NCBI RefSeq assembly: GCF_000165505.1
Contig: NC_014632.1
Coordinates: 434,001 to 498,000 of the forward strand
Reading direction: 5' to 3'
DNA: 64,000 nt
Origin: Ilyobacter polytropus DSM 2926
Lineage (GTDB): Bacteria > Fusobacteriota > Fusobacteriia > Fusobacteriales > Fusobacteriaceae
Shown here in pieces: positions 1 through 64,000 of the stretch. A model generated the notes under the pieces. That model was not told the DNA's origin. It ran no database searches and saw only the letters and a list, made by a program, of their open reading frames with translations. Both the position numbers and the translations under genes were made by a program. Each line of letters begins with the position of its first letter. Position 1 is the stretch's first letter.

Positions 1-2
1 GT

Positions 3-335
3 GGACTTGGAATAAGCAACCTCATGGCGGCCATGGTAAGGGAAAGGACTCCACATATAGGAATACTCCGTGCCATGGGGGCAGGGAAAAACTTCATCAT
101 GACCACTTTCCTTATAGAGGCTGCCTGTATATCAGTAACAGGGGGAATCATAGGGATAATAGCAGGGGTAAATGGATCAAAAGTCATCGGGAAGCTTATA
201 GAGGTGCCTCCGATATTCATGGGGAAACATATTGTTATGACTCTTGTTGTGTCGGGTTTACTTGGGGTGGCCTTTGGGATATTGCCTGCCAAGAAAGCGG
301 CTGACATGGATACTGTGGAGGCTCTGAGGGTATAA
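3..335 (+). CDS. MacB/FtsX-type ABC transporter permease, C-terminal end only (5' truncated by window)
   Basis: The frame is open from the window edge to a TAA, so only about 110 C-terminal residues are visible. They read as the last part of an FtsX/MacB permease domain: a conserved stretch with M-x-R-x-P-x-I-G-I-L-R-A-x-G, two hydrophobic helices separated by a short extracytoplasmic loop, and the typical ending P-A-K-K-A-A-x-x-D-x-V-E-A-L-R-V. In this family the subunit couples an ATPase to export of lipoproteins, peptides or drugs. The partner ATPase and the substrate cannot be seen. An internal ATG at 24 is not the real start. Confidence 0.85.
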   Translation, partial: GLGISNLMAAMVRERTPHIGILRAMGAGKNFIMTTFLIEAACISVTGGIIGIIAGVNGSKVIGKLIEVPPIFMGKHIVMTLVVSGLLGVAFGILPAKKAADMDTVEALRV

Positions 336-960
336 GAGATAAAAGACTTTGTCACGAATTAAAAGATGAGTAATAGAATCTTTTTTGGTCACAGAGTTTC
401 ACAGAGGAGAAGAGAGAGTTTCACGGAGAAAGATAAAGATAAAAAGATCTCGTCACGAATGTGCACGAATAAAAGATAAAGAAACTATGGTTTAGTCGCA
501 GATTACACAAATTTTCACGAATTAAAAGATAAGTAATAGAATCTTTTTTGGTCACAGAGTTTCAGAGAGGAGAAGAGAGAGCTTCACAGAGAAAGATAAA
601 GAATAGAATATTTTGATTAAATTTTTTTAATAATATTGTGATGATTTGGTGGAGATAGAGTGAGTTTTATGGGAGAGACAAAGATAAAGAGGTTTAGTCG
701 CAAATTACGCAAATTAACACGAATTTAGAAGATGAAAAATTTTGCTTACAGAGTTATACTGGGGGTAAAAGTGAGTTTTATGGGAGAGACAAAGACAAAG
801 ATATTTAGTCACGAATTACACGAATTAACACTAATTTAGAAGATAAAGAAAATTTGCTTATAGAGTTTTGTGGAGATGAGAGTGGGTTTGATTTTAATAT
901 TCGTGAGATTGGTGTAATTCGTGACAAAAAAAGATCTTTTTTTAAAAATATTTAACATTA
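336..960. repeat. Gene-free stretch filled with CACAGAG / CACGAAT short-period repeats
   Basis: No gene is visible between the permease and the polysaccharide locus. From about 340 to 930 the DNA is built from degenerate words: CACAGAG or CACGGAG, and CGCAGATTA, CACGAATTA or CACAAATT, repeated at about 9-11 nt spacing and linked by AAAAGATAAG-like spacers. Two segments (about 355-440 and 525-610) resemble each other closely. The same words return at 16.1-16.7, 17.1-17.2, 18.1-18.3, 24.0-24.2, 25.6-25.8 and 34.8-35.0 kb. From 960 to 1277 the DNA is AT-rich and presumably holds the promoter of the polysaccharide operon. Confidence 0.75.
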
Positions 961-1277
961 CAGCATGTGGAACAGGACTTTAAATATGGAATTATTCTAC
1001 ATGTTTTAATTTTAAAACTTTGATCTGACACAAAAATGACATATTTTTGTGAAAACTTAGGTGAAAATTTGCCTTGTTTTTAGTGATGGGAATAACTATT
1101 TGAAATTATAAATTAAGGGTTATAAAAATAAAAAAACTTTTGAAGATTTTAGACAGAAGTTTGTTAATAATGAGTAAAAATTCTTGTACAATATGGCTGA
1201 ACAGTGGTACTATAAGGAATATATTCTGTAGGCAACTTAAAAAGATACTGAATAAAAAATGTAAGGTGGGAAAAATA

Positions 1278-2564
1278 ATGAGACATTTGAAAAATGCAGG
1301 GATGAGATCAGTCTATATATCAATTTTGTTTCTGATAAGCTTGATTTTATTTGATCATTACGGTCTTAAGCGTAATATTGTATTTTATGGAGGGTTTTTG
1401 TTGATCTCTATTTTTTACTATCTGTTTGATCTATTTAATTTTGATGTCCAGAAATATAGAGTTAGCAGTTTAATCACTTCTGGATTGATAAATATTCTTG
1501 GAATTATTATATCTTATATTTTTACAAAGAATCTTGGTTATATAAAGTTTTTTGTAAGTTTTTATTTTATTCACCATATTATCAGATATATTCTGCTTCT
1601 CGTTTTCACAAAAAAAATCCGAGTGGCAATAATCGGTAACAGAGACAAGACAGGAAGTATTATCGAATATCTAAGGATAAGTGATAAGTATAAATATATG
1701 GGTAGTTTTAATGTCGGTACTGAAACAGGTGAAGGCACAACCTACTGGGATATAAAAAATCTAAATAAAATTGTAAAAGAAGAAAAAATAAATAAAATAA
1801 TAGTTGCTGATACCAGGCATGATAAAGAAATTTCAAAACAATTATTAAAAATCAAATTAAACGGAGTAAAGGTAGTCGACCACCTAACCTTTAACCAAGA
1901 GGTAAAAGGGAAAATAGAGATAGAACATGTGGATGATAATTGGCTTTTATATGACTACGGATTCCATATATTTCATAATAATATTCAGAAGAGAGTGAAG
2001 AGACTTTTTGATATTATATTTACCATTATAATCTTTATACCTGCTTTTCCAATAATGGTTATGTCAGCCTTGATTATAAAATATGAAAGCCCAGGTCCAA
2101 TATTTTTTAAACAAAAGAGGATAGGCTTGGGAAATGAACCTTTTGAAATGCTTAAATTCAGATCGATGAAACTGCATGACCCAAATGAACATTCTAAGTA
2201 TGCAGGGGAAAATGATGATAGGATCACTAAGTACGGGAAGTTTATGAGAAAAATGAGAATAGACGAACTTCCTCAACTGTGGAATGTGATAAGAGGAGAT
2301 ATGAGCTTCGTAGGTCCAAGGGCAGAATGGGATGAACTTTGCTATGCTTACATGGAGAAAATACCTTATTATAATGTAAGGCACTCTGTGCAGCCGGGAC
2401 TCACAGGATGGGCACAGGTAATGTACCCATATGGAGCAGGTATAGAGGATGCAAAGAGAAAGTTTGAGTATGATCTCTACTATATAAAGCATCAGAGTTT
2501 TATAACCGATCTACTGATATTTTTTAAGACCATTAAAACAGTTGTGTTTGGGAGAGGAAGATAG
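1278..2564 (+). CDS. Polyprenyl glycosylphosphotransferase, initiating sugar transferase of the polysaccharide locus
   Basis: Predicted integral membrane enzyme that transfers a sugar-1-phosphate to undecaprenyl phosphate, the first step of repeat-unit assembly (WbaP/WcaJ family). About four N-terminal membrane helices are followed by a soluble nucleotide-binding-like middle part. The C-terminal catalytic bacterial sugar transferase domain has K-R-x-F-D near its start, S-P-G-P-I-F-F-K-Q-x-R-I-G, K-F-R-S-M, D-E-L-P-Q-L-W-N-V and G-D-M-S-x-V-G-P-R-x-E. The frame is open back to a TTG at 1140. I chose ATG 1278 because GGTGGG lies 7 nt upstream and the first membrane helix follows directly; a promoter-like TTGTAC-18-TACTAT sits at 1184-1213. 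The sugar is not decidable. Confidence 0.88.
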   Translation: MRHLKNAGMRSVYISILFLISLILFDHYGLKRNIVFYGGFLLISIFYYLFDLFNFDVQKYRVSSLITSGLINILGIIISYIFTKNLGYIKFFVSFYFIHHIIRYILLLVFTKKIRVAIIGNRDKTGSIIEYLRISDKYKYMGSFNVGTETGEGTTYWDIKNLNKIVKEEKINKIIVADTRHDKEISKQLLKIKLNGVKVVDHLTFNQEVKGKIEIEHVDDNWLLYDYGFHIFHNNIQKRVKRLFDIIFTIIIFIPAFPIMVMSALIIKYESPGPIFFKQKRIGLGNEPFEMLKFRSMKLHDPNEHSKYAGENDDRITKYGKFMRKMRIDELPQLWNVIRGDMSFVGPRAEWDELCYAYMEKIPYYNVRHSVQPGLTGWAQVMYPYGAGIEDAKRKFEYDLYYIKHQSFITDLLIFFKTIKTVVFGRGR

Positions 2565-2597
2565 GTAAGTTATGATTAAAGTTGGGAGAGAATATAA

Positions 2598-3704
2598 TTG
2601 AAAAAATTAATGTTTGTTGCGAATACATCATGGTATCTTTATAATTTTCGACATGGAATTCTAGAGAGATTGATAAAGGATGGTTATACTGTCCAGATAC
2701 TAGCTCCAGAGGACAAATACAGCAAAAATCTTGTTGAGATGGGTTGTGAGTTTTATCATATTGATACAGATGGCAAAACAAAAAATCCATTAAAGGATTT
2801 GGGACTTCTCATAAATTATTATAAGATGTTAAAAAAATTAAAACCGGATATGATATTTAACAGCACAATAAAGCCGAATATATATGCCAGCATGGCTGCG
2901 TCAATACTTAAAATAGACGTGATAAATAACGTCAGTGGTCTGGGGAATATTTTTATAAACAATAACCTGACGACAAAATTGGTAAAGATACTATACAGAA
3001 TTGCATTCAGGAATTCTAAAAAGGTTTTTTTCCAGAATGATGACGATATGAAGTTATTCTTAGATAATAAACTTGTGACAGAAGATTTTTGTGGAAGGCT
3101 ACCTGGATCAGGAGTAAACACAGAAAAATTTAAGCCTATGGAAAAAAAACCTAGTGATAAAATCAAGTTTATTTTGATTGCAAGAATGCTTTGGGACAAA
3201 GGTATAGGGGAATATGTAGAGACGGCAAGGGTTTTGAATAAGAAATACAATAATCTTGAGTTTCAGCTTTTGGGGCACCTTAATTTCGACAATCCCACGG
3301 CAATAAGTAAGGAACAGATGGATAAATGGGTTGAAGAAGGGATAGTTAGCTATCTGGGCCTTTCTGACGATGTGAGGGAGCAGATAAAGGAAGCAGACTG
3401 TGTAGTCCTTCCATCTAAATATAGAGAGGGAGTCCCGAAAACTCTTATAGAGGCAGCTGCAATGGAGAAACCTATTATAACAACTGATAATGTAGGATGC
3501 AGGGATATAGTAGAGGATGGTCATAATGGGTTTCTATGTAAACCTAAAAGTGTAGAGAGTTTAGTTAGAAAAATAGAATACTTTCTTAAACTAAGCGAAG
3601 AAAATAGAGATGTTTTGGGTAAGAATGGAAGGATAAAAGTAGAAAGAGAATTTGATGAAAAGATAGTGATAGAAAAATATTTTGAAGAAATAAATAGGGG
3701 ATAA
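2598..3704 (+). CDS. Glycosyltransferase family 4 (GT-B), PglA-like
   Basis: Retaining GT-B glycosyltransferase of about 368 residues that probably adds the second sugar to the lipid-linked primer on the cytoplasmic face. The N-terminal half begins with the F-V-A-N-T-S-W-Y-L-Y-N-F-R motif found in bacillosaminyl-lipid galactosaminyltransferases such as PglA. The C-terminal half carries the donor-binding E-x7-E region (REGVPKTLIEAAAMEKP, about residues 272-289). The start is TTG, supported by GGGAGAG at 2584-2590; the next ATG (2610) would remove the conserved first strand. It starts 33 nt after the initiating transferase and ends 1 nt before the next gene, so it is co-transcribed. Acceptor and donor are unknown. 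Confidence 0.87.
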   Translation: MKKLMFVANTSWYLYNFRHGILERLIKDGYTVQILAPEDKYSKNLVEMGCEFYHIDTDGKTKNPLKDLGLLINYYKMLKKLKPDMIFNSTIKPNIYASMAASILKIDVINNVSGLGNIFINNNLTTKLVKILYRIAFRNSKKVFFQNDDDMKLFLDNKLVTEDFCGRLPGSGVNTEKFKPMEKKPSDKIKFILIARMLWDKGIGEYVETARVLNKKYNNLEFQLLGHLNFDNPTAISKEQMDKWVEEGIVSYLGLSDDVREQIKEADCVVLPSKYREGVPKTLIEAAAMEKPIITTDNVGCRDIVEDGHNGFLCKPKSVESLVRKIEYFLKLSEENRDVLGKNGRIKVEREFDEKIVIEKYFEEINRG

Positions 3705-3705
3705 T

Positions 3706-4590
3706 ATGAGATTAAAAAGAATGTTAAAGAATGTTATAAGAGACAGTTTGAGGATGGTTATGCCAAAATTATGGTATCTAAAGTTAAGGTTTTATTTAAC
3801 CCATGGATATAGACTAAACTTAAAAAAATCTAAGACATGGAATGAAAAAATTCAATATAGAAAACTAAATTGTGATTCAGAATTTTTATCAAATTTTACA
3901 GATAAAATAGTAGTAAGAGATTATGTAAAAGAAATAATAGGAGAAGAGTATTTAATTCCACTTTTAGGTTATTATGAAAAAATTACTCCTAAAGATATAG
4001 AAAATCTTCCAAAAAGTTTTGTTATAAAAACAAGTAATGGTTCAGGAGGCGAAAATATAAAAGTAATATGGGATAAAAATAAAGAAGATATTATTAAGTT
4101 ATGTAAACAATTTAATAAGTATTTAGATATGAAAATTGGTCATAAAATAGATGAATTATACTATGATGTAAAGAGACCAAGAATTTTAGTAGAAAAACTA
4201 ATGTTAGATGAAAATGGTAATATTCCAATGGACCTTAAATTTCATACGTTTGTAAATGGGGGAAAACCATCTTACATTATACAGGTTGATTTATCAAGAT
4301 TTGAAGATCATAGTAGAGATTGGTATGGTGAAAATTGGGAGCTTTTAGACTTGAAGCAAACTTACAAAAGGTCTAATGAAATTTTATCGGAACCTAAAAA
4401 ATTTAATCAGATGAAAGAAATAGCTCATAAATTAGTTAAAAATTTTAATTACTGCAGAGTAGATTTATATAATTTAGATGGAGAAATTTATTTTGGAGAA
4501 TTAACTTTTTGCCATGGAAGTGGATGGGAAAAAATAGAACCTCGAGAATGGGATTATAAAATGGGAGAAATGTGGTATGAAGATAGATAA
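3706..4590 (+). CDS. TupA-like ATP-grasp ligase, copy 1
   Basis: About 294 residues matching the ATP-grasp family typified by TupA of teichuronopeptide synthesis. Visible family marks in order are N-E-K-I-Q-Y-R-K-L (about 42-50), Y-L-I-P-L-L-G, F-V-I-K-T-S-N-G-S-G-G (nucleotide-binding loop, about 104-114), D-L-K-F-H-T-F, C-R-V-D-L-Y (about 249) and F-G-E-L-T-F-C-H-G-S-G near the C-terminus. ATP-grasp enzymes join a carboxylate to an amine or thiol through an acylphosphate; in TupA this is thought to link amino acids and uronate. It begins 1 nt after the upstream stop and overlaps the next gene by 14 nt. The DNA is markedly more AT-rich than the housekeeping genes. A paralogue lies at 6838. 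Confidence 0.85.
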   Translation: MRLKRMLKNVIRDSLRMVMPKLWYLKLRFYLTHGYRLNLKKSKTWNEKIQYRKLNCDSEFLSNFTDKIVVRDYVKEIIGEEYLIPLLGYYEKITPKDIENLPKSFVIKTSNGSGGENIKVIWDKNKEDIIKLCKQFNKYLDMKIGHKIDELYYDVKRPRILVEKLMLDENGNIPMDLKFHTFVNGGKPSYIIQVDLSRFEDHSRDWYGENWELLDLKQTYKRSNEILSEPKKFNQMKEIAHKLVKNFNYCRVDLYNLDGEIYFGELTFCHGSGWEKIEPREWDYKMGEMWYEDR

Positions 4591-5650
4591 TAATTTCATA
4601 CTATATTTAGTCATATTTTTAGTCTTCTATATGTTCACAGTTTTTAAAGAAAGATATCCAATAAAAATATCAATATTAAAATTTTTTAATTTTCTTATTT
4701 TAATTCTTTTATTTGGTTTTACACATGAGATGGGAACAGATAATACATTGTATGAAAGACATTATTATTCTGCTAATTATCAGGATTTATTTAACTTAGG
4801 AAGATCAGGTTTAGGGTTAAAAATTTTAAATTTATTAGCAAACTCGTTAAAAATAGAATATGAGTTATTTAAAGCATTTACGACGACATCAATACTAATA
4901 TTATTTTTTAAAAGTTTTAATTTTTTTTTCAAAAAACAATATTTTTATGCTGTTTTTATGTTTTTGGGTATAGGTATGACGCAATTAACACAAAACATAA
5001 TAAAGCAAGGAATTGCGGCAAGTATATTAGCACTTTCAATGATATATATTTTAAAGAAAAAGCCCAAAAAATATATTGGATTAATTTGTCTTGCCAGTGT
5101 ATTTCATAATACGGTTATTTTATTTCTTCCTTTTTATAAAATTTTGAAAAATCCATTAAAACTAAAAACAAAAAAAAAGTTATTTGTTTTTAGTTTAGTG
5201 GTAGGTCTGTTTTTAGGAAATGTATTTCTAACTAAAGTTATAAGTTATCTACCTGAAAGTGACTATTATATGATGTATCTTAGACAAGATGAACTATTAG
5301 GAATAAAGTTTAATATCCTAAATTTTATTGAATATTATGTACCATTCATTGTAGTTATTTTAAATAGGAAAAAATTTAATAGGCTGGATAAATTTATTTT
5401 TGAATATTATTTTTATTTGATATTATTAACTAATTTATTATTAAACTACAAGTATATTTTTGTTAGAATAACACCTTATTTTGTAATTCCAATTATATGG
5501 AGTTATATATTTATAACGTTTAAAAGTATCAAAATGAAGAAAGTTTGTAAGTTAATAATGATAATGTTTATATTTGTTATTTATGCATTGAGAACTATAA
5601 ATAATAGTGCACTAGAATATTCTAATTATATATTAGAAGTTTTATTTTAA
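4577..5650 (+). CDS. EpsG-like / Wzy-type polysaccharide polymerase
   Basis: A 357-residue, almost entirely hydrophobic protein with roughly ten predicted membrane helices and short basic loops. The family mark is the sequence H-E-M-G-T-D-N-T-L-Y-E-R-H-Y near residue 50, equivalent to the conserved G-x-D-x-x-x-Y of EpsG-family polymerases. Others are a hydrophobic block ending T-Q-x-I-I-K-Q-G-I-A-A-S-I and a helix with A-S-x-F-H-N-T-V. It probably polymerises lipid-linked repeat units at the periplasmic face. It overlaps the preceding ATP-grasp gene by 14 nt, implying translational coupling. As usual for Wzy proteins, the assignment rests on topology, a few residues and context. Confidence 0.75.
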   Translation: MKIDNNFILYLVIFLVFYMFTVFKERYPIKISILKFFNFLILILLFGFTHEMGTDNTLYERHYYSANYQDLFNLGRSGLGLKILNLLANSLKIEYELFKAFTTTSILILFFKSFNFFFKKQYFYAVFMFLGIGMTQLTQNIIKQGIAASILALSMIYILKKKPKKYIGLICLASVFHNTVILFLPFYKILKNPLKLKTKKKLFVFSLVVGLFLGNVFLTKVISYLPESDYYMMYLRQDELLGIKFNILNFIEYYVPFIVVILNRKKFNRLDKFIFEYYFYLILLTNLLLNYKYIFVRITPYFVIPIIWSYIFITFKSIKMKKVCKLIMIMFIFVIYALRTINNSALEYSNYILEVLF

Positions 5651-5661
5651 AGGAGTTAAAG

Positions 5662-6708
5662 ATGGAATTAGTTTCGGTAGTGATGGCAGTATTTAATGGA
5701 GAAAAGTATCTAAAAGAAGCTTTAGAAAGCATATTAAGACAAAGTTATAAAAATTTTGAATTTGTAATAATAGATGACGGGTCAACAGATGACAGCGTAA
5801 AAATAATAGAAAGCTATAATGAAAAAAGAATAATTTTAATAAAAAACAACAAAAATTTAGGTCTACCAACATCATTAAATAAAGGGATAGAGGCTGCAAA
5901 AGGAAAATATATTGCAAGAATGGATGCAGATGATATTTGTAAAAAAGACAGACTAAAACTTCAAGTAGAATTTTTAGAAAAAAATGAAGATATAGATGTT
6001 TTAGCAGGTGGAGTGGAAATATTTGTAGGGGGAAATAAATGGGTTAAAAAGAAACTTTATCCACCAGAGTGTCACAAAGAAATTGAGAAAAGATTACTTT
6101 ATGAAAATTGTTTAACTCATCCTACAATAATGATGAGGAAGTCTTTTCTTTTAAAAAACAACTTAAAATACAATGTAGAATGCAAATTTGCTCAAGACTG
6201 GGCTTTGTGGCTTGAGGCAACAAGGTATGGAAAATTTTATGGTCTGAACAAAGTTTTATTAGAGTACAGAATACATAAAAAAAGTATAACATCAAATACT
6301 AACAACAAATATGTAGAAAGAATAAAAGTTTTAAGTGTGGTCTTAAAGAGAGAACTTGAAGCAAGAGGGTTTTATTTTTCAGAGGAAGAAATAGAAGGAA
6401 TCAAGGAGTTTGGTTCAATTTCAGCTTTAAAAGGAAAAACCTTTAAATCAAAAACATTTATAGAAAATACAGTTAAAAAGTTGCACCTTGAGAACGATAG
6501 CAAAGGTTACTTTGATAAAAGAATATTTAAAAATATCACAAAAGAAAAATATATAAAGTATTTATCTTTCACTGGAGATTTTAAAGACTATAAAGAAAGT
6601 ATTTTTTATGAAGGAGAATCTTCTTTTTTATTTTATAAATTTTTTTATAAAGCTAAATTAAAATATATTATAAAAAATAAAATATGGGTAAGGCATAAAT
6701 CAAAATAA
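5662..6708 (+). CDS. Glycosyltransferase family 2
   Basis: A GT-A glycosyltransferase of 348 residues. It starts with S-V-V-M-A-V-F-N-G-E-K-Y-L, followed by S-I-L-R-Q-S-Y-x-N-F-E-x-V-I-I-D-D-G-S-T-D-D-S and the metal-binding D-A-D-D (about residues 91-94, in ARMDADD). The acceptor-side motif is Q-D-W-A-L-W. The remaining 120 residues are lysine-rich and of unclear use. ATG 5662 has GGAG at 5652-5655. It transfers a nucleotide-activated sugar to the growing lipid-linked oligosaccharide; the sugar cannot be named. It is followed by a 129-nt gap, after which the ATP-grasp paralogue starts. Confidence 0.88.
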   Translation: MELVSVVMAVFNGEKYLKEALESILRQSYKNFEFVIIDDGSTDDSVKIIESYNEKRIILIKNNKNLGLPTSLNKGIEAAKGKYIARMDADDICKKDRLKLQVEFLEKNEDIDVLAGGVEIFVGGNKWVKKKLYPPECHKEIEKRLLYENCLTHPTIMMRKSFLLKNNLKYNVECKFAQDWALWLEATRYGKFYGLNKVLLEYRIHKKSITSNTNNKYVERIKVLSVVLKRELEARGFYFSEEEIEGIKEFGSISALKGKTFKSKTFIENTVKKLHLENDSKGYFDKRIFKNITKEKYIKYLSFTGDFKDYKESIFYEGESSFLFYKFFYKAKLKYIIKNKIWVRHKSK

Positions 6709-6837
6709 GCAATTTTAAGAAGAGAAATTTCTAATTCAAAAACGAAGCAGAAGGCTATAAAACACAAAAAATAGATATATTCATGTAAATTTTATTGGCA
6801 ATAAAATTATAAAAAATTAAAGACGAGGAGAGCTAGG

Positions 6838-7719
6838 ATGCTTAAAAAAAAAATAAAGTTGATACTTAGAAAAAATTTATCTGATGAAATTTTTATAAAA
6901 ATTTCAGGATTATACCATTTAGGATACTTAATGAATTTGAAAAAACCAAAAACTTTTAATGAAAAGATACAATATAGAAAATTATATGATAAAAATCCTT
7001 TATATTCTCTGTGCTCAGATAAGTATAGAGCAAGAGAGTATGTGAAGGAAAAGATAGGAGAGGATTACCTTATTCCGCTTCATTTAGTGACTAAAAAATT
7101 AACAGAAAAACAATGGAACAATCTCCCAAATAAATTTGTAGCAAAAGCAAATCATAATAGCGGACCAGTTCAGATAGTAAAAGATAAATCTAAAACTTAT
7201 TATGAGAATGTTGCAAAAGAATTGCACAGGCAGCTCAATGAAAAATTTGGAATTTTAACAATAGAGTACTATTATGAGGAAATAAAACCATTAATTATTA
7301 TAGAGGATCTTTTAATGACAAAAAAAGGGTTAGTGGACGACTATAAATTTCACTGCTTTAATTCAAAGGGGGAGTTTAAATGTATTTTCATGTATGATTA
7401 TGGAAAAGAAAATGATATGAAAGACTATCCTAGGCAAATGTTTGATGAAAATTTTAATAAATTACCTTTTGAGCTTAGCAGAAGAGACGATGGGAAAGAG
7501 TTAGAAAAACCTAAAAATTTTGATAAAATGATAAGCTTAGCTAAAAAATTATCTAAAGATTTTGATTATGTCAGAGTAGATTTTTTCGAAGTGGATGACA
7601 ATATTTATTTTAACGAACTAACTTTTTGTCATGCATGTGGGTTTCAAAGCTTTAATCCACGCGAATGGGACTATAAGCTGGGTAGTTATTGGGATCAAAA
7701 AATTAATAATGATAATTAA
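6838..7719 (+). CDS. TupA-like ATP-grasp ligase, copy 2
   Basis: A paralogue (293 residues) of the protein at 3706, sharing the whole motif series: N-E-K-I-Q-Y-R-K-L, Y-L-I-P-L, F-V-A-K-A-N-H-N-S-G-P, D-Y-K-F-H-C-F, Y-V-R-V-D-F-F and F-N-E-L-T-F-C-H-A-C-G, then F-N-P-R-E-W-D-Y-K-L-G. The phosphate-loop region differs (NHNSGP against SNGSGG in copy 1), so the two enzymes probably use different acceptors or donors. The start ATG follows GAGGAG at 6826-6831. Family knowledge supports ATP-dependent carboxylate-amine ligation. The same locus makes UDP-glucuronate, which supplies carboxylates. Confidence 0.85.
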   Translation: MLKKKIKLILRKNLSDEIFIKISGLYHLGYLMNLKKPKTFNEKIQYRKLYDKNPLYSLCSDKYRAREYVKEKIGEDYLIPLHLVTKKLTEKQWNNLPNKFVAKANHNSGPVQIVKDKSKTYYENVAKELHRQLNEKFGILTIEYYYEEIKPLIIIEDLLMTKKGLVDDYKFHCFNSKGEFKCIFMYDYGKENDMKDYPRQMFDENFNKLPFELSRRDDGKELEKPKNFDKMISLAKKLSKDFDYVRVDFFEVDDNIYFNELTFCHACGFQSFNPREWDYKLGSYWDQKINNDN

Positions 7720-7751
7720 GAGCAAAGTTTTTAGTATAAAGGAGAATGATT

Positions 7752-8876
7752 ATGAGGTTAATGTTATTAACAATTAGAGAACATCCGGGAACTCAGGGAG
7801 GAATACAAACATTTTTAAGAACTTTAAAAAAATATTTTAACGAGGATGCTTTTTTTGTAACTACTGTGATACCTAAAAAAGAAGATATTCTCTTTAATAT
7901 TATAGACTTAAAAAATATTTCAGCATTTCAAAATAATAAATACTTTCATTTAATTGGAAGAACTTTTTCAAAGATATCTAGAGAGGCATTTAAAAAGGAT
8001 GTTTTAAATTTAATCTATAAAAAACAGTTAAAGTCATTTGATGGGATATCTATATTAGCCTCTCCAAAAGATATTAAAATTGTTAATAAAAAGTGTAAAA
8101 AAATTCTTGTTCAGCATACCAATGTCAGTAACTTAATAAAAAGTAAGTCCAACTTTTTTAATAGCAATAAATTAATAGAAAAAGCTGAAAAAGAATTAGA
8201 TGTATTTGTTGCTCTTTCTCCAAAAGATAAGGAGCTTATTGAAAATACATTTAAATTAGAAAAAGGAAAAGTTGTTTGTATAAGACATAGCTGCGAACTT
8301 CCTTTATTAGAAGAAAAAAAAGAAAAAAGTAAGAACTTAATTATGATTTCTAGGCTAGACAATACTTCTAAAAGATTTGACTTAGCAATGAAGGCTATGA
8401 AAAAGTTACCAAATTATAATCTTAATATTTATGGGGATGGAAAAGATAGAAAGATACTCGAAACACTCAGAGCTAAACTAGCTTTAAAAAATGTTATTTT
8501 TCATGGAAAGACTAACAAAGTTAAAGAAAAGCTAGATGAGAACGGAATATTTATTATGACTAGTGATTATGAAGGATATGGAATTACAAATATAGAAGCA
8601 ATGAGAAGAGGATTGCCGATAATTCTTAGAGATACATATGAAGCTGCTAGTGATATTGTTCAGGGAAATGGTGTTTTATTAGAGAAGGAATGGAATGAGG
8701 ATAAATTTGTAAAAGCTGTATATGAGGTATATAAAAACTATGAAGAATATTCATTAAAAAGTATTGAACTAGGAAAAAGGCATAATCCAAAGACCATAAA
8801 AGTCCATTGGGAAAAATTGTTTGAAGAATTGACGAATAGTTTTAGAGAGTGTCAAGGCGAAGAAGGAGTAATCTAA
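7752..8876 (+). CDS. Glycosyltransferase family 4, tandem copy A
   Basis: A GT-B glycosyltransferase of 374 residues. The N-terminal domain opens with the acceptor-side G-G-I-Q-T-F loop. The C-terminal domain has the donor-binding elements I-S-R-L-D-N-T-S-K-R-F-D, N-I-Y-G-D-G and M-T-S-D-Y-E-G-Y-G-I-T-N-I-E-A-M-R-R-G-L-P-I (E-x7-E). Two ATGs are in frame, at 7746 and 7752. The GGAG at 7741-7744 is 7 nt from the second and only 1 nt from the first, so I use 7752. The following gene is a close tandem paralogue with near-identical 3' DNA. Confidence 0.87.
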   Translation: MRLMLLTIREHPGTQGGIQTFLRTLKKYFNEDAFFVTTVIPKKEDILFNIIDLKNISAFQNNKYFHLIGRTFSKISREAFKKDVLNLIYKKQLKSFDGISILASPKDIKIVNKKCKKILVQHTNVSNLIKSKSNFFNSNKLIEKAEKELDVFVALSPKDKELIENTFKLEKGKVVCIRHSCELPLLEEKKEKSKNLIMISRLDNTSKRFDLAMKAMKKLPNYNLNIYGDGKDRKILETLRAKLALKNVIFHGKTNKVKEKLDENGIFIMTSDYEGYGITNIEAMRRGLPIILRDTYEAASDIVQGNGVLLEKEWNEDKFVKAVYEVYKNYEEYSLKSIELGKRHNPKTIKVHWEKLFEELTNSFRECQGEEGVI

Positions 8877-8879
8877 TTT

Positions 8880-10007
8880 ATGAAAATATTATTTTTAATG
8901 GATATAACACATCCATCAGTGCAAGGAGGAATAGAGAGTTTTGGAAGATTTCTAAAATCATGTTTTCCTTCAAAATTGACTTTTGTATGTCATGATAAAT
9001 CACATAAAAAAAATGAATTATTTAGAGTTGAAGATGTTATAACAGTTTTTGGTTTTTCAAATATTATTTTTATAAAACTAAGAAGTAGATTATTTAAATA
9101 TATTAAACTTTTATTTAAAATTGATTTAACAATGAAAATTTATAGAAATAAAATATCTAAATTGGATAAAGATATATGTATATTGAAAACACCACAAAGT
9201 TTGAAAGTTTTAGAAGGCGGTTGTAAAAAAATATTAGTTCAACACACTCAAATAGATGAATGGATAAAATGTAAGGGTTATTTTAACAATGAAAGAAACC
9301 TGATTGATAATTTAGAATTTACTGTTGACAAAGTTGTTGCTCTTTCCCCTGAGAATAAAAAAAAAATTCAAAACAAACTTAATTTATCTGAAAAAAAAGT
9401 AGTTTGCATAAGACATAGCTCTGAATTACCATTGTTAGAGGAAGAAAAAGAAAAAAAGAAAAATTTAATAATGATTGCAAGAGTAGAAAATGATTCAAAG
9501 AGGTTTGATCTAGCAATTAATGCAATGAAAAAATTACCTGAATACACTCTTAATATTTATGGAGATGGTAAAGATAGAAAGGTGCTTGAAGCACTCAGAG
9601 CGGGACTCGGCTTACAGAATGTAATTTTTCATGGGAAAACTAACCAAGTTAAAGAAAAGCTAGATGAGAGTGGAATTTTTATTATGACAAGCGATTTCGA
9701 AGGATACCCTATATCTAGTATTGAGGCAATGAGAAGAGGTTTACCGATAATTCTGAGAGATACATATGAAGCTGCTAGTGATATTGTTCAAGGAAATGGT
9801 GTTTTATTAGAGAAGGAATGGAATGAGGATAAATTTGTAGAGGCTGTGCATGGTGTCTATAAAAATTATGAAGAGTATTCTTTAAAAAGTATTGAACTAG
9901 GAAAAAGGCATAATTCAGAAGTAATAAAAAAACAATGGGAAAAATTATTAGAAAAATTATATAAGAGTAAAAAATTGGAGGAATATAATGTTATTGAGAA
10001 TAATTAA
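8880..10007 (+). CDS. Glycosyltransferase family 4, tandem copy B
   Basis: A 375-residue paralogue of the preceding gene. The acceptor-binding N-terminal halves differ a good deal. The donor-binding C-terminal halves are almost the same, including N-I-Y-G-D-G-K-D-R-K, M-T-S-D-F-E-G-Y-P-I-S-S-I-E-A-M-R-R-G-L-P-I and the shared R-D-T-Y-E-A-A-S-D-I-V-Q-G-N-G-V segment. This fits two enzymes using the same donor sugar on different acceptors. AGGAG at 8864-8868 precedes ATG 8880, 3 nt after the upstream stop. Its last 20 nt overlap the start of the acetyltransferase gene. Confidence 0.87.
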   Translation: MKILFLMDITHPSVQGGIESFGRFLKSCFPSKLTFVCHDKSHKKNELFRVEDVITVFGFSNIIFIKLRSRLFKYIKLLFKIDLTMKIYRNKISKLDKDICILKTPQSLKVLEGGCKKILVQHTQIDEWIKCKGYFNNERNLIDNLEFTVDKVVALSPENKKKIQNKLNLSEKKVVCIRHSSELPLLEEEKEKKKNLIMIARVENDSKRFDLAINAMKKLPEYTLNIYGDGKDRKVLEALRAGLGLQNVIFHGKTNQVKEKLDESGIFIMTSDFEGYPISSIEAMRRGLPIILRDTYEAASDIVQGNGVLLEKEWNEDKFVEAVHGVYKNYEEYSLKSIELGKRHNSEVIKKQWEKLLEKLYKSKKLEEYNVIENN

Positions 10008-10474
10008 AATAGATAGCTTTTTATACAAAAAAAATAAAAATATTACCAGGAATAATTAAAAGGTTGATTCGTATTATATACTCGTGTGAAATTTCTGGGC
10101 AAACAAAAATTGGAAAGGGATTTATATTAATGCATAAAGGAATAGGAGTAGTGATTAATAAGGACTCTAAAATAGGGGATTATGTAACGATAGCTCAAGG
10201 GTGTACGATAGGAGGAAAAAGTGGAGAAAACCCTCCTCAACTTTTAAATAATGTATTTATAGGTCCAGGGGCTAAGGTTTTAGGAAATGTGAAAGTCGGT
10301 CCAAATTCTATAGTAGGATCTAATGCGGTCGTTGTTAAAGATGTGCCACCATTTACTATCGTGGGTGGAATTCCTGCAAAAAAAATAGGGGAAATAAACT
10401 GTGAAAACTATGAACAGTATAAGGATTACTTTTCTAACCCTAACATTAAAGAGATTCTTCTTAACCAAAAGTAA
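9988..10474 (+). pseudogene. Serine-acetyltransferase-like hexapeptide transferase, frameshifted in an A8 run
   Basis: The left-handed beta-helix part (hexapeptide repeats such as I-G-K-G, I-G-D-Y-V, I-G-G-K, V-G-P-N-S-I-V-G-S-N-A-V-V) lies in the frame of a TTG at 10064 and matches CysE-like acetyltransferases of polysaccharide loci. That TTG has no properly spaced ribosome site. A strong GGAGG (9977-9981) precedes ATG 9988, whose frame encodes the expected N-terminus (MLLRIIKIDSFLYKK) and then stops at 10057-10059. The frames join across eight A residues at 10027-10034; seven would restore one 161-codon gene. It is a broken, phase-variable or slippage-expressed gene, or a base-call error. 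If made, it would O- or N-acetylate a sugar or amino acid. Confidence 0.8.
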
Positions 10475-10577
10475 ATATTTGACTTTATGAAAAGTGTTAC
10501 ACTTATATTTTGACAAGTAGATATTAAAATCGATAAAAACAAAGAATACATTTTAAAAATGAGGTGGAACAATAACT

Positions 10578-11582
10578 ATGCAAGATATAAAAATAAGTGT
10601 AATAATTCCAGTATATAATACAGAAAGGTATTTAAAAAAATGTTTAGATAGCCTTATTGGCCAAAGTTTAAAAGAGGTAGAGATTATAATTATAAATGAT
10701 GGTTCACCAGATAATAGTCAAGAGATAATAAAAGAGTATGCTCAAATAGATGATAGAATAGTTAGTGTTGAAAAAGAAAATGGTGGCCTATCTTCAGCTA
10801 GAAATACCGGAATAAAAATAGCTAAAGGAGAATATATTTTACATATTGACAGTGATGATTGGGTAGAGGGAGAGTATCTAAAGGATTTATACGAAGAGGC
10901 AAAAAAGAATAGTCTAGATATAGTTATTACAGATTTTTATTGTGATTATAATGGAAAGAGCATAATCTATACGGATGAAATAAACATTAATGAAGAAGAA
11001 GTTTTAACTGGTAAAAAATATTTAGAAAACTATCTTTTTAAAGAGAAAGGTTATTTTGCAGTTTGGAATAAGATGTTTAAGACCTCATTATATCATGAAA
11101 ATGATATTTTCCATCCAGAAAAACTAACTTTAGGAGAGGACTTAGCAACTGTTGCACAGCTGGCGTTTTATGGAAAACGTATAGGGAAAATTAATAAAGC
11201 ATACGTCCATTATATGCAAAGAGATGACAGCATAACTGGAAGTATTAACCTTAAAAAAGCAAATGATTTATATTTAGTTTATGAAGAATTAAATAACTTT
11301 TATTCTAATAAAGACATAAATGTTGAGCTTAAGCTATTAATAGCTAAACAATTATCTTTCTTGTTCTTAACTTCTAAATATAAAATTAGTGAATACAATA
11401 AAGAGGTATTAAGGTATTTAAATTTTCTAAAGAAAACAAAATTTAAATTTAAATTGAACAGGCATTCAAGTTATTTAATTATCTTGCAATCTTCAAATAA
11501 CTTACTAACAACTAAATTAATCCAAAAATATGATAAATTTTATATGCTTTTAAAAAGGTTATTAAAAAACTTGATAACTTGA
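10578..11582 (+). CDS. Glycosyltransferase family 2
   Basis: A 334-residue GT-A enzyme. Visible motifs are I-S-V-I-I-P-V-Y-N-T-E-R-Y-L-K-K-C-L-D-S-L (about 6-26), I-I-I-N-D-G-S-P-D-N-S, N-G-G-L-S-S-A-R-N-T-G and the metal-binding H-I-D-S-D-D-W (about 90-96). A later W-N-K-M-F-K segment and E-D-L-A-T occupy the acceptor side. The architecture resembles EpsJ/WfgS-type transferases that add hexoses to exopolysaccharide repeats. GAGGTGG at 10561-10567 precedes ATG 10578. Donor and acceptor are unknown. Confidence 0.88.
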   Translation: MQDIKISVIIPVYNTERYLKKCLDSLIGQSLKEVEIIIINDGSPDNSQEIIKEYAQIDDRIVSVEKENGGLSSARNTGIKIAKGEYILHIDSDDWVEGEYLKDLYEEAKKNSLDIVITDFYCDYNGKSIIYTDEININEEEVLTGKKYLENYLFKEKGYFAVWNKMFKTSLYHENDIFHPEKLTLGEDLATVAQLAFYGKRIGKINKAYVHYMQRDDSITGSINLKKANDLYLVYEELNNFYSNKDINVELKLLIAKQLSFLFLTSKYKISEYNKEVLRYLNFLKKTKFKFKLNRHSSYLIILQSSNNLLTTKLIQKYDKFYMLLKRLLKNLIT

Positions 11583-11644
11583 TTGTGTATAGAACTTGGA
11601 CAATTTGACAATAATATGAGAATTAAGTAAGGAGGGATAAAGGT

Positions 11645-13138
11645 CTGAAAACTTTGAAAAACATTTACATAAATCTTTTTTTTACTTTAGTGATAGGAGT
11701 GTTTCAATTTGTAATAAATAAATATTTTGTGAAATACTTAGGGATGGAAACTCTTGGATTAATGAGGTTTTTTAATCAAATGGTTGCATATTTGAACTTG
11801 GCAGATTTAGGTATTGCTTCTGCATCAGCTTATGCATTGTACGGACCTTTAGCTGAGAAAGACACTACTCAGATCAGTATAGTGATGAATACTTTAAAGA
11901 GTTTTTACAAGAAAATTTCTTTAATAATATTGATTCTTGGAGCAGCATCTTTTTTTCTAATTCCACACCTGTTAGAAAACTCAAATTTTGGATTTTGGAC
12001 ATATATATATTGGTCGATATATATAATTAATTTAGCTTTGAATTATAGATTTGCAAAGTATAGTATTTTATTTACTGCTGATCAAAATTACTCCTATGTA
12101 AGAAGAGTTCAAGGAAGTTGTAAATTACTTGTAAAAGTAGCACAATTATTAATATTAATTTATTTTAAATCTTTCTTTTGGTTTTTATTTGTAATAACAC
12201 TTGAAAATATTTTAAGTGGGATTTTTTATGTTAGAAAGTATAAAAGAAATTATGTATATATTAAAAAAGTTAATTTAATTGAAAAACAGATTTTTAAAGA
12301 TATGAAAAATTTGTTTTGGCATAAAATTGGGTCAGTAGTTGTTTTTAATACTGATTTTATAGTTCTTACAAAATTCACTTCGCTTAATACAGTTGCCGTA
12401 TACTCAACATATCTAATAGTTTATACTATGGTAGTAACAGTAACCGGAGTGATAAGCCCAGCAATAAGTCCTGGTATAGGAAAATATATTGCAGAAAGTA
12501 CAAATGATAAAATATATATAAAATGGGAAAAAGTTTATCAGGGATATGTGCTTGTATCAAGTGTAATAGTTTCATGTTGTTATATATTATTCCAACCATT
12601 TATTAGATTATGGATGGGAGATGAATTTTTACTTCCAGGACTAACATTATCTCTTATATTGATAAACTTATTTATTCAAATGACTAGACAGCCAATTGAA
12701 ATTTTTAAAAATAATTCAGGGTTTTATGACGATATATATGTCCCAATACTCGAATCATTTATTAATTTGTTTCTATCGTTAATTTTAGTTCAGAAACTTG
12801 GTTTAAACGGTGTTATAATAGGAACACTAATATCTAATTTAATAATAATTTTATTATTAAAACCAATATTAGTATTTAAAAGATGTTTTGCTAAAGGAGC
12901 CATAGAGTATCTGAAGGTATTTATAATTAATGTATTAAGATCAGTATTAATTTTTATTTTGATAGTAACTGTAGATAATAAGTTATGTTTTGCTGTTAAT
13001 TTTTGGAGTGACTTTATTTTTAAAGGTTTCTACTTAAGTGTAGTAGGTTTAACTATAGCATTGTTAGTATTTCAATCAAGTAGTAGTTTTAGAAGTATTC
13101 AGATTCAATTATTAAGAAAGTTGAATATCATAAAATAA
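11645..13138 (+). CDS. wzx: Wzx-type oligosaccharide flippase (MOP superfamily)
   Basis: About 497 residues with some 12-14 predicted membrane helices and the typical start N-I-Y-I-N-L-F-F-T-L-V-I-G. It is expected to flip undecaprenyl-linked repeat units to the periplasm, where the EpsG/Wzy-like protein polymerises them. No ATG fits the start. GGAGGG at 11631-11636 is 8 nt before an in-frame CTG (11645) and 17 nt before a TTG (11654). By spacing I place the start at CTG, though TTG remains possible. The gene closes the very AT-rich part of the locus. Confidence 0.82.
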   Translation: MKTLKNIYINLFFTLVIGVFQFVINKYFVKYLGMETLGLMRFFNQMVAYLNLADLGIASASAYALYGPLAEKDTTQISIVMNTLKSFYKKISLIILILGAASFFLIPHLLENSNFGFWTYIYWSIYIINLALNYRFAKYSILFTADQNYSYVRRVQGSCKLLVKVAQLLILIYFKSFFWFLFVITLENILSGIFYVRKYKRNYVYIKKVNLIEKQIFKDMKNLFWHKIGSVVVFNTDFIVLTKFTSLNTVAVYSTYLIVYTMVVTVTGVISPAISPGIGKYIAESTNDKIYIKWEKVYQGYVLVSSVIVSCCYILFQPFIRLWMGDEFLLPGLTLSLILINLFIQMTRQPIEIFKNNSGFYDDIYVPILESFINLFLSLILVQKLGLNGVIIGTLISNLIIILLLKPILVFKRCFAKGAIEYLKVFIINVLRSVLIFILIVTVDNKLCFAVNFWSDFIFKGFYLSVVGLTIALLVFQSSSSFRSIQIQLLRKLNIIK

Positions 13139-13249
13139 CTTTTGGTGGTATTATAAATTAAGGGCTACAGTGATTTAAGCACATTTAAAGTTAACAGAAA
13201 CATTTATTATATCTAGAGGTAAAAGTAAAATCATAAATATTATTAAACG

Positions 13250-13321
13250 GAATGGATAGGCTACAATAGAGTGCAAATAAATAACCTTAAAAAAATTGTC
13301 TAAAAAAAGGTTGCCATTCCA
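13250..13321. other. Nested inverted repeats in the intergenic region before the epimerase
   Basis: GGAATGG (about 13251-13257) can pair with CCATTCC (about 13314-13320). Inside that pair AACCTT pairs with AAGGTT. No T-run follows, so this is not a simple terminator. It lies in the 239-nt gap between the flippase and the epimerase and may be an RNA processing or leader structure. Confidence 0.35.
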
Positions 13322-13377
13322 ATTTAAATAAATTTGATTCATAATTCTACATTTTATAATCAAAGGGGAAGATAGTA

Positions 13378-14481
13378 ATGAAAACATATTTAATGACAGG
13401 AGCTTCTGGCTTCATTGGTTCACACCTAGTAGAAAAATTACTAAAAGAAGGAAATAGAGTAATATGTGTCGATAATTTTAATGACTACTATGATTTGTCT
13501 ATCAAGGTAGAAAATACTTTGGAGAGCACAGGGAATGTACAATGTACAATTGACAATGTACAGTTAGAAAAAGTAAAAAGATTGAAAGGACTAAAAGAAA
13601 CAGTTGACTCTGAAAACTATATCCTTGAGGTTGTGGATATTAGAGATCTAGAATCTCTTGAAAAAATCTTCTCCGAAAATAAGATAGACACAGTTGTTCA
13701 TTTGGCTGCTAGAGCTGGAGTAAGACCTTCTATTGAAGATCCTATTTTATATCAAGAAGTAAATGGAAGAGGAACACAAAATATTTTGGAATGCTGTAGA
13801 AAATATGGGGTTAAAAATATAGTTGCAGCTTCTAGTTCATCTGTATACGGAAACAATAAGGTAGTTCCGTTTAAAGAGACGGATGTAGTGGATTATGCAA
13901 TATCTCCATATGCAGCAACTAAAAAATCTAATGAAGTAATGGGTCATGTATACCATTCTCTTTACAAGATAAATATGGCATTTTTAAGATTTTTTACTGT
14001 ATATGGACCTAGACAGAGACCGGACCTGGCTATCAATAAGTTTACAAGCTTGATTCTAGCTGGAGAGGAAATCCCGGTATATGGTGATGGAAGTACATCA
14101 AGGGATTATACTTATATAGCTGACATCGTAGATGGTATATGCAGATCTATAGATTATGTAGAAAATAATGAGAATGTATATGAGATATTTAATATAGGAA
14201 GCAACAGTCCTGTTTCTCTAGCTGAAATGATAAAAACTATAGAAAAAGTTGTGGGAATAAAAGCAAAGATAAACAGATTACCTATGCAGCCAGGAGATGT
14301 TGACAGAACCTATGCAGATGTGACTAAGCTAAAAGAAATGACAGGATATAATCCATCTCTTACTTTTGAGGAAGGTATTAGAAAGTTTGTAGATTGGTAC
14401 AAGAAGAGCAGTTTAGAGATGATAGAGCATAGAGAACAGAGTAAAAAATCTATTCACTGTTCTCTATTAATTATTAATTAA
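13378..14481 (+). CDS. UDP-glucuronate 4-epimerase-like NAD-dependent epimerase
   Basis: Extended short-chain dehydrogenase of 367 residues. It has the NAD-binding [10 protein letters not shown] at the N-terminus, S-S-S-S-V-Y-G, the catalytic Y-A-A-T-K (Y-x3-K, near residue 180) and [14 protein letters not shown], typical of UDP-GlcA to UDP-GalA epimerases. Together with the downstream Ugd it would supply uronic acids. Two oddities stand out. An insertion of about 25-30 residues after N-D-Y-Y-D includes four heptamer repeats (AATGTAC-type, 13534-13561). The last about 15 codons contain a 10-bp inverted repeat and words of the AT-rich repeat family seen at 15.7 and 16.1 kb, so the C-terminus looks repeat-derived. 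GGGG precedes the ATG. Confidence 0.88.
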
Positions 14482-14500
14482 AATAATGGGGGATAAAAAA

Positions 14501-15667
14501 ATGAAAATATGTGTAGCTGGAACTGGATATGTAGGATTGTCAAATGCAGTGTTATTAGCTCAAAATAACGAGGTAGTGGCATTGGATGTGATACAGGAAA
14601 AGGTGGATATGATAAATAACAGAAAATCCCCTATAGCAGATAATGAGATAGAAGATTTTCTTGCAAATAAAGAGTTAAATCTTATAGCTACTACAGATGC
14701 CTACAAGGCCTATGAAAATGCAGAATATGTTATCATATCTACTCCTACTAACTACGATCCAGATAAAAACTACTTTAACACAAGAACAGTAGAAGCTGTA
14801 ATAGCCAATGTACTGGCCATCAATCCAGAAGCAACTATGATTGTGAAATCTACGGTGTCAGTAGGATATACAGAAAAAGTAAGGGAGATGTTTGATACAG
14901 ACAACATTATTTTCTCACCTGAATTCTTGAGGGAAGGGAAGGCGCTTTATGACAACTTATATCCGTCAAGAATAATAGTAGGGGAAAAATCAGAGAGAGC
15001 CGAAAAGTTTGCCAATCTTTTGGCAGAGGGAGCTATAAAAGAAAATATCGATATTCTATTTACCAACTCAACCGAGGCAGAGGCGGTAAAGTTATTTTCA
15101 AATACTTATTTAGCTCTCAGAGTTGCTTATTTCAATGAACTTGATACCTATGCAGAGCATAGAGGTCTAGATGCTAAGCAAATTATAGAAGGGGTTGGAT
15201 TTGATCCAAGAATAGGAAACCATTATAACAATCCATCTTTTGGTTACGGAGGGTATTGCTTGCCTAAGGATACAAAGCAGCTTAGAGCAAACTATGACCA
15301 GGTGCCTAATAATATAATTGGTGCAATAGTAGACGCCAACACAACTAGAAAAGATCATATAGCCGAGATGATATTAAAGAGAGAACCTAAAACTGTGGGG
15401 ATATACAGGCTTACTATGAAAACAGATTCTGATAACTTCAGGGATTCTGCTGTGCAGGGTATAATGAAAAGAATCAAGGCCAAGGGTGTTGAAGTGGTTG
15501 TATATGAGCCTGCACTTAAAGAGGAGAGTTTCTTTAAGTCTAGAGTTATTAATGATTTGGATGAGTTTAAGACTATGTCAGATGTTATAGTAACAAATAG
15601 ACTTTCAGATGATCTTGTAGATGTAGAAGAGAAGATCTATACAAGGGATCTTTATAAAAGAGACTAA
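14501..15667 (+). CDS. ugd: UDP-glucose 6-dehydrogenase
   Basis: Oxidises UDP-glucose to UDP-glucuronate with two NAD+. The N-terminal Rossmann fold starts [13 protein letters not shown]. Later come [17 protein letters not shown] and the catalytic-cysteine motif [12 protein letters not shown]. The C-terminal UDP-binding domain is present. Length (388 residues) is normal. GGGGGA (14488-14493) is 7 nt before ATG 14501, which begins at the conserved first strand; an ATG at 14486 overlaps the ribosome site and is less likely. The gene sits 19 nt after the epimerase and probably shares its transcript. Confidence 0.93.
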
Positions 15668-15735
15668 AAAAATAGTTAATAGATTATAGATAATAGTTAA
15701 TAGTGAACAGAGAATAGATTATAGATAAAGGATTG
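15667..15735. repeat. AT-rich repeat block upstream of the four-helix-bundle gene
   Basis: The DNA is built of the words AATAGTTAATAG, ATTATAGATAATAG and GAACAGAGAATAG. Related words occur at 16094-16155 and, inverted, inside the 3' end of the epimerase gene (14430-14481). Confidence 0.65.
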
Positions 15736-15741
15736 AATATT

Positions 15742-16104
15742 ATGAAGAGAAGTATTGCTTATGATAAAGCTTTTAAATTTTCTACGAGGATAGTGAAGCT
15801 GTATAAATATTTATGCTCTGAAAAGAAAGAGTTTGTCTTGTCAAAGCAAATACTACGAAGTGGGACTAGTATAGGAGCCAACTTAAAAGAAGGACTCTAT
15901 GGACAAAGTAAAAAAGATTTTATTTCAAAACTATCGATTTCTTTAAAAGAAGCAGCAGAAACAGAGTACTGGATAGATCTATTGTTTGAAACAGATTATA
16001 TTGAAGAAAGAATGGCGATATCATTAAAAAATGATTTGGTAGAAATAATCAAGATTTTAACTAGCAGTCTTAAAACTAGCAAAAATAATTTAGAGAATAG
16101 TTGA
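15742..16104 (+). CDS. Four helix bundle protein (23S rRNA IVS-protein / Avd-like family)
   Basis: A 120-residue helical protein with the family signature: A-Y-D-K-A-F-K-F-S-T-R-I-V near the start, S-K-Q-I-L-R-S-G-T-S-I-G-A-N-L-K-E-G (about 35-52), then K-L-S-I-S-L-K-E-A-A-E-T-E-Y-W-I and a C-terminal amphipathic helix. Relatives are encoded in intervening sequences of 23S rRNA genes and as Avd accessory proteins of diversity-generating retroelements, and also occur alone at sites rich in short repeats, as here. Function is unknown beyond a basic, nucleic-acid-binding helical bundle. I chose ATG 15742 (AAAGGA about 9 nt upstream) rather than the TTG at 15733. It does not look like part of sugar biosynthesis. 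Confidence 0.85.
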   Translation: MKRSIAYDKAFKFSTRIVKLYKYLCSEKKEFVLSKQILRSGTSIGANLKEGLYGQSKKDFISKLSISLKEAAETEYWIDLLFETDYIEERMAISLKNDLVEIIKILTSSLKTSKNNLENS

Positions 16105-16671
16105 TAGAGAATAGAGAATAGTTGATAGAGAATAGATAATAGTTAATAGATAAAAGATGTAGATCTTTTTTGTTGGAGCTCCTTCTGAGAGACTAAACTT
16201 GTGTACAGAGAGAAAAGAGAGAGTTATAGTGAGAATTAATATAGATTTCTAAGACTATAGATCTTTTATTATAAATGTTTTCTCTGTGTAACATATGTTT
16301 TATGATGCTCAGTGCCAAGTTTATTTTTGAATAGAGCAGTGGTGAAATTATCATTTAAGATTTATTCGTGTTCATTCGTGGTATGGTTTTTCTGCTGAAT
16401 CTGTGAAAGTCGGCGACAAAGAAAAAAATATTATAGTCGCAGATTACGCAAATTGACTCAGATTTTAATCTGCTGAATCTGTGCAACATCTATTTTTTGT
16501 TGATCAGCGACTAAAAAAAGATTTTTCAAAGGCTTTCTCTGTGCAACTTATTTTTTAACTCTGTGCAACTCTGTGAGCCAATTTTTTTTAGGTCTTTTAA
16601 GGTTTTATTCGTCATATTTGTGTAATTCGTGACAAAAGATAAGTTTTTTTTAGGAGTTTAAGGGAGAAAAA
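16094..16671. repeat. AT-rich repeats followed by CTCTGTG / TTCGTG short-period repeats; no gene
   Basis: Positions 16094-16155 repeat GAATAGTTGATAGAGAATAG-type words. From about 16160 to 16640 the sequence changes to the CTCTGTG and TTCGTG word blocks (for example TGTTCATTCGTGG near 16368-16380 and TGTAATTCGTGACAAA near 16621-16636), on the opposite strand to the copies at 340-930. No credible reading frame or terminator was seen. Confidence 0.7.
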
Positions 16672-17103
16672 ATGAAAAAGTATTTTTCTGTAATTATATC
16701 TGTTTTGATTATGATAATTATATTTAAATTTTCCAGTGAAGATATAGGTAGATCCTTAAAGCACTCAGATGCTGTCTCAAGGATCATAGACTATATTTTT
16801 GACGGCGGGATGCTTCTTTCTGTGAGAAAATTGGCTCACTTTATTATTTATTTTTTTCTAGCTTTTTTCTTACAATTCATTTTTCCAGATAATTCCATAA
16901 GCTCAAAAAATAAAAAAATTGTACTTTTAATAGTATTTATATATGCCTGTTCTGACGAATTTCATCAGATATTTGTATCAGGGAGGGGAGCTCATTTCAG
17001 GGATGTGATCATAGATACCAGTGGAGGTATGACAGCTATTTTTATGACTCATCTTTGGAGAAAAACATACAAGAAGATTAACATAAGAGCAAGAATAAGC
17101 TAG
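16672..17103 (+). CDS. VanZ-like family membrane protein
   Basis: A 143-residue protein with about four membrane helices. Family marks are an early F-S-S-x-D after the first helix, R-K-L-A-H-F-I-I-Y-F (helix 2, about 58-67), D-E-F-H-Q-I-F-V-S-G-R-G-A-H-F-R-D-V-I-I-D (about 102-122) and a following G-G helix. VanZ relatives are small membrane proteins, some linked to glycopeptide tolerance; their activity is not defined. AGGGAG at 16660-16665 supports the ATG. It is a single gene with repeat arrays on both sides. Confidence 0.82.
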   Translation: MKKYFSVIISVLIMIIIFKFSSEDIGRSLKHSDAVSRIIDYIFDGGMLLSVRKLAHFIIYFFLAFFLQFIFPDNSISSKNKKIVLLIVFIYACSDEFHQIFVSGRGAHFRDVIIDTSGGMTAIFMTHLWRKTYKKINIRARIS

Positions 17104-17104
17104 A

Positions 17105-17235
17105 GATAAAAAAATTACCACGAATACACACGAATAGGGGGCCTATAGATAATAAAAGATAAATTTTTGACGCCGATTATGCAAATTATAACAGATTATC
17201 CAAGTTCTTTATTGGTGTTTATTCGTGGTAAAATT
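17105..17235. repeat. CACGAAT / TTCGTGG short-period repeat block
   Basis: Words such as CCACGAATACACACGAATAG (17119-17138) and TTTATTCGTGGTAAAATTTT lie between the convergent VanZ-like and lipoprotein genes. The two halves carry the words in opposite orientations. Confidence 0.6.
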
Positions 17236-17245
17236 TTAAAGATTT

Positions 17246-17893
17246 TTATAACTGGACATCTATGAACTCGTCGCTGTCATCTAAGATGGGAGAGTTTTCT
17301 TCTAGGATAATATCTGTCTCGATATCGTTGGAATCTGTAGTTTCAGTAAAAGTCTCACCCTCTACAGGGATGCTTTGGATTTTTTCTCGGACTTGTTTTA
17401 ATTTTGCCTGGATGCTGTCGATATGAGTTATGAAGGTTTCTTTTGTTTTTACAGGAACGGCATCTTTATCAACAGATAACACCATGTACATTTTATTATT
17501 TTCACTCCACGATGTTTTTTCTTCTGCTTCAAATAAGATACCTTCGGCTACATACTCTCCTAGATCCTTTAATACCTGGTCAGATATTTTTCTGCTATAA
17601 AAGTTTATCTCTAAAAGGTAGGCCTTTAGGATGGTCTCACTTTCTCTATAGATTTTCTTTCTTAGTTTTTCTCTGGCATCTTGTTTTGCCCTCATTTTGG
17701 CCACACCTTTTCCGCTCTCCTCTATACGGGCATCTCCACTTGCGAAGATCTCCTGGTTTATATCTACGGCAGAAGCTATATTCTCCTGGGTTGTGGCAGA
17801 TTTAGAAGTTGATGTCATATTTTTTAGATTGGTACATCCCTGGGCAAAAATCATGGAAGCTGTGAGACATAAAATAAATATTTTTTTCTTCAT
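17246..17893 (-). CDS. LPP20-like lipoprotein
   Basis: A 215-residue predicted lipoprotein. A short basic start and hydrophobic core end in a lipobox F-A-Q-G-C (Cys about residue 20). It is followed by a Ser/Thr-rich linker and a domain beginning G-D-A-R-I-E-E-S-G-K-G-V-A-K-M-R-A-K-Q-D-A-R, the Ala-spaced helix seen in LPP20-type outer-envelope lipoproteins. The C-terminal 40 residues are acidic and low-complexity. GAGGAAAA lies a few nt before the ATG on the minus strand. The gene stands alone between repeat blocks. The role is unknown, presumably envelope-associated. Confidence 0.72.
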   Translation of the reverse strand: MKKKIFILCLTASMIFAQGCTNLKNMTSTSKSATTQENIASAVDINQEIFASGDARIEESGKGVAKMRAKQDAREKLRKKIYRESETILKAYLLEINFYSRKISDQVLKDLGEYVAEGILFEAEEKTSWSENNKMYMVLSVDKDAVPVKTKETFITHIDSIQAKLKQVREKIQSIPVEGETFTETTDSNDIETDIILEENSPILDDSDEFIDVQL

Positions 17894-17929
17894 TTGTGTT
17901 TTCCTCCTTGAAATTGATGTTGAATTTTA

Positions 17930-18310
17930 AATACCGTTACTTTTCCTTGATGAAAAGTAACCAAAAATCAAGGCCTGTGAAAAATAAGCTAAATGCCTTC
18001 GGAAATCTAAGTAAAAATCAAAACTCGCTTCGCTCAGACAGTTGATTTTTTCTAGAGATTTCTATCAGTTATTCTTAACGCTTATTTTGTCAATGGCCAA
18101 AAAATTCAAAAAATCTTTTATTCTTATTCGTGTAAATATTTTATCTTTTATTCGTGACATTCGTGACGAAATCTTTTGATTTTATATAGTTCTTCTCTGT
18201 GAACCTCTCATTTTATCTCCGATCTCTCTGTGGCCAAAGTCTTTTATCTTTATTTCTTTGTTTTTATCGGTGTTCATTCGTGATGAAATCTTTTGACTCT
18301 AATAATGATT
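17930..18310. repeat. Composite repeat: hairpin element plus CTCTGTG/TTCGTG blocks
   Basis: It begins with a perfect 10-bp hairpin GTTACTTTTC / GAAAAGTAAC (17936-17961, loop CTTGAT). A shared tail reads TTATTTTGTCAATGGCC at about 18084-18100. From 18120 come TTCGTG and CTCTGTG words, ending with GAAATCTTTTGACTCTAAT near 18285-18303. The same order of parts is found at 23.65-24.2 and 34.52-34.97 kb and, inverted, at 25.64-25.9 kb. The middle of this copy differs from the other full copies. The rest of the gap to accD (18310-18547) is AT-rich without obvious structure. Confidence 0.65.
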
Positions 18311-18547
18311 TTAACATAAATATAATCAGGTTGAAAGAGAGATTATTTATAATTTCTGTAAAAAGATATATATACTTAAACATAGAACTTATGTTTTACC
18401 TTTTTATCAGAGAGGGTGAAGATAGGGTTTTTATAGGGATGATTGAGGTCAGGGCAAATTCTCATTGAAATATAATGTAAAATTGTGTAAAATGTGAGTT
18501 GTGATAAAAAACGGGCGTTATTATTATATCCGGAAGGAGTGATAAAA

Positions 18548-19402
18548 TTGGGAATTTTTTCAAGAAGTAAAAAGAAGTATGCAACCATAAGTGTAGATAG
18601 AAGTGTAAAAACAAAACCAAAGCAAGAAAAGATATCGGGACTGTGGGTGAAGTGTCCTAGTTGCAATGAAATTCTTTATAAGAGTGACATTGAGAACAAC
18701 TTAAAAAAATGTACCAACTGTGATCATTATTTTGTAATGAGTTCTAAAGAGAGGATAGATCTTCTCATAGACCAGGGAACATTTGTAGAGTATGACAAAG
18801 ATATGATATCTGTAGATCCATTGGGATTCCCGGGATATGCAGAGAGATATGTCCAGACCCAGGAAAAGGTTGGGATGAAAGACGGTGTATTATCTGGTAC
18901 TGGAACGATGAACGGTATTGCAGTCAGTATCGCTGTAATGGAATTTAACTTTCTAGGAGGAAGTATGGGTTCTGTTGTGGGAGAAAAGATAACCAGAGCA
19001 ATCGAAAGAGGAATAGATGAAAACTTACCTGTAATAGTCGTATCTACATCAGGAGGGGCTAGAATGCACGAGGGGATATTATCTCTTATGCAGATGGCCA
19101 AGACATCGGCAGCCTTAGAAAGACTGAGAGGAAAGGGTCTTCCATTTATATCAATACCTGTAAATCCAACTACCGGAGGAGTTACAGCTTCCTTTGCAAT
19201 GTTAGGAGATGTCAACATCAGTGAACCTGATGCCCTTATTGGATTTGCCGGACCTAGAGTTATCGAGCAGACAATAAAACAAAAGCTCCCTGAAGGGTTT
19301 CAAAAGAGTGAATTCCTTTTGAAGTACGGAATGCTTGATGTTGTGGCAAAAAGAGAGGAATTAAAAGACACAGTTGCAAGAATCCTCGGAAATCTTTTGT
19401 AG
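18548..19402 (+). CDS. accD: Acetyl-CoA carboxylase carboxyltransferase subunit beta
   Basis: Beta half of the carboxyltransferase that moves CO2 from carboxybiotin to acetyl-CoA, giving malonyl-CoA for fatty-acid synthesis; it forms an alpha2-beta2 complex with AccA. A four-Cys zinc ribbon lies at C36-x2-C39 and C55-x2-C58. The crotonase-like core has G-G-S-M-G-S-V-V-G-E-K, S-T-S-G-G-A-R-M-H-E-G and P-T-T-G-G-V-T-A-S-F-A. The frame is open to a GTG at 18494. GGAAGGAG (18532-18539) is 8 nt before TTG 18548, giving the family-typical start MGIFSRSKKKY, so I use TTG. accA follows after 24 nt. accB and accC are not in this window. Confidence 0.94.
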   Translation: MGIFSRSKKKYATISVDRSVKTKPKQEKISGLWVKCPSCNEILYKSDIENNLKKCTNCDHYFVMSSKERIDLLIDQGTFVEYDKDMISVDPLGFPGYAERYVQTQEKVGMKDGVLSGTGTMNGIAVSIAVMEFNFLGGSMGSVVGEKITRAIERGIDENLPVIVVSTSGGARMHEGILSLMQMAKTSAALERLRGKGLPFISIPVNPTTGGVTASFAMLGDVNISEPDALIGFAGPRVIEQTIKQKLPEGFQKSEFLLKYGMLDVVAKREELKDTVARILGNLL

Positions 19403-19426
19403 GAAAACAGTTGGAGGAGGTATAAA

Positions 19427-20368
19427 ATGGAGTTTGAAAAGGATATACTTGAATTAGAGAAAAAAATAGTAGAATTAAAAGAATTTTCTGAGGCTAAAAA
19501 TATAGACCTTTCAGGAGAGATAGATAAACTTAAAAATGAGTACAATGAAAAGATGAAGGAAATATACTCAGAACTTGGTCCGTGGGACAGGGTACAGGTG
19601 GCCAGACATCCAAAAAGACCCTATACACTAGACTATGTAGAGCATATAACAACTGACTTTGTGGAACTCCACGGAGACAGACTATATAAAGATGACCCTG
19701 CAGTAGTTGCCGGTATATGTAAAATAGACGGTAAAAAAGTGATGATCATAGGTCATCAAAAGGGACGTGAAGTAGAGGAAAAAATCCACAGAAATTTTGG
19801 GATGGCAAACCCGGAAGGGTACAGAAAGGCTCTTAGACTAATGAAGATGGCTGAGAGATTTAATATGCCTGTAATAACCCTCATAGACACACCTGGAGCC
19901 TATCCTGGAATCGAGGCTGAAAAGCACGGACAGGGAGAAGCTATTGCCAGAAATCTACTGGAGATGGCCGGACTAAAGGTTCCTATAACTGCCATTGTAA
20001 TCGGAGAAGGTGGAAGTGGAGGAGCCCTTGCCTTTGGAGTGGCGGATAAAGTATATATGTGTGAAAACTCAATATATTCTGTAATATCCCCAGAGGGCTG
20101 TGCAGCGATATTGTTTAAGGATGCTGCCAAGGCACCTGAGGCAGCAGAAAGTCTAAGAGTATCTGCAGACAGTGTGTTAGAGCTAGGAATAATAGATGGC
20201 ATCATCCTAGAACCTGTAGGAGGCGCCCACAGGAATTATAATGAGATGACAGAAAATGTAAAAAAACAAATTTTAGGTGCAATCTCTGAATTAGAGGAAA
20301 AAAGTACAGAAGAACTTCTTCAGGATAGATATGATAAATTCAGAAAAATGGGTGCATTTTCTGAGTAA
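19427..20368 (+). CDS. accA: Acetyl-CoA carboxylase carboxyltransferase subunit alpha
   Basis: Partner of AccD, 313 residues. An N-terminal coiled-coil segment (about 1-40) precedes the carboxyltransferase core with A-R-H-P-K-R-P-Y-T-L-D-Y, H-G-D-R-L-Y-x-D-D-P-A, M-A-N-P-E-G-Y-R-K-A-L-R, D-T-P-G-A-Y-P-G-I-E-A-E, G-E-G-G-S-G-G-A-L-A-F and S-V-I-S-P-E-G-C-A-A-I-L. These motifs form the acetyl-CoA and carboxybiotin pocket. GGAGGAGG lies 7-8 nt before the ATG. A hairpin followed by T-rich DNA (20405-20440) closes the pair. Confidence 0.95.
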   Translation: MEFEKDILELEKKIVELKEFSEAKNIDLSGEIDKLKNEYNEKMKEIYSELGPWDRVQVARHPKRPYTLDYVEHITTDFVELHGDRLYKDDPAVVAGICKIDGKKVMIIGHQKGREVEEKIHRNFGMANPEGYRKALRLMKMAERFNMPVITLIDTPGAYPGIEAEKHGQGEAIARNLLEMAGLKVPITAIVIGEGGSGGALAFGVADKVYMCENSIYSVISPEGCAAILFKDAAKAPEAAESLRVSADSVLELGIIDGIILEPVGGAHRNYNEMTENVKKQILGAISELEEKSTEELLQDRYDKFRKMGAFSE

Positions 20369-20404
20369 TGAGATTTGTTGATAACATTATCAAATAAAAA
20401 TGGT

Positions 20405-20440
20405 AGCTGCAGGGAATACTTTCTGCAGTTTTCTTATTTT
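20405..20440 (+). terminator. Probable terminator of accDA
   Basis: An 8-bp stem including one G-T pair (AGCTGCAG / CTGCAGTT) with a 10-nt loop runs into a T-rich stretch TTTTCTTATTTT. It is rather weak. Confidence 0.55.
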
Positions 20441-20507
20441 AGACATTGACAAAAGATCGCTAGTGAAATAAGCTTATAATATAGAAAAGAGGTATTGGGG
20501 GGATAAT

Positions 20508-21539
20508 ATGCAGCATAGATTTTTTATAGCACCTATGAGTCTAATGGGGGCAGGATGTTTGAAACAGGCAGGTAAAGAGATAAAAAAACTCAACCTGAAA
20601 AAGGCAATAGTTGTTACTTGCAAATCTATATTAGAAAGTGAGATTATTACTCAGTTGAAAGATATGCTAGATGACAATGAAATAGATTATGTGATTTATG
20701 ATAAAACCAAAGCCCGTCCTGATATGAGTGACGTTGTCACAGGGGTGGATATGCTAAAAAAAGAAAACTGTGATTTTATAATCTCCTTTGGGGGAAACTC
20801 CACAAGAAACTGTGCCAAGGGAATGTCTCTCATGATCCGTTCTAAAGACGGAATATCCAAAAGTGACGAGAGTCTACCCCTAGTGGCTATAAATGTAACT
20901 TCTTTTATGACAGGAGAGGTACCTATATTTACTCAAAAGAACAAAAATAAAGATGAAAAAATTCTTATAGACAGAAGTACGACTCCTATTATAACAGTGA
21001 CAGATTCTGATCTTTTAAAGGGGATTTCCAATAAGATAATGGGGGCAATCGGTATAGATGCATTGAGGCATGCAGTAGAAGCCTATCTTTCTGATGCTGC
21101 TACGCCTATGACAGATGCCTGTGCTTTTCAAGCCATTAAAATATTATTTTCCAACCTTGAGAATGTAATCGATAAAGACATTATAGATGATGATGTGAGA
21201 GAGCAGATAACCTATGGAAATTATATGGCAGGAATCTCTTATAACAACACTGTTTTGGGTCATATATACTCTATGGAGGAGAAAAATTATCACGAGGAGA
21301 ATATTCAGCAGGAAAAAAACAGTGCCTTTATATCTGAAGCTCAGGGATTTTCTTCAGATAAAATTTTTAAAAAGATGACGGAAGTTGCCTTTGCAATGGG
21401 AAGTGATATAAAAGATATTAATGAAGATACTGCCATGGGATTTGTGATGGATGAGATAAAAAGACTCTCTGACAAGGTTGGTATACCTTGTGGAATGAGT
21501 AAGGACGAGAGAGTGATATTTGGTAAGGGAAGACTATAG
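20508..21539 (+). CDS. Degenerate iron-type alcohol dehydrogenase paralogue
   Basis: A 343-residue member of the iron-containing alcohol dehydrogenase family, shorter at the C-terminus than the usual 380-390. The start F-I-A-P-M-S-L-M-G-A-G-C fits the family. The nucleotide motif, normally G-G-G-S-x-x-D, reads G-G-N-S-T-R-N. Of the four metal ligands, the Asp and first His are kept (G-I-D-A-L-R-H-A-V-E-A-Y). The region usually written H-A-M-x-H ... P-H-G reads Y-S-M-E-E-K-N-Y-H-E-E-N, so the third ligand is lost and the fourth is doubtful. The C-terminal N-P-R segment is missing. It may be catalytically altered, structural, or decaying. GGGGGG precedes the ATG, and it ends at a strong bidirectional terminator. 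Confidence 0.82.
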   Translation: MQHRFFIAPMSLMGAGCLKQAGKEIKKLNLKKAIVVTCKSILESEIITQLKDMLDDNEIDYVIYDKTKARPDMSDVVTGVDMLKKENCDFIISFGGNSTRNCAKGMSLMIRSKDGISKSDESLPLVAINVTSFMTGEVPIFTQKNKNKDEKILIDRSTTPIITVTDSDLLKGISNKIMGAIGIDALRHAVEAYLSDAATPMTDACAFQAIKILFSNLENVIDKDIIDDDVREQITYGNYMAGISYNNTVLGHIYSMEEKNYHEENIQQEKNSAFISEAQGFSSDKIFKKMTEVAFAMGSDIKDINEDTAMGFVMDEIKRLSDKVGIPCGMSKDERVIFGKGRL

Positions 21540-21542
21540 AAT

Positions 21543-21573
21543 AAAAAATAGCTGACATAGTCAGCTATTTTTT
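21543..21573. terminator. Bidirectional rho-independent terminator
   Basis: A perfect 14-bp stem (AAAAAATAGCTGAC with GTCAGCTATTTTTT, loop ATA) lies between the convergent Fe-ADH-like gene and msrB. A-run and T-run at its ends let it act on both strands. Confidence 0.93.
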
Positions 21574-22078
21574 ATTCTTCAAATTCTTTTAAAAATTCTC
21601 CATAGCCTTCTTCTTCCATCTTTTCTTTTGGGATAAAACGAAGTGATGCAGAGTTTAGGCAATAACGTAGATTTGTAGGAGGGGGACCGTCTTTGAATAC
21701 ATGTCCTAGATGGGAATCTCCATATTTGCTCCGAACCTCTGTTCTTATCATGAAAAGAGAAAAATCTTTCTTTGTGACTACATTTTCATCTACAAGAGGT
21801 TTCGTAAAGCTAGGCCATCCTGTACCTGACTTGTATTTATCCTTAGAAGAAAAAAGAGGTTCTCCTGAAATAAGGTCTACATAGATACCTTCTTTTTTGT
21901 TGTCCCAGTATTCATTATCAAAGGGTCTTTCTGTTCCCTTTTTCTGTGTGACCTTATACTGTAAGTCAGTTAAGGTTTTTTTTAGTTCTGAGTCTGTCGG
22001 CTTCTCAAAAGATGAAAAATCCATTGAAAAAGCAAGAGTTGAAAAAATAAGAAATAAAAGAGTAAATAAGTGATTCAT
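21572..22078 (-). CDS. msrB: Exported peptide-methionine (R)-S-oxide reductase
   Basis: Reduces methionine-R-sulfoxide in proteins. A signal peptide or N-terminal anchor (about residues 1-19, ending A-F-S) suggests action in the periplasm. The MsrB fold is plain: [50 protein letters not shown] with the catalytic Cys in R-Y-C. The two C-x2-C zinc pairs of many MsrB proteins are absent, as in the zinc-free subgroup. I chose MNHLF at 22078 because GGAGG is 6 nt upstream; the upstream in-frame ATG overlaps that site. No MsrA domain is fused. Confidence 0.92.
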
Positions 22079-22105
22079 AAGATCGCCTCCTAAGTATAAC
22101 ATACG

Positions 22106-22131
22106 AAAAAAGGGAGGAAACTCCTCCCTTT
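22106..22131 (-). terminator. Rho-independent terminator of the repeat lipoprotein gene
   Basis: On the minus strand a 9-bp stem AAAGGGAGG / CCTCCCTTT with a 5-nt loop runs into TTTTTT. It lies just beyond the stop of the gene at 22151 and before msrB. Confidence 0.85.
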
Positions 22132-22150
22132 AACTGTCTGCTATTTTATA

Positions 22151-22735
22151 CTATTTTTTCTTGGAAACAAAGTAAACTGCAACTGCAGCTACTAAAGCAC
22201 CAAATCCAAATAATAAACCTTTAGAGGATTTTTCTTCGGCAGGAACAGCCGGTACTTCTTCCATAACTACCTCTTCAACAGCTTTTGAAGTAGCTTCGTC
22301 TTCCATGATCTGTTCGTCTACTGTCTCGTCTACCATTTCATCGATACTGTCAGCGGTAGGTTCAACTGCAGTCATCTTTGTCATTTCATCGGCAGCATCA
22401 TCCATCTTGGCAGCAGCAGCGGCTTCCATCTCAGCAGCCTCCATTTCGGCAGCTTTGATTTTTTCAGCTTCCATTTCGGCAGCCTTTATCCTAGCGGCTT
22501 CCATCTCAGCGGCCTTTATCTTCTCTGCTTCGATTTTGGCAGCCTCAATTCTGGCGGCCTCTATACGCGCGGCTTCCATCCGAGCAGCTTCTATCTTCTC
22601 TGCTTCTAGAGCCGAGATATCCTCCTGGACTATAGCGGTCTCAGTCTTGGCAATCATATCCTCTTTAGGATCGGCTTTTGAACATCCAATTATTAAAACA
22701 GACAGTGTTAAAAGCAAGGCAATTTTTTTCATCAT
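22151..22735 (-). CDS. Alanine-rich repeat lipoprotein with C-terminal membrane anchor
   Basis: About 194 residues. The N-terminus is a lipoprotein signal ending L-I-I-G-C-S. A helix of about 65 residues (about 45-110) then follows, made of five-residue units of the type A-[AE]-x-[IM]-[EK] (AARIE, AAKIE, AEKIK, AAEME). An acidic linker rich in D/E/T comes next, and the end is a single membrane helix G-L-L-F-G-F-G-A-L-V-A-A-V-A-V-Y-F-V followed by S-K-K-K. A lipid anchor at one end and a membrane helix with basic tail at the other suggest an envelope-spanning tether. No family is recognised. GGGAGG lies 5-8 nt before the ATG pair; 22735 is the chosen start. Confidence 0.75.
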   Translation of the reverse strand: MMKKIALLLTLSVLIIGCSKADPKEDMIAKTETAIVQEDISALEAEKIEAARMEAARIEAARIEAAKIEAEKIKAAEMEAARIKAAEMEAEKIKAAEMEAAEMEAAAAAKMDDAADEMTKMTAVEPTADSIDEMVDETVDEQIMEDEATSKAVEEVVMEEVPAVPAEEKSSKGLLFGFGALVAAVAVYFVSKKK

Positions 22736-22992
22736 TAGCATCCTCCCTTAAAAAATTTTCTCTAAATAATTACTATAGAGGCTTCTACTATCTATATTAT
22801 CATAAATAGAATGAAATCCTTTTGATTTTGTTTTCTTTCTTATTTTTTTATTACATTGATTAAATAAAAAAAGAATATTTAGTTAGAAAATATTAATATA
22901 ATGCGTTATAATATACCAAAGATAAACGAGGATCCTTTTAATTTATTTTAAAAATAAGATAGATAAGTTTTTTTGTTTAGAGGAGGAAATCA

Positions 22993-23586
22993 ATGGCTAC
23001 TAAATCCCTTGAAAGATTGATAGATGAATTTAATAAACTCCCTGGAATAGGAAGAAAAAGTGCAACTAGGCTCGCTTTTCATGTATTAGAGATGGATGAT
23101 ATGGAGGTAAATATTTTTGCAGAGGCGATAAAAAATGTAAAGTCCTCTGTGAAAAAATGTGTGATCTGTGGAAATTTTGGAGAAGAGGAAACATGTGATG
23201 TGTGCCGAGATGAGTATAGGACCAATGAGATAATCTGTGTGGTAGAGGACACCAGAGATATAGTTTCCTTTGAGAAGGCGAAAAAGTATAGGGGAAGATA
23301 TCATGTCTTAAACGGAAAAATAGACCCTCTAAACGGTATGACTCCAGATAAGCTCAATATAAAATCTCTAGTAGAGAGAGTAGCAGCTGAGGATGTAAAG
23401 GAGGTCATACTTGCCATGAACCCAGATCTCGAGGGGGAGACTACGGCAATGTATCTGACCAATCTTTTAAAGCCCTTTGGAATCAAGGTCACTAAAATAG
23501 CCAGTGGGATCCCTATGGGTGGAAATATAGAGTTTTCAGATATAGCCACAATATCAAAGGCACTAGAGGGAAGAAGAGAACTTTAA
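22993..23586 (+). CDS. recR: Recombination protein RecR
   Basis: RecR loads RecA at gaps together with RecF and RecO. The 197 residues show the helix-hairpin-helix near the start (K-L-P-G-I-G-R-K-S-A-T-R-L), a four-Cys zinc motif (C-V-I-C ... C-D-V-C), the Toprim strand I-C-V-V-E-D-T-R-D, M-N-P-D-L-E-G-E-T-T-A-M-Y-L and the Walker-B-like end A-S-G-I-P-M-G-G-N-I-E-F-S-D. Length is normal. AGAGGAGG precedes ATG 22993. A TATAAT at 22907-22912 may be its -10 element. dnaX, its usual neighbour, is absent, so it stands alone before a terminator. Confidence 0.95.
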   Translation: MATKSLERLIDEFNKLPGIGRKSATRLAFHVLEMDDMEVNIFAEAIKNVKSSVKKCVICGNFGEEETCDVCRDEYRTNEIICVVEDTRDIVSFEKAKKYRGRYHVLNGKIDPLNGMTPDKLNIKSLVERVAAEDVKEVILAMNPDLEGETTAMYLTNLLKPFGIKVTKIASGIPMGGNIEFSDIATISKALEGRREL

Positions 23587-23603
23587 AATATAGAAGGAAT
23601 ATG

Positions 23604-23636
23604 AAAAGACCACTCATACAAAAGAGCGGTCTTTTT
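23604..23636 (+). terminator. Rho-independent terminator after recR
   Basis: AAAAGACCACTC pairs with GAGCGGTCTTTT apart from one A-C mismatch, with an 8-nt loop and a T-run. Confidence 0.85.
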
Positions 23637-23656
23637 AAATTAAAGCAAAAGCTTTA

Positions 23657-24235
23657 TTACTTTCTTTTCTTGATAAAAGAAAGTAACCAAAGAAAATCAA
23701 GAATTTTCAAATGTCTAGGAAGTATATATTTCTTTTATCGCCTTTGAGAGCTACAGTCCTCGGTACCCTGCGGAACTTATTCTGTAGTACGGCTGAGTGC
23801 AGGTTCTTTCCTGTATAAGCCCTGCGACTTGAAAATTCAAAAATAAGAATGATATAAACTTTAATAAAAAAATATGCACAGTTATTTCTTAAATTTCGAC
23901 TATTCTTAATTCTGATTTTGTCAATGGCAGGGGAAGAAAATAAAAAACCATTCAAAAAGAAAGTACTCATGTTTTAAGTTCTTCTCTGTGTAACTCTTTT
24001 CTTGTCTCTGTGTCCTCTGTGGCCAAAATCTTTTGTCCTTATTCGTGTTAAATTTTTCTGTCTTTTATCGGTTTTCATTCGTGACAAAATCTTTTGACTC
24101 TATTATCGATTTTCTCTGTGCAACTCTATTCTTAATCTCTGTGAACTCTGTGACCAAAAGGTCTTGACCTTATTCGTGTTAATATTTTTAGTCTTTTATC
24201 AGTGCTCATTCGTGACAAAATATTTTTTTATTAAC
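23657..24235. repeat. Composite repeat, full copy 1: hairpin, nested stems, then CTCTGTG/TTCGTG blocks
   Basis: It begins with a perfect 12-bp hairpin TTACTTTCTTTT / AAAAGAAAGTAA (23657-23686). GAATTTTCAA (23701-23710) then pairs with TTGAAAATTC (23829-23838) around two inner stem regions (CTACAG/CTGTAG and CAGG/CCTG). A shared tail ends near 23935 (TTGTCAATGG). From 23975 to 24230 come CTCTGTG and TTCGTG words and AAAATCTTTTGACTCTA. The 87-codon minus-strand frame inside (23707-23970) follows the repeat and is not credible as a gene. No other gene lies in this gap. Confidence 0.7.
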
Positions 24236-24239
24236 TAGG

Positions 24240-25355
24240 TTATTTACATACATCTTCTAAAGGGGTGTAGTGAAGGTCTAGATCTTTTGCCACCTGTTCA
24301 TAGACGAGTTTTCCGTCGATTACATTGATTCCGTTGATTAATTCAGGATATTTTTTACATGCCTTGTGTATATCCATACCTGCTAGGGCTCTGGCATACT
24401 TCAGAGTTGCATTATTAAGTGCATAGGTAGAAGTTCTGGCAAAGGCACCTGGCATGTTTGCCACACAGTAGTGAAGGACATCGTCAACAAAGAAGATAGG
24501 TTCTGTATGTGTTGTGGCTTTAGAGGTCTCAAAACACCCTCCCTGGTCAATGGCCACATCAACTAAGACTGTTCCAGGCTGCATTTTTTTGATATGCTCT
24601 CTGGTCACAAGTTTTGGAGCCTTGGCTCCTGGTACGAGGACAGTTCCTATAACAAGGTCGGCATTTACTACAGCTTCCTCAATATTATGAGAGTTGGAAT
24701 AGATGGTTTTTATCTTGTTTCCGTAAATATCGTCTAAATATCTTAATTTGTGAATATCAAGGTCTATGATAGTGCAGTCAGCCCCTAAACCTACTGCCAT
24801 TTGAAGGGCATTTTGTCCTGCCACCCCAGCCCCTATAATGACACATTTTGCTCTTTTGGTACCTGGTACCCCACCTATAAGGACTCCTTTTCCACCTTGG
24901 TTTTCCTGAAGATAAAATGCTCCCATCTGAGTTGCCATTCTTCCTGCCACTTCAGACATAGGTGCAAGAAGGGGAATAGACTTGTCTTCTAAAACTATAG
25001 TTTCATAGGCGATACATGTGGCTCCTGAGGCCATGAGTCCCTCTGTCTGAGGTTTGTCTGCAGCTAGGTGAAGGTAAGTATATAAAAGGTGGTGCGGCTT
25101 TAGACAGGCGATCTCCCTAGGCTGGGGTTCCTTTACCTTTATGATCATATCTGCAGCTTCAAATACATCTTCTAAAGAGTCTAGGATCTTTGCTCCTGCC
25201 TTAATATAATCTTCATCAGATATCCCAACCCCTATACCTGCTTTGGTTTCAACAAATAACTGATGACCGTCAGCTACAAGCTGAGCCACAGAAGCCGGAA
25301 TAAGACCTACTCTGTTTTCGTTGTTTTTAATCTCCTTAGGTACACCTATTTTCAT
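24240..25355 (-). CDS. ald: Alanine dehydrogenase
   Basis: NAD-dependent interconversion of L-alanine with pyruvate and ammonia, useful for amino-acid fermentation. The 371 residues begin M-K-I-G-V-P-K-E-I-K-N-N-E-N-R-V-G-L and contain V-K-E-P-Q with the substrate Lys, Y-L-H-L-A-A-D (catalytic His), M-S-E-V-A-G-R-M-A-T-Q, G-G-V-P-G-T-K-R-A, the NAD loop I-G-A-G-V-A-G-Q-N-A, and D-V-A-I-D-Q-G-G-C-F-E-T-S. GGGGG lies about 8 nt before the ATG on the minus strand. The gene is monocistronic, flanked by repeat arrays. Transhydrogenase alpha subunits are related, but length and the C-terminal part fit Ald. Confidence 0.95.
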   Translation of the reverse strand: MKIGVPKEIKNNENRVGLIPASVAQLVADGHQLFVETKAGIGVGISDEDYIKAGAKILDSLEDVFEAADMIIKVKEPQPREIACLKPHHLLYTYLHLAADKPQTEGLMASGATCIAYETIVLEDKSIPLLAPMSEVAGRMATQMGAFYLQENQGGKGVLIGGVPGTKRAKCVIIGAGVAGQNALQMAVGLGADCTIIDLDIHKLRYLDDIYGNKIKTIYSNSHNIEEAVVNADLVIGTVLVPGAKAPKLVTREHIKKMQPGTVLVDVAIDQGGCFETSKATTHTEPIFFVDDVLHYCVANMPGAFARTSTYALNNATLKYARALAGMDIHKACKKYPELINGINVIDGKLVYEQVAKDLDLHYTPLEDVCK

Positions 25356-25557
25356 TTTAATACCCCCTTCAACATTATTATCCTATTATTTTATGTATAC
25401 AACTATGTTCTATTAAAATCAACATTATAAATAATAAATATTTTTTTAACTAAAATAGTATTTTTTTAGTAAACAATTTGTCCAAAGTATAGGTACTTTA
25501 TCTGAATTTATGATAGACAGTATTAAAATTTATTTTTTATTAAGAAGACGCTTTTAT

Positions 25558-25586
25558 TTGTGAGAAGAATGGTAAAATGATATAAT
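25558..25586 (+). promoter_or_regulatory. Candidate promoter in the ald-uvrA divergent region
   Basis: TTGTGA, a 17-nt spacer and TATAAT with a TG one base upstream (extended -10). It points toward uvrA but lies 360 nt away, with an inverted repeat element between. Confidence 0.4.
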
Positions 25587-25639
25587 CGATCTAGTTGGTA
25601 TTTGAGATAAATATAAAAATTATTGAATATATCAGAATA

Positions 25640-25895
25640 TTAGAGTCAAAAGATTTCGTCACGAATGAAATTCAATAAAAGATAAGAAATATTAACACGA
25701 ATAAGAATAAAAGATTTTTACCACAGAGTATCATAGAAGTGTATGTTGCACAGAGATAAAAATAGAGTTTTATAGAGAAGAGCTTTTGAATTTTCAATTT
25801 TTTAGGGGTGCCTTTTCTTTGGTTACTTTTGCCATGACCAAAGGGAGGAAATGCCCTTGGGGTACTTTAGGCAAGCAAAGAAAGTAACGGAGCTT
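25640..25895. repeat. Composite repeat, inverted copy
   Basis: The order of parts is reversed relative to the other copies: AGAGTCAAAAGATTTCGTCACGAAT at its left end (25647 onward), CACGAAT words, CACAGAG words (25718-25760), then GAATTTTCAATTTT and the hairpin-side sequence TTTGGTTACTTTTG (25820-25834). The terminal hairpin has drifted. The rest of the 589-nt gap between ald and uvrA is AT-rich, with the candidate promoter noted separately. Confidence 0.6.
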
Positions 25896-25944
25896 TTAAA
25901 TTAAAATAGATTAAATTTTATAAAAATAATAATGAGGTGATTCT

Positions 25945-28773
25945 ATGCTGGACAAGATAATTGTAAGAGGTGCAAGAGAACACAATCTTAAAAATATAAA
26001 TGTAGAAATACCAAAAAATAAATTTGTAGTGATAACTGGTGTCAGCGGAAGTGGGAAATCCTCTTTAGCCTTTGATACAATATACTCTGAAGGACAGCGA
26101 AGATATGTAGAGAGTCTTTCTGCCTATGCCAGACAGTTTATCGGTCAGATGCAAAAACCAGATATGGACAGTATAGAGGGGCTTTCTCCTGCCATATCCA
26201 TCGAACAAAAGACAACTAATAAGAATCCGAGATCAATAGTGGGGACAATGACAGAGGTCTATGATTATATGAGGCTTTTATTTGCCCATGTTGGAACGGC
26301 TCATTGTCCTATCTGCGGAGAAAAAGTTGAAAAGCAGAGTATAGAGGAGATGGTAGACAGCATCTTATTGAGGTTTGAGGAAAAAACAAAGATAATACTC
26401 ATGTCACCTCTTGTAAAGGAGAAAAAAGGAACTCATAAGAATCTTTTTATCAACCTGCAGAAAAAGGGATTTGTGAGAGTCAGAGTAGACGGAGAAGTAC
26501 TGCATCTAGAGGACGAGATAGAATTAGATAAGAATAAAAAGCACACCATAGAGGTGGTGGTAGACAGAGTCGTCCTCAAAAAACAGGACAAGGACTTCAT
26601 AAGCAGATTCACTCAGTCAGTAGAGGCATCTACGGAACTTTCCGGAGGAAGGGTGGTACTCAGTATAGAGGGGGAAGATTACAGCTATAGTGAAAATTTT
26701 GTATGCCCAAACCATGAGGAGGTAAGTATACCAGATATAAATCCGAGACTTTTTTCCTTTAATGCCCCCTATGGAGCCTGTCCTGAATGCAATGGTCTTG
26801 GTAAAAAACTAGAGGTAGATGAAAACAGGCTCATTGAAGATGAAAATCTTTCTCTAAATAACGGGGGGATATATATTCCAGGAGCGGCATCTAGAAAAGG
26901 TTATAGCTGGGCTGTTTTTCAGTCTATGGCAAGAGCTTTTGATATAGACCTTGATAAACCTGTGAAAGAACTTTCCAAAAGGGAACTGGATATAGTATTT
27001 TACGGTGTAGTGGGAAAGAGTTTCAGGGTAGATTATAAGGGCAGAGATTTTCAGTATCACGGAATGAAAGAGTATGAAGGAGCAATAAAAAATCTAGAGA
27101 GAAGATATTATGAGACAGCCTCTGATTCTATGAAGGACGAGATAGAAAATAAGTACATGATAGAAAAAATCTGTAAGGTGTGCAACGGAAAAAGACTTAA
27201 GCCTGAAGTCTTGGGAGTTACAATAAATGAAAAAAATATTATGGAAATATGTTTTGTAAGTGTAAAGGAAGCCCTAGAGTTTTTTCAGAATCTCAAGCTA
27301 AGTCCAAAAGAGGAAATGATAGCCAAGGAGATACTAAAAGAGATCAGAGAGAGGCTGTCATTTATGATAAATGTAGGGTTAGATTATCTCAGCCTTGCAA
27401 GGGAAACCAAGACACTTTCAGGGGGAGAATCCCAGAGAATAAGGCTTGCCACACAGATAGGCTCTGGTCTAACAGGTGTGCTCTATGTCTTAGATGAGCC
27501 AAGCATCGGACTTCATCAGAGAGACAACAACAAACTTCTCGCCACATTAAACAGGCTAAAAGACCTAGGAAACACCCTTATTGTAGTAGAACATGATGAG
27601 GATACAATGTTTCAGGCAGACTATATATTTGATTTAGGGCCCGGGGCAGGAAGGTTCGGGGGAGAGATTGTAGCCAAGGGAACTCCCAAGCAGATCATGA
27701 GATCAAAAAAATCTCTCACTGGAAAATATCTAAATAAAAATATAAAAATAGAGACTCCTGAAAAAAGAAGAAAATGGAAGAAAAGCATAAAATTACAGGG
27801 GGCTTCGGGAAATAACCTAAAAAATGTAGATGTGGAAATACCATTAGGAGTAATGACTCTGGTAACAGGGGTAAGTGGAAGCGGGAAATCCACCCTTATA
27901 AATCAGACTTTGTTTCCTCTGCTGTTTAATATGCTCAATAAAGGGAAGTTATATCCCCTTGAAAACAAGGGAATAAAAGGAGTGGAAAAGTTAGATAAGG
28001 TTATAGATATAGATCAGAGTCCTATAGGAAGGACACCGAGATCAAATCCGGCAACTTATACTAAAATTTTTGACGACATAAGAAATCTATTTGCAGAAAC
28101 AAAAGAATCTAAGATCCGGGGATATAAAAAAGGAAGATTTTCATTTAATGTGAGAGGCGGAAGATGTGAGGCCTGTCAGGGAGCCGGAATAATAAAAATA
28201 GAGATGAACTTTCTCCCAGATGTATATGTAGAGTGTGAGGTGTGCAAGGGAAAAAGATACAACAGAGAGACTCTAGAAGTAACTTATAAGGGAAAAAATA
28301 TCTCTGACGTGCTGGGAATGAGTGTAGGAGAGGCCTATGAGTTTTTTGAAAAGATACCCTCTCTTGAGAGAAAGCTAAGGGTTCTGATGGAAGTGGGCTT
28401 AGACTATATCAAACTCGGCCAGCCTGCCACAACCCTTTCTGGGGGAGAAGCCCAGAGAATAAAACTAGCCACAGAGCTCTCAAAAGTTGCTAGAGGTCAT
28501 ACTGTCTATATCTTAGACGAGCCTACAACAGGACTTCATTTTGAAGATATCAGAAAATTACTAGAGGTACTCAATAGGCTGGTGGACAAGGGAAATACGG
28601 TAATTGTAATCGAACACAATCTAGACGTGATCAAAACTGCAGATCATATAATCGATATAGGGCCTGAGGGTGGAGATGAAGGTGGAAAGATAATAGCGGT
28701 GGGAACACCTGAGCAGCTTATTGAAGTAGAAAAAAGTTATACAGGGCATTATTTGAAAAAAGTGATGGAATAA
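25945..28773 (+). CDS. uvrA: Excinuclease ABC subunit A
   Basis: Damage-recognition ATPase of nucleotide excision repair. The 942 residues hold two ABC modules: Walker A at 32-39 (GVSGSGKS), signature [13 protein letters not shown], a second Walker [14 protein letters not shown] (about 647) and second signature [15 protein letters not shown]. Zinc motifs include C-P-E-C-N-G-L-G and the C-terminal C-E-A-C-Q-G-A-G ... C-E-V-C-K-G-K-R, as usual. The start ATG follows GAGGTG. It lies 56 nt upstream of a membrane transporter gene. uvrC is at 49440; uvrB is not in the window. Confidence 0.97.
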
Positions 28774-28829
28774 ATTTTATAAATTGAAATTCCTAGTGAA
28801 AGTTATCAATATTTTTAGGGGTGGGGTAA

Positions 28830-30962
28830 TTGGAGAAGAGGTTTGGTGCATTTAGTGGGGTTTTTCTCCCGACGTTTTTAACTATAATAGGTGTAATTTT
28901 TTACCTGAGATTTGGATGGATAGTTGGTAATGCTGGAATTATGGGGACTATCAGTATAGTTGTATTGGCTCATGTGATAACAATAGCAACGGCACTTTCT
29001 ATATCTTCTATAACTACCAATATGGACGTCAAGGGGGGAGGAGCTTATTACCTTATCTCTAGAAGTCTGGGCTTAGAGATCGGAGGAAGTATAGGAATTC
29101 CTCTATACCTGTCCCAGGTCATATCTGTAGCCCTATACATACTTGGGTTTGTAGAATCGGTAAAGATGATATATCCGGCCATAAATGATAAAATTGTAGC
29201 CCTTGCAGTGACAGTAGTAATAGGGATTATATCTGCCGTAGGAGCAGATCTGGCTGTGAAAACTCAGTATGTGGTTTTTTCCGTGATTATTCTATCTCTA
29301 GGAACCATAGCTATATCTGGTAACTATGATATGGTACCTTTGTCTTTTGGAAGCTTTTCTTCTAGTGGAAACTATTGGAAGGCCTTTGCTGTGTTTTTTC
29401 CTGCAGTAACAGGGATATTGGCAGGGGTGAGTATGTCTGGAGATCTTAAAAACCCAAGGAAAGATATTCCTAAGGGAACCCTTGCGGCTATAGGGGTTAC
29501 CTTTGTCATCTATCTTATACAGATATTCTGGCTTGGAATGAATATTTCCGAGGAAGACCTTCTGAATAATAAACTGATAATCATATCCAAGACAAGGTTT
29601 CCTATTCTTATAATCGGCGGGATATGGGCAGCTACTTTATCTTCTGCATTAGGGAGTATGGTAGCAGCTCCTAGAACTATGATGGCTCTGTCAAAGGACA
29701 GTGTATTTCCGAAAATTTTTGGTAAGGGAAGCGGAAAATCCAATGAACCTAGGATAGCTTCTTTGGTGAGTTTTGTCATAGCCATTATATTTATAATAAA
29801 GGTGAATTTAGATTTTGTGGCTCCTGTAATAACAATGTTTTTCCTAAATACCTATGGGGCAATAAACACAGTGGCGGCTCTCGAGACTCTGGTTGGTAAC
29901 CCAAGCTACAGGCCTACCTTTAAGACTCCCTGGGTGGTATCCCTTATAGGGGCTTTAGGCTCATACAGAGTTATGTTTTTGATAAATTCCAATGCTACTA
30001 TAATCTGCCTGGCCTTTACTCTCTGTATCTATCTATATCTAAGTAAAAAAAATATAAGCCGAACCTGGGGAGACTTGAGAGACGGAGTTTTAGTTTCTAT
30101 CATAAGAATATGTCTTTTAAAACTCAGGTTTAACCAGAAAAAGGAAAAAAACTGGAAACCTGATGTGCTTGTTTTTTCAGGAGAACCAGAAAGCAGAAGT
30201 GATCTGGTTTATCTTGCCCAGCAGTTTTCAAAGGGAAGAGGAATAATAACTTTAGTTCACTATATTTTTGGAAGAATAGAGGATAAAAAAGAGGAAGTAA
30301 AAGAGGCAAAAAAAGGTTTGGAAAAATATATAAGAGAAAACAGCTTAAATGCTTTTTCTGAGGTGGTAGTAGGTTCAGATATGACTGCTACAATGGAAAA
30401 AACAGTACAGACCAACGGAATAGGCTTGCTAAAACCAAATACTGTACTTATGGGAATTCCAAAATCTTTAGAACGTGTCCCTCCTCTTATTAGGTTTATA
30501 AGAAAGATCACTTATTTTGATAAAAATCTTATTCTTTTGGTGGAAAATGACGAGAATTCCTTTGGAAATAAAAAGACCATAGATATATGGTGGAGGGGTC
30601 TAGAAAATAATGGAAATCTCATGCTGAACTTAGCACATCTTATGTCACTCAATGATGACTGGAAAAAATGTCGGATAAGGCTTCTCAGTATAGTGAGAAC
30701 TCCAAATGAATCAGATGAAAGAGAAAGAATATTAAAAAAAATGCTAGATTATCTAAGGATAGATGCTGAGGTAAAGGTGGTAAGTAAAGAGAAGGAAAAG
30801 AGTATATCTGAGATGATATATGAAAACTCCTTTGAGACTGACCTGGTATTTATGGGGCTCGCAGTTCCAGATGAACACCGGGAAGAAGAGTATTATGAGA
30901 GGCTTATGAACATGACAAAGGGGCTAAAAACTGTGCTGCTTGTGAAGGGTAGATTGGTGTAG
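28830..30962 (+). CDS. SLC12-like cation-chloride cotransporter / APC superfamily permease
   Basis: A 710-residue membrane protein. About 400 N-terminal residues form some 12 helices. The first carries F-L-T-I-I-G-V-I-F-Y-L-R-F-G-W-I-V-G, followed by V-K-G-G-G-A-Y-Y-L-I-S-R-S-L-G-L-E-I-G-G-S-I-G, the pattern of eukaryotic Na-K-Cl and K-Cl cotransporters and their bacterial relatives. The roughly 290-residue cytosolic tail has alternating strands and helices, also as in that family. A TTG start is preceded by GGGGTGGGG. Substrate ions cannot be read from sequence; amino-acid transport is the alternative for APC proteins. It is probably cotranscribed with uvrA. Confidence 0.8.
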   Translation: MEKRFGAFSGVFLPTFLTIIGVIFYLRFGWIVGNAGIMGTISIVVLAHVITIATALSISSITTNMDVKGGGAYYLISRSLGLEIGGSIGIPLYLSQVISVALYILGFVESVKMIYPAINDKIVALAVTVVIGIISAVGADLAVKTQYVVFSVIILSLGTIAISGNYDMVPLSFGSFSSSGNYWKAFAVFFPAVTGILAGVSMSGDLKNPRKDIPKGTLAAIGVTFVIYLIQIFWLGMNISEEDLLNNKLIIISKTRFPILIIGGIWAATLSSALGSMVAAPRTMMALSKDSVFPKIFGKGSGKSNEPRIASLVSFVIAIIFIIKVNLDFVAPVITMFFLNTYGAINTVAALETLVGNPSYRPTFKTPWVVSLIGALGSYRVMFLINSNATIICLAFTLCIYLYLSKKNISRTWGDLRDGVLVSIIRICLLKLRFNQKKEKNWKPDVLVFSGEPESRSDLVYLAQQFSKGRGIITLVHYIFGRIEDKKEEVKEAKKGLEKYIRENSLNAFSEVVVGSDMTATMEKTVQTNGIGLLKPNTVLMGIPKSLERVPPLIRFIRKITYFDKNLILLVENDENSFGNKKTIDIWWRGLENNGNLMLNLAHLMSLNDDWKKCRIRLLSIVRTPNESDERERILKKMLDYLRIDAEVKVVSKEKEKSISEMIYENSFETDLVFMGLAVPDEHREEEYYERLMNMTKGLKTVLLVKGRLV

Positions 30963-30998
30963 TTCTTTGTAAATTAAGGAATTAATTAAAGGCTTCTG

Positions 30999-31235
30999 TT
31001 ACTTTCTTTTCTTAATAAAAGAAAGTAACCAAAGAAAATCAAGAATTTTCAAACGTCTAGAAAGTAGATATTTCTTTTATCGCCTTTGTAAGCTACAGTC
31101 CTCGGTTCCCTGCTCATCCACAGGATAAGGTGTTTCATAGTCGCTATCGCTCCTTGAACTCCCTTAACTTATTCTGTAGAACGGCTGAGTGCAGGTTCTT
31201 TTATGTATAAGCCCTGCGACTTGAAAATTCGATAG
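30999..31235. repeat. Structured repeat element, copy 2, with about 50-nt internal insertion
   Basis: A perfect 12-bp hairpin TTACTTTCTTTT / AAAAGAAAGTAA (30999-31028, loop CTTAAT) is followed by the stem GAATTTTCAA (31043-31052) with TTGAAAATTC (31221-31230). Relative to copies 1 and 3, about 50 nt are inserted after GGTTCCCTGC (from about 31113), with sequence resuming at AACTTATTCTGTAG. No CTCTGTG/TTCGTG blocks follow this copy. TATAAT with TG one base upstream at 31275-31280 may serve murI. Confidence 0.7.
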
Positions 31236-31304
31236 AGAAAAAATAACAACAAAGAGTAATAAATGGAATTATGCTATAATTATTTTAGAGGTGAATATAA
31301 ATAT

Positions 31305-32117
31305 ATGGATAATAGAGGAATAGGGGTTTTTGATTCTGGATTCGGGGGCCTTACAGTTGTAAAAGAGATAAAAAAAGTACTTCCTGGGGAAAAAATATAT
31401 TATTTTGGAGATACGGCGAGACTGCCCTATGGTTCAAAATCAAAGGAAAATATAATTCATTATTCTCTGGAGATAGCCGAATTTCTAAAAACCAAAGATA
31501 TAAAAGCTTTGGTGGTGGCCTGTAACACAGCATCTGCCTTTGCCTTGGATGAGCTAAAAAAACACTGCTCTTTTCCTGTTATAGGGGTTATAGAAGCAGG
31601 AAGCAGAAGGGCTCTGGGAATAACTAAGAATGGTAAAGTAGGGATTATAGGTACAAAGGGGACTGTATCTAGTGGTGTGTATGATAGATCCTTATCTAAA
31701 GGAAGAAAAGGTATAGAGGTCTACTCTAAACCATGCCCGTTATTTGTGCCTCTTGTGGAAGAGGGAATGGTACAGGATGAGGTTACAGAGATAATGATAG
31801 ACAGATATTTAAGAGAATTTAAAAACAAGGTTGACTCTCTTATCATGGGATGCACACACTATCCACTATTGGAAGATGAGATAAAAAGATATTTTGAAAA
31901 ATATGAGCTGGAAGTGGTAAATCCCGCTGTGGAAACTGCCCTTGAGCTAGAAAAACTGCTGGCAGAAAAAGCTATTCTCTCTAAAAAAAGTAATGGGGAG
32001 ATAGAGTTTTATGTCAGTGACTCTCCTAATCACTTTAAAGAATTAGGTGAGATGTTTTTGGGAGAAAAGATAGACAGGGTGGAAAAAATAAATATAGAAG
32101 ATTATTGGAGAGGATAA
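31305..32117 (+). CDS. murI: Glutamate racemase
   Basis: Makes D-glutamate for peptidoglycan. The 270 residues begin I-G-V-F-D-S-G-F-G-G-L-T-V and carry Y-F-G-D-T-A-R-L-P-Y-G-x-K-S. The two catalytic cysteines are in V-A-C-N-T-A-S-A and M-G-C-T-H-Y-P-L-L. An earlier in-frame ATG (31263) overlaps the likely promoter. ATG 31305, 11 nt after AGAGGTG, gives the family start. It ends 1 nt before ruvA, suggesting a two-gene operon. Confidence 0.94.
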   Translation: MDNRGIGVFDSGFGGLTVVKEIKKVLPGEKIYYFGDTARLPYGSKSKENIIHYSLEIAEFLKTKDIKALVVACNTASAFALDELKKHCSFPVIGVIEAGSRRALGITKNGKVGIIGTKGTVSSGVYDRSLSKGRKGIEVYSKPCPLFVPLVEEGMVQDEVTEIMIDRYLREFKNKVDSLIMGCTHYPLLEDEIKRYFEKYELEVVNPAVETALELEKLLAEKAILSKKSNGEIEFYVSDSPNHFKELGEMFLGEKIDRVEKINIEDYWRG

Positions 32118-32118
32118 A

Positions 32119-32718
32119 ATGTTTGAATATCTAAAGGGCGAACTGACATTGAAAAAATTGGAATATGCAGTGGTAGATATAAATGGAATAGGCTATAAGG
32201 TGAATATTTCTCTTAAGACCTATGAGAAACTGGTTTTGGGAGAAAAGACAAAGCTGTATATATATAACTATATAAGAGAGGATATGTTTAAACTCATAGG
32301 TTTTGCAGAGGAGAAAGAAAGAAATTTATTTGAAATTCTCATAAATGTAAATGGTATAGGGGTTTCTTTAGCCCTTGCCATACTGTCAACCTTTGATGTA
32401 GAGGACATGAGGGATATTGTATCTAGGGAAGATGTAAAACTTCTAACCAAGGTTCCAAAACTTGGGATAAAAAAGGCACAAAAACTGATAGTAGATGTGA
32501 AGGACAAATTGAAAGGTCTGCAGCTAGAGGAGGGGGCATCTGGAAGTACGGCTTCAAAAGGAATTCAGATAGAGGAAGAGTTGTATATGGCCTTAGAATC
32601 TCTGGGTTATAGTAAAAAGGATATAGAGAAGTTAGTTACAAGGGAAGAGATCATGGCTTATGAAGGTATAGAGGCTGCAATAAAAGATGTTCTGAAAAAG
32701 ATACAGAGCAAACTTTAA
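32119..32718 (+). CDS. ruvA: Holliday junction DNA helicase subunit RuvA
   Basis: Binds four-way junctions as a tetramer and recruits RuvB. The 199 residues show the N-terminal OB fold (F-E-Y-L-K-G-E-L ... Y-A-V-V-D-I-N-G-I-G-Y), two helix-hairpin-helix segments (L-I-N-V-N-G-I-G-V-S-L-A and L-T-K-V-P-K-L-G-I-K-K-A-Q-K-L), and the C-terminal RuvB-binding helix bundle after an acidic, Gly/Ser-rich linker. It follows murI by 1 nt and ends at a terminator. ruvB and ruvC are not nearby. Confidence 0.93.
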   Translation: MFEYLKGELTLKKLEYAVVDINGIGYKVNISLKTYEKLVLGEKTKLYIYNYIREDMFKLIGFAEEKERNLFEILINVNGIGVSLALAILSTFDVEDMRDIVSREDVKLLTKVPKLGIKKAQKLIVDVKDKLKGLQLEEGASGSTASKGIQIEEELYMALESLGYSKKDIEKLVTREEIMAYEGIEAAIKDVLKKIQSKL

Positions 32719-32753
32719 TGTGGAAATTTAGGATAAAGTCTGAAATTATAAAG

Positions 32754-32788
32754 GAGTAGTACCTCTATCAAAGGTACCACTCTTTTTT
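32754..32788 (+). terminator. Rho-independent terminator after murI-ruvA
   Basis: GAGTAGTACCT pairs with AGGTACCACTC (one A-C mismatch), 7-nt loop, followed by six T. Confidence 0.88.
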
Positions 32789-33068
32789 ATATGAAAAAAA
32801 AGTTTTATAGAGGTTAAACAAGAAACCTTGACTTTTATGATATTTTTATTAATTATCAAGATTCGTTCAAAATTTTTTATTAGTGTTTATTCATGACAAA
32901 ACTGATTTTGATTTTTAGTAAAAATTTTAGTTTGATTTTCTTGGGAAATTTAATTGCAAAGTGGATAAATTTTAAGAGCTTAAATGTAAAGGAAATTTAG
33001 GTTAAAAGAGTAAAATACAGAAAGGGTATACTGGATAAAATTTTTTGAAAAGTAACAAAAGGAGTGGG
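32789..33068. other. Gene-free AT-rich interval before manC
   Basis: No gene seen. TTGACT at 32828-32833 with a 17-nt spacer to AATTAT is a possible weak promoter. Around 32880-32900 a single degenerate TGTTTATTCATGACAAAA resembles the end of the TTCGTG repeat blocks. Confidence 0.4.
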
Positions 33069-33074
33069 ATGATT

Positions 33075-34439
33075 ATGAAGGTTATAATTTTGGCAGGAGG
33101 ATGTGGAACAAGGTTGTGGCCTCTTAGCAGAGATCACTATCCAAAACAGTTTATAAAGATAAAAACTGAAGAACCCTCTCTTTTTCAGGAGACCTTTGAA
33201 AGAAGTCTTTTGATATCAGAGGTTGACGATATCTATGTGGTTACCAATGAAAAATATAAATTTCTGGTAATGGGGGCTATAGAGGAACTGGGATATGATT
33301 ATAATGAATCTAATATTTTTGTAGAGCCTGAGGCAAAGAATACCCTTCCAGCTATTTATGCAGGTGTACACGGAGCTTCTAAAGACATTGACAGCACATT
33401 TGTAGTGTTTCCGTCTGATCACAGGATATTGAAATCAGATGAATTTACAGATATTATAAAGGCCTCAGAAAACCTGGCAGAAAACCATATAATAACCTTT
33501 GGAATCAAGCCTGACGGCCCAAATACCGGATATGGTTATATATCTCCTGCTGAAAAAAGATTGAACGGTTATATTGTAGAAAAATTTCATGAGAAGCCAG
33601 ATTGTGAAACTGCCTTGTCTTATATTGAAAAGGGGTATTTCTGGAACAGCGGGATATTTATGTTTAATTCAGAGTTTTTTACAAATGAGGTTAAAAGTCA
33701 CGCCAAAAATATCTACGAGGCATTTGATACCAGTACTGATATCAAAGAGGCTTTTTCAAAGATCCATACCAAGGTTTCAATGGATTACGGGATAATGGAA
33801 AAAAGCAGTAGGATAGCTGTCGTTCCTGTGGACATAGGATGGAATGATTTAGGGAGTTTTGATGCCTTTTATGATGTCTACAAGAGAGATGACAATGATA
33901 ATATTGTAGAGCCTGAAAACATTGTTATTGATTCAAAGAATAACTATATATATTCTGAAACAGGCAAGCTTGTTGCGTCTATCGGAGTGGAAGATTTGAT
34001 AATAGTCGACAACAGAGATGCTCTGCTAGTATGTAAAAAAGAACAGTCACAGAAAGTAAAACAAGTAGTTGAAACTTTAAATTTCAGAAATGATCTGAGA
34101 TCGCAGTACCATGTGAAAGAATACAGACCCTGGGGACATTCTAAAGTTTTGGAAGAGGAAAAAAATTCATTTAAAATAAACAGAATAGTTGTAGGGGTTG
34201 GGAAAGAACTGAGTTACCAAGTCCATTATCATAGAAGTGAACACTGGGTAGTTGTGAAGGGAATGGCTAAGGTAATTCTAGAGAATAAAGAAAAACTTGT
34301 TTCTGCAGGAGAGAGTATATTCATAAAGCCTGGAGAAAAGCATAAACTTGAAAATCCCGGGAAAGTTCCCTTAGAAATTATAGAAGTACAAATGGGAGAA
34401 TATCTTGAAAATGACGATATAATCAGATTTGAAGATTAA
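33075..34439 (+). CDS. manC: Mannose-1-phosphate guanylyltransferase / mannose-6-phosphate isomerase
   Basis: Bifunctional type II enzyme giving GDP-mannose, a precursor of surface sugars. The nucleotidyltransferase domain starts V-I-I-L-A-G-G-C-G-T-R-L-W-P-L-S-R-D-H-Y-P-K-Q-F, with F-V-E-P-E-A-K-N-T-L-P-A and F-P-S-D-H. The C-terminal cupin (about 355-455) has R-P-W-G, V-H-Y-H-R-S-E-H-W-V-V-V-K-G and P-G-E-K-H-K-L-E-N-P-G. Two more in-frame starts lie upstream; ATG 33075 gives the conserved N-terminus, 10 nt after AGGAG. It stands alone, about 17 kb from the polysaccharide locus it may serve. Confidence 0.93.
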   Translation: MKVIILAGGCGTRLWPLSRDHYPKQFIKIKTEEPSLFQETFERSLLISEVDDIYVVTNEKYKFLVMGAIEELGYDYNESNIFVEPEAKNTLPAIYAGVHGASKDIDSTFVVFPSDHRILKSDEFTDIIKASENLAENHIITFGIKPDGPNTGYGYISPAEKRLNGYIVEKFHEKPDCETALSYIEKGYFWNSGIFMFNSEFFTNEVKSHAKNIYEAFDTSTDIKEAFSKIHTKVSMDYGIMEKSSRIAVVPVDIGWNDLGSFDAFYDVYKRDDNDNIVEPENIVIDSKNNYIYSETGKLVASIGVEDLIIVDNRDALLVCKKEQSQKVKQVVETLNFRNDLRSQYHVKEYRPWGHSKVLEEEKNSFKINRIVVGVGKELSYQVHYHRSEHWVVVKGMAKVILENKEKLVSAGESIFIKPGEKHKLENPGKVPLEIIEVQMGEYLENDDIIRFED

Positions 34440-34521
34440 ACATAGAAAGTAATTTGCTATAAGAAACTAATCTAAATTGATCTTTTATTTCCGATTAAAG
34501 TATTGAATTTATCGGGATTCT

Positions 34522-34975
34522 TTACTTTTCTCTTGAAAGAAAAGTAACCAAAAGTTCAAGAATTTTCAAATGTCTAGGAAGTAGATATTTCTTTTATCGC
34601 CTTTGTAAGCTACAGTCCTCGGTTCCCTGCGGAACTTATTCTGTAGGACGGCTTAGTGCAGGTTCTTTCCTGTATAAGCCCTGCGACTTGAAATTCAAAA
34701 GACATAAAAATAATAAAGCCCAAACAAATAGTATGCACACAGTTATTTTTTAATTTTTGACTATTATTAATTCTGATTTTAGCCATAGTATAGGAAGAGG
34801 AATAAAAAACCTCTCGCAATAGAAAATGTATATACTTTAGTTTTAACTCTGTGAAACTCTCTCTTTTTCTCTGCGTACTCTGTGGCCAAAAGGTTTTATC
34901 TTTATTCGTGTTAATTTTTTTGCCTTTTATCGGTTTTCATTCGTGACAAAATCTTTTGACTTTAATATTCTTGTA
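34522..34975. repeat. Composite repeat, full copy 3
   Basis: A 10-bp hairpin TTACTTTTCT / AGAAAAGTAA (34522-34547) keeps pairing although bases differ from copy 1 on both arms. GAATTTTCAA (34560-34569) faces TTGAAATTC (34688-34696). Inside are CTACAG/CTGTAG around GTTCC/GGAAC, and GGCTTA/TAAGCC. CTCTGTG and TTCGTG words follow at 34850-34950, ending AAAATCTTTTGACTTTAAT. The 69-codon minus-strand frame at 34610-34819 is part of the repeat. No gene in this 650-nt gap. Confidence 0.7.
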
Positions 34976-35104
34976 AATTCAGTAATTTACGAGAATTTGT
35001 TTCAACTAGCAACTTGAGTCAAATTAGATGAAAAGATAAAAGGAAAGGCGAACTGTTATCTAATATAATTTATATCAAGATGATACTCAAAGGGAGTGAG
35101 AGCT

Positions 35105-36412
35105 GTGAGGAAAATATATGTATTAGATACCAATGTATTGATTCATGATCCAAAGGCAATATTTAATTTCGTTGACAACGAAGTAATAGTCCCGATATCT
35201 GTTATAGAGGAAATAGACAAACTAAAGAGAGATCCCACTACAGGGGCGCAGGCTAGGATAACCTCTCGGGTTATTGATAAAATAAGAGAAAAAGGCTCTC
35301 TTTCCAAGGGAGTAGAGCTAGAAAATGATATATTTTTTAAGGTGGAAATAGGATATGGGACTATCAAACTCCCGGAATTTATGCATAAAGAACTGGTAGA
35401 CAATAAGATACTGGCCGTCACCTTAGGAATAAAAGAAGAAAATCCAGATAAAAAAGTAGTAATAGTAACCAAAGATATAAACATGAGGATAAAAGGAGAC
35501 TCTCTAGGTTTAGAGGTAGAGGATTATGAGACAGATAAGGTAAATTATTCTGAGCTCTATGAGGGAAGTTATGAGGTTGATGTATCTGATGAGACGTTTA
35601 AAACTTTTGAAAAAACCGGAAGAGTAAAAATAGAGGATGTAGCTTCTAAAGAAAATGAACCAAACTGTTTTTTTAAAATGAAAAATTCTGGGAAAGTGAT
35701 TTCCGGGAGGTATTCTAAAACAAAAAAACGCATCGAAAGAATGGCTTTCGCCGATGTCAGTGCCTGGGGAGTCCGGGCTAGAAATGATGAACAAGAGTAC
35801 GCTATGGATCTTCTCATGGACGATAATATAAGGGTGATAACCCTAGTGGGAAGAGCCGGTACAGGTAAGACCCTTCTTGCAGTTGCTACAGGTCTTGAGC
35901 AGGTAGTTGAAAGAAAAAAATACAAAAAACTTTTTATAGCTCGTCCTATCATACCTATGGGTAAAGATATAGGGTATTTACCAGGAAGTGAGAAAGAAAA
36001 ACTAAAGCCATGGATGCAGCCTATATATGATAACATTGATTTTCTTTCTGAAAATAAGGAGGATAAGGCTGGAGAAAAAGTAGTTATGGGTCTAGAATCA
36101 CTAGGGTTACTGAAAATAGAAGCTCTTACTTATATAAGAGGAAGATCTATACCTGCAGGGTTCATTATAATAGATGAGGCACAGAATCTAACTCCTCTAG
36201 AGATAAAAACCATTGTTACAAGGGCAGGTGAAGACACTAAGATAGTCTTTACAGGAGACCCAGACCAGATAGACAGTCCTTATTTGGATGCCAACACAAA
36301 TGGTCTGACTTATCTTGCTGAAAAATTCAGAATGGTAGATATATCGGGGCATATAACCCTTAAAAAGGGTGAAAGATCAAAGCTGGCAGAACTGGCTGCA
36401 AAACTTTTATAA
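35105..36412 (+). CDS. PIN-PhoH ATPase (PhoH2-like)
   Basis: Two-domain protein of about 435 residues. An N-terminal PIN nuclease domain (Y-V-L-D-T-N-V-L-I-H-D-P, V-I-E-E-I-D-K-L-K, T-K-D-I-N-M-R) keeps the acidic residues of RNA-cleaving PIN folds. A C-terminal PhoH ATPase domain has Walker A G-R-A-G-T-G-K-T-L-L-A and Walker B F-I-I-I-D-E-A-Q-N, with T-G-D-P-D-Q-I. PhoH2 proteins are ATP-driven RNA helicase-nucleases; whether this one acts in RNA decay is inference. GTG 35105 is 8 nt after AAGGGAG; GTG 35096 overlaps that site. It is a single gene ending at a terminator. Confidence 0.9.
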   Translation: MRKIYVLDTNVLIHDPKAIFNFVDNEVIVPISVIEEIDKLKRDPTTGAQARITSRVIDKIREKGSLSKGVELENDIFFKVEIGYGTIKLPEFMHKELVDNKILAVTLGIKEENPDKKVVIVTKDINMRIKGDSLGLEVEDYETDKVNYSELYEGSYEVDVSDETFKTFEKTGRVKIEDVASKENEPNCFFKMKNSGKVISGRYSKTKKRIERMAFADVSAWGVRARNDEQEYAMDLLMDDNIRVITLVGRAGTGKTLLAVATGLEQVVERKKYKKLFIARPIIPMGKDIGYLPGSEKEKLKPWMQPIYDNIDFLSENKEDKAGEKVVMGLESLGLLKIEALTYIRGRSIPAGFIIIDEAQNLTPLEIKTIVTRAGEDTKIVFTGDPDQIDSPYLDANTNGLTYLAEKFRMVDISGHITLKKGERSKLAELAAKLL

Positions 36413-36433
36413 AAATATAGTTAAAATTTCATT

Positions 36434-36474
36434 AAAAAAAAGGGCCCACTCTTGGATTTTTGGGTCTTTTTTTT
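36434..36474 (+). terminator. Rho-independent terminator after the PIN-PhoH gene
   Basis: An A8 run plus GG-CCCA pairs with TGGGTC plus T8 (one bulged G and one G-T pair), giving a long stem whose right arm is the T-run. Confidence 0.85.
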
Positions 36475-36489
36475 ATAAAAAATTTATTA

Positions 36490-36518
36490 TTGACAGATGG
36501 GGAAACATAATGTAATAT
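36490..36518 (+). promoter_or_regulatory. Strong promoter of the liv leader
   Basis: TTGACA, exactly 17 nt, TAATAT. Transcription would begin near 36525, about 190 nt before livJ. Confidence 0.8.
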
Positions 36519-36524
36519 ATACTG

Positions 36525-36676
36525 CATAAATCGAAATATAAAAAAAAATATAAAAAGTGAATGGTGTTTCTTTGAAATGAAATAAAGTAACCCTTTATTT
36601 TAGCAGCGGAGAGTCCATTAAGCCAGATTACTTTCATTATTATGCACAATAATATGGGAGGAGTCTGTTTTTTTTT
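36525..36676 (+). promoter_or_regulatory. Structured leader / attenuator (or small RNA) upstream of livJ
   Basis: A hairpin AAATAAAG / CTTTATTT (36580-36600) overlaps AAAGTAA (36584-36590), which is also fully complementary to TTACTTT (36628-36634). TTACTTT is itself part of the 5' arm of a long terminator stem (36624-36637 with 36654-36667, one mismatch and some G-T pairs) followed by nine T (36668-36676). The pairings exclude each other, as in attenuators. The core AGCAGCGGAGAGTCC matches no aptamer I recognise. No convincing leader peptide was found. A free-standing RNA of about 150 nt is the alternative. Confidence 0.6.
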
Positions 36677-36716
36677 ATAAAAATTTTAAAAACTATACCT
36701 GAGGAGAGTGAGATGT

Positions 36717-37859
36717 ATGAAAAAAATTGTTAAGATTCTGGGTGTTTTGGGAATGATTATGGCTCTGGCTGCATGTGGAGGCAAAAAAGAGGAGGAAGCT
36801 TCGGTAATAAAAATCGGATCTATTTTACCTCTGACAGGAGACATTGCAACCTTTGGAGAGTCATCTAAAAACGGACTTTTGATTTTACAGGATGAGGTAA
36901 ATGAAGCCGGTGGAATCAATGGTAAAAAAATCGAGTTTTTATTTGAAGATGACGAAAACAAACCTGCTAGTTCTGCCAGTGTTGCTCAAAAACTTATAAA
37001 CAATGACAAAGTGGTAGCTATAATAGGATCTATCGCTAGTAAATGTAGTATCGCAGTTGGACCTATCGCAACACAAAGTAAAATACCTATGATAACACCT
37101 ACTTCAACAAACCCTAAGGTAACTACACAAGGTGGAGAATATGTATTTAGAGCATGCTTTATAGATCCTTTCCAAGGAAAGATTCTTGCAAAGTTCTCTG
37201 CAGAAGATCTAAAAGCTAAAAAAGCTGCTGTACTTTATGACGTTGCAAATGATTACAGTAAAGGTCTTGCAGAATTCTTCCAAAAAGGATTTGAAGAAGC
37301 TGGTGGAGAAGTCGTATCAGTAGAAACTTATAATACAGGTGACTCAGACTTTAATGCACAACTTACAAAGATAAATGCTCTAAAGCCTGAAGTATTATTA
37401 CTTCCTGATTACTACAATACTGTAGGACTTATAGCAAAACAAGCTAGATCAACTGGAATTGATGCAATATTCTTAGGTGGAGACGGTTGGGATTCTCCAG
37501 ATTTATTCACTGTTGGTGGAGACGCAGTAGACGGAGGATATTTTACAAATCACTACTCTCCTGAGGACACATCTCCTGAAGTTGTTGCATTTAAAGAAGC
37601 TTATGAAGCAAGATTTGAATCTGTACCAAGTGCTTTCTCGGCTTTATCTTATGATGCAGGTAAAATACTTGTAGCTGCAATAGAAAAAGCAGGATCTACA
37701 GATGGAGAAAAAATCAAAGAAGCTCTAAAAGCTACAGATATAACTGCCGTATCAGGTAAGGTAAAATATGACGCAGACAGGAATCCTATCAAGGGAGCAG
37801 TAATACTAAAAACTGAAGCTGGTAAACAAAAATTCTTTAAGAAAATAAACATCGACTAA
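36717..37859 (+). CDS. livJ: Branched-chain amino-acid ABC transporter, substrate-binding lipoprotein
   Basis: Type I periplasmic binding protein of about 380 residues. A lipoprotein signal ends L-A-A-C-G-G. The mature part starts I-K-I-G-S-I-L-P-L-T-G-D-I-A-T-F-G and contains N-E-A-G-G-I-N-G-K-K-I-E and D-D-x-N-K-P, the hallmark of leucine/isoleucine/valine receptors. Related receptors bind other amino acids or amides, so specificity is inferred from the family. ATG 36717 lies 10 nt after GAGGAG; the upstream GTG at 36708 is closer to the site and less likely. It leads the liv operon, behind a structured leader and followed by a stable hairpin. Confidence 0.92.
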   Translation: MKKIVKILGVLGMIMALAACGGKKEEEASVIKIGSILPLTGDIATFGESSKNGLLILQDEVNEAGGINGKKIEFLFEDDENKPASSASVAQKLINNDKVVAIIGSIASKCSIAVGPIATQSKIPMITPTSTNPKVTTQGGEYVFRACFIDPFQGKILAKFSAEDLKAKKAAVLYDVANDYSKGLAEFFQKGFEEAGGEVVSVETYNTGDSDFNAQLTKINALKPEVLLLPDYYNTVGLIAKQARSTGIDAIFLGGDGWDSPDLFTVGGDAVDGGYFTNHYSPEDTSPEVVAFKEAYEARFESVPSAFSALSYDAGKILVAAIEKAGSTDGEKIKEALKATDITAVSGKVKYDADRNPIKGAVILKTEAGKQKFFKKINID

Positions 37860-37883
37860 TATTTAAATTTATAACATAAGAAT

Positions 37884-37930
37884 AAAAAAAAGGCGGCCTT
37901 TCTGGTTTTCATATTAATAGAAAGGTCGCC
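37884..37930 (+). other. Stable intercistronic hairpin between livJ and livH
   Basis: A 12-bp stem GGCGGCCTTTCT / AGAAAGGTCGCC (one G-T pair). On the plus strand no clean T-run follows. Eight A precede it, so it could terminate minus-strand RNA. Between a receptor and its permease such hairpins often protect the receptor mRNA and lower read-through. Confidence 0.65.
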
Positions 37931-38121
37931 CAAATAATTATTTTTAAACAGGTCAAATCAATTAATAAAAGATAAGAATTATTTATGTACTGGATTTGTG
38001 TAATTTTATGTATGAAAATTAAATTCTGAATAAAATCTTTGAGAAAATAAATTAAATTATAGTGGGATTACATAATTCAAGTAAAAAAAAAATTAAAATA
38101 ATCTAAGAATGAGGTGAAATT

Positions 38122-38997
38122 ATGGAAATAATACAACAGCTTCTAAATGGTTTGGCTTTGGGTAGTGTTTATGCTCTTATAGCCATAGGGTACACGATGG
38201 TTTACGGGATAATAAAACTAATCAATTTTGCTCACGGGGATATATATATGGCTGGGGCTTATTTTGGTTATGTGGCTGTGGCAAGACTTAATCTAGGGTT
38301 TATACCGGCTCTTATACTGGCAATGACTCTGAGTGCGCTGCTTGGGATTATAATAGAAAAAGTTGCTTATAAACGGCTTAGGAATTCTCCTAGAATAACA
38401 CTTCTTATAACGGCAATAGGTATGTCCTTACTTCTAGAAAATGGTTTCAGGTTAATATTTGGACCAAATCCAAAGCCATTTCCAGAACTTCTGAAAACAA
38501 AAATATTTCATTTGGGATCTCTTCGTATAAATAATATACAGCTTATAATATTTGCAGTGTCCATAGTGCTAGTTATTATCCTTGAATACATTGTATTTAA
38601 GACAAAAACTGGTAAGGCCATGAGGGCTTCTTCCTATGATATAGAGGCAGCAAAACTAATGGGGATAAACGTAGACAAAATAATATCACTGACTTTTGCA
38701 ATAGGATCGGCTCTTGCAGGTGCAGGAGGGATACTAGTGGGAATAGCCTATCCGAGAATAGAACCTTACATGGGTATAATGCCTGGACTAAAGGCTTTCG
38801 TAGCAGCAGTTTTAGGTGGTATAGGGGTATTGCCAGGTGCGATGCTCGGAGGTCTAGTAATGGGTGTGGCCGAGACATTTACAAAGGCATTTATTTCTAC
38901 AAAGCTTTCTGATGCCATTATTTTCAGTATACTGATAGTGGTACTTATTGTAAAGCCAGACGGGCTTTTAGGAAAGCAAATCAAAGAGAAGGTGTAG
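38122..38997 (+). CDS. livH: Branched-chain amino-acid ABC transporter permease
   Basis: Integral membrane subunit, 291 residues, about eight helices. Family marks are L-A-L-G-S-V-Y-A-L-I-A-I-G-Y-T-M-V-Y-G-I-I-K-L-I-N-F-A-H-G (shown as separate residues), a central K-R-L-R-N-S-P-R segment, M-R-A-S-S-Y-D-I-E-A-A-K-L-M-G-I-N and L-G-G-I-G-V-L-P-G-A-M-L-G-G. GAGGTG precedes ATG 38122. livM starts 7 nt after its stop. Confidence 0.93.
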   Translation: MEIIQQLLNGLALGSVYALIAIGYTMVYGIIKLINFAHGDIYMAGAYFGYVAVARLNLGFIPALILAMTLSALLGIIIEKVAYKRLRNSPRITLLITAIGMSLLLENGFRLIFGPNPKPFPELLKTKIFHLGSLRINNIQLIIFAVSIVLVIILEYIVFKTKTGKAMRASSYDIEAAKLMGINVDKIISLTFAIGSALAGAGGILVGIAYPRIEPYMGIMPGLKAFVAAVLGGIGVLPGAMLGGLVMGVAETFTKAFISTKLSDAIIFSILIVVLIVKPDGLLGKQIKEKV

Positions 38998-39004
38998 GTG
39001 GACT

Positions 39005-39997
39005 ATGAAAAAATTAAAAAATTTAAAATTGATTTTGGGTATAGTGGTTATGGTGATATACAGTATTTTCTTCTTACTTATTCAAACAGGAGCTTTAAAC
39101 CCTTATTATGGTCAGATTCTTATTGTATTGGGAATAAATATAATACTAGCAGTAAGCTTGAACCTCGTAATAGGATTTACCGGGCAGCTGGCTCTAGGAC
39201 ACGCAGGGTTTATGTCTATAGGGGGATATACAGCGGCGATAATGAGTCTGAATTATAATCTTCCATTTTTTATATCACTTGTTATAGGGGGACTAGTTTC
39301 TGCAGTTATCGGGTTCTTAATAGGGATGCCTATACTGAGACTAAAAGGGGACTACCTTGCTATCACAACTCTGGGTTTTGGAGAGATAATAAGAGTAGCA
39401 GTGGTAAATATGGACTTTTTGGGAGGGCCTAGAGGTCTTGCTGGTATTCCAAAGAAGACAAATTTTACATGGGTTTATTTTATAACTTTATTTACTGTAA
39501 TAATTATTTACAACATAATAAGATCACCTTACGGAAGAGCTATGCTTTCTATAAGAGAAGATGAGATAGCATCTGAATCTATGGGTATAAATACTACGAA
39601 ATTTAAAATGATGGCCTTTGTAATAGCTTCTTTTTTTGCCGGGATAGCCGGAGGATTATATGCTCATCAGTTTATGTTTTTAGATCCAAAATCTTTTGAT
39701 TTTCTAAAGTCCTTTGAAATACTGACATTTGTTGTTTTCGGTGGAATGGGAAGTCTTTCAGGAAGCTTGATGGCTACAACAGTTCTTACGTATCTTCCTG
39801 AAGTTTTAAGAACATTTGCTGAATATAGAATGATAATTTATGCAGCATCCCTTGTAATGTTGATGCTCTTTAGACCTCAGGGTATAATGGGAAATAAAGA
39901 GATAAACCTTGCTCACATAAAAGAATTTATTTTATGTAAATTATTAAGGAAATGTAAAAAAAAAGGGGGGGCTTTTAATGTCACTATTGAAGGCTAA
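39005..39997 (+). CDS. livM: Branched-chain amino-acid ABC transporter permease
   Basis: Second channel subunit of the Liv importer, 330 residues. Marks are L-N-L-V-I-G-F-T-G-Q-L-A-L-G-H-A-G-F-M (first conserved loop, spaced residues), L-R-L-K-G-D-Y-L-A-I-T-T-L-G-F-G-E-I, S-I-R-E-D-E-I-A-S-E-S-M-G-I-N and V-F-G-G-M-G-S-L-S-G. The last 30 residues are basic (C-K-L-L-R-K-C-K-K-K). Its 3' end overlaps livG by 20 nt, so translation is probably coupled. AGGTGG lies just before the ATG. Confidence 0.93.
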   Translation: MKKLKNLKLILGIVVMVIYSIFFLLIQTGALNPYYGQILIVLGINIILAVSLNLVIGFTGQLALGHAGFMSIGGYTAAIMSLNYNLPFFISLVIGGLVSAVIGFLIGMPILRLKGDYLAITTLGFGEIIRVAVVNMDFLGGPRGLAGIPKKTNFTWVYFITLFTVIIIYNIIRSPYGRAMLSIREDEIASESMGINTTKFKMMAFVIASFFAGIAGGLYAHQFMFLDPKSFDFLKSFEILTFVVFGGMGSLSGSLMATTVLTYLPEVLRTFAEYRMIIYAASLVMLMLFRPQGIMGNKEINLAHIKEFILCKLLRKCKKKGGAFNVTIEG

Positions 39998-40742
39998 TAA
40001 TCTGACAATGCAGTTTGGTGGTATAACCGCTGTATCGGATTTTTCTATAGAGGTTGGAGAAAATGAACTTATGGGTCTCATCGGACCAAATGGTGCGGGA
40101 AAGACAACAGTTTTTAATATGCTGACAGGAGTTTATAAACCGACTAAAGGTGATATAAACTTTGCAGGCGAGGATATCACCGGGCTTAAACCTTATGATA
40201 TAACCAGAAAAAAAGCAGCAAGAACATTTCAGAATGTAAGGCTTTTTAAGGATTTATCGGTTATAGATAATGTAAAAATATCTCTGACATATCAGATAAA
40301 ACTGGGTCTTTTTGAAAGTATATTAAGGACTCCTAATTATTATAAGGTAGAAAAAGAGATACATGAAAAAGCTATGAAAATCCTTGAGATTTTTAAGCTT
40401 GAAAATAAATCAGAAGAATATGCTAAAAACCTTCCCTACGGAGAACAACGTAGGCTAGAAATAGCAAGGGCACTGGCAGCATCTCCAAAACTACTTTTAC
40501 TAGATGAGCCTGCGGCTGGAATGAACCCACAAGAAACCCAAGAGCTCATGGAACTGATTACTTGGATAAAAGAAGAGTTTAAAATAGCTATTTTACTTAT
40601 AGAACACGATATGAAACTCGTAATGGGAATATGTGAAAAAATACTTGTACTGGACTACGGTAAAATTCTCACTGTGGGAACTCCTGACGAGGTAAAAAAT
40701 AACCCAGAGGTTATAAAAGCATATTTGGGTGAGGAGGGTTAA
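39978..40742 (+). CDS. livG: Branched-chain amino-acid ABC transporter ATPase
   Basis: One of the two ATPase subunits, 254 residues. It shows Walker A G-P-N-G-A-G-K-T-T, the family's R-T-F-Q-N-V-R-L-F Q-loop, signature L-P-Y-G-E-Q-R-R-L-E-I-A-R-A-L, Walker B L-L-L-L-D-E-P-A-A-G-M-N and switch His in L-I-E-H-D-M. The LPYGEQ variant of the ABC signature is typical for LivG. GGGGGGG lies about 7 nt before the ATG, within the end of livM. Confidence 0.95.
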   Translation: MSLLKANNLTMQFGGITAVSDFSIEVGENELMGLIGPNGAGKTTVFNMLTGVYKPTKGDINFAGEDITGLKPYDITRKKAARTFQNVRLFKDLSVIDNVKISLTYQIKLGLFESILRTPNYYKVEKEIHEKAMKILEIFKLENKSEEYAKNLPYGEQRRLEIARALAASPKLLLLDEPAAGMNPQETQELMELITWIKEEFKIAILLIEHDMKLVMGICEKILVLDYGKILTVGTPDEVKNNPEVIKAYLGEEG

Positions 40743-40743
40743 A

Positions 40744-41445
40744 ATGTTAGAGATAAAAAACTTGAACCTTCACTATGGGATGATACATGCCCTTAGAGAT
40801 ATAAATGTAAAGGTTAATAAGGGAGAAATTGTAACGCTGATAGGAGCTAATGGTGCTGGTAAAAGCTCCACTCTTAGAGCCTTATCCGGTCTTGAAAAAG
40901 CAAGTTCTGGTGAGATATTGTTTGAGGGAAAGGATATTGCAAAAAATCCTGCAAATGAAATTGTGGCCATGGGGATGTCTCATGTACCAGAGGGAAGAAG
41001 GGTTTTCGCTAACCTTACTGTTTATGAAAATCTGGAGTTGGGAGCTTATCTCAGAAAAGATAAAGATATAAAAAAAGATATTCAACTGATATTAGATAAA
41101 TTTCCACGTCTTAGAGAGAGACTTTATCAAAGGGCCGGAACACTAAGTGGGGGAGAACAGCAGATGCTCGCCATGGGAAGAGCACTTATGATAAAACCTA
41201 AGCTTCTTCTACTAGACGAACCATCAATGGGACTTGCCCCTATAATAGTAAAAAACATATTTGATATAATACTAGAGATAAATAAAAACGGGACAACAGT
41301 CCTCTTGGTAGAACAAAATGCCCATGCAGCTCTTAAAATAGCTCATAAAGCCTATGTACTAGAAACAGGATCAATAGTCTACGAGGGAGATGCAAAATCT
41401 CTTCTTGAAGACGATACAATAAGAAGTGCATATCTTGGAGAATAA
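40744..41445 (+). CDS. livF: Branched-chain amino-acid ABC transporter ATPase
   Basis: Second ATPase of the importer, 233 residues. Walker A is G-A-N-G-A-G-K-S-S, then H-V-P-E-G-R-R-V-F, signature L-S-G-G-E-Q-Q-M-L-A-M-G-R-A-L, and Walker B L-L-L-L-D-E-P-S-M-G-L-A-P. ATG 40744 lies 1 nt after the livG stop and about 7 nt after GAGGAGG; an upstream in-frame start at 40729 would put five extra residues ahead of M-L-E-I-K-N. It is the last gene of the operon. No clear terminator follows in the 247-nt gap before secG. Confidence 0.95.
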   Translation: MLEIKNLNLHYGMIHALRDINVKVNKGEIVTLIGANGAGKSSTLRALSGLEKASSGEILFEGKDIAKNPANEIVAMGMSHVPEGRRVFANLTVYENLELGAYLRKDKDIKKDIQLILDKFPRLRERLYQRAGTLSGGEQQMLAMGRALMIKPKLLLLDEPSMGLAPIIVKNIFDIILEINKNGTTVLLVEQNAHAALKIAHKAYVLETGSIVYEGDAKSLLEDDTIRSAYLGE

Positions 41446-41693
41446 AACAGTAAATCTATGTTTTTTAAAGAGTTAAATACAATTTATTCTTATTAATACT
41501 AAATAAGTGAGTCTTATAAAGAACAAGAAGGATATCTATATATCTCTCTAGATTCTGACTATAGGGCTCTTTTATATTTAATGAATATCTGATAAGTGAC
41601 GGCAGAATACCTATTTCCTAAAAAAAAGCTTTAATTTTAAAGGGGTATGTATTATAATGTGTAAGAAAACTAGTAGTAATTCAGGAGGAAAAA

Positions 41694-41918
41694 ATGGTAG
41701 GATTTCTAACAGCTTTGCTCTTTATCTTTGCTCTATCCCTCATTATTTTGGTGCTGATACAGCCTGACAGAAGTCGTGGTATGTCAGGAAATATGGGTAT
41801 GGGGGCATCAAATACTGTATTTGGTGTGTCTCAAGACGGAGGACCACTTGCAAAGATGACAGAGGTTGTTGCAGCTTTGTTTATTGTAACGGCACTTTTA
41901 TTATACCTTTTAAAATAA
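41694..41918 (+). CDS. secG: Preprotein translocase subunit SecG
   Basis: A 74-residue membrane protein of the SecYEG channel with two hydrophobic helices (about 3-22 and 52-72) joined by a glycine-rich cytoplasmic loop. Marks are L-V-L-I-Q-P-D-R-S-R-G-M-S and G-A-S-N-T-V-F-G. AGGAGG lies 5 nt before the ATG, and a TATAAT at 41653-41658 is a likely -10. A strong terminator follows at once, so it is monocistronic. Confidence 0.9.
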   Translation: MVGFLTALLFIFALSLIILVLIQPDRSRGMSGNMGMGASNTVFGVSQDGGPLAKMTEVVAALFIVTALLLYLLK

Positions 41919-41925
41919 GGTAGAG

Positions 41926-41954
41926 GGCGTGTTGGTAGCTCAACATGCCTTTTT
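41926..41954 (+). terminator. Rho-independent terminator of secG
   Basis: GGCGTGTTG pairs with CAACATGCC (one G-T pair), 6-nt loop, followed by five T. Confidence 0.9.
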
Positions 41955-42033
41955 ATTTGCCACTTTTTCCCTGATTCAAGGATTTATCTGTTAACTTATA
42001 CAATTAATTTTGATATAATAGGGGAAATTTGTT

Positions 42034-43272
42034 ATGAAAAGTTTATTTCACGGAAATTATGATAATATAAGGCCTCTGGCATATCAGATGAGGCCAAAAA
42101 CACTCTTAGATTATGTGGGACAAGAGGAAATTATAGGGGAAAAAAGTGTCCTCAGAAAACTGATCACCAAGGGTAAAATGATAAACTCCATATTCTTTGG
42201 ACCACCTGGCACAGGGAAAACCTCTTTGGCTGAGATAATTGCAGAGGAGCTCAGTTATTCATTTGAAAAGATGAATGCCACAACTGCAAATCTAAGCGAC
42301 TTCAGAGAAGTGGTGGAAAGGGCCAAAAAAAGAGTGGAGCTTGAAAACAGGAGAACTTTACTGTTTCTTGATGAGATTCACAGGTTTAATAAACTCCAGC
42401 AGGATTCCCTGCTTCCTTATACAGAGGAAGGACTCATAGTCTTGGTAGGAGCCACCACAGAAAATCCCTACTATACTCTTAATAATGCACTTCTTTCAAG
42501 ATGTATGGTTTTTGAGTTTAAAAAGCTCGAAGAAAGGCATATAAGGGAACTTGTGAAAAAGGGCTGCAAACGCCTTGATATTCTAGAAAAACTGTCTTCT
42601 GAGATGGAGGATATCATATTAGAACTTTCCAGAGGGGATGCTAGAGTCGCTTTAAACTATGTGGAGCTTTTTGCAAATACCGCAGAAGACTTAAACGAGA
42701 ATGAATTAAAAGAATTATTTAAGAAAAGAAACGATGCTTATCATAAAAAAGAAGATAAATATAATATAGTATCTGCATTTATAAAGAGTATAAGAGGAAG
42801 TGACCCAGATGCAGCAGTATACTGGATGGCCAGGATGCTCTCTGGAGGGGAAGACCCAAGATATATAGCAAGAAGGCTCATGATACTTGCCAGTGAGGAT
42901 ATAGGTATGGCAAACCCAGAAGCAATGCTAATAGCACATGCAGCAATGGATGCCTCTGAGAAGATAGGAATGCCTGAAGTAAGAATCATCTTGTCACAAG
43001 CAGCCATCTACCTAGCTATATCTTCTAAAAGCAACTCTAGCTACGAGGCTGTAAATTCAGCCCTTGATGATATATCAAAGGGGAAAATAGAAGATGTTCC
43101 AAAACATCTGAAGAATCAGTATGGTGAGTTGTACAAATATCCCCATAGTCATCCAGGGAACTTTGTGCAACAAGTATATAAAAAAGACAGAAAAAAATAT
43201 TATAATCCCGGAGACAATAAAAATGAGAGACTTATATCACAGAAACTTTTAAAGTTGTGGGATGAAAAATAA
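42034..43272 (+). CDS. rarA: Replication-associated recombination protein RarA (MgsA)
   Basis: AAA+ ATPase of the clamp-loader type that works at stalled replication forks. The 412 residues start with R-P-L-A-Y-Q-M-R-P-K-T-L-x-D-Y-V-G-Q-E. Walker A is F-F-G-P-P-G-T-G-K-T-S-L, Walker B T-L-L-F-L-D-E-I-H-R-F-N-K-L-Q-Q-D, sensor 1 V-G-A-T-T-E-N-P, and the C-terminal tetramerisation part has G-S-D-P-D-A-A-V-Y-W-M-A-R-M. Start ATG follows GGGGA. hisS begins 20 nt after its stop, so rarA-hisS-aspS is probably one unit. Confidence 0.95.
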   Translation: MKSLFHGNYDNIRPLAYQMRPKTLLDYVGQEEIIGEKSVLRKLITKGKMINSIFFGPPGTGKTSLAEIIAEELSYSFEKMNATTANLSDFREVVERAKKRVELENRRTLLFLDEIHRFNKLQQDSLLPYTEEGLIVLVGATTENPYYTLNNALLSRCMVFEFKKLEERHIRELVKKGCKRLDILEKLSSEMEDIILELSRGDARVALNYVELFANTAEDLNENELKELFKKRNDAYHKKEDKYNIVSAFIKSIRGSDPDAAVYWMARMLSGGEDPRYIARRLMILASEDIGMANPEAMLIAHAAMDASEKIGMPEVRIILSQAAIYLAISSKSNSSYEAVNSALDDISKGKIEDVPKHLKNQYGELYKYPHSHPGNFVQQVYKKDRKKYYNPGDNKNERLISQKLLKLWDEK

Positions 43273-43292
43273 ATTTACTATGAGGTGAATCT

Positions 43293-44534
43293 ATGAAATT
43301 ACTGAAAGCAGTAAGAGGGACAAAAGATATTTTCGGGGAAGATGCCTTGAAATATAATCATATAGTCAACACAGCAAAAGAAGTATTTGAAGCTTATGGC
43401 TATTCTATGATAAAAATACCTATTTTTGAGGAGACAAACCTTTTTAAAAGAGGTATAGGAGAGGGAACAGATGTTGTGGAAAAGGAGATGTATACCTTTA
43501 CTGACAGAGGTGACAGAAGTATAACCCTAAGACCTGAAGGAACAGCTTCTGTTGTAAGATCTTACTTAGAGCACAAGATATACGGTAAGGAAGAATTTAC
43601 GAGATATTATTATACAGGATCTATGTTTAGATATGAGAGACCTCAGGCCGGAAGGCAGAGAGAGTTTAATCAGCTTGGTATAGAGGCTTTAGGAGAGGGA
43701 TCTCCGATCTTAGATGCTGAAGTAATAGCTATGAGCTATACTCTTCTAGAAAAGCTAGGGATTACAGATTTAGAGGTGAATATTAACTCAGTAGGTGGGA
43801 ATGAATCTAGATCAAAGTATAGAGACACCCTTATAAACTTTCTAACTCCGTCAAAAGATGAACTTTGTGAAGACTGCAGGGCTAGATACGAAAGAAATCC
43901 TCTGAGAGTTTTAGATTGTAAAAATCCAAAATGTAAAGAGATAACTGAAGAGGCTCCTAGCATTATAGATTCGCTTAACCAAGAAGAAAGAGAACACTAT
44001 GAGTCGGTAAAAAAATACCTTGATATTTTCGGAATCAAATACAGAGAAAATTCGAGACTCGTAAGAGGCCTAGATTATTATTCTAGTACAGTGTATGAGG
44101 TAATCACAAATAAACTGGGGTCACAAGGGACTGTTTTAGGTGGGGGAAGATATGACAACCTCTTGAAACAATTAGGAAATAAAGAGATTCCCGCAGTTGG
44201 ATTTGCAGCGGGAATCGAAAGACTGATGATGCTTCTTGAAGATTACCCGAAAAATAATCCAGAGGTGTTTATAGCGTGGCTTGGAAAAGATGAAGCAACC
44301 TACGCTTTCGGAATAGCCAAGGCTCTACGGGACGCAGGGATAAAAACTTGTATCGAGTTTTCAAGCAGGTCTCTAAAGGCTTCTATGAAAAAAGCCGATA
44401 AACTTGGAGTAGGGCATGCAATTATCATAGGTGATGAAGAGATGGCCAATAAAAAGATGGTTCTTAAGAACTTTCAAGAGAGAACACAGGAAACCCTGAG
44501 TATAGAGGATGTTATTAAAAGATTGAAAAAATAG
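43293..44534 (+). CDS. hisS: Histidine-tRNA ligase
   Basis: Class II synthetase charging tRNA-His; 413 residues. Visible are the start R-G-T-K-D-I-F-G, motif 2 Y-Y-Y-T-G-S-M-F-R-Y-E-R-P-Q-A-G-R-Q-R-E-F (spaced residues), the histidine signature L-V-R-G-L-D-Y-Y-S-S-T-V-Y-E, motif 3 P-A-V-G-F-A-A-G-I-E-R and the C-terminal anticodon-binding fold. GAGGTG precedes the ATG. aspS follows after 34 nt. Confidence 0.96.
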   Translation: MKLLKAVRGTKDIFGEDALKYNHIVNTAKEVFEAYGYSMIKIPIFEETNLFKRGIGEGTDVVEKEMYTFTDRGDRSITLRPEGTASVVRSYLEHKIYGKEEFTRYYYTGSMFRYERPQAGRQREFNQLGIEALGEGSPILDAEVIAMSYTLLEKLGITDLEVNINSVGGNESRSKYRDTLINFLTPSKDELCEDCRARYERNPLRVLDCKNPKCKEITEEAPSIIDSLNQEEREHYESVKKYLDIFGIKYRENSRLVRGLDYYSSTVYEVITNKLGSQGTVLGGGRYDNLLKQLGNKEIPAVGFAAGIERLMMLLEDYPKNNPEVFIAWLGKDEATYAFGIAKALRDAGIKTCIEFSSRSLKASMKKADKLGVGHAIIIGDEEMANKKMVLKNFQERTQETLSIEDVIKRLKK

Positions 44535-44568
44535 ATCGAAATAAAACTAGCAGAGGTGATTTTTAATA

Positions 44569-46344
44569 ATGATATATAGAACGCATAACTTAGGTGAACT
44601 GAGAAAAGAGGATATTACTAAAAAAGTTACTCTTTCAGGATGGGTTGCCACAAAAAGAGATCTTGGAGGACTTACATTTATTGACCTTAGGGACAGAGAG
44701 GGAGTTACCCAGATAATATTTAACCCTGAAGAAAATGCTGATCTGGCTGAAAAATCTCAGAAAATCAGGACAGAGGCTGTAATCAAAATAACAGGTGAAG
44801 TGAGAGAGAGATACAGTAAAAATCCTAATATGCCTACTGGAGATATAGAGGTTTTTGTAGAAGAGTTAGAAATTTTGAATAATTGTGATGTTCTTCCTTT
44901 TCAGATATCCGGTGAAGAAAACTTAAGTGAGAATATGAGACTTAAATACAGATATTTGGATTTAAGAAAACCTAAAATGACAAGAAATTTAAAAATGAGA
45001 CATAAAATGCTTATGGCAATAAGAAACTACATGGACGAAAAAGGGTTTTTGGATGTAGACACCCCTATACTTACAAAGTCAACTCCTGAAGGAGCAAGGG
45101 ATTTTCTTGTGCCTAGCAGAACCAACGAGGGGGATTTTTATGCCCTTCCTCAATCACCGCAATTATTCAAGCAACTTCTAATGATATCTGGAGTAGAGAG
45201 ATATTATCAGATTGCAAAGTGTTTCAGAGATGAAGATTTAAGAGCAGACAGACAGCCTGAATTTACTCAGCTTGATATAGAGATGTCTTTTGTAGAGATG
45301 GAAGATGTAATAAATGAGATAGAGGGACTAGCAAAGAGGGTATTCCAAAGTGTTACGGAAGAAGCTGCAGATTATGAATTTCAGAGAATGGAATACGCCG
45401 AGGCAATGGAGAGATTTGGTTCTGACAAACCTGACATCAGATTTGGAGTGGAGCTCAAAGAACTTACAGATATAATGAAAAACTGTGGTTTTAAAGCATT
45501 TTCAGGAGTTGCCAATTCTGGAGGACTTGTAAAGGCAGTAGTTGCCCCAGGTTCTGCAGAGAATTTTTCAAGAAAAGTCTTAGGTGAATATGAGGATTAT
45601 GTAAAGACTTATTTTGGTGCTAAAGGACTGGCGTGGATAAAAGTAACTGAAGAGGGAGTTAACTCCCCTATAGCAAAGTTCTTCTCTGAAGAGGAAATAG
45701 CTACTATCCTAGCAAGAACAGGAGCAGTTGCAGGGGATGTAATAATGATTCTTGCTGACAGGGCAAAAGTGGTTTATGACGGACTAGGAGCCCTCAGATT
45801 AAAGCTTGGAAAAGATCTAGATCTTATAAATAACGATGAGTATAAATTCCTTTGGATAGTTGATTTTCCTATGTTTGAGTGGAGTGAAGAGGAAGAGAGA
45901 TATAAGGCTCAGCACCACCCTTTCACATCTATAAAGGCAGAGGATATGGATGCATTTATGACTGGAGAGATGGACAAGGTAAGAACTAACTCTTACGACC
46001 TTGTGCTAAATGGTGCTGAAATCGGAGGAGGTTCAATCAGAATACACAATCCTGAAGTTCAGGCTAAGGTATTTGAAAGACTAGGACTTTCAGAAGAAGA
46101 AGCTCGTGAGAAATTTGGATTCTTTATAGATGCCTTTAAATATGGTGCTCCTCCTCATGGGGGACTAGCCTTCGGAATCGACAGATGGCTTATGGTGATG
46201 CTAAAAGAAAGTTCTATAAGAGACGTGATTCCTTTCCCTAAGACAAACAAGGGACAGTGTTTAATGACTGAGGCGCCTTCTAAAGTAGAAGATGGGCAGC
46301 TCGAGGAACTTTACCTTAAAAGTACTTATATTCCCGTTAAGTAA
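44569..46344 (+). CDS. aspS: Aspartate-tRNA ligase
   Basis: Class II synthetase of bacterial size (591 residues) with an N-terminal OB anticodon-binding domain ([21 protein letters not shown]). The catalytic core has [11 protein letters not shown] and [18 protein letters not shown], and a bacterial-type GAD insertion lies in the middle. Motif 3 is A-F-G-I-D-R-W. It follows hisS as in many Firmicutes, and a structured RNA gene follows it. Confidence 0.96.
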
Positions 46345-46390
46345 CAGTTTACAAGTACCGATATTATTGAGATGAATAAAGATTTAACAC

Positions 46391-46419
46391 TTGCAAAATA
46401 AATAATAGAATGATATAAT
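46391..46419 (+). promoter_or_regulatory. Strong promoter of the structured RNA
   Basis: TTGCAA, exactly 17 nt, TATAAT, with TG one base before the -10 (extended -10). Start expected near 46426. Confidence 0.8.
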
Positions 46420-46425
46420 TTAGTC

Positions 46426-46668
46426 AAGAAGAAGGGATACTGGCCTATTTGCTATCTTTCCTTGATGTTTTGGGCCTAAGGTCGTCAAGGGAGTTGGCGC
46501 TGTTCGCGGCACAACAGAAAAGTCACGAGGGTACAACGAACCCCTACGGACCCTGTATGTCAGCGTATATCTGACTACCACCTATAAGATATGGCGACCA
46601 AAACTATACAGGAGGCGGTAGGCTGGTTACTTTCTTTATGGACTTTAACTATTTAAGGTCCTTTTTTA
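46426..46668 (+). ncRNA. Structured non-coding RNA between aspS and argS, 6S RNA candidate
   Basis: About 240 nt with its own promoter and terminator and no reading frame. The two ends form a long closing stem with wobble pairs (about 46429-46447 with 46619-46637). Inside are CCTTGATG with CGTCAAGG, GTTG with CAAC around a GC-rich loop, GTCAG with CTGAC, and CCTGTAT with ATACAGG. Length, rod-like closing stem and position next to aspS and close to rarA/hisS resemble the 6S RNA gene of Bacillus subtilis (bsrA beside aspS). The sequence itself shows no motif that proves 6S, so the identity is inferred. It could also act as an argS leader. Confidence 0.65.
46640..46668 (+). terminator. Rho-independent terminator of the structured RNA
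   Basis: GGACTTTAA pairs with TTAAGGTCC (one G-T pair), short loop, followed by six T. Confidence 0.85.
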
Positions 46669-46708
46669 TTTTTTGGAATTATAGCTGCATAAAAGTTGAG
46701 GAGGAAAT

Positions 46709-48421
46709 ATGATTTTAATCGAGAAGGAGCTAGGGGCCATATTTGAAGAGACCATAAAAAATATTTATGGTGAACAAGAGATAAAACCCATAGATATAGA
46801 GGCTGCATCTAACGAGAAGTTTGGAGATTTCCAGACAAACTTTGCCATGGTAAATGCCAAGGTTCTCAGAAGTAATCCTAGAGCCATAGCAGAAAATGTA
46901 GTAAACAACCTTGTGGATAATAATGTAATCGAAAAAATAGAGGTTGCAGGTCCAGGGTTCATAAATATATTTTTAAAAGAAGAGTATCTCGGAGACAGAG
47001 TGAGAAAAATATCCACTGAAAAATATGATCTGTCATTTTTGGATACCCACGGAGACGTAATAATCGATTACTCTTCTCCTAATATAGCCAAAAGAATGCA
47101 TATAGGACACCTAAGATCTACTATTATAGGAGACTCTATAAAGAGAATATATAGATATTTGGGATATAAGGTGGTGGCAGACAACCATATAGGGGACTGG
47201 GGAACACAATTTGGAAAACTGATAATAGGATACAGAAACTGGCTTGACAGAGAAGCTTATAAAGCTAATCCTATAGAGGAATTAGAAAGAGTATATGTTG
47301 AATTTTCCAAAAATTCAGAAGAAAATACAGAACTTGAAGACCAGGCCAGAGAAGAGCTTAGAAAACTCCATGAGGGAGATGAGGAAAACTACTCATTGTG
47401 GCAGGAATTCATCAAGGTTTCCTTAGATGAGTATAATAAAGTATACGGCAGATTAGGTGTAGACTTTGATACCTATTATGGTGAGTCTTTTTATCATGAT
47501 ATGATGCCAGCTGTAGTAGAGGAACTTCTAGATAAAAATATAGCCAAGGAAGATGACGGGGCGAATGTTGTATTTTTTGAAGAAAAGGACAAACTTCATC
47601 CTTGTATAGTCCAAAAGAAAGACGGAGCATTTCTTTATGCAACTTCTGATATCGCAACTGTAAAATTCAGAAAAGAAAATTATGATGTAAATCAGATTAT
47701 ATATGTAACTGATGAGAGACAGCAGGATCACTTCAGACAGTTTTTCAAGATAACGGATATGCTAGGGTGGGAAGTGAAAAAAAATCATGTTTGGTTTGGA
47801 ATAATGAGATTCGCTGAAGGAATATTCTCTTCTAGAAAAGGTAATGTAATAAGATTAGAGCACCTTCTAGACGAGGGGAAGAAGAAAGCTTTAGAAGTGG
47901 TAGAGGAAAAGAATCCTACTCTTTCGGCAGAGGAGAAGGCGAATATATCTGAAGTAGTAGGTATAGGGGCTATAAAGTATGCAGATCTATCTCAAAACAG
48001 GCAGAGTCCGGTTATATTTGAATGGGATAAAATTTTAAGTTTTGAAGGAAACACGGCTCCTTATCTTCAGTATTCTTATGCAAGAATACAGTCTATCTTG
48101 AGAAAAGGTGCAGAAAACAGCAAGGTGTTAAAGGAAGATTCAAAAATAATTTTGGAAGAATCAGCAGAAAGATCTCTAGTTCTTTATATGAGTCTTTTCC
48201 CTAAGATGGTTATGAAGGCTGCAGAATCATTTAGACCCAACTTAGTTACTGATTACCTTTTTGAACTTTCAAGAAGATTTAACACATTTTATAATTCATG
48301 CCCAATATTAAATCAAGAAGATGAAATCTTATATTCAAGACTTCTTATCGCAGATAGAACAGCAAAAGTTCTAAAAGAGGGGTTAGACCTCCTAGGAATA
48401 GGAACTGTAGACAGAATGTAA
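46709..48421 (+). CDS. argS: Arginine-tRNA ligase
   Basis: Class I synthetase, 570 residues. The N-terminal Add1 domain is followed by the HIGH motif in K-R-M-H-I-G-H-L-R-S-T, then G-D-W-G-T-Q-F-G-K-L, Y-V-T-D-E-R-Q-Q-D-H-F, a KMSKS-like S-S-R-K-G-N-V-I, and the C-terminal DALR anticodon-binding helices ending G-I-G-T-V-D-R-M. GAGGAGG is 6-7 nt before the ATG. It lies 41 nt after the RNA terminator and ends at a perfect terminator hairpin. Confidence 0.96.
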   Translation: MILIEKELGAIFEETIKNIYGEQEIKPIDIEAASNEKFGDFQTNFAMVNAKVLRSNPRAIAENVVNNLVDNNVIEKIEVAGPGFINIFLKEEYLGDRVRKISTEKYDLSFLDTHGDVIIDYSSPNIAKRMHIGHLRSTIIGDSIKRIYRYLGYKVVADNHIGDWGTQFGKLIIGYRNWLDREAYKANPIEELERVYVEFSKNSEENTELEDQAREELRKLHEGDEENYSLWQEFIKVSLDEYNKVYGRLGVDFDTYYGESFYHDMMPAVVEELLDKNIAKEDDGANVVFFEEKDKLHPCIVQKKDGAFLYATSDIATVKFRKENYDVNQIIYVTDERQQDHFRQFFKITDMLGWEVKKNHVWFGIMRFAEGIFSSRKGNVIRLEHLLDEGKKKALEVVEEKNPTLSAEEKANISEVVGIGAIKYADLSQNRQSPVIFEWDKILSFEGNTAPYLQYSYARIQSILRKGAENSKVLKEDSKIILEESAERSLVLYMSLFPKMVMKAAESFRPNLVTDYLFELSRRFNTFYNSCPILNQEDEILYSRLLIADRTAKVLKEGLDLLGIGTVDRM

Positions 48422-48424
48422 TTG

Positions 48425-48456
48425 AAAAAGAGGGATAGTTTTATATCCCTCTTTTT
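48425..48456. terminator. Rho-independent terminator after argS
   Basis: A perfect 13-bp stem AAAAAGAGGGATA / TATCCCTCTTTTT with a 6-nt loop. The A/T ends allow bidirectional use. Confidence 0.93.
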
Positions 48457-48507
48457 GTGTATTTTTTTAGGATATGGGTAAATTTAAAACTTTAACTGAT
48501 AATTTAT

Positions 48508-48536
48508 TTGAAGTAGACTTGTCTATCTGCTAAAAT
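48508..48536 (+). promoter_or_regulatory. Promoter of rapZ-uvrC operon
   Basis: TTGAAG, 17 nt, TAAAAT, about 28 nt upstream of the rapZ start codon. Confidence 0.6.
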
Positions 48537-48563
48537 CTAAGTAGTATAAAGGGGTGTGAGATA

Positions 48564-49436
48564 ATGAAAAATATTCAGCTGATAATAATAAGCGGACTAA
48601 GTGGAGCAGGTAAAACTTCTGCCATTAATTCCTTTGAAGATATGGGATATTTTACAATAGACAATATCCCGTGTACCATGGGGAATGTACTTTTGAAAGC
48701 CATAAAAAACGGAGACATGGACAAAAAGAAACTCTGTATGGGTATAGATGCAAGATCCTTTGAAAAAGTAGAGGAATTTAGTTCTTTGCTAGATGAATTA
48801 GAGGCTTCTGGCATCGACTACAGGCTGATATTTTTGGAATCAAAGGTAGAGGTTATATTAAACAGATATAATCTAACCAGAAGAAAACATCCTATAGAAG
48901 CTAAAACAATTTTAGATAGTATAATCGAAGAAAGAAGCATAATGGGTGACATAAGAAAAAGGGCCTCTGTGATACTAGATACAAGCTCATTGAAACCAAA
49001 GGATATAGGTCTGAAATTAAAAAAACTTCTTTTTGACAGACAGGATGAGGAGATAACAGTACATTTCCAGTCCTTTGGATTTAAGTATGGAACTCCTATA
49101 GATCTTGATCTCATGTTTGACGTGAGATTCCTAAAAAATCCCTATTACTTAGAGGAATTGAGAGATAAAACCGGTAACGATAAAGAGGTTTCAGAATATG
49201 TAATGGGATTTCAGGAATCACAGGAATTTTTTAAAAAACTCGTGGACATGCTGGAATTTCTCATACCTAAATTTATAACTGAAGGTAAGAGTCATCTCTC
49301 TGTGGGAGTGGGATGCAGCGGAGGAAGACACAGATCGGTTACCTATATTAACCTTTTAAAAGATTATTTTTCCGGGAGAAGTGATATCCGAGTGGTAACA
49401 AGTCACCGAGAGGAAGAGAGGGGGCACTGGCTCTGA
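48564..49436 (+). CDS. rapZ: RNase adapter protein RapZ / YvcJ family nucleotide-binding protein
   Basis: A 290-residue P-loop protein: Walker A I-S-G-L-S-G-A-G-K-T-S-A (about 8-19), F-E-D-M-G-Y-F-T-I-D-N-I-P, and the C-terminal domain with S-F-G-F-K-Y-G-T-P-I-D-L-D-L, V-G-V-G-C-S-G-G-R-H-R-S-V and H-R-E-E-E-R-G. In enterobacteria RapZ guides RNase E to a small RNA controlling GlmS; in Firmicutes YvcJ hydrolyses GTP. Which holds here is unknown. uvrC starts 3 nt after its stop. Confidence 0.93.
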   Translation: MKNIQLIIISGLSGAGKTSAINSFEDMGYFTIDNIPCTMGNVLLKAIKNGDMDKKKLCMGIDARSFEKVEEFSSLLDELEASGIDYRLIFLESKVEVILNRYNLTRRKHPIEAKTILDSIIEERSIMGDIRKRASVILDTSSLKPKDIGLKLKKLLFDRQDEEITVHFQSFGFKYGTPIDLDLMFDVRFLKNPYYLEELRDKTGNDKEVSEYVMGFQESQEFFKKLVDMLEFLIPKFITEGKSHLSVGVGCSGGRHRSVTYINLLKDYFSGRSDIRVVTSHREEERGHWL

Positions 49437-49439
49437 CAT

Positions 49440-51242
49440 ATGGATATAAAGAAAATAGATATTCCTGAAAATCCAGGTGTATACCTTATGAAAAAAGGCG
49501 ATAAAGTAATATATGTGGGAAAAGCCAAGAATCTGAAAAAAAGGGTATCATCATATTTCAACAGGGAACATATAGATGAAAAGACAAGGGAACTTGTCAA
49601 AAATATCGAAAGCCTGGATTTTATAATATGTAATAGTGAGCTAGATGCATTGGTTCTTGAAAATAATCTGATAAAAAGATATTCTCCCAAATATAACATA
49701 AGCCTTAAGGACGAGAAAACTTATCCATATATTAAATTTACAAAGGAAGATTATCCGAAAATAACAATTATAAGGACTACAAAGTCTTTAGACACAGAAA
49801 GTGGTTATTATTTTGGTCCTTATCCTTATGGATGTAGAAATCTAAAAAAAACATTAATAAAAATTTTTAAAATAAGGGACTGTAAAAGGGATATGTCAAA
49901 AAAATATGACAGACCCTGTTTAAAATACTTTATGAACCTCTGTACGGGACCTTGTGTGTATAAAGATGTAATGCATGAGTATAGAGAAAATGTAGAAAAT
50001 GCAAAGAAACTCCTAAAAGGAAGAGGCAAAGAGGTGATAGCACACCAGAAGGCAAAGATGGAGAAGGCTTCTGAGGAGCTAAGATTTGAAGAGGCGATTC
50101 TTTACAGAAATCAGCTAAAAGAACTTGAAAATGCAGAAAAAAGTCAGGTGGCAGAATACGACAAAGCAGTAGATGAGGATTTATTTGTATTTTCCATAGA
50201 GGGAGAAAGACTTTTTCTTTGTGTTTTAAATATGAGAGACGGGAAGATACTTGAAAAAAAATCTTCAGGGACAGACCTTAAGGGCAAGGTCTTTGATAAT
50301 CTTTTTCAAGAAGTTGTGACTGATTATTATTCCAAGCATTCAATCCCAAAGAATATAGTGTTTCAGAAAGAAAATGAGGAAAACAGTGAAATAGTAGGAA
50401 AATGGCTGACATTGAAATCCGGTAAAAAAATTGACCTTTATTTCCCTAAGGTGAAAAGCCGTAGAATGGACTTGTTGGATATGGCCCTCTTAAACTTGAA
50501 CAGGGATATAGAAAGTTATTTTACAAGAAAAAATGTTCTTGAGGAAGGTCTTATGAGTCTGTATTCAATATTAGAACTCAAAAAAATTCCAAGAAGGATA
50601 GAGTGTTTTGATATATCCAATATTCAAGGTAAGGACGCTGTAGCTTCTATGTCTGTGGCTATAGAGGGGAAACTATCAAAGAAAGAATACAGGAAATTTA
50701 AGATCAAGAGCAAAGATACTCCAGATGATTTTCAGATGATGAGAGAGGTGGCAGAGAGGCGCTACTCAAAGCTCAAAGAACATGAACTTCCGGATTTGAT
50801 ACTTATTGACGGTGGTCTAGGGCAATTGGGGTCAGTTGGAAATATACTTAAAAAATTGAAAAAGTCTGAATTTTTAGATATAATAAGTATTGCTAAAAGA
50901 GAAGAAGAAATTTTTAAATTGGGTGAAACTACTCCTTATATATTTCCTAAAAGTGAAGAGTCTCTTAAAATACTTCAAAGGCTGAGAGATGAAGCACATC
51001 GGTTTGGAGTGAGCTATCACAGGAAACTTAGGAGTAAAAGGGTATTGGCTAGTGAATTAGACAGTATAGAGGGTATTGGACCAAAAAGAAAAGAGGCTCT
51101 TTTGAAAAAATTTGGATCAGTTTCAGGTATAAAAAAAGCTGGTGAGGATGAGCTTTGCACTGTTCTTTCAGAAGCACTGGCAAAACGTGTAATCAGGGGG
51201 TTAAACGACGATGGGAAAAAAAAGGATACTGGTAATAGATGA
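49440..51242 (+). CDS. uvrC: Excinuclease ABC subunit C
   Basis: Makes both incisions in nucleotide excision repair, with UvrA and UvrB. The 600 residues show the GIY-YIG nuclease (P-G-V-Y-L-M-K ... V-I-Y-V-G-K-A-K-N-L-K-K-R-V) at the N-terminus, a UvrB-binding UVR segment (about 200-235), the RNase-H-like nuclease domain with C-F-D-I-S-N-I-Q-G and D-L-I-L-I-D-G-G-L-G-Q-L, and C-terminal helix-hairpin-helix repeats (I-E-G-I-G-P-K-R-K-E-A-L-L). It overlaps the following response regulator by 32 nt, so the signalling genes probably depend on this transcript. Confidence 0.96.
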   Translation: MDIKKIDIPENPGVYLMKKGDKVIYVGKAKNLKKRVSSYFNREHIDEKTRELVKNIESLDFIICNSELDALVLENNLIKRYSPKYNISLKDEKTYPYIKFTKEDYPKITIIRTTKSLDTESGYYFGPYPYGCRNLKKTLIKIFKIRDCKRDMSKKYDRPCLKYFMNLCTGPCVYKDVMHEYRENVENAKKLLKGRGKEVIAHQKAKMEKASEELRFEEAILYRNQLKELENAEKSQVAEYDKAVDEDLFVFSIEGERLFLCVLNMRDGKILEKKSSGTDLKGKVFDNLFQEVVTDYYSKHSIPKNIVFQKENEENSEIVGKWLTLKSGKKIDLYFPKVKSRRMDLLDMALLNLNRDIESYFTRKNVLEEGLMSLYSILELKKIPRRIECFDISNIQGKDAVASMSVAIEGKLSKKEYRKFKIKSKDTPDDFQMMREVAERRYSKLKEHELPDLILIDGGLGQLGSVGNILKKLKKSEFLDIISIAKREEEIFKLGETTPYIFPKSEESLKILQRLRDEAHRFGVSYHRKLRSKRVLASELDSIEGIGPKRKEALLKKFGSVSGIKKAGEDELCTVLSEALAKRVIRGLNDDGKKKDTGNR

Positions 51243-51573
51243 TGAGGAAAGTATAAGATTTCTATTAAGGGAAGTTATAGAGGATCTCGGTTATCATTGT
51301 CTTGAGGCAGAGAGTGCTATAATTGGTATTGAGGTAGTAGTGTCTGAAAATCCCGACCTTATTATACTGGATATACAGATGCCGCAAATGAATGGTCTAG
51401 AAGCTATTCAAAAGATCAGAAAAATAAATAAAAAAGTTCCAATTTTTATGCTCAGTGCATTTAGTCATATGGAAAATGTCATTGAAAATATGGGGGTAGA
51501 TGTACAGGAGTTTATTCCAAAACCTTTTGATATAGACTATCTCAGTAAGAGAATAACAGAGGAAATGGGGTAA
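51211..51573 (+). CDS. Receiver-only response regulator (CheY/Spo0F-like)
   Basis: A 120-residue single receiver domain with all key residues: acidic pair D10-D11, phosphorylation site D54 in I-L-D-I-Q-M-P, S82 (M-L-S-A-F-S) and K104 (P-K-P-F-D). There is no output domain, so it works by protein contact. It starts inside the uvrC 3' end and is followed 9 nt later by a lipoprotein gene and then a PP2C-type phosphatase. No histidine kinase is nearby. A link to the phosphatase is suggested by the operon only. Confidence 0.93.
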   Translation: MGKKRILVIDDEESIRFLLREVIEDLGYHCLEAESAIIGIEVVVSENPDLIILDIQMPQMNGLEAIQKIRKINKKVPIFMLSAFSHMENVIENMGVDVQEFIPKPFDIDYLSKRITEEMG

Positions 51574-51582
51574 GGGGGCAAA

Positions 51583-52593
51583 ATGAGAAAAATTATTAAA
51601 GTTGCTATTTTGGTTACTGTTTTTTTATTGACAGCAGGATGTAATCACGTTGTGCTAAGACAGGATCTTTATGAAAAAGTTGCCTTTAAAAGTGAAAAAA
51701 TACAACCTGGAAAAAATATAATAAAGGTTTATTCACTTGAATTTCCAGAAAATTATTTTGAAAAACTAAAATATATGGAAGACTTTGAACTTATATCAAA
51801 GCAGCTTTTATTAGAAGATAAAAGTCTAAACCTTTTGGTTTCTCGTAGTATGTATGACACAATAGATAGTCTGAAAAAAGGTGATGTTCTTCCTGAAGAG
51901 AAGATCTATTTGAAAACAGCCTCAGATTTGACCGATGCTGAGTTGGCAGAAATAGATAAGAAGATAGATGTTTATGTAACAGACAGAGGAGGCAGTGTCC
52001 AGAGACATCTCAACAAACAGGTGTACTTTTGGATGGTGCTCAATGGTAACAAAAGTGAATTTGTAGGAGAAAACCTCTATACTGAGCTTGATAAGCAAAA
52101 ACTTGTAGAAAAGGTCAGAACAAGCAGAAAAGAGTTTTCCAGAGTTTTAAATAATGTTAAATTGAATTTGATAATAAAAGAGAAGAACTTATATGCAACT
52201 AAAAATTCTGTGTTAGATACTTCTGAAGGGATATTAACGGAAGAAAAATCCATGTATCTAAAGGGTATGAAAGATAGTGATTTTAATAAGATTCTTGGAA
52301 AAGAAGTAAAGTTTAATTCTCCTCTTTTGATTTTAGACTCTGAAAAATTTAAAGGTTATACAGTGGTAGATGGAAATTACATATTTTTCTACGGAGGATC
52401 AGATGTGAAAAGCTCTTATCACAGATATGATTTTGAAGTTGAAATATCAGAGATCGTATTAAAAGATCTTCTTAAGGTGGAGAGTGGAATATTGTTAGAT
52501 GAATTATTTGAGAGAACAAAACCTGAAATAAACGGGATAGAAGAAAAAGCAGCTCAACCTGATAAAAAGAGTGTGAACTGGGGGATAAATTAA
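51583..52593 (+). CDS. Hypothetical lipoprotein
   Basis: A 336-residue protein with a lipoprotein signal peptide ending L-L-T-A-G-C-N (Cys 20). The mature part is charged and mixed alpha/beta without motifs I recognise; it includes R-H-L-N-K-Q-V-Y-F-W-M-V-L-N-G and a C-terminal E-R-T-K-P-E-I region. The start ATG follows AAGGGGG. Its stop overlaps the ATG of the next gene (TAATG), which implies coupled translation with the phosphatase. It might be the envelope sensor of that module; this is inference. Confidence 0.8.
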   Translation: MRKIIKVAILVTVFLLTAGCNHVVLRQDLYEKVAFKSEKIQPGKNIIKVYSLEFPENYFEKLKYMEDFELISKQLLLEDKSLNLLVSRSMYDTIDSLKKGDVLPEEKIYLKTASDLTDAELAEIDKKIDVYVTDRGGSVQRHLNKQVYFWMVLNGNKSEFVGENLYTELDKQKLVEKVRTSRKEFSRVLNNVKLNLIIKEKNLYATKNSVLDTSEGILTEEKSMYLKGMKDSDFNKILGKEVKFNSPLLILDSEKFKGYTVVDGNYIFFYGGSDVKSSYHRYDFEVEISEIVLKDLLKVESGILLDELFERTKPEINGIEEKAAQPDKKSVNWGIN

Positions 52594-54104
52594 TGATTTA
52601 TGCAGGTCTGATATTTGTTTTGTTTTTGACGTTTTTAAAGATCCTAAAAAGCCAGGAAAAGGCCTATAGGGGAGAGATAAGTACTATCCTGAGGAAACTC
52701 AGGGAAAAAGAGGAATACAACGGGATAATAGACAGTGTACATGAGGAATATGACCAGACTTTGCAGACAATACTAAAACAGGGAAAAGAGCTGGAAAACT
52801 CTCTAGAAGAGCTAAAAGAGTACAGGGTAGAATTAGATATTACTTATAACAGCTTGATAAAAAAATCCACCCAGCTTGAATATAGTAATGAAATATTGGA
52901 GAGAAGGGTGGCAAATCTCTCAAACCTCAATGCTGTTGCTAGAACGGTACTTTCCATAATTAAACTTGAAAAAATAATCGATATAATATTAGATGCTTAT
53001 TTTGTTCTAACTGGGGCCAAAAAAATATCCCTGTATTTATGGGAAGATGGGATGTTGGTAAATAAAAAAACCAAGGGAAATATTATTTTTAAGGGAACTC
53101 TCAGTTATCCAATTGAAACCTTAGAAGGTTTTAGCAGAAATGATTTCAGGAGAGTTTACGAAGAACTTTCCCGTGGGTTTAAAGTAGAGGAAAATGAAGC
53201 TGTAATAATATCTGATCTCAATGTGAAAGGTAAAGAACTTGGAGTCATCTATATTGTAGAAGACAGGGAACGACTTATAGACAGTGACCAGGAAACAATA
53301 TCAGCTTTAGCGATCCAGGTAGCGAATGCTATAAATAATGCTAAGATGTATGAAGAACTTCTTATTAAAGAAAGAATTTCTAAAGAGCTCGAGGTGGCAT
53401 CTAGAATCCAGAAGAAAATACTTCCTGTGGAGATGAAGAAAGTCTGCGGATTAGAGATTGCAAATTATTTTGAACCTGCAAAAGAAGTTGGAGGGGATTA
53501 TTATGATTATTGTCAGAGAGAAGAGGACAGAGTATCTATAACAATAGCAGACGTAAGTGGAAAAGGTGTCCCGGCGGCATTTTTGATGGCTCTTATAAGA
53601 TCAGTTCTTAAGACCCTGAATTACAAGAATATCCAGCCTTCTGAGATGCTGACTACTCTAAATGAGATAATATACCCGGATATAACTGAAGATATGTTTG
53701 TAACACTATTTCACAGTAAGTATATTGCCAGTGAACGAACTCTCTATTATTCTAATGCAGGACATAATCCTCTTATAATTTATAAGGCGGATCTTGGAGA
53801 AGTAGTCGAATATAATGTAAAGGGAGTAGCAATAGGGTTTATTCCAGAATACCAGTATAAACTTGGGAAAGTAGAACTTTCTAAGGGAGATATTCTCCTT
53901 TATTATACTGATGGTATTACTGAAGCTGAAAATAGTAATAGAGATATGTTTGGAATAGATAGGTTGAAAGAGGTTATTTATGACAACAGAGGAAAAAGTG
54001 CAGAAGATGTCAAGAAAGCTATTTTAGATTCAATAAATAATTTCAGAGGAGATCATGAACAGGTGGACGATCTGACCTTTGTGGTAATAAGAAATAATGA
54101 GTAG
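52593..54104 (+). CDS. GAF-SpoIIE (RsbU-type PP2C) protein phosphatase
   Basis: A 503-residue protein. In order it has an N-terminal membrane helix (about 1-15), a coiled coil (about 20-110), a GAF sensor domain (about 115-255) and a SpoIIE/RsbU PP2C-type phosphatase domain (about 270-503). The last shows A-S-R-I-Q-K-K-I-L-P, G-G-D-Y-Y-D-Y, I-A-D-V-S-G-K-G-V-P-A-A, Y-S-N-A-G-H-N-P, Y-T-D-G-I-T-E-A and D-D-L-T-F-V-V-I, with metal-binding Asp residues kept. Relatives dephosphorylate anti-sigma antagonists in partner switching; no STAS or anti-sigma gene is in the window. It ends at a terminator whose left arm holds the stop codon. Confidence 0.92.
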   Translation: MIYAGLIFVLFLTFLKILKSQEKAYRGEISTILRKLREKEEYNGIIDSVHEEYDQTLQTILKQGKELENSLEELKEYRVELDITYNSLIKKSTQLEYSNEILERRVANLSNLNAVARTVLSIIKLEKIIDIILDAYFVLTGAKKISLYLWEDGMLVNKKTKGNIIFKGTLSYPIETLEGFSRNDFRRVYEELSRGFKVEENEAVIISDLNVKGKELGVIYIVEDRERLIDSDQETISALAIQVANAINNAKMYEELLIKERISKELEVASRIQKKILPVEMKKVCGLEIANYFEPAKEVGGDYYDYCQREEDRVSITIADVSGKGVPAAFLMALIRSVLKTLNYKNIQPSEMLTTLNEIIYPDITEDMFVTLFHSKYIASERTLYYSNAGHNPLIIYKADLGEVVEYNVKGVAIGFIPEYQYKLGKVELSKGDILLYYTDGITEAENSNRDMFGIDRLKEVIYDNRGKSAEDVKKAILDSINNFRGDHEQVDDLTFVVIRNNE

Positions 54105-54126
54105 GATTTATCCTGCTCTTTTTTTT
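54099..54126 (+). terminator. Rho-independent terminator after the phosphatase gene
   Basis: GAGTAGGAT pairs with ATCCTGCTC (one G-T pair), 2-nt spacer, eight T. The stop codon TAG lies within the left arm. A further perfect 9-bp hairpin CCATAATAT / ATATTATGG sits at 54243-54265 in the gap before the next gene. Confidence 0.9.
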
Positions 54127-54304
54127 ATATTGGGTATTTAAGGGTGGTAAAGTTCTATATTCGAACTATAGGATATATAAAAGATATATAATATCCAATG
54201 TAATAGGACAAATGGCATATTTTTTTTTGAGAATATTCGATACCATAATATGTTAGATATTATGGCTTTTGTAGAGGAAATAACAGGTTTTATTTGGAGG
54301 GAAA

Positions 54305-54925
54305 ATGGAGATAAACTGGATTGAATGGTTTGGGTATATATCATCCTTTGTGGTATTGATATCCCTTACAATGAGTTCTATTATAAAACTGAGGTGGATA
54401 AATCTTATAGGGGCGATTATGTTTTCAATTTTTGGATTTATGATTAATTCTTACCCGACGGGAACTTTAAACCTGGGGATAGCCTTTATAGATTTATATT
54501 ATCTGTATAAGATTTATATGCGGAAAGAAGAGTTTTCTATGGTGAAAGCCAACTTTGACTCTGATTATTTTAAGTATTTTATAAATTTTAACAGAAAAGA
54601 GATAGATGAGCAGTATAATACATTATCTGAAACTTCTGATTACAAGGCATACTATTATCTTAGAAACAATAATATATCAGGGGTAATGATAGGAAGAGCT
54701 CTAGACAATGATACTTTTTTTATTGAGTTAGATTATGTCACTAAGGAGTTCAGAGACTTTAAAATAGGTAAATATTTCCTTGGGGAAAATAGGATAAAAT
54801 TGCTTTTAAAGGGGTACAGTATTTTAAAGGCGAGGGCAAATTCAAAGCATCATGCCCAGTATCTTGAAAAAATAGGATTTAAAAAAGTCGGTGACGACAC
54901 TAATGAGTATATTAAGACTATTTAA
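54305..54925 (+). CDS. YgjV-like membrane domain fused to a GNAT acetyltransferase-like domain
   Basis: A 206-residue protein. The first 75 residues form three membrane helices starting W-F-G-Y-I-S-S-F-V-V-L-I-S-L-T-M-S-S-I-I-K-L-R-W-I-N (spaced residues), the layout of YgjV-type inner-membrane proteins. The remaining 120 residues resemble a GNAT fold: F-F-I-E-L-D-Y-V-T-K-E-F-R-D-F-K-I-G-K-Y, then A-N-S-K-H-H-A-Q-Y-L-E-K-I-G-F-K-K-V. The acetyl-CoA loop (usually Q/R-x-x-G-x-G/A) is only partly recognisable. Function is unknown, perhaps acetylation or binding at the membrane. GGAGGG lies 4 nt before the ATG. Confidence 0.7.
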   Translation: MEINWIEWFGYISSFVVLISLTMSSIIKLRWINLIGAIMFSIFGFMINSYPTGTLNLGIAFIDLYYLYKIYMRKEEFSMVKANFDSDYFKYFINFNRKEIDEQYNTLSETSDYKAYYYLRNNNISGVMIGRALDNDTFFIELDYVTKEFRDFKIGKYFLGENRIKLLLKGYSILKARANSKHHAQYLEKIGFKKVGDDTNEYIKTI

Positions 54926-54964
54926 AAGACAATAAATTTAAACTTTGACTGATGGAGGGTTATT

Positions 54965-55777
54965 ATGTACGATAAAGTAATGGAGACAGTTACGTATCTC
55001 AATGAAAAAGTGGCTTATAGGCCTAAAGTAGCTATTATTCTTGGTTCTGGACTTGGAGATTTGGTAGATTACATAGAGGAGAAGGTAGAAATATCCTATG
55101 AGGAAATACCTAATTTTCCAGTTTCCACTGTTGCAGGCCATGCAGGACAGCTTGTTTTTGGTAAGATAGGCGGTGTAGAAGTTCTGGCAATGAAGGGTAG
55201 ATTTCATTACTATGAGGGCTATGATATGAAACAGGTGACTTACCCTGTATATGTGATGAAGCAGTTTGGTATAGAAAATATCATAGTAAGCAACGCAGCA
55301 GGTGGAGCTAACAGTACTTTTAAACCTGGAACACTGATGCTTATAACTGATCACATTAATGCCTTTGGGACAAATCCTCTTATAGGAAAAAATGACGAGA
55401 GATTCGGACCTAGATTCCCTGATATGAGTGAAACTTATACTAAAAAACTTCAGGAACTGGCTAAGACAACTGCTAAAGAAATGGGAATAGACTATAGAGA
55501 AGGAGTTTATCTAGGAACAACAGGTCCGACTTATGAGACAGCTGCAGAGGTAAGAGCTTTTATAAGTATGGGGGCAGATGCCATTGGAATGTCTACTGTT
55601 CCTGAGGTAATAATCGCAAACTATACCGGTATGAATATTTTGGGAATATCTTGCATTACAAATATGGCAACAGGTATAGCAAAAGAAGCCCATTCCCATG
55701 AGGCAGTGGTGGAAATAGCTAAAAGAACCGGAAATGAATTCTGCAGATGGGTTGCAGAGACTGTAAAAAAAATCTAG
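54965..55777 (+). CDS. punA: Purine nucleoside phosphorylase, trimeric type
   Basis: Cleaves (deoxy)inosine and guanosine with phosphate to base and (deoxy)ribose-1-phosphate. The 270 residues have I-L-G-S-G-L-G (phosphate site), H-A-G-Q-L-V-F-G, M-K-G-R-F-H-Y-Y-E-G-Y, S-N-A-A-G-G-A-N, D-H-I-N and G-P-T-Y-E-T-A-A-E-V-R, with G-M-S-T-V-P-E-V near the base site. These are all hallmarks of the trimeric PNP family. GGAGG precedes the ATG. It lies 98 nt before a nucleoside ABC transporter, suggesting a nucleoside uptake and salvage unit. Confidence 0.94.
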   Translation: MYDKVMETVTYLNEKVAYRPKVAIILGSGLGDLVDYIEEKVEISYEEIPNFPVSTVAGHAGQLVFGKIGGVEVLAMKGRFHYYEGYDMKQVTYPVYVMKQFGIENIIVSNAAGGANSTFKPGTLMLITDHINAFGTNPLIGKNDERFGPRFPDMSETYTKKLQELAKTTAKEMGIDYREGVYLGTTGPTYETAAEVRAFISMGADAIGMSTVPEVIIANYTGMNILGISCITNMATGIAKEAHSHEAVVEIAKRTGNEFCRWVAETVKKI

Positions 55778-55875
55778 CTTTAGATATAAATTTGTTTAAA
55801 TGAATATTTCTATTTCTGTTTCATTATTTTTAAAGGCAGGGATATAAAAAATCTTAATTTTTAGGAGGATTTCAG

Positions 55876-57402
55876 GTGAGTGAGTATATCTTAGAGATGA
55901 AAGATATTAGGAAAACCTTTCTCGACGGAAAAGTTGTTGCCAATGATAATATTACATTGAAGATTAAAAAAGGTGAAAAGCATGCCATAGTAGGAGAAAA
56001 CGGAGCTGGAAAATCCACACTTATGAAAATACTTAACGGACTCTATCAGCCGACTTCAGGGGAAATATATTACCATGGGAAAAAAGTCGAGATAGATGGT
56101 CCGGGAGAAGCTTCTAAACTGGGTATAGGGATGGTGTATCAGCATTTTATGCTTATTCCGACACTGACAGTTGCAGAAAATATGATATTGGGAGTAGAAC
56201 CTAAAAAAGGTATGATGCTCGACTTGAAAACTGCCAGAGAAGAGGTCAGAAGGGTATCTGAAAAATACGGATTGGAAATTGATCCTGATGCCCTTGTATC
56301 TGATATATCGGTGGGAATTCAGCAAAGGGTAGAAATACTTAAAATACTCTTTAAGGGTGCCAATCTTCTTGTTTTTGACGAACCTACAGCAGTTCTTACT
56401 CCGCAAGAGGTAAAGGAGCTTTATAAGATAATGGACAACCTTATAGAGGAGGGAAAGACCATAATATTTATATCCCATAAGCTACAGGAAGTTTTGGACA
56501 TATCTGACAATATAACCGTAATAAGAAGAGGTAAGGATGTTTCAAATTTTCCTACTTCTGAAGCCACCAAGGAAAAAATTGCAAATGCAATGGTCGGAAG
56601 AGCGGTATTATTTACAACTGAGAAGCCAGAGGTAGAGCTAGGAAAGGAACTTGTAGCTGTAAATAACCTTATTGTAAAAAATAATAAGGGGATCTTGGCT
56701 GTAGACGAAGCCTCTTTTAATATAAGAGAGGGGGAGATTCTAGGGATAGCAGGTGTGGAAGGATCAGGTCAGACTGAGCTTATAGAGGCTATCACAGGTC
56801 TCAGGAAACCACAGGCAGGGACTATTCTTTTAGATGGAAAGCCTATAACGGGAAAATCTGCAAGAAAAATAATTCTTGATGGTGTGGCACATATACCTGA
56901 AGACAGGCATAAAAGAGCTGCAATATCTGAATTTTCAGTAAGAGATAATTTTGCCCTTGGAGTGCACAGGGATAAATATGCTAAAAACAGATTTCTTTTA
57001 AATTTTAAAAAAATGAAAGATGAGGCAATAGGTTTCATGGAAAAATATGATGTAAGACCTCGTGAAATAGGCACAGGTTTTGGAAGACTTTCAGGAGGGA
57101 ACCAACAGAAACTCGTTGTTGCAAGAGAATTAGAAAAAGATCATAAATTTATAATAGCCTCTCAGCCTACAAGAGGAGTGGATATAGGGGCGATAGAATC
57201 TATTCATAGAATGATTTTGGAAGAAAAGAAGAAATCTAATGCCGTTCTTGTAGTGTCGGCAGAACTTTCTGAAATATTAAATCTTTCAGACCGCATAGCT
57301 GTAATGTGCGGAGGGAAAATAACAGGGATTCTAGACAGGGCAGATGCTACTGAAGAAAAAATAGGAATTCTAATGGCAGGAGGGGAATTGCATGAAAACT
57401 AA
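55876..57402 (+). CDS. BMP-type nucleoside ABC transporter, duplicated ATPase subunit
   Basis: A 508-residue protein with two fused ATPase domains, as in the NupA/YufO and RbsA group. The first has Walker A G-E-N-G-A-G-K-S-T (about 38-46), H-F-M-L-I-P-T-L-T and Walker B L-L-V-F-D-E-P-T-A-V-L-T. The second has the usual degenerate Walker A G-V-E-G-S-G-Q-T-E and signature L-S-G-G-N-Q-Q-K-L-V-V-A-R-E-L. The start is GTG, 7 nt after AGGAGG. It overlaps the next permease gene by 11 nt. Purine nucleosides are the likely substrate because of the phosphorylase upstream. Confidence 0.92.
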   Translation: MSEYILEMKDIRKTFLDGKVVANDNITLKIKKGEKHAIVGENGAGKSTLMKILNGLYQPTSGEIYYHGKKVEIDGPGEASKLGIGMVYQHFMLIPTLTVAENMILGVEPKKGMMLDLKTAREEVRRVSEKYGLEIDPDALVSDISVGIQQRVEILKILFKGANLLVFDEPTAVLTPQEVKELYKIMDNLIEEGKTIIFISHKLQEVLDISDNITVIRRGKDVSNFPTSEATKEKIANAMVGRAVLFTTEKPEVELGKELVAVNNLIVKNNKGILAVDEASFNIREGEILGIAGVEGSGQTELIEAITGLRKPQAGTILLDGKPITGKSARKIILDGVAHIPEDRHKRAAISEFSVRDNFALGVHRDKYAKNRFLLNFKKMKDEAIGFMEKYDVRPREIGTGFGRLSGGNQQKLVVARELEKDHKFIIASQPTRGVDIGAIESIHRMILEEKKKSNAVLVVSAELSEILNLSDRIAVMCGGKITGILDRADATEEKIGILMAGGELHEN

Positions 57403-58441
57403 AATACAAAATGCCATGGTTCCTGTGTTGGCAGTGGCAATTGCACTTTTGATAGGAGCTGGAATTATCGCCTATCTCGGAGAAAATCCTTTAAATGCAT
57501 ATTATTATCTTTTTAAGGGTGCTTTTATGGGAGAGAGAGCCATTGCAAGAACTCTTTTAGAAGCAACTCCTATGATTTTTACGGGACTTTCAGTTTTATT
57601 TGCCTTTAAAGCAGGAATGTTTAACATAGGTGGCCAGGGTCAGGTAATAATGGGTGGACTCGCAGCTGCGGCAGTAGGTGCCTTTGTGCAAAACATTGGA
57701 ATCAATAATCTGTTTGTTGTTCTTATACTCTCTGGGCTAGCAGGTTTTGCATGGGCTGCCATTGCAGGATATTTGAAAGCAAAACTCGGAGTACATGAAG
57801 TAATATCCACAATTATGTTAAATTATATTGCTATGAGTTTTGAGCAGTATGCATTGAATTATCCTCTAAAACAAGGGGGAATCATGGGGCCTAGTCCTCA
57901 GACTCCGCCTGTAATGATGGCATCTAGACTACCTCAGCTAATCCCTTCTACAAAAGAAGCTTTAAATGTAGGATTTATTCTTGCAATAATAGCCGCAATA
58001 GTTGTGTGGTATATATTTGAAAAAACTATTTTGGGATATGAGATAAAGGCGGTTGGTCACAACCCAACAGCTTCTGAAAATGCAGGGATAAATGTGGCTA
58101 AAATAACAGCACTCTCCCTTGGAATAGCCGGTGTACTTGCGGCCTTAGGAGGAGCAGAAAGAATTCTCGGAGGAGTGGGGCAGTACACTTACAGACAGGG
58201 GATAATGGCCTCTTATGGATTTGACGGTATAGCGGTAGCTCTTTTGGGTAAAAACTCTCCTGTGGGAGCTGTATTGGCCGCTATATTATTTGCATGTCTT
58301 CGTGTTGGCGGACGGGCTATGCAGTTTAACACAACTATACCGAGTCAGATAGTAATTATTTTACAGTCCATAATAATACTACTTATTGCTGCAGAGAATA
58401 TGTTTAAATTTTTCCTGGAAAGAAAGAAGGTGAGTGAATAA
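57392..58441 (+). CDS. BMP-type nucleoside ABC transporter permease 1
   Basis: A 349-residue membrane protein with about ten helices. Family marks are F-K-A-G-M-F-N-I-G-G-Q-G-Q (about 71-83), G-V-H-E-V-I-S-T-I-M-L-N-Y-I-A and a late loop with A-V-G-H-N-P-T-A-S-E-N-A-G-I-N. It corresponds to YufP/NupP-type subunits. It overlaps the ATPase gene by 11 nt and the second permease by 1 nt, so the three are translated together. Confidence 0.92.
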   Translation: MKTKIQNAMVPVLAVAIALLIGAGIIAYLGENPLNAYYYLFKGAFMGERAIARTLLEATPMIFTGLSVLFAFKAGMFNIGGQGQVIMGGLAAAAVGAFVQNIGINNLFVVLILSGLAGFAWAAIAGYLKAKLGVHEVISTIMLNYIAMSFEQYALNYPLKQGGIMGPSPQTPPVMMASRLPQLIPSTKEALNVGFILAIIAAIVVWYIFEKTILGYEIKAVGHNPTASENAGINVAKITALSLGIAGVLAALGGAERILGGVGQYTYRQGIMASYGFDGIAVALLGKNSPVGAVLAAILFACLRVGGRAMQFNTTIPSQIVIILQSIIILLIAAENMFKFFLERKKVSE

Positions 58442-59319
58442 TGCCTATAATAATTAGTATAATAATGGCTACACTAAGACAGGCAGCCCCTATACTTATA
58501 ACTGCAATAGGCGGCATGTTTTCTGAAATTTCAGGTGTTGTAAATATCGGCCTTGAGGGAATGATGCTAATGGGTGCATTTTCGGCTGCAGTAACATCAT
58601 ATTATACTGGCAGTCCACTCATTGGAATCCTAGGAGGGATGATGGCAGGGGGACTTACAGCAGCGATTCACGCTGTTTTGAGTATAAAGTACAAGGGTAA
58701 TCAGACAGTTTCCGGTGTGGCGATAAACCTTTTTGCCTCTGGTTTTACTGTGTTTATGCTAAGAGTTCTTTTTAATCAGTCTGGAAACACACCTACTGTT
58801 CCCAAGGCACCTGCACTTTTCGGGGTCTCAATAATAGTTGTGCTTATATATGTCATTGCCATATGGTCTCAGTTTTTCCTGTACAAGACAACTACAGGTC
58901 TTCGAATGAGAGCTGTAGGTGAACATCCCCTTGCAGCAGATACAGTTGGAATAGATGTGGCCAAGATAAGATACTTTGGTGTAATAATGTCAGGTGTTTT
59001 TGCTGGTCTAGGAGGGGCTTATCTTTCTATAGGGGCTCTTTCACAGTTTACCAAGGAGATGTCTGCCGGTAGAGGATTTATCGCTCTTGCAGCTCTTGTG
59101 TTTGGTAAGTGGACTCCTAAAGGTGTTTTAGCAGCAAGTTTGCTTTTTGGTTTTGCAGATGCAGGTCAAACTCTCATACAGCAGTATGTAGATTTTATAC
59201 CTCCTCAGTTTATACAGATGATACCTTATATATTGACACTTCTTGCTCTTGCAGGAGTTGTGGGTAAAGCTGTGGCTCCAAGTGCCTCAGGAAAACCCTA
59301 TGACAAAAATTCAAATTAG
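58441..59319 (+). CDS. BMP-type nucleoside ABC transporter permease 2
   Basis: A 292-residue membrane protein with about eight helices. It begins T-L-R-Q-A-A-P-I-L-I-T-A-I-G-G-M-F-S-E and contains S-G-V-V-N-I-G-L-E-G-M-M-L, K-G-N-Q-T-V-S-G-V-A-I-N and M-R-A-V-G-E-H-P-L-A-A-D-T-V-G-I-D. It pairs with the preceding permease. The operon ends at a very strong terminator and contains no BMP substrate-binding lipoprotein, which must be encoded elsewhere. Confidence 0.92.
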   Translation: MPIIISIIMATLRQAAPILITAIGGMFSEISGVVNIGLEGMMLMGAFSAAVTSYYTGSPLIGILGGMMAGGLTAAIHAVLSIKYKGNQTVSGVAINLFASGFTVFMLRVLFNQSGNTPTVPKAPALFGVSIIVVLIYVIAIWSQFFLYKTTTGLRMRAVGEHPLAADTVGIDVAKIRYFGVIMSGVFAGLGGAYLSIGALSQFTKEMSAGRGFIALAALVFGKWTPKGVLAASLLFGFADAGQTLIQQYVDFIPPQFIQMIPYILTLLALAGVVGKAVAPSASGKPYDKNSN

Positions 59320-59329
59320 AATATTAAAT

Positions 59330-59370
59330 AAAAAAGAGTCGAATTCCTATAAGGAATTCGACTCTTTTTT
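59330..59370. terminator. Bidirectional rho-independent terminator
   Basis: A perfect 19-bp stem, A6-GAGTCGAATTCCT with its complement ending T6, loop ATA, between convergent operons. Confidence 0.95.
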
Positions 59371-59384
59371 ATCTGCTGATATTT

Positions 59385-60023
59385 TTAGTATATAATCTCG
59401 TATTTATCTTCAGCTTTTTTAAATATTAATATAATAATAGAAGATACAGCTAAGTATATAAGTCCACATAAAATAAAAGGCATTATTGTGAAATCTCTAG
59501 CAACGATCTCTTTGGAATTTCTAAGAATCTCAGCCATACCTATTGAAGATATTAACGCAGTATCCTTGACCAGGTTCACCGCCTCATTAGATAGGGCAGG
59601 TAAAGACATTCTAAGGGCCTGAGGAAGTATAATATGCCTCATAGTCTTAAAATAATTCATACCAAGGACTCTAGAAGCTTCATATTGTCCTTTTGGAATA
59701 CTCTGGATACATCCTCTTAAAATTTCACAGGTGTAAGCAGAATAGTTTAGGATAAATGTAAGTGAAGCCGCGGTAAATGGTGTAAGGGTGATACCCATAA
59801 CCGGTAGTCCGTAGTATACGAAAAATAACTGAAGGAGAAGAGGGCTACCTCTAAATATCCAGGTATAGAGGGCGATACCTCTTCTGACGAATACACTTTT
59901 AGAAACTCCTCCTAAAGACAGAAAAAGTCCGAGGGGAAGAGCCAAAACTCCTGTGGCAATATACAGGAGGGCTGTTAACTTTAGCCCGCCTAGTATATAA
60001 ATAAGCATACCCTGCGTTTCCAT
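59385..60023 (-). CDS. Polar amino-acid ABC transporter permease
   Basis: A 212-residue permease of the HisMQ/GlnP family with about five helices. The conserved coupling region is N-Y-S-A-Y-T-C-E-I-L-R-G-C-I-Q-S-I-P-K-G-Q-Y-E-A-S-R-V-L-G-M (spaced residues), followed by I-I-L-P-Q-A-L-R. ATG 60023 is used because AAGGAGG lies 5 nt upstream and the codon overlaps the stop of the receptor gene. The longer frame (to 60047) would overlap further. No ATPase gene follows. A histidine-type attenuator precedes the operon, so histidine uptake is the best guess. Confidence 0.92.
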   Translation of the reverse strand: METQGMLIYILGGLKLTALLYIATGVLALPLGLFLSLGGVSKSVFVRRGIALYTWIFRGSPLLLQLFFVYYGLPVMGITLTPFTAASLTFILNYSAYTCEILRGCIQSIPKGQYEASRVLGMNYFKTMRHIILPQALRMSLPALSNEAVNLVKDTALISSIGMAEILRNSKEIVARDFTIMPFILCGLIYLAVSSIIILIFKKAEDKYEIIY

Positions 60024-60811
60024 TACGCCTCCTTGCCACCAAACCACTTGTCGTGGATCGTGTCAAAAGTTCCGTCTTTTTTCATTTCGTCAAGAATTTT
60101 ATCGATCTCTTTCTTTAATTTTTTATCTTCTTTTCTAAGTCCTACACCAAAGTCCTCTTTACCTAGGGCCTTATCTAGAGATTTGAAAATATCTTTTCCC
60201 TCTCTAGCTTCTTTTTTAGCCGCATAATATTCTCCTACAATTACATCCATTACTACTGCGTCGATTCTTTTTGCCTCAAGGTCCATAAGAGCTTCGGCAT
60301 TAGTAGCGTATTTTTTGATTTCAGAAGCACTTTCTGAGATAGGGTTCTTCATAACGAGTGTGTAGCTGCTGCTTCCAAGCTGTACTCCTATGATTTTACC
60401 CTTTAGGTCTTCTGCTGTTTGGATTGGGCTGTCAGCTAAAGTCATTATAATTTGATCATTTGCAAAGTAAGGTTCAGAAAATGCTATCTGCTCTTGTCTT
60501 TCAGGAGTTATTGTCATTCCGTTCCAAACCATGTCTATATTTCCACTCTTTAATTCAAATACTATGCTGCTCCATTCACGAGGAGAAAACTCAGCCTCTA
60601 CACCCATTCTGCTTGCCACTTCTTTTGCCAGGTCAATATCAAATCCTACAATTTCTCCACTTTCATCTCTGAATCCCATTGGAGCAAAAGTATCATCTAG
60701 ACCCACTATAAATTTACCCTGTTCTTTGATTTTGTCATAAGAATCTGTGCTTTTCTTTCCACACCCTAAAAGTGCTATTGTAGCTAAAAAAATTAATACG
60801 ATTTTCTTCAT
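60023..60811 (-). CDS. Polar amino-acid ABC transporter substrate-binding lipoprotein (family 3)
   Basis: A 262-residue family 3 solute receptor with lipobox I-A-L-L-G-C-G (Cys 17). The mature domain has F-I-V-G-L-D-D-T-F-A-P-M-G-F, G-F-D-I-D-L-A-K-E-V-A, W-N-G-M-T-I-T-P-E-R, F-S-E-P-Y-F-A-N-D-Q and G-V-Q-L-G-S-S-S-Y. The family binds His, Arg, Lys, Gln, Glu or Cys. The motifs do not settle which, but the leader peptide upstream has three consecutive His codons. AGGAGG lies about 6 nt before the ATG. It is translationally coupled to the permease. Confidence 0.93.
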   Translation of the reverse strand: MKKIVLIFLATIALLGCGKKSTDSYDKIKEQGKFIVGLDDTFAPMGFRDESGEIVGFDIDLAKEVASRMGVEAEFSPREWSSIVFELKSGNIDMVWNGMTITPERQEQIAFSEPYFANDQIIMTLADSPIQTAEDLKGKIIGVQLGSSSYTLVMKNPISESASEIKKYATNAEALMDLEAKRIDAVVMDVIVGEYYAAKKEAREGKDIFKSLDKALGKEDFGVGLRKEDKKLKKEIDKILDEMKKDGTFDTIHDKWFGGKEA

Positions 60812-60850
60812 TTATTTTCCTCCTAAATTAAATTATTTATAAAAAAACAT

Positions 60851-60888
60851 TAAAAAAAGCCACCTGGTAAAAAAGACCTAGATGGCTT
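60851..60888 (-). terminator. Attenuator terminator (3:4 stem) upstream of the amino-acid receptor gene
   Basis: On the minus strand AAGCCATCT (60888-60880) pairs with AGGTGGCTT (60865-60857), one G-T pair, followed by seven T (60858-60852). It lies 40 nt before the receptor start codon, in the leader. Confidence 0.88.
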
Positions 60889-60994
60889 AAGTTTCTAAAG
60901 AATGTAAATTTTTCTCTTAGCCACCAGTATAAAGCAATTTAAATATAATGCAGTAAAGGCTAGTATTCTTAATTACTAAAAAGAGATACAAACC

Positions 60995-61048
60995 TTATAT
61001 TTGGTGGTGATGAATTTTAGTTAGAGGTCTATCGGATTTATAAAACAT
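60995..61048 (-). CDS. His-rich leader peptide
   Basis: A 17-codon frame, MFYKSDRPLTKIHHHQI, with codons CAT CAC CAC for three consecutive His just before the end. An excellent ribosome site AGGAG (61061-61057) lies 8 nt before the ATG. It is preceded by a good promoter and followed by the alternative stems of an attenuator. The peptide itself is not expected to have a function; its translation senses charged tRNA-His. Confidence 0.82.
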   Translation of the reverse strand: MFYKSDRPLTKIHHHQI

Positions 61049-61077
61049 GACTAATTCTCCTAGTTTATCTTTCTGAA

Positions 61078-61106
61078 ATAGTACAGGTAAAGCGTAAAAA
61101 AGTCAA
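61078..61106 (-). promoter_or_regulatory. Promoter of the leader-receptor-permease operon
   Basis: On the minus strand TTGACT (61106-61101), 17 nt, TACTAT (61083-61078). The start would fall near 61071, 23 nt before the leader-peptide ATG. Confidence 0.75.
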
Positions 61107-61213
61107 GGGCTTTTTCCTGACTTAAAATTTCCCCTTTAATTAATATGAAGGGAAAAGATTGCTTTTTTTAAAGAAATTACTTATTATATTGTATATAAAT
61201 TAGGAGGGTGCTT

Positions 61214-62530
61214 ATGAAAGGAAAAAAAGGTGTGTATACGGCAAGCCTAGGTTTGATCGGATCAGCTATAGGTCTTGGGAATCTCTGGAGATTTCCATAT
61301 ATGGTTGGAAAAAATGGTGGGGGAGCTTTTCTTATAGTTTATTTTTGCTTTGTTGCTTTGCTTGGAATCCCCCTTATGTTAGGGGAGTTTGTACTTGGAA
61401 GAAGTTCACATGCAGGTATTGTGGGAGCTTTTAAAAATTTCACTCCTGGGAAACCTTGGTATCTAGCAGGGGGGTTAGGAATACTAACCTCTAGCCTTAT
61501 ACTGGGTTTTTACGGAGTTGTAGGAGGATGGTCATTGAGATTTTTCTACCTTTCCTCTACCAATGCCCTTATCAACAAAAACCCTGATGAATTGGGGAAT
61601 GCTTTCAGAAGTTTTATTACTTCACCTGCAGACCCGATATTTTGGCAGGTTTTATTTATGGTGATAACGGCTCTTGTACTTATAAGTAAGATAGAAGGAA
61701 GCATAGAAAAAATAACCAAAATAATGATGCCGATGCTTTTTCTTATAATAATGGTTCTTTGTATGAAGGCACTTGTCCTTCCTGAATTAGGAAAGGGTAT
61801 GGCATTTTTTCTGAAGCCTGATTTTTCCAAAATTACTGCAGGGGGAATACAGGCCGCCATGGGTCAGTCATTTTTCAGTCTCAGTATAGGGATGGGAGTG
61901 CTTATAACATACGGATCTTTTATGAAAAGAGATGAAAATCTTTTGGTTTCAGCTCTTCATGTTATAGGTACAGACACACTTGTGGCATTTTTGATAGGAG
62001 TTATTGTTTTTCCAGTAGCCTTTACTTACGGAATAGATCCTGAGTCAGGTCCGGGTCTTATATTTACTACACTGACGTCTCTTTTCAATGAGATACAAGG
62101 AGGATACGGATTAGGAGTGATGTTCTTTTTGCTTCTATTTTTGGCGGCTTTGACTACTGCGATCTCTTTATTAGAGTCTGTTGTGACGTGTCTTAATAAT
62201 CAGTGTAAATTACCGAGAAATACAAGTGTTTTAATTGCAACTGTAATTATAACAGCTTTAGGAGCTGTAACTTCGTTATCTCTTGGAGTTTGGGGAGAAA
62301 GTAATATATTCTATGTCTTAGATTATATAACAGTGGACGTTTTTCTACCTGTTATGGCCATGCTGACCTCTTTTTATCTTGGTTATGTTCTAGAATTAAA
62401 AGTAATTAAAGAGGAGATGTCAAATGACGGAATTCAGTTTAAATATACTAAGCACTTACAGATGATGTTAAAATTTGTATGTCCTGTTATTATAGCTATT
62501 GTTCTTTTAGGTGGCTTGGCACTGAATTAG
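61214..62530 (+). CDS. Sodium-dependent transporter of the neurotransmitter:sodium symporter (SNF) family
   Basis: A LeuT-fold protein of 438 residues with about 11 helices. Helix 1 has L-G-L-I-G-S-A-I-G-L-G-N-L-W-R-F-P-Y (sodium and substrate site). Later marks are N-G-G-G-A-F-L-I-V-Y, E-F-V-L-G-R, G-Q-S-F-F-S-L-S-I-G-M-G in helix 6 and an acidic F-N-E-I-Q-G-G-Y loop. Bacterial members take up amino acids such as Leu, Trp or Tyr with Na+. ATG 61214 is 6 nt after GGAGG; the GTG at 61208 overlaps that site. It diverges from the amino-acid ABC operon. Confidence 0.93.
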   Translation: MKGKKGVYTASLGLIGSAIGLGNLWRFPYMVGKNGGGAFLIVYFCFVALLGIPLMLGEFVLGRSSHAGIVGAFKNFTPGKPWYLAGGLGILTSSLILGFYGVVGGWSLRFFYLSSTNALINKNPDELGNAFRSFITSPADPIFWQVLFMVITALVLISKIEGSIEKITKIMMPMLFLIIMVLCMKALVLPELGKGMAFFLKPDFSKITAGGIQAAMGQSFFSLSIGMGVLITYGSFMKRDENLLVSALHVIGTDTLVAFLIGVIVFPVAFTYGIDPESGPGLIFTTLTSLFNEIQGGYGLGVMFFLLLFLAALTTAISLLESVVTCLNNQCKLPRNTSVLIATVIITALGAVTSLSLGVWGESNIFYVLDYITVDVFLPVMAMLTSFYLGYVLELKVIKEEMSNDGIQFKYTKHLQMMLKFVCPVIIAIVLLGGLALN

Positions 62531-62602
62531 CATAATTGATAATATAAAAGGAATATGATATAATTTCTTTATTAAACTAATGAATAATAGGCGGTAGTGT
62601 AT

Positions 62603-63541
62603 ATGAAAAATAAAGAAATTACTGTAGGCGGACAGGCGGTTATAGAGGGTGTAATGATGAAAGGCTCTAAAAATCTGGCAACGGCTGTGAGGAAACCTGA
62701 CGGTGAAATAGTCTATAGAAAGACGGATATTTCCAGTAAAAGTGGAAAGATTTCGAAACTTCCTTTTGTCAGAGGGTCTATAATTTTATTTAGTACCCTT
62801 ATTTTAGGAACAAAAGAACTTACTTTTTCTGCTAATCAGGCAGATGACACAGAAGAGGAGCTTAGTGATAAGGAGCTTTTTATGACTGTTACATTTGCCC
62901 TTTTACTAGGAGTTGGACTCTTTATGGTTCTTCCATCGGCTATAGGGGGCTTATTGTTTTCGGCTAACAAGCTTTATGCAAATATTCTAGAGGCCTTTTT
63001 AAGATTGTTGTTTTTCGTAGTATATATCTGGGCAATATCTTTTTCAAAGGATATCAGAAGAGTCTTTGAATATCACGGTGCTGAGCATAAATCTATATAT
63101 GCATTTGAGAATGGTTTAGAACTTACTCCAGAAAATGCAAAACAATATACGACGCTTCATCCTAGATGCGGTACAAGTTTTCTGCTTATTGTGATGCTCT
63201 GCTCTATATTTGTATTTTCTATTGTAGACTTTGTAATTCCTACACCTGCAACTATGTGGGGGCGTATCGGGTTAAAAGCAGTTCTGAGAGTTCTCTTCAT
63301 GCCTGCTATAGCAGGGTTGTCCTACGAATTTCAAAGATTTACCAGTAGAAATCTTCATAAAAAGTGGGTAAGAACATTGGCTTCACCTGGTCTTCTTTTG
63401 CAGAAAATAACTACTAAAGAACCTGATTTAGATCAGTTAGAGGTTGCCATAGTTGCACTAAGAGTTGCAATGGGAGAAACAGTGGACAACGCAGTTGAAA
63501 TAGAAAATAAAAACCTTAAAGTAAAAGAAGAGCACGCTTAG
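62603..63541 (+). CDS. DUF1385 family membrane protein (YqhQ-like)
   Basis: A 312-residue protein with about five membrane helices and the conserved family motifs G-G-Q-A-V-I-E-G-V-M-M-K-G at the N-terminus, E-Y-H-G-A-E-H-K-S-I-Y-A-F-E-N-G and H-P-R-C-G-T-S-F in the middle. These His, Glu and Cys residues suggest a metal site. The biochemical role is not established. ATG 62603 is preceded by AGGCGGT and by an extended -10 TATAAT at 62559-62564. The final codons form the left arm of a hairpin. Confidence 0.9.
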   Translation: MKNKEITVGGQAVIEGVMMKGSKNLATAVRKPDGEIVYRKTDISSKSGKISKLPFVRGSIILFSTLILGTKELTFSANQADDTEEELSDKELFMTVTFALLLGVGLFMVLPSAIGGLLFSANKLYANILEAFLRLLFFVVYIWAISFSKDIRRVFEYHGAEHKSIYAFENGLELTPENAKQYTTLHPRCGTSFLLIVMLCSIFVFSIVDFVIPTPATMWGRIGLKAVLRVLFMPAIAGLSYEFQRFTSRNLHKKWVRTLASPGLLLQKITTKEPDLDQLEVAIVALRVAMGETVDNAVEIENKNLKVKEEHA

Positions 63542-63556
63542 CGCTGCTCTTCTTTG
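63524..63556. terminator. Weak bidirectional terminator between convergent genes
   Basis: An 11-bp stem AAAGAAGAGCA / TGCTCTTCTTT overlaps the end of the DUF1385 gene. T-runs are short on both sides. Confidence 0.6.
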
Positions 63557-63579
63557 CTTTTAGAGCTAGAAATATAGTT

Positions 63580-64000
63580 TTAACTTTTGTGGTATACCTC
63601 TACTCTGTTTCTTCCGTTTTTTTTGGCGAGATAAAGAGCTGAATCAGAATTTTTGATGGCTGCTTCAATTGTATCAAAAGAATCGTCTAAGGCTGAGATC
63701 CCTATGCTAAGAGTCACCTTGATACTGGTGTCATTGAAGATAAAAGTTTCTTCAGCTATTGTCTTTATTATTTTTTCTGCAACAATTTTTCCGGCCTTCA
63801 ATTCTGTTTCAGGTAAGGCGATTAGAAATTCATCCCCGCCGTATCTTCCAAAGATATCTTCGTTTCGGATTTTATCATGAATAATTTTGCTTATAGCTTC
63901 AAGAATGTAATCTCCTGCAAGATGTCCGTAGTTATCATTTATGCTTTTAAAATGATCGATATCAAAAATCATACAGCACAGAGATAAATGGTGTCTTTTT
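63580..64000 (-). CDS. GGDEF-domain protein, probable diguanylate cyclase (5' truncated by window)
   Basis: The frame continues past the window edge; only about 140 C-terminal residues are visible, and the ATG at 63972 is internal. The domain starts M-I-F-D-I-D-H-F-K-S-I-N-D-N-Y-G-H-L-A-G-D, then carries an I-site R-N-E-D five residues before an intact G-G-D-E-F (in GRYGGDEFLIALPETE) and ends S-A-L-Y-L-A-K-K-N-G-R-N-R-V. The active and inhibitory sites are both intact, so c-di-GMP synthesis is expected. Any sensor domain lies outside the window. Confidence 0.9.
   Translation of the reverse strand, partial: KRHHLSLCCMIFDIDHFKSINDNYGHLAGDYILEAISKIIHDKIRNEDIFGRYGGDEFLIALPETELKAGKIVAEKIIKTIAEETFIFNDTSIKVTLSIGISALDDSFDTIEAAIKNSDSALYLAKKNGRNRVEVYHKS

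Follow-up and report, generated by a model that had tools for sequence, protein, structure and literature searches.

What controls the amino-acid transporter genes on the minus strand of a 64,000-nucleotide stretch of the Ilyobacter polytropus DSM 2926 genome (NC_014632.1, positions 434,001 to 498,000, hereafter the window; the genome is 3.13 Mb in three contigs), and is the element upstream of them peculiar to this locus? A first-pass annotation, made from the letters alone, had described a complete histidine-codon transcription attenuator at this position and had placed the DNA, as probable, in the Fusobacteriota, a placement with which we agree. Reading of the minus strand from 61106 to 60851, together with RNAduplex calculations, confirms every part of that description: the promoter, the AGGAG site, the 17-codon reading frame with CAT CAC CAC, the four pairing regions and the run of seven T residues. 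We conclude that the element is very probably (probability about 0.92) a ribosome-mediated transcription attenuator for histidine uptake, and a member of a homologous Fusobacteriota family that can be reprogrammed by exchange of its codons. The features of the locus are as follows.

61078..61106, minus strand: sigma-70-type promoter TTGACT-17-TACTAT, read in the sequence (TTGACT 61106-61101, TACTAT 61083-61078, 17 nt spacing)
60995..61061, minus strand: leader gene, with Shine-Dalgarno AGGAG at 61061-61057 and the 17-codon reading frame MFYKSDRPLTKIHHHQI plus stop at 61048-60995 (ATG at 61048, TAA at 60997-60995); read in the sequence and recovered as the leader ORF in the comparison of loci
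61004..61012, minus strand: regulatory codons CAT CAC CAC, read in the sequence; the His run is conserved at orthologous loci
60995..61009, minus strand: region 1, from the His codons to the stop, partner of region 2 (duplex energy; covariation in relatives)
60985..60994, minus strand: element A (GGUUUGUAUC), immediately 3' of the stop codon, pairing with B (A:B covaries across the family)
60958..60968, minus strand: element B (GAAUACUAGCC), partner of A or alternatively of C (duplex energy; family covariation)
60947..60957, minus strand: U-rich stretch following B (AUUUUGURUU in the family consensus; conserved in alignment A2)
60916..60932, minus strand: element C, or region 2 (UUAUACUGGUGGCUAAG), the antiterminator 5' arm (sequence; duplex energy)
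60877..60891, minus strand: region 3 (CUUAAGCCAUCUAGG), common to antiterminator and terminator (sequence; duplex energy)
60852..60868, minus strand: region 4 and T-run (ACCAGGUGGCUUUUUUU), the intrinsic terminator 3' arm (sequence; duplex energy; covariation)
60023..60811, minus strand: first regulated gene, for the receptor of an amino-acid ABC transporter (262 aa), which probably binds histidine (family match; structure model)
59385..60047, minus strand: second regulated gene, for a permease of 220 aa of the ABC transporter type (family match)

By RNAduplex, region 1 pairs with region 2 at -10.6 kcal/mol (CCACCA..UAUAA with UUAUA.CUGGUGG), region 2 with region 3 at -13.6 kcal/mol (GGUGGCU(A)AAG with CUU(A)AGCCAUC), and region 3 with region 4 at -14.8 kcal/mol, the T7 run lying at 60858-60852. 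Antiterminator and intrinsic terminator are mutually exclusive, as the annotation had claimed; they have region 3 as their one common strand, as pairing energies and covariation bear out. A further element was absent from its account: GGTTTGTAT, within 60994-60985 after the stop, pairs with AATACTAGCC (60967-60958), and this hairpin is the A:B hairpin conserved in the attenuator family, standing directly after the leader stop as GGUUUGUAU/AAUACUAGCC with -7.1 kcal/mol in RNAduplex. The alternative B:C stem is shrunk in the window to 5 bp (UAGCC:GGCUA, -7.7 in RNAduplex). The folding energy of the whole window leader does not improve on that of shuffled sequence (z=0.04), and the case for the element thus rests on comparison and not on energy.

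The annotation had named, as checks on the proposal, that leaders of orthologous genes should keep the His codons and show covariation, and both are found. Across the phylum 70 orthologous receptor loci were compared, and 45 have a leader, which as a rule ends in HHHHHR before the stop (TIHHHHHR or LHHHHRY as the usual fuller endings) and has CHHR alone in some Leptotrichiaceae; it is missing at the receptor in 12 genomes of one Leptotrichiaceae genus and in several of genus g6. In these receptor leaders the terminator conformation has 93.5% of cells paired, against 31-47% for slid structures, with double changes in 18 of 31 pairs (9.7 in shuffles) and 77 double-change cells (22 in shuffles), values reached by 0 of 500 shuffles, although the shuffle statistics, like the swap statistics given below, are inflated by the relatedness of the members. 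The terminator helix itself is doubly changed in relatives at 11 of its 12 pairs, and the alternative B:C stem has 86.7% of cells paired. When the window's genus (three genomes) is left out of the leader profile, a search of the 64 kb still recovers exactly 61020-60853, with E=2.7e-6. The core-only profile without that genus gave no convincing match to the window element (best E about 1), and this miss, together with the 5-bp B:C stem, is why we call the window's own core worn.

We note some variation among the receptor loci. At two of them (L127, on G044 C145, and L043) the receptor orthologue has a terminator with similar arms, preceded by a reading frame (MNVEFCPLNNQHIEF...) that lacks a His run; the leader there is either of different specificity or decayed. 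Five Leptotrichiaceae receptor leaders (L134-L136, L138, L154) have two His codons only, often preceded by Cys (SMCHHR before the stop), and a different terminator, AGCUCUCAGG..CUGAGAG, and two further leaders (L198 and L209) read CMS and CSHRC before transporter genes. Upstream of the g6 receptor (L028, L032, L130) there is no His leader, and another terminator, ACCAUUUAGU..ACUAAAUGGU, is flanked by the complementary stretches UAGUAGACUAAAGUAA / UUACUUUAGU; these regions are perhaps an attenuator of another kind.

The two genes downstream of the leader are of the polar amino-acid ABC type, one encoding a receptor and the other a permease, and control of such a transporter by a His-codon attenuator, as first proposed, is supported by the comparison of sequences. 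The receptor fits the polar amino-acid substrate-binding proteins (HisJ/LAO type) in fold and sequence, and the best structure match to its AlphaFold model (mean pLDDT 89) is 4OHN, a Streptococcus pneumoniae receptor with histidine bound, a likeness that supports, without proving, the earlier prediction of histidine as the substrate. Directly after the receptor-permease pair on the minus strand there is no ATPase gene. The divergent gene at 61208-62530 (plus strand) resembles, by eye, sodium:neurotransmitter-type symporters; such symporters lie downstream of Trp-codon leaders in other genomes, and this one has no leader of the family.

The annotation had treated the locus as a single element, and here our results part from it: the attenuator appears real, and it is not isolated. 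A covariance model of the His leader matched in 63 of 98 genomes, many with several matches, and further covariance-model loci had the same RNA core with other codon runs and a matching gene downstream. Codon runs across the family are for His, Thr, Tyr, Trp, Phe, Pro, Asn, Met and Cys, and the window's genome (G000) has at least six members, the window's HHH leader included. The other members are given below, with gene names checked for representatives by NCBIfam or Pfam.

Thr leader TTTTLT, thrS downstream; own genome (L185, G000 C1:1809611)
His leader HHHHHC, hisZ and a his operon downstream; own genome (L186, G000 C2:841445)
Tyr leader YYYYYH, tyrS downstream; own genome (L187, G000 C1:1891240)
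Aromatic leader NWYFYYYF, DAHP synthase downstream; own genome (L235, G000 C2:513731)
Trp leader NWIHWWF, trpS downstream; own genome (L236, G000 C1:1660527)
Pro leaders P-I-P-P or P-M-V-P, putP downstream; other genomes
Asn leader NNNNNN, asnA downstream; other genomes
Met leader MMMM, with metN, metG, homoserine dehydrogenase (hom) or O-acetylhomoserine sulfhydrylase downstream; other genomes
Thr leader TTT, asd downstream; other genomes
Cys/Met leader CMC, sulfite-reductase-like gene downstream; other genomes
W-rich leaders, sodium:neurotransmitter-type symporters downstream; other genomes

Codons and genes correspond: in the final 14 residues of the leader, the amino acid expected from the gene has a share of 30%, compared with 8% when gene families are permuted (13 families), and 0 of 200,000 permutations reach the observed value. 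Two leaders with no obvious match, L250 (aromatic codons, glycerol-dehydrogenase-like gene) and L251 (Trp codons, oligopeptide-type receptor), were excluded from this test. A core-only model (R2), which starts about three bases before stem A and includes almost no coding sequence, still recovers additional leaders with codons appropriate to the gene. Five model hits (L188, L264, L265, L272, L274) were discarded as false, there being no leader at those places; L278, from a Clostridium, was judged no leader, and L281 was not readable as one.

What the members have in common is seen in alignment A2, in which 55 leaders of several specificities show one order of core elements: RRRUUUGU (A), a variable loop, RUACARAYYC (B), AUUUUGURUU, a second variable loop, and RRUYUGUAUC (C). 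Across the family the A:B stem has 96.9% of cells paired, with 50 double-change cells against 18 expected, and the B:C stem 85.4%, with 79 against 32; since B covaries with both A and C, it behaves as a two-way switch. The AUUUUGURUU element (A2 columns 48-57) is conserved across specificities outside both stems and looks like a polymerase pause signal, and the corresponding stretch of the window, 60957-60947, is a possible RNA polymerase pause site.

Might the locus be explained without attenuation? An ordinary intrinsic terminator following a small gene, with a His run there by coincidence, would suit an AT-rich genome, a run of three His codons only and a folding energy like that of shuffles. 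Set against this, HHH occurs in 1 of the 135 short reading frames of the 64 kb window (8-35 aa, with a Shine-Dalgarno site), the leader ORF alone, the leader is kept at orthologous loci in other genera, and its competing helices covary; the window leader is more than chance, and coincidence seems to us a very poor explanation. A histidine-binding riboswitch, with the core binding the amino acid directly and the small reading frame incidental, could appeal to the strong sequence conservation of the core 3' of the stop, but is made highly improbable by the occurrence of this same core before genes for at least eight amino acids, by the variation with the gene of the codon run and not of the core, and by a reading frame with a Shine-Dalgarno site and a stop at the same place in 110 members.

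Binding of uncharged tRNA-His to the leader RNA, as in a T-box, has some precedent, in that his transporters are under T-boxes in Firmicutes (PMC9413887), and a few T-boxes occur in Fusobacteriota. Scanning of the window, along with 35 related loci, against Rfam, however, matched neither a T-box nor any other leader family (RF00514, His_leader, gave no match there at the gathering score), RF00230 is above cut-off in only 2 of 98 genomes of the phylum, and T-boxes do not feature a translated reading frame with 3 to 6 like codons in a row, so that we give this reading next to no credence. We note that the window's genome has sub-threshold T-box matches before asnB- and asnS-like genes (L286, G000 C2:76647-78809), whereas in other genera Asn-codon attenuators stand before asnA.

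The attenuation reading would work as follows. With histidine ample, the ribosome would pass the His codons, region 1 would pair with region 2 with A:B inside, and region 3 would be left for region 4, stopping transcription. With charged tRNA-His scarce, the ribosome would stall on the His codons and block the 1:2 pairing, region 2 would be left for region 3, and transcription would continue into the genes for receptor and permease. We infer stalling, timing, pausing and on/off direction from the sequence, in which the parts, the covariation, the codon-gene match and the common core can be read directly.

The scheme is consistent with how the codon-bearing strand matches its partners. The mean pairing energy of region 1 is -11.6 kcal/mol with its own region 2, against -7.4 with a region 2 for other amino acids, the own pairing beating the swapped mean in 52 of 65 representatives (p=1.8e-9; p=9e-6 for non-His members alone), and the own 2:3 pairing has -7.6 against -5.7 kcal/mol when swapped (p=4.9e-5), all p values being made optimistic by kinship. 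Among Asn members the own-partner advantage for 1:2 was not seen. The codon run and its complement appear to change together, the core remaining constant. In 109 of 110 members, 12 nt or more separate the start of the regulatory codons from A, and the median distance from stop codon to A is 3 nt (110 members, in an ORF search that confined the stop to about 27 nt either way).

In a folding model, covering the codon run with a ribosome removes 1:2 and increases mean 2:3 pairing from 0.11 to 0.32; by another measure the increase in the window element is from 0.64 to 0.90. The region-2 sides of 1:2 and 2:3 overlap in 56 of 59 cases, and these results together support a predicted switch centred on the competition of 1:2 with 2:3. 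In many members region 3 is mostly unpaired at equilibrium, even with the codon run covered. With a ribosome on the stop codon the equilibrium model of the window element still favours 2:3, which implies that shut-off would need release of the ribosome. The 2:3 helix overlaps B:C only partly, and neither the region-2 overlaps nor the masked folding separate A:B from B:C plus 2:3 as the starvation state; the part of B in the switch could be that of a kinetic step, a pause hairpin or a signal of the ribosome at the stop.

Do the leaders of different specificity have a common ancestor, or did they arise separately for each amino acid and converge on a similar hairpin? That leader peptides originated independently more than once has been argued earlier (PMC2965389), and the core is short. 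Convergence would nevertheless have to account for unpaired as well as paired positions alike in order and sequence across specificities, with UUUGU in A, ACARA in B, UNUUG after B and CUGUAUC in C all kept, and for two almost identical Met cassettes that one genome has upstream of metN and of metG (L248, L249), which suggest duplication. We consider separate origins unlikely, and common descent is the best reading of these alignments.

How does the family compare with systems already described? Like the enterobacterial his leader (RF00514), the window element has a leader ORF, a His run near the stop, alternative nested pairings and an intrinsic terminator; it differs in that it would control uptake and in having an RNA core common to leaders for other amino acids. 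The his, trp and other leaders of E. coli are not known to have one RNA core in common. A 2004 survey by Vitreschak and colleagues reportedly predicted attenuators for histidine transporters, so uptake control is not new in itself. With T-boxes the family shares one RNA scaffold in which exchangeable codons set specificity, and control of synthetases, biosynthesis and transporters, but it has another structure and would respond to a ribosome translating the codon run and not bind tRNA.

The annotation called ribosome-mediated attenuation best known from Proteobacteria, but leader-peptide attenuation is not restricted to that group: PMC9413887 predicts his attenuators in Firmicutes (Bacillus cereus group, Peptostreptococcaceae and Erysipelotrichales), PMC2965389 a His leader upstream of hisS paralogues of bacilli, and PMC1262725 trp, leu and ilv attenuators in Actinobacteria. 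The Firmicutes his attenuators resemble the present element in their three to five His codons and a terminator and antiterminator before his genes, and differ in that the main text of PMC9413887 reports them for his genes only and makes no mention of Fusobacteriota. The leaders uORFC-8-2 and uORFC-13-1 (cysS, aroF; PMC8632094) and the actinobacterial trp and leuS attenuators (PMC1262725) likewise combine matching codons in a leader ORF with a terminator switch, some standing before synthetase genes as in the Fusobacteriota family, but in the text consulted each belongs to one amino acid and one lineage and no common scaffold is reported. None of these four papers, in the parts consulted, describes Fusobacteriota leaders or a scaffold common to several amino acids.

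Searches of 50 genomes outside the phylum and 341 of a Clostridium's class indicate that a few Clostridia share the core. In the real-looking cases the same core goes with a His run upstream of a hisZ-like gene (L280, L282-L285) or with a Tyr or Phe run upstream of a symporter gene (L275, L279); the hisZ leaders may be among or near the attenuators of PMC9413887. In the open-access literature we found no description of a core family with swapped codons, and the Fusobacteriota family is apparently undescribed.

Leader-peptide attenuators are usually seen as one-off inventions, operon by operon, whereas here one core is found phylum-wide, with differing codon runs, ahead of genes for synthetases, biosynthesis and transporters, and it defines an RNA element with no match in Rfam. 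Its specificity would be predictable by reading the codons, as with T-boxes, and the family yields substrate predictions for transporters otherwise unspecified. It is also a natural experiment, in that a swap of codons must be matched elsewhere in the RNA. We think it fairly likely that much of the amino-acid regulon of the Fusobacteriota is under the control of a single ancestral RNA cassette that duplicates and in which codon run and complement are exchanged, a ribosome-reading counterpart of the T-box, with the A:B hairpin and AUUUUGURUU serving as its common pause and switch module.
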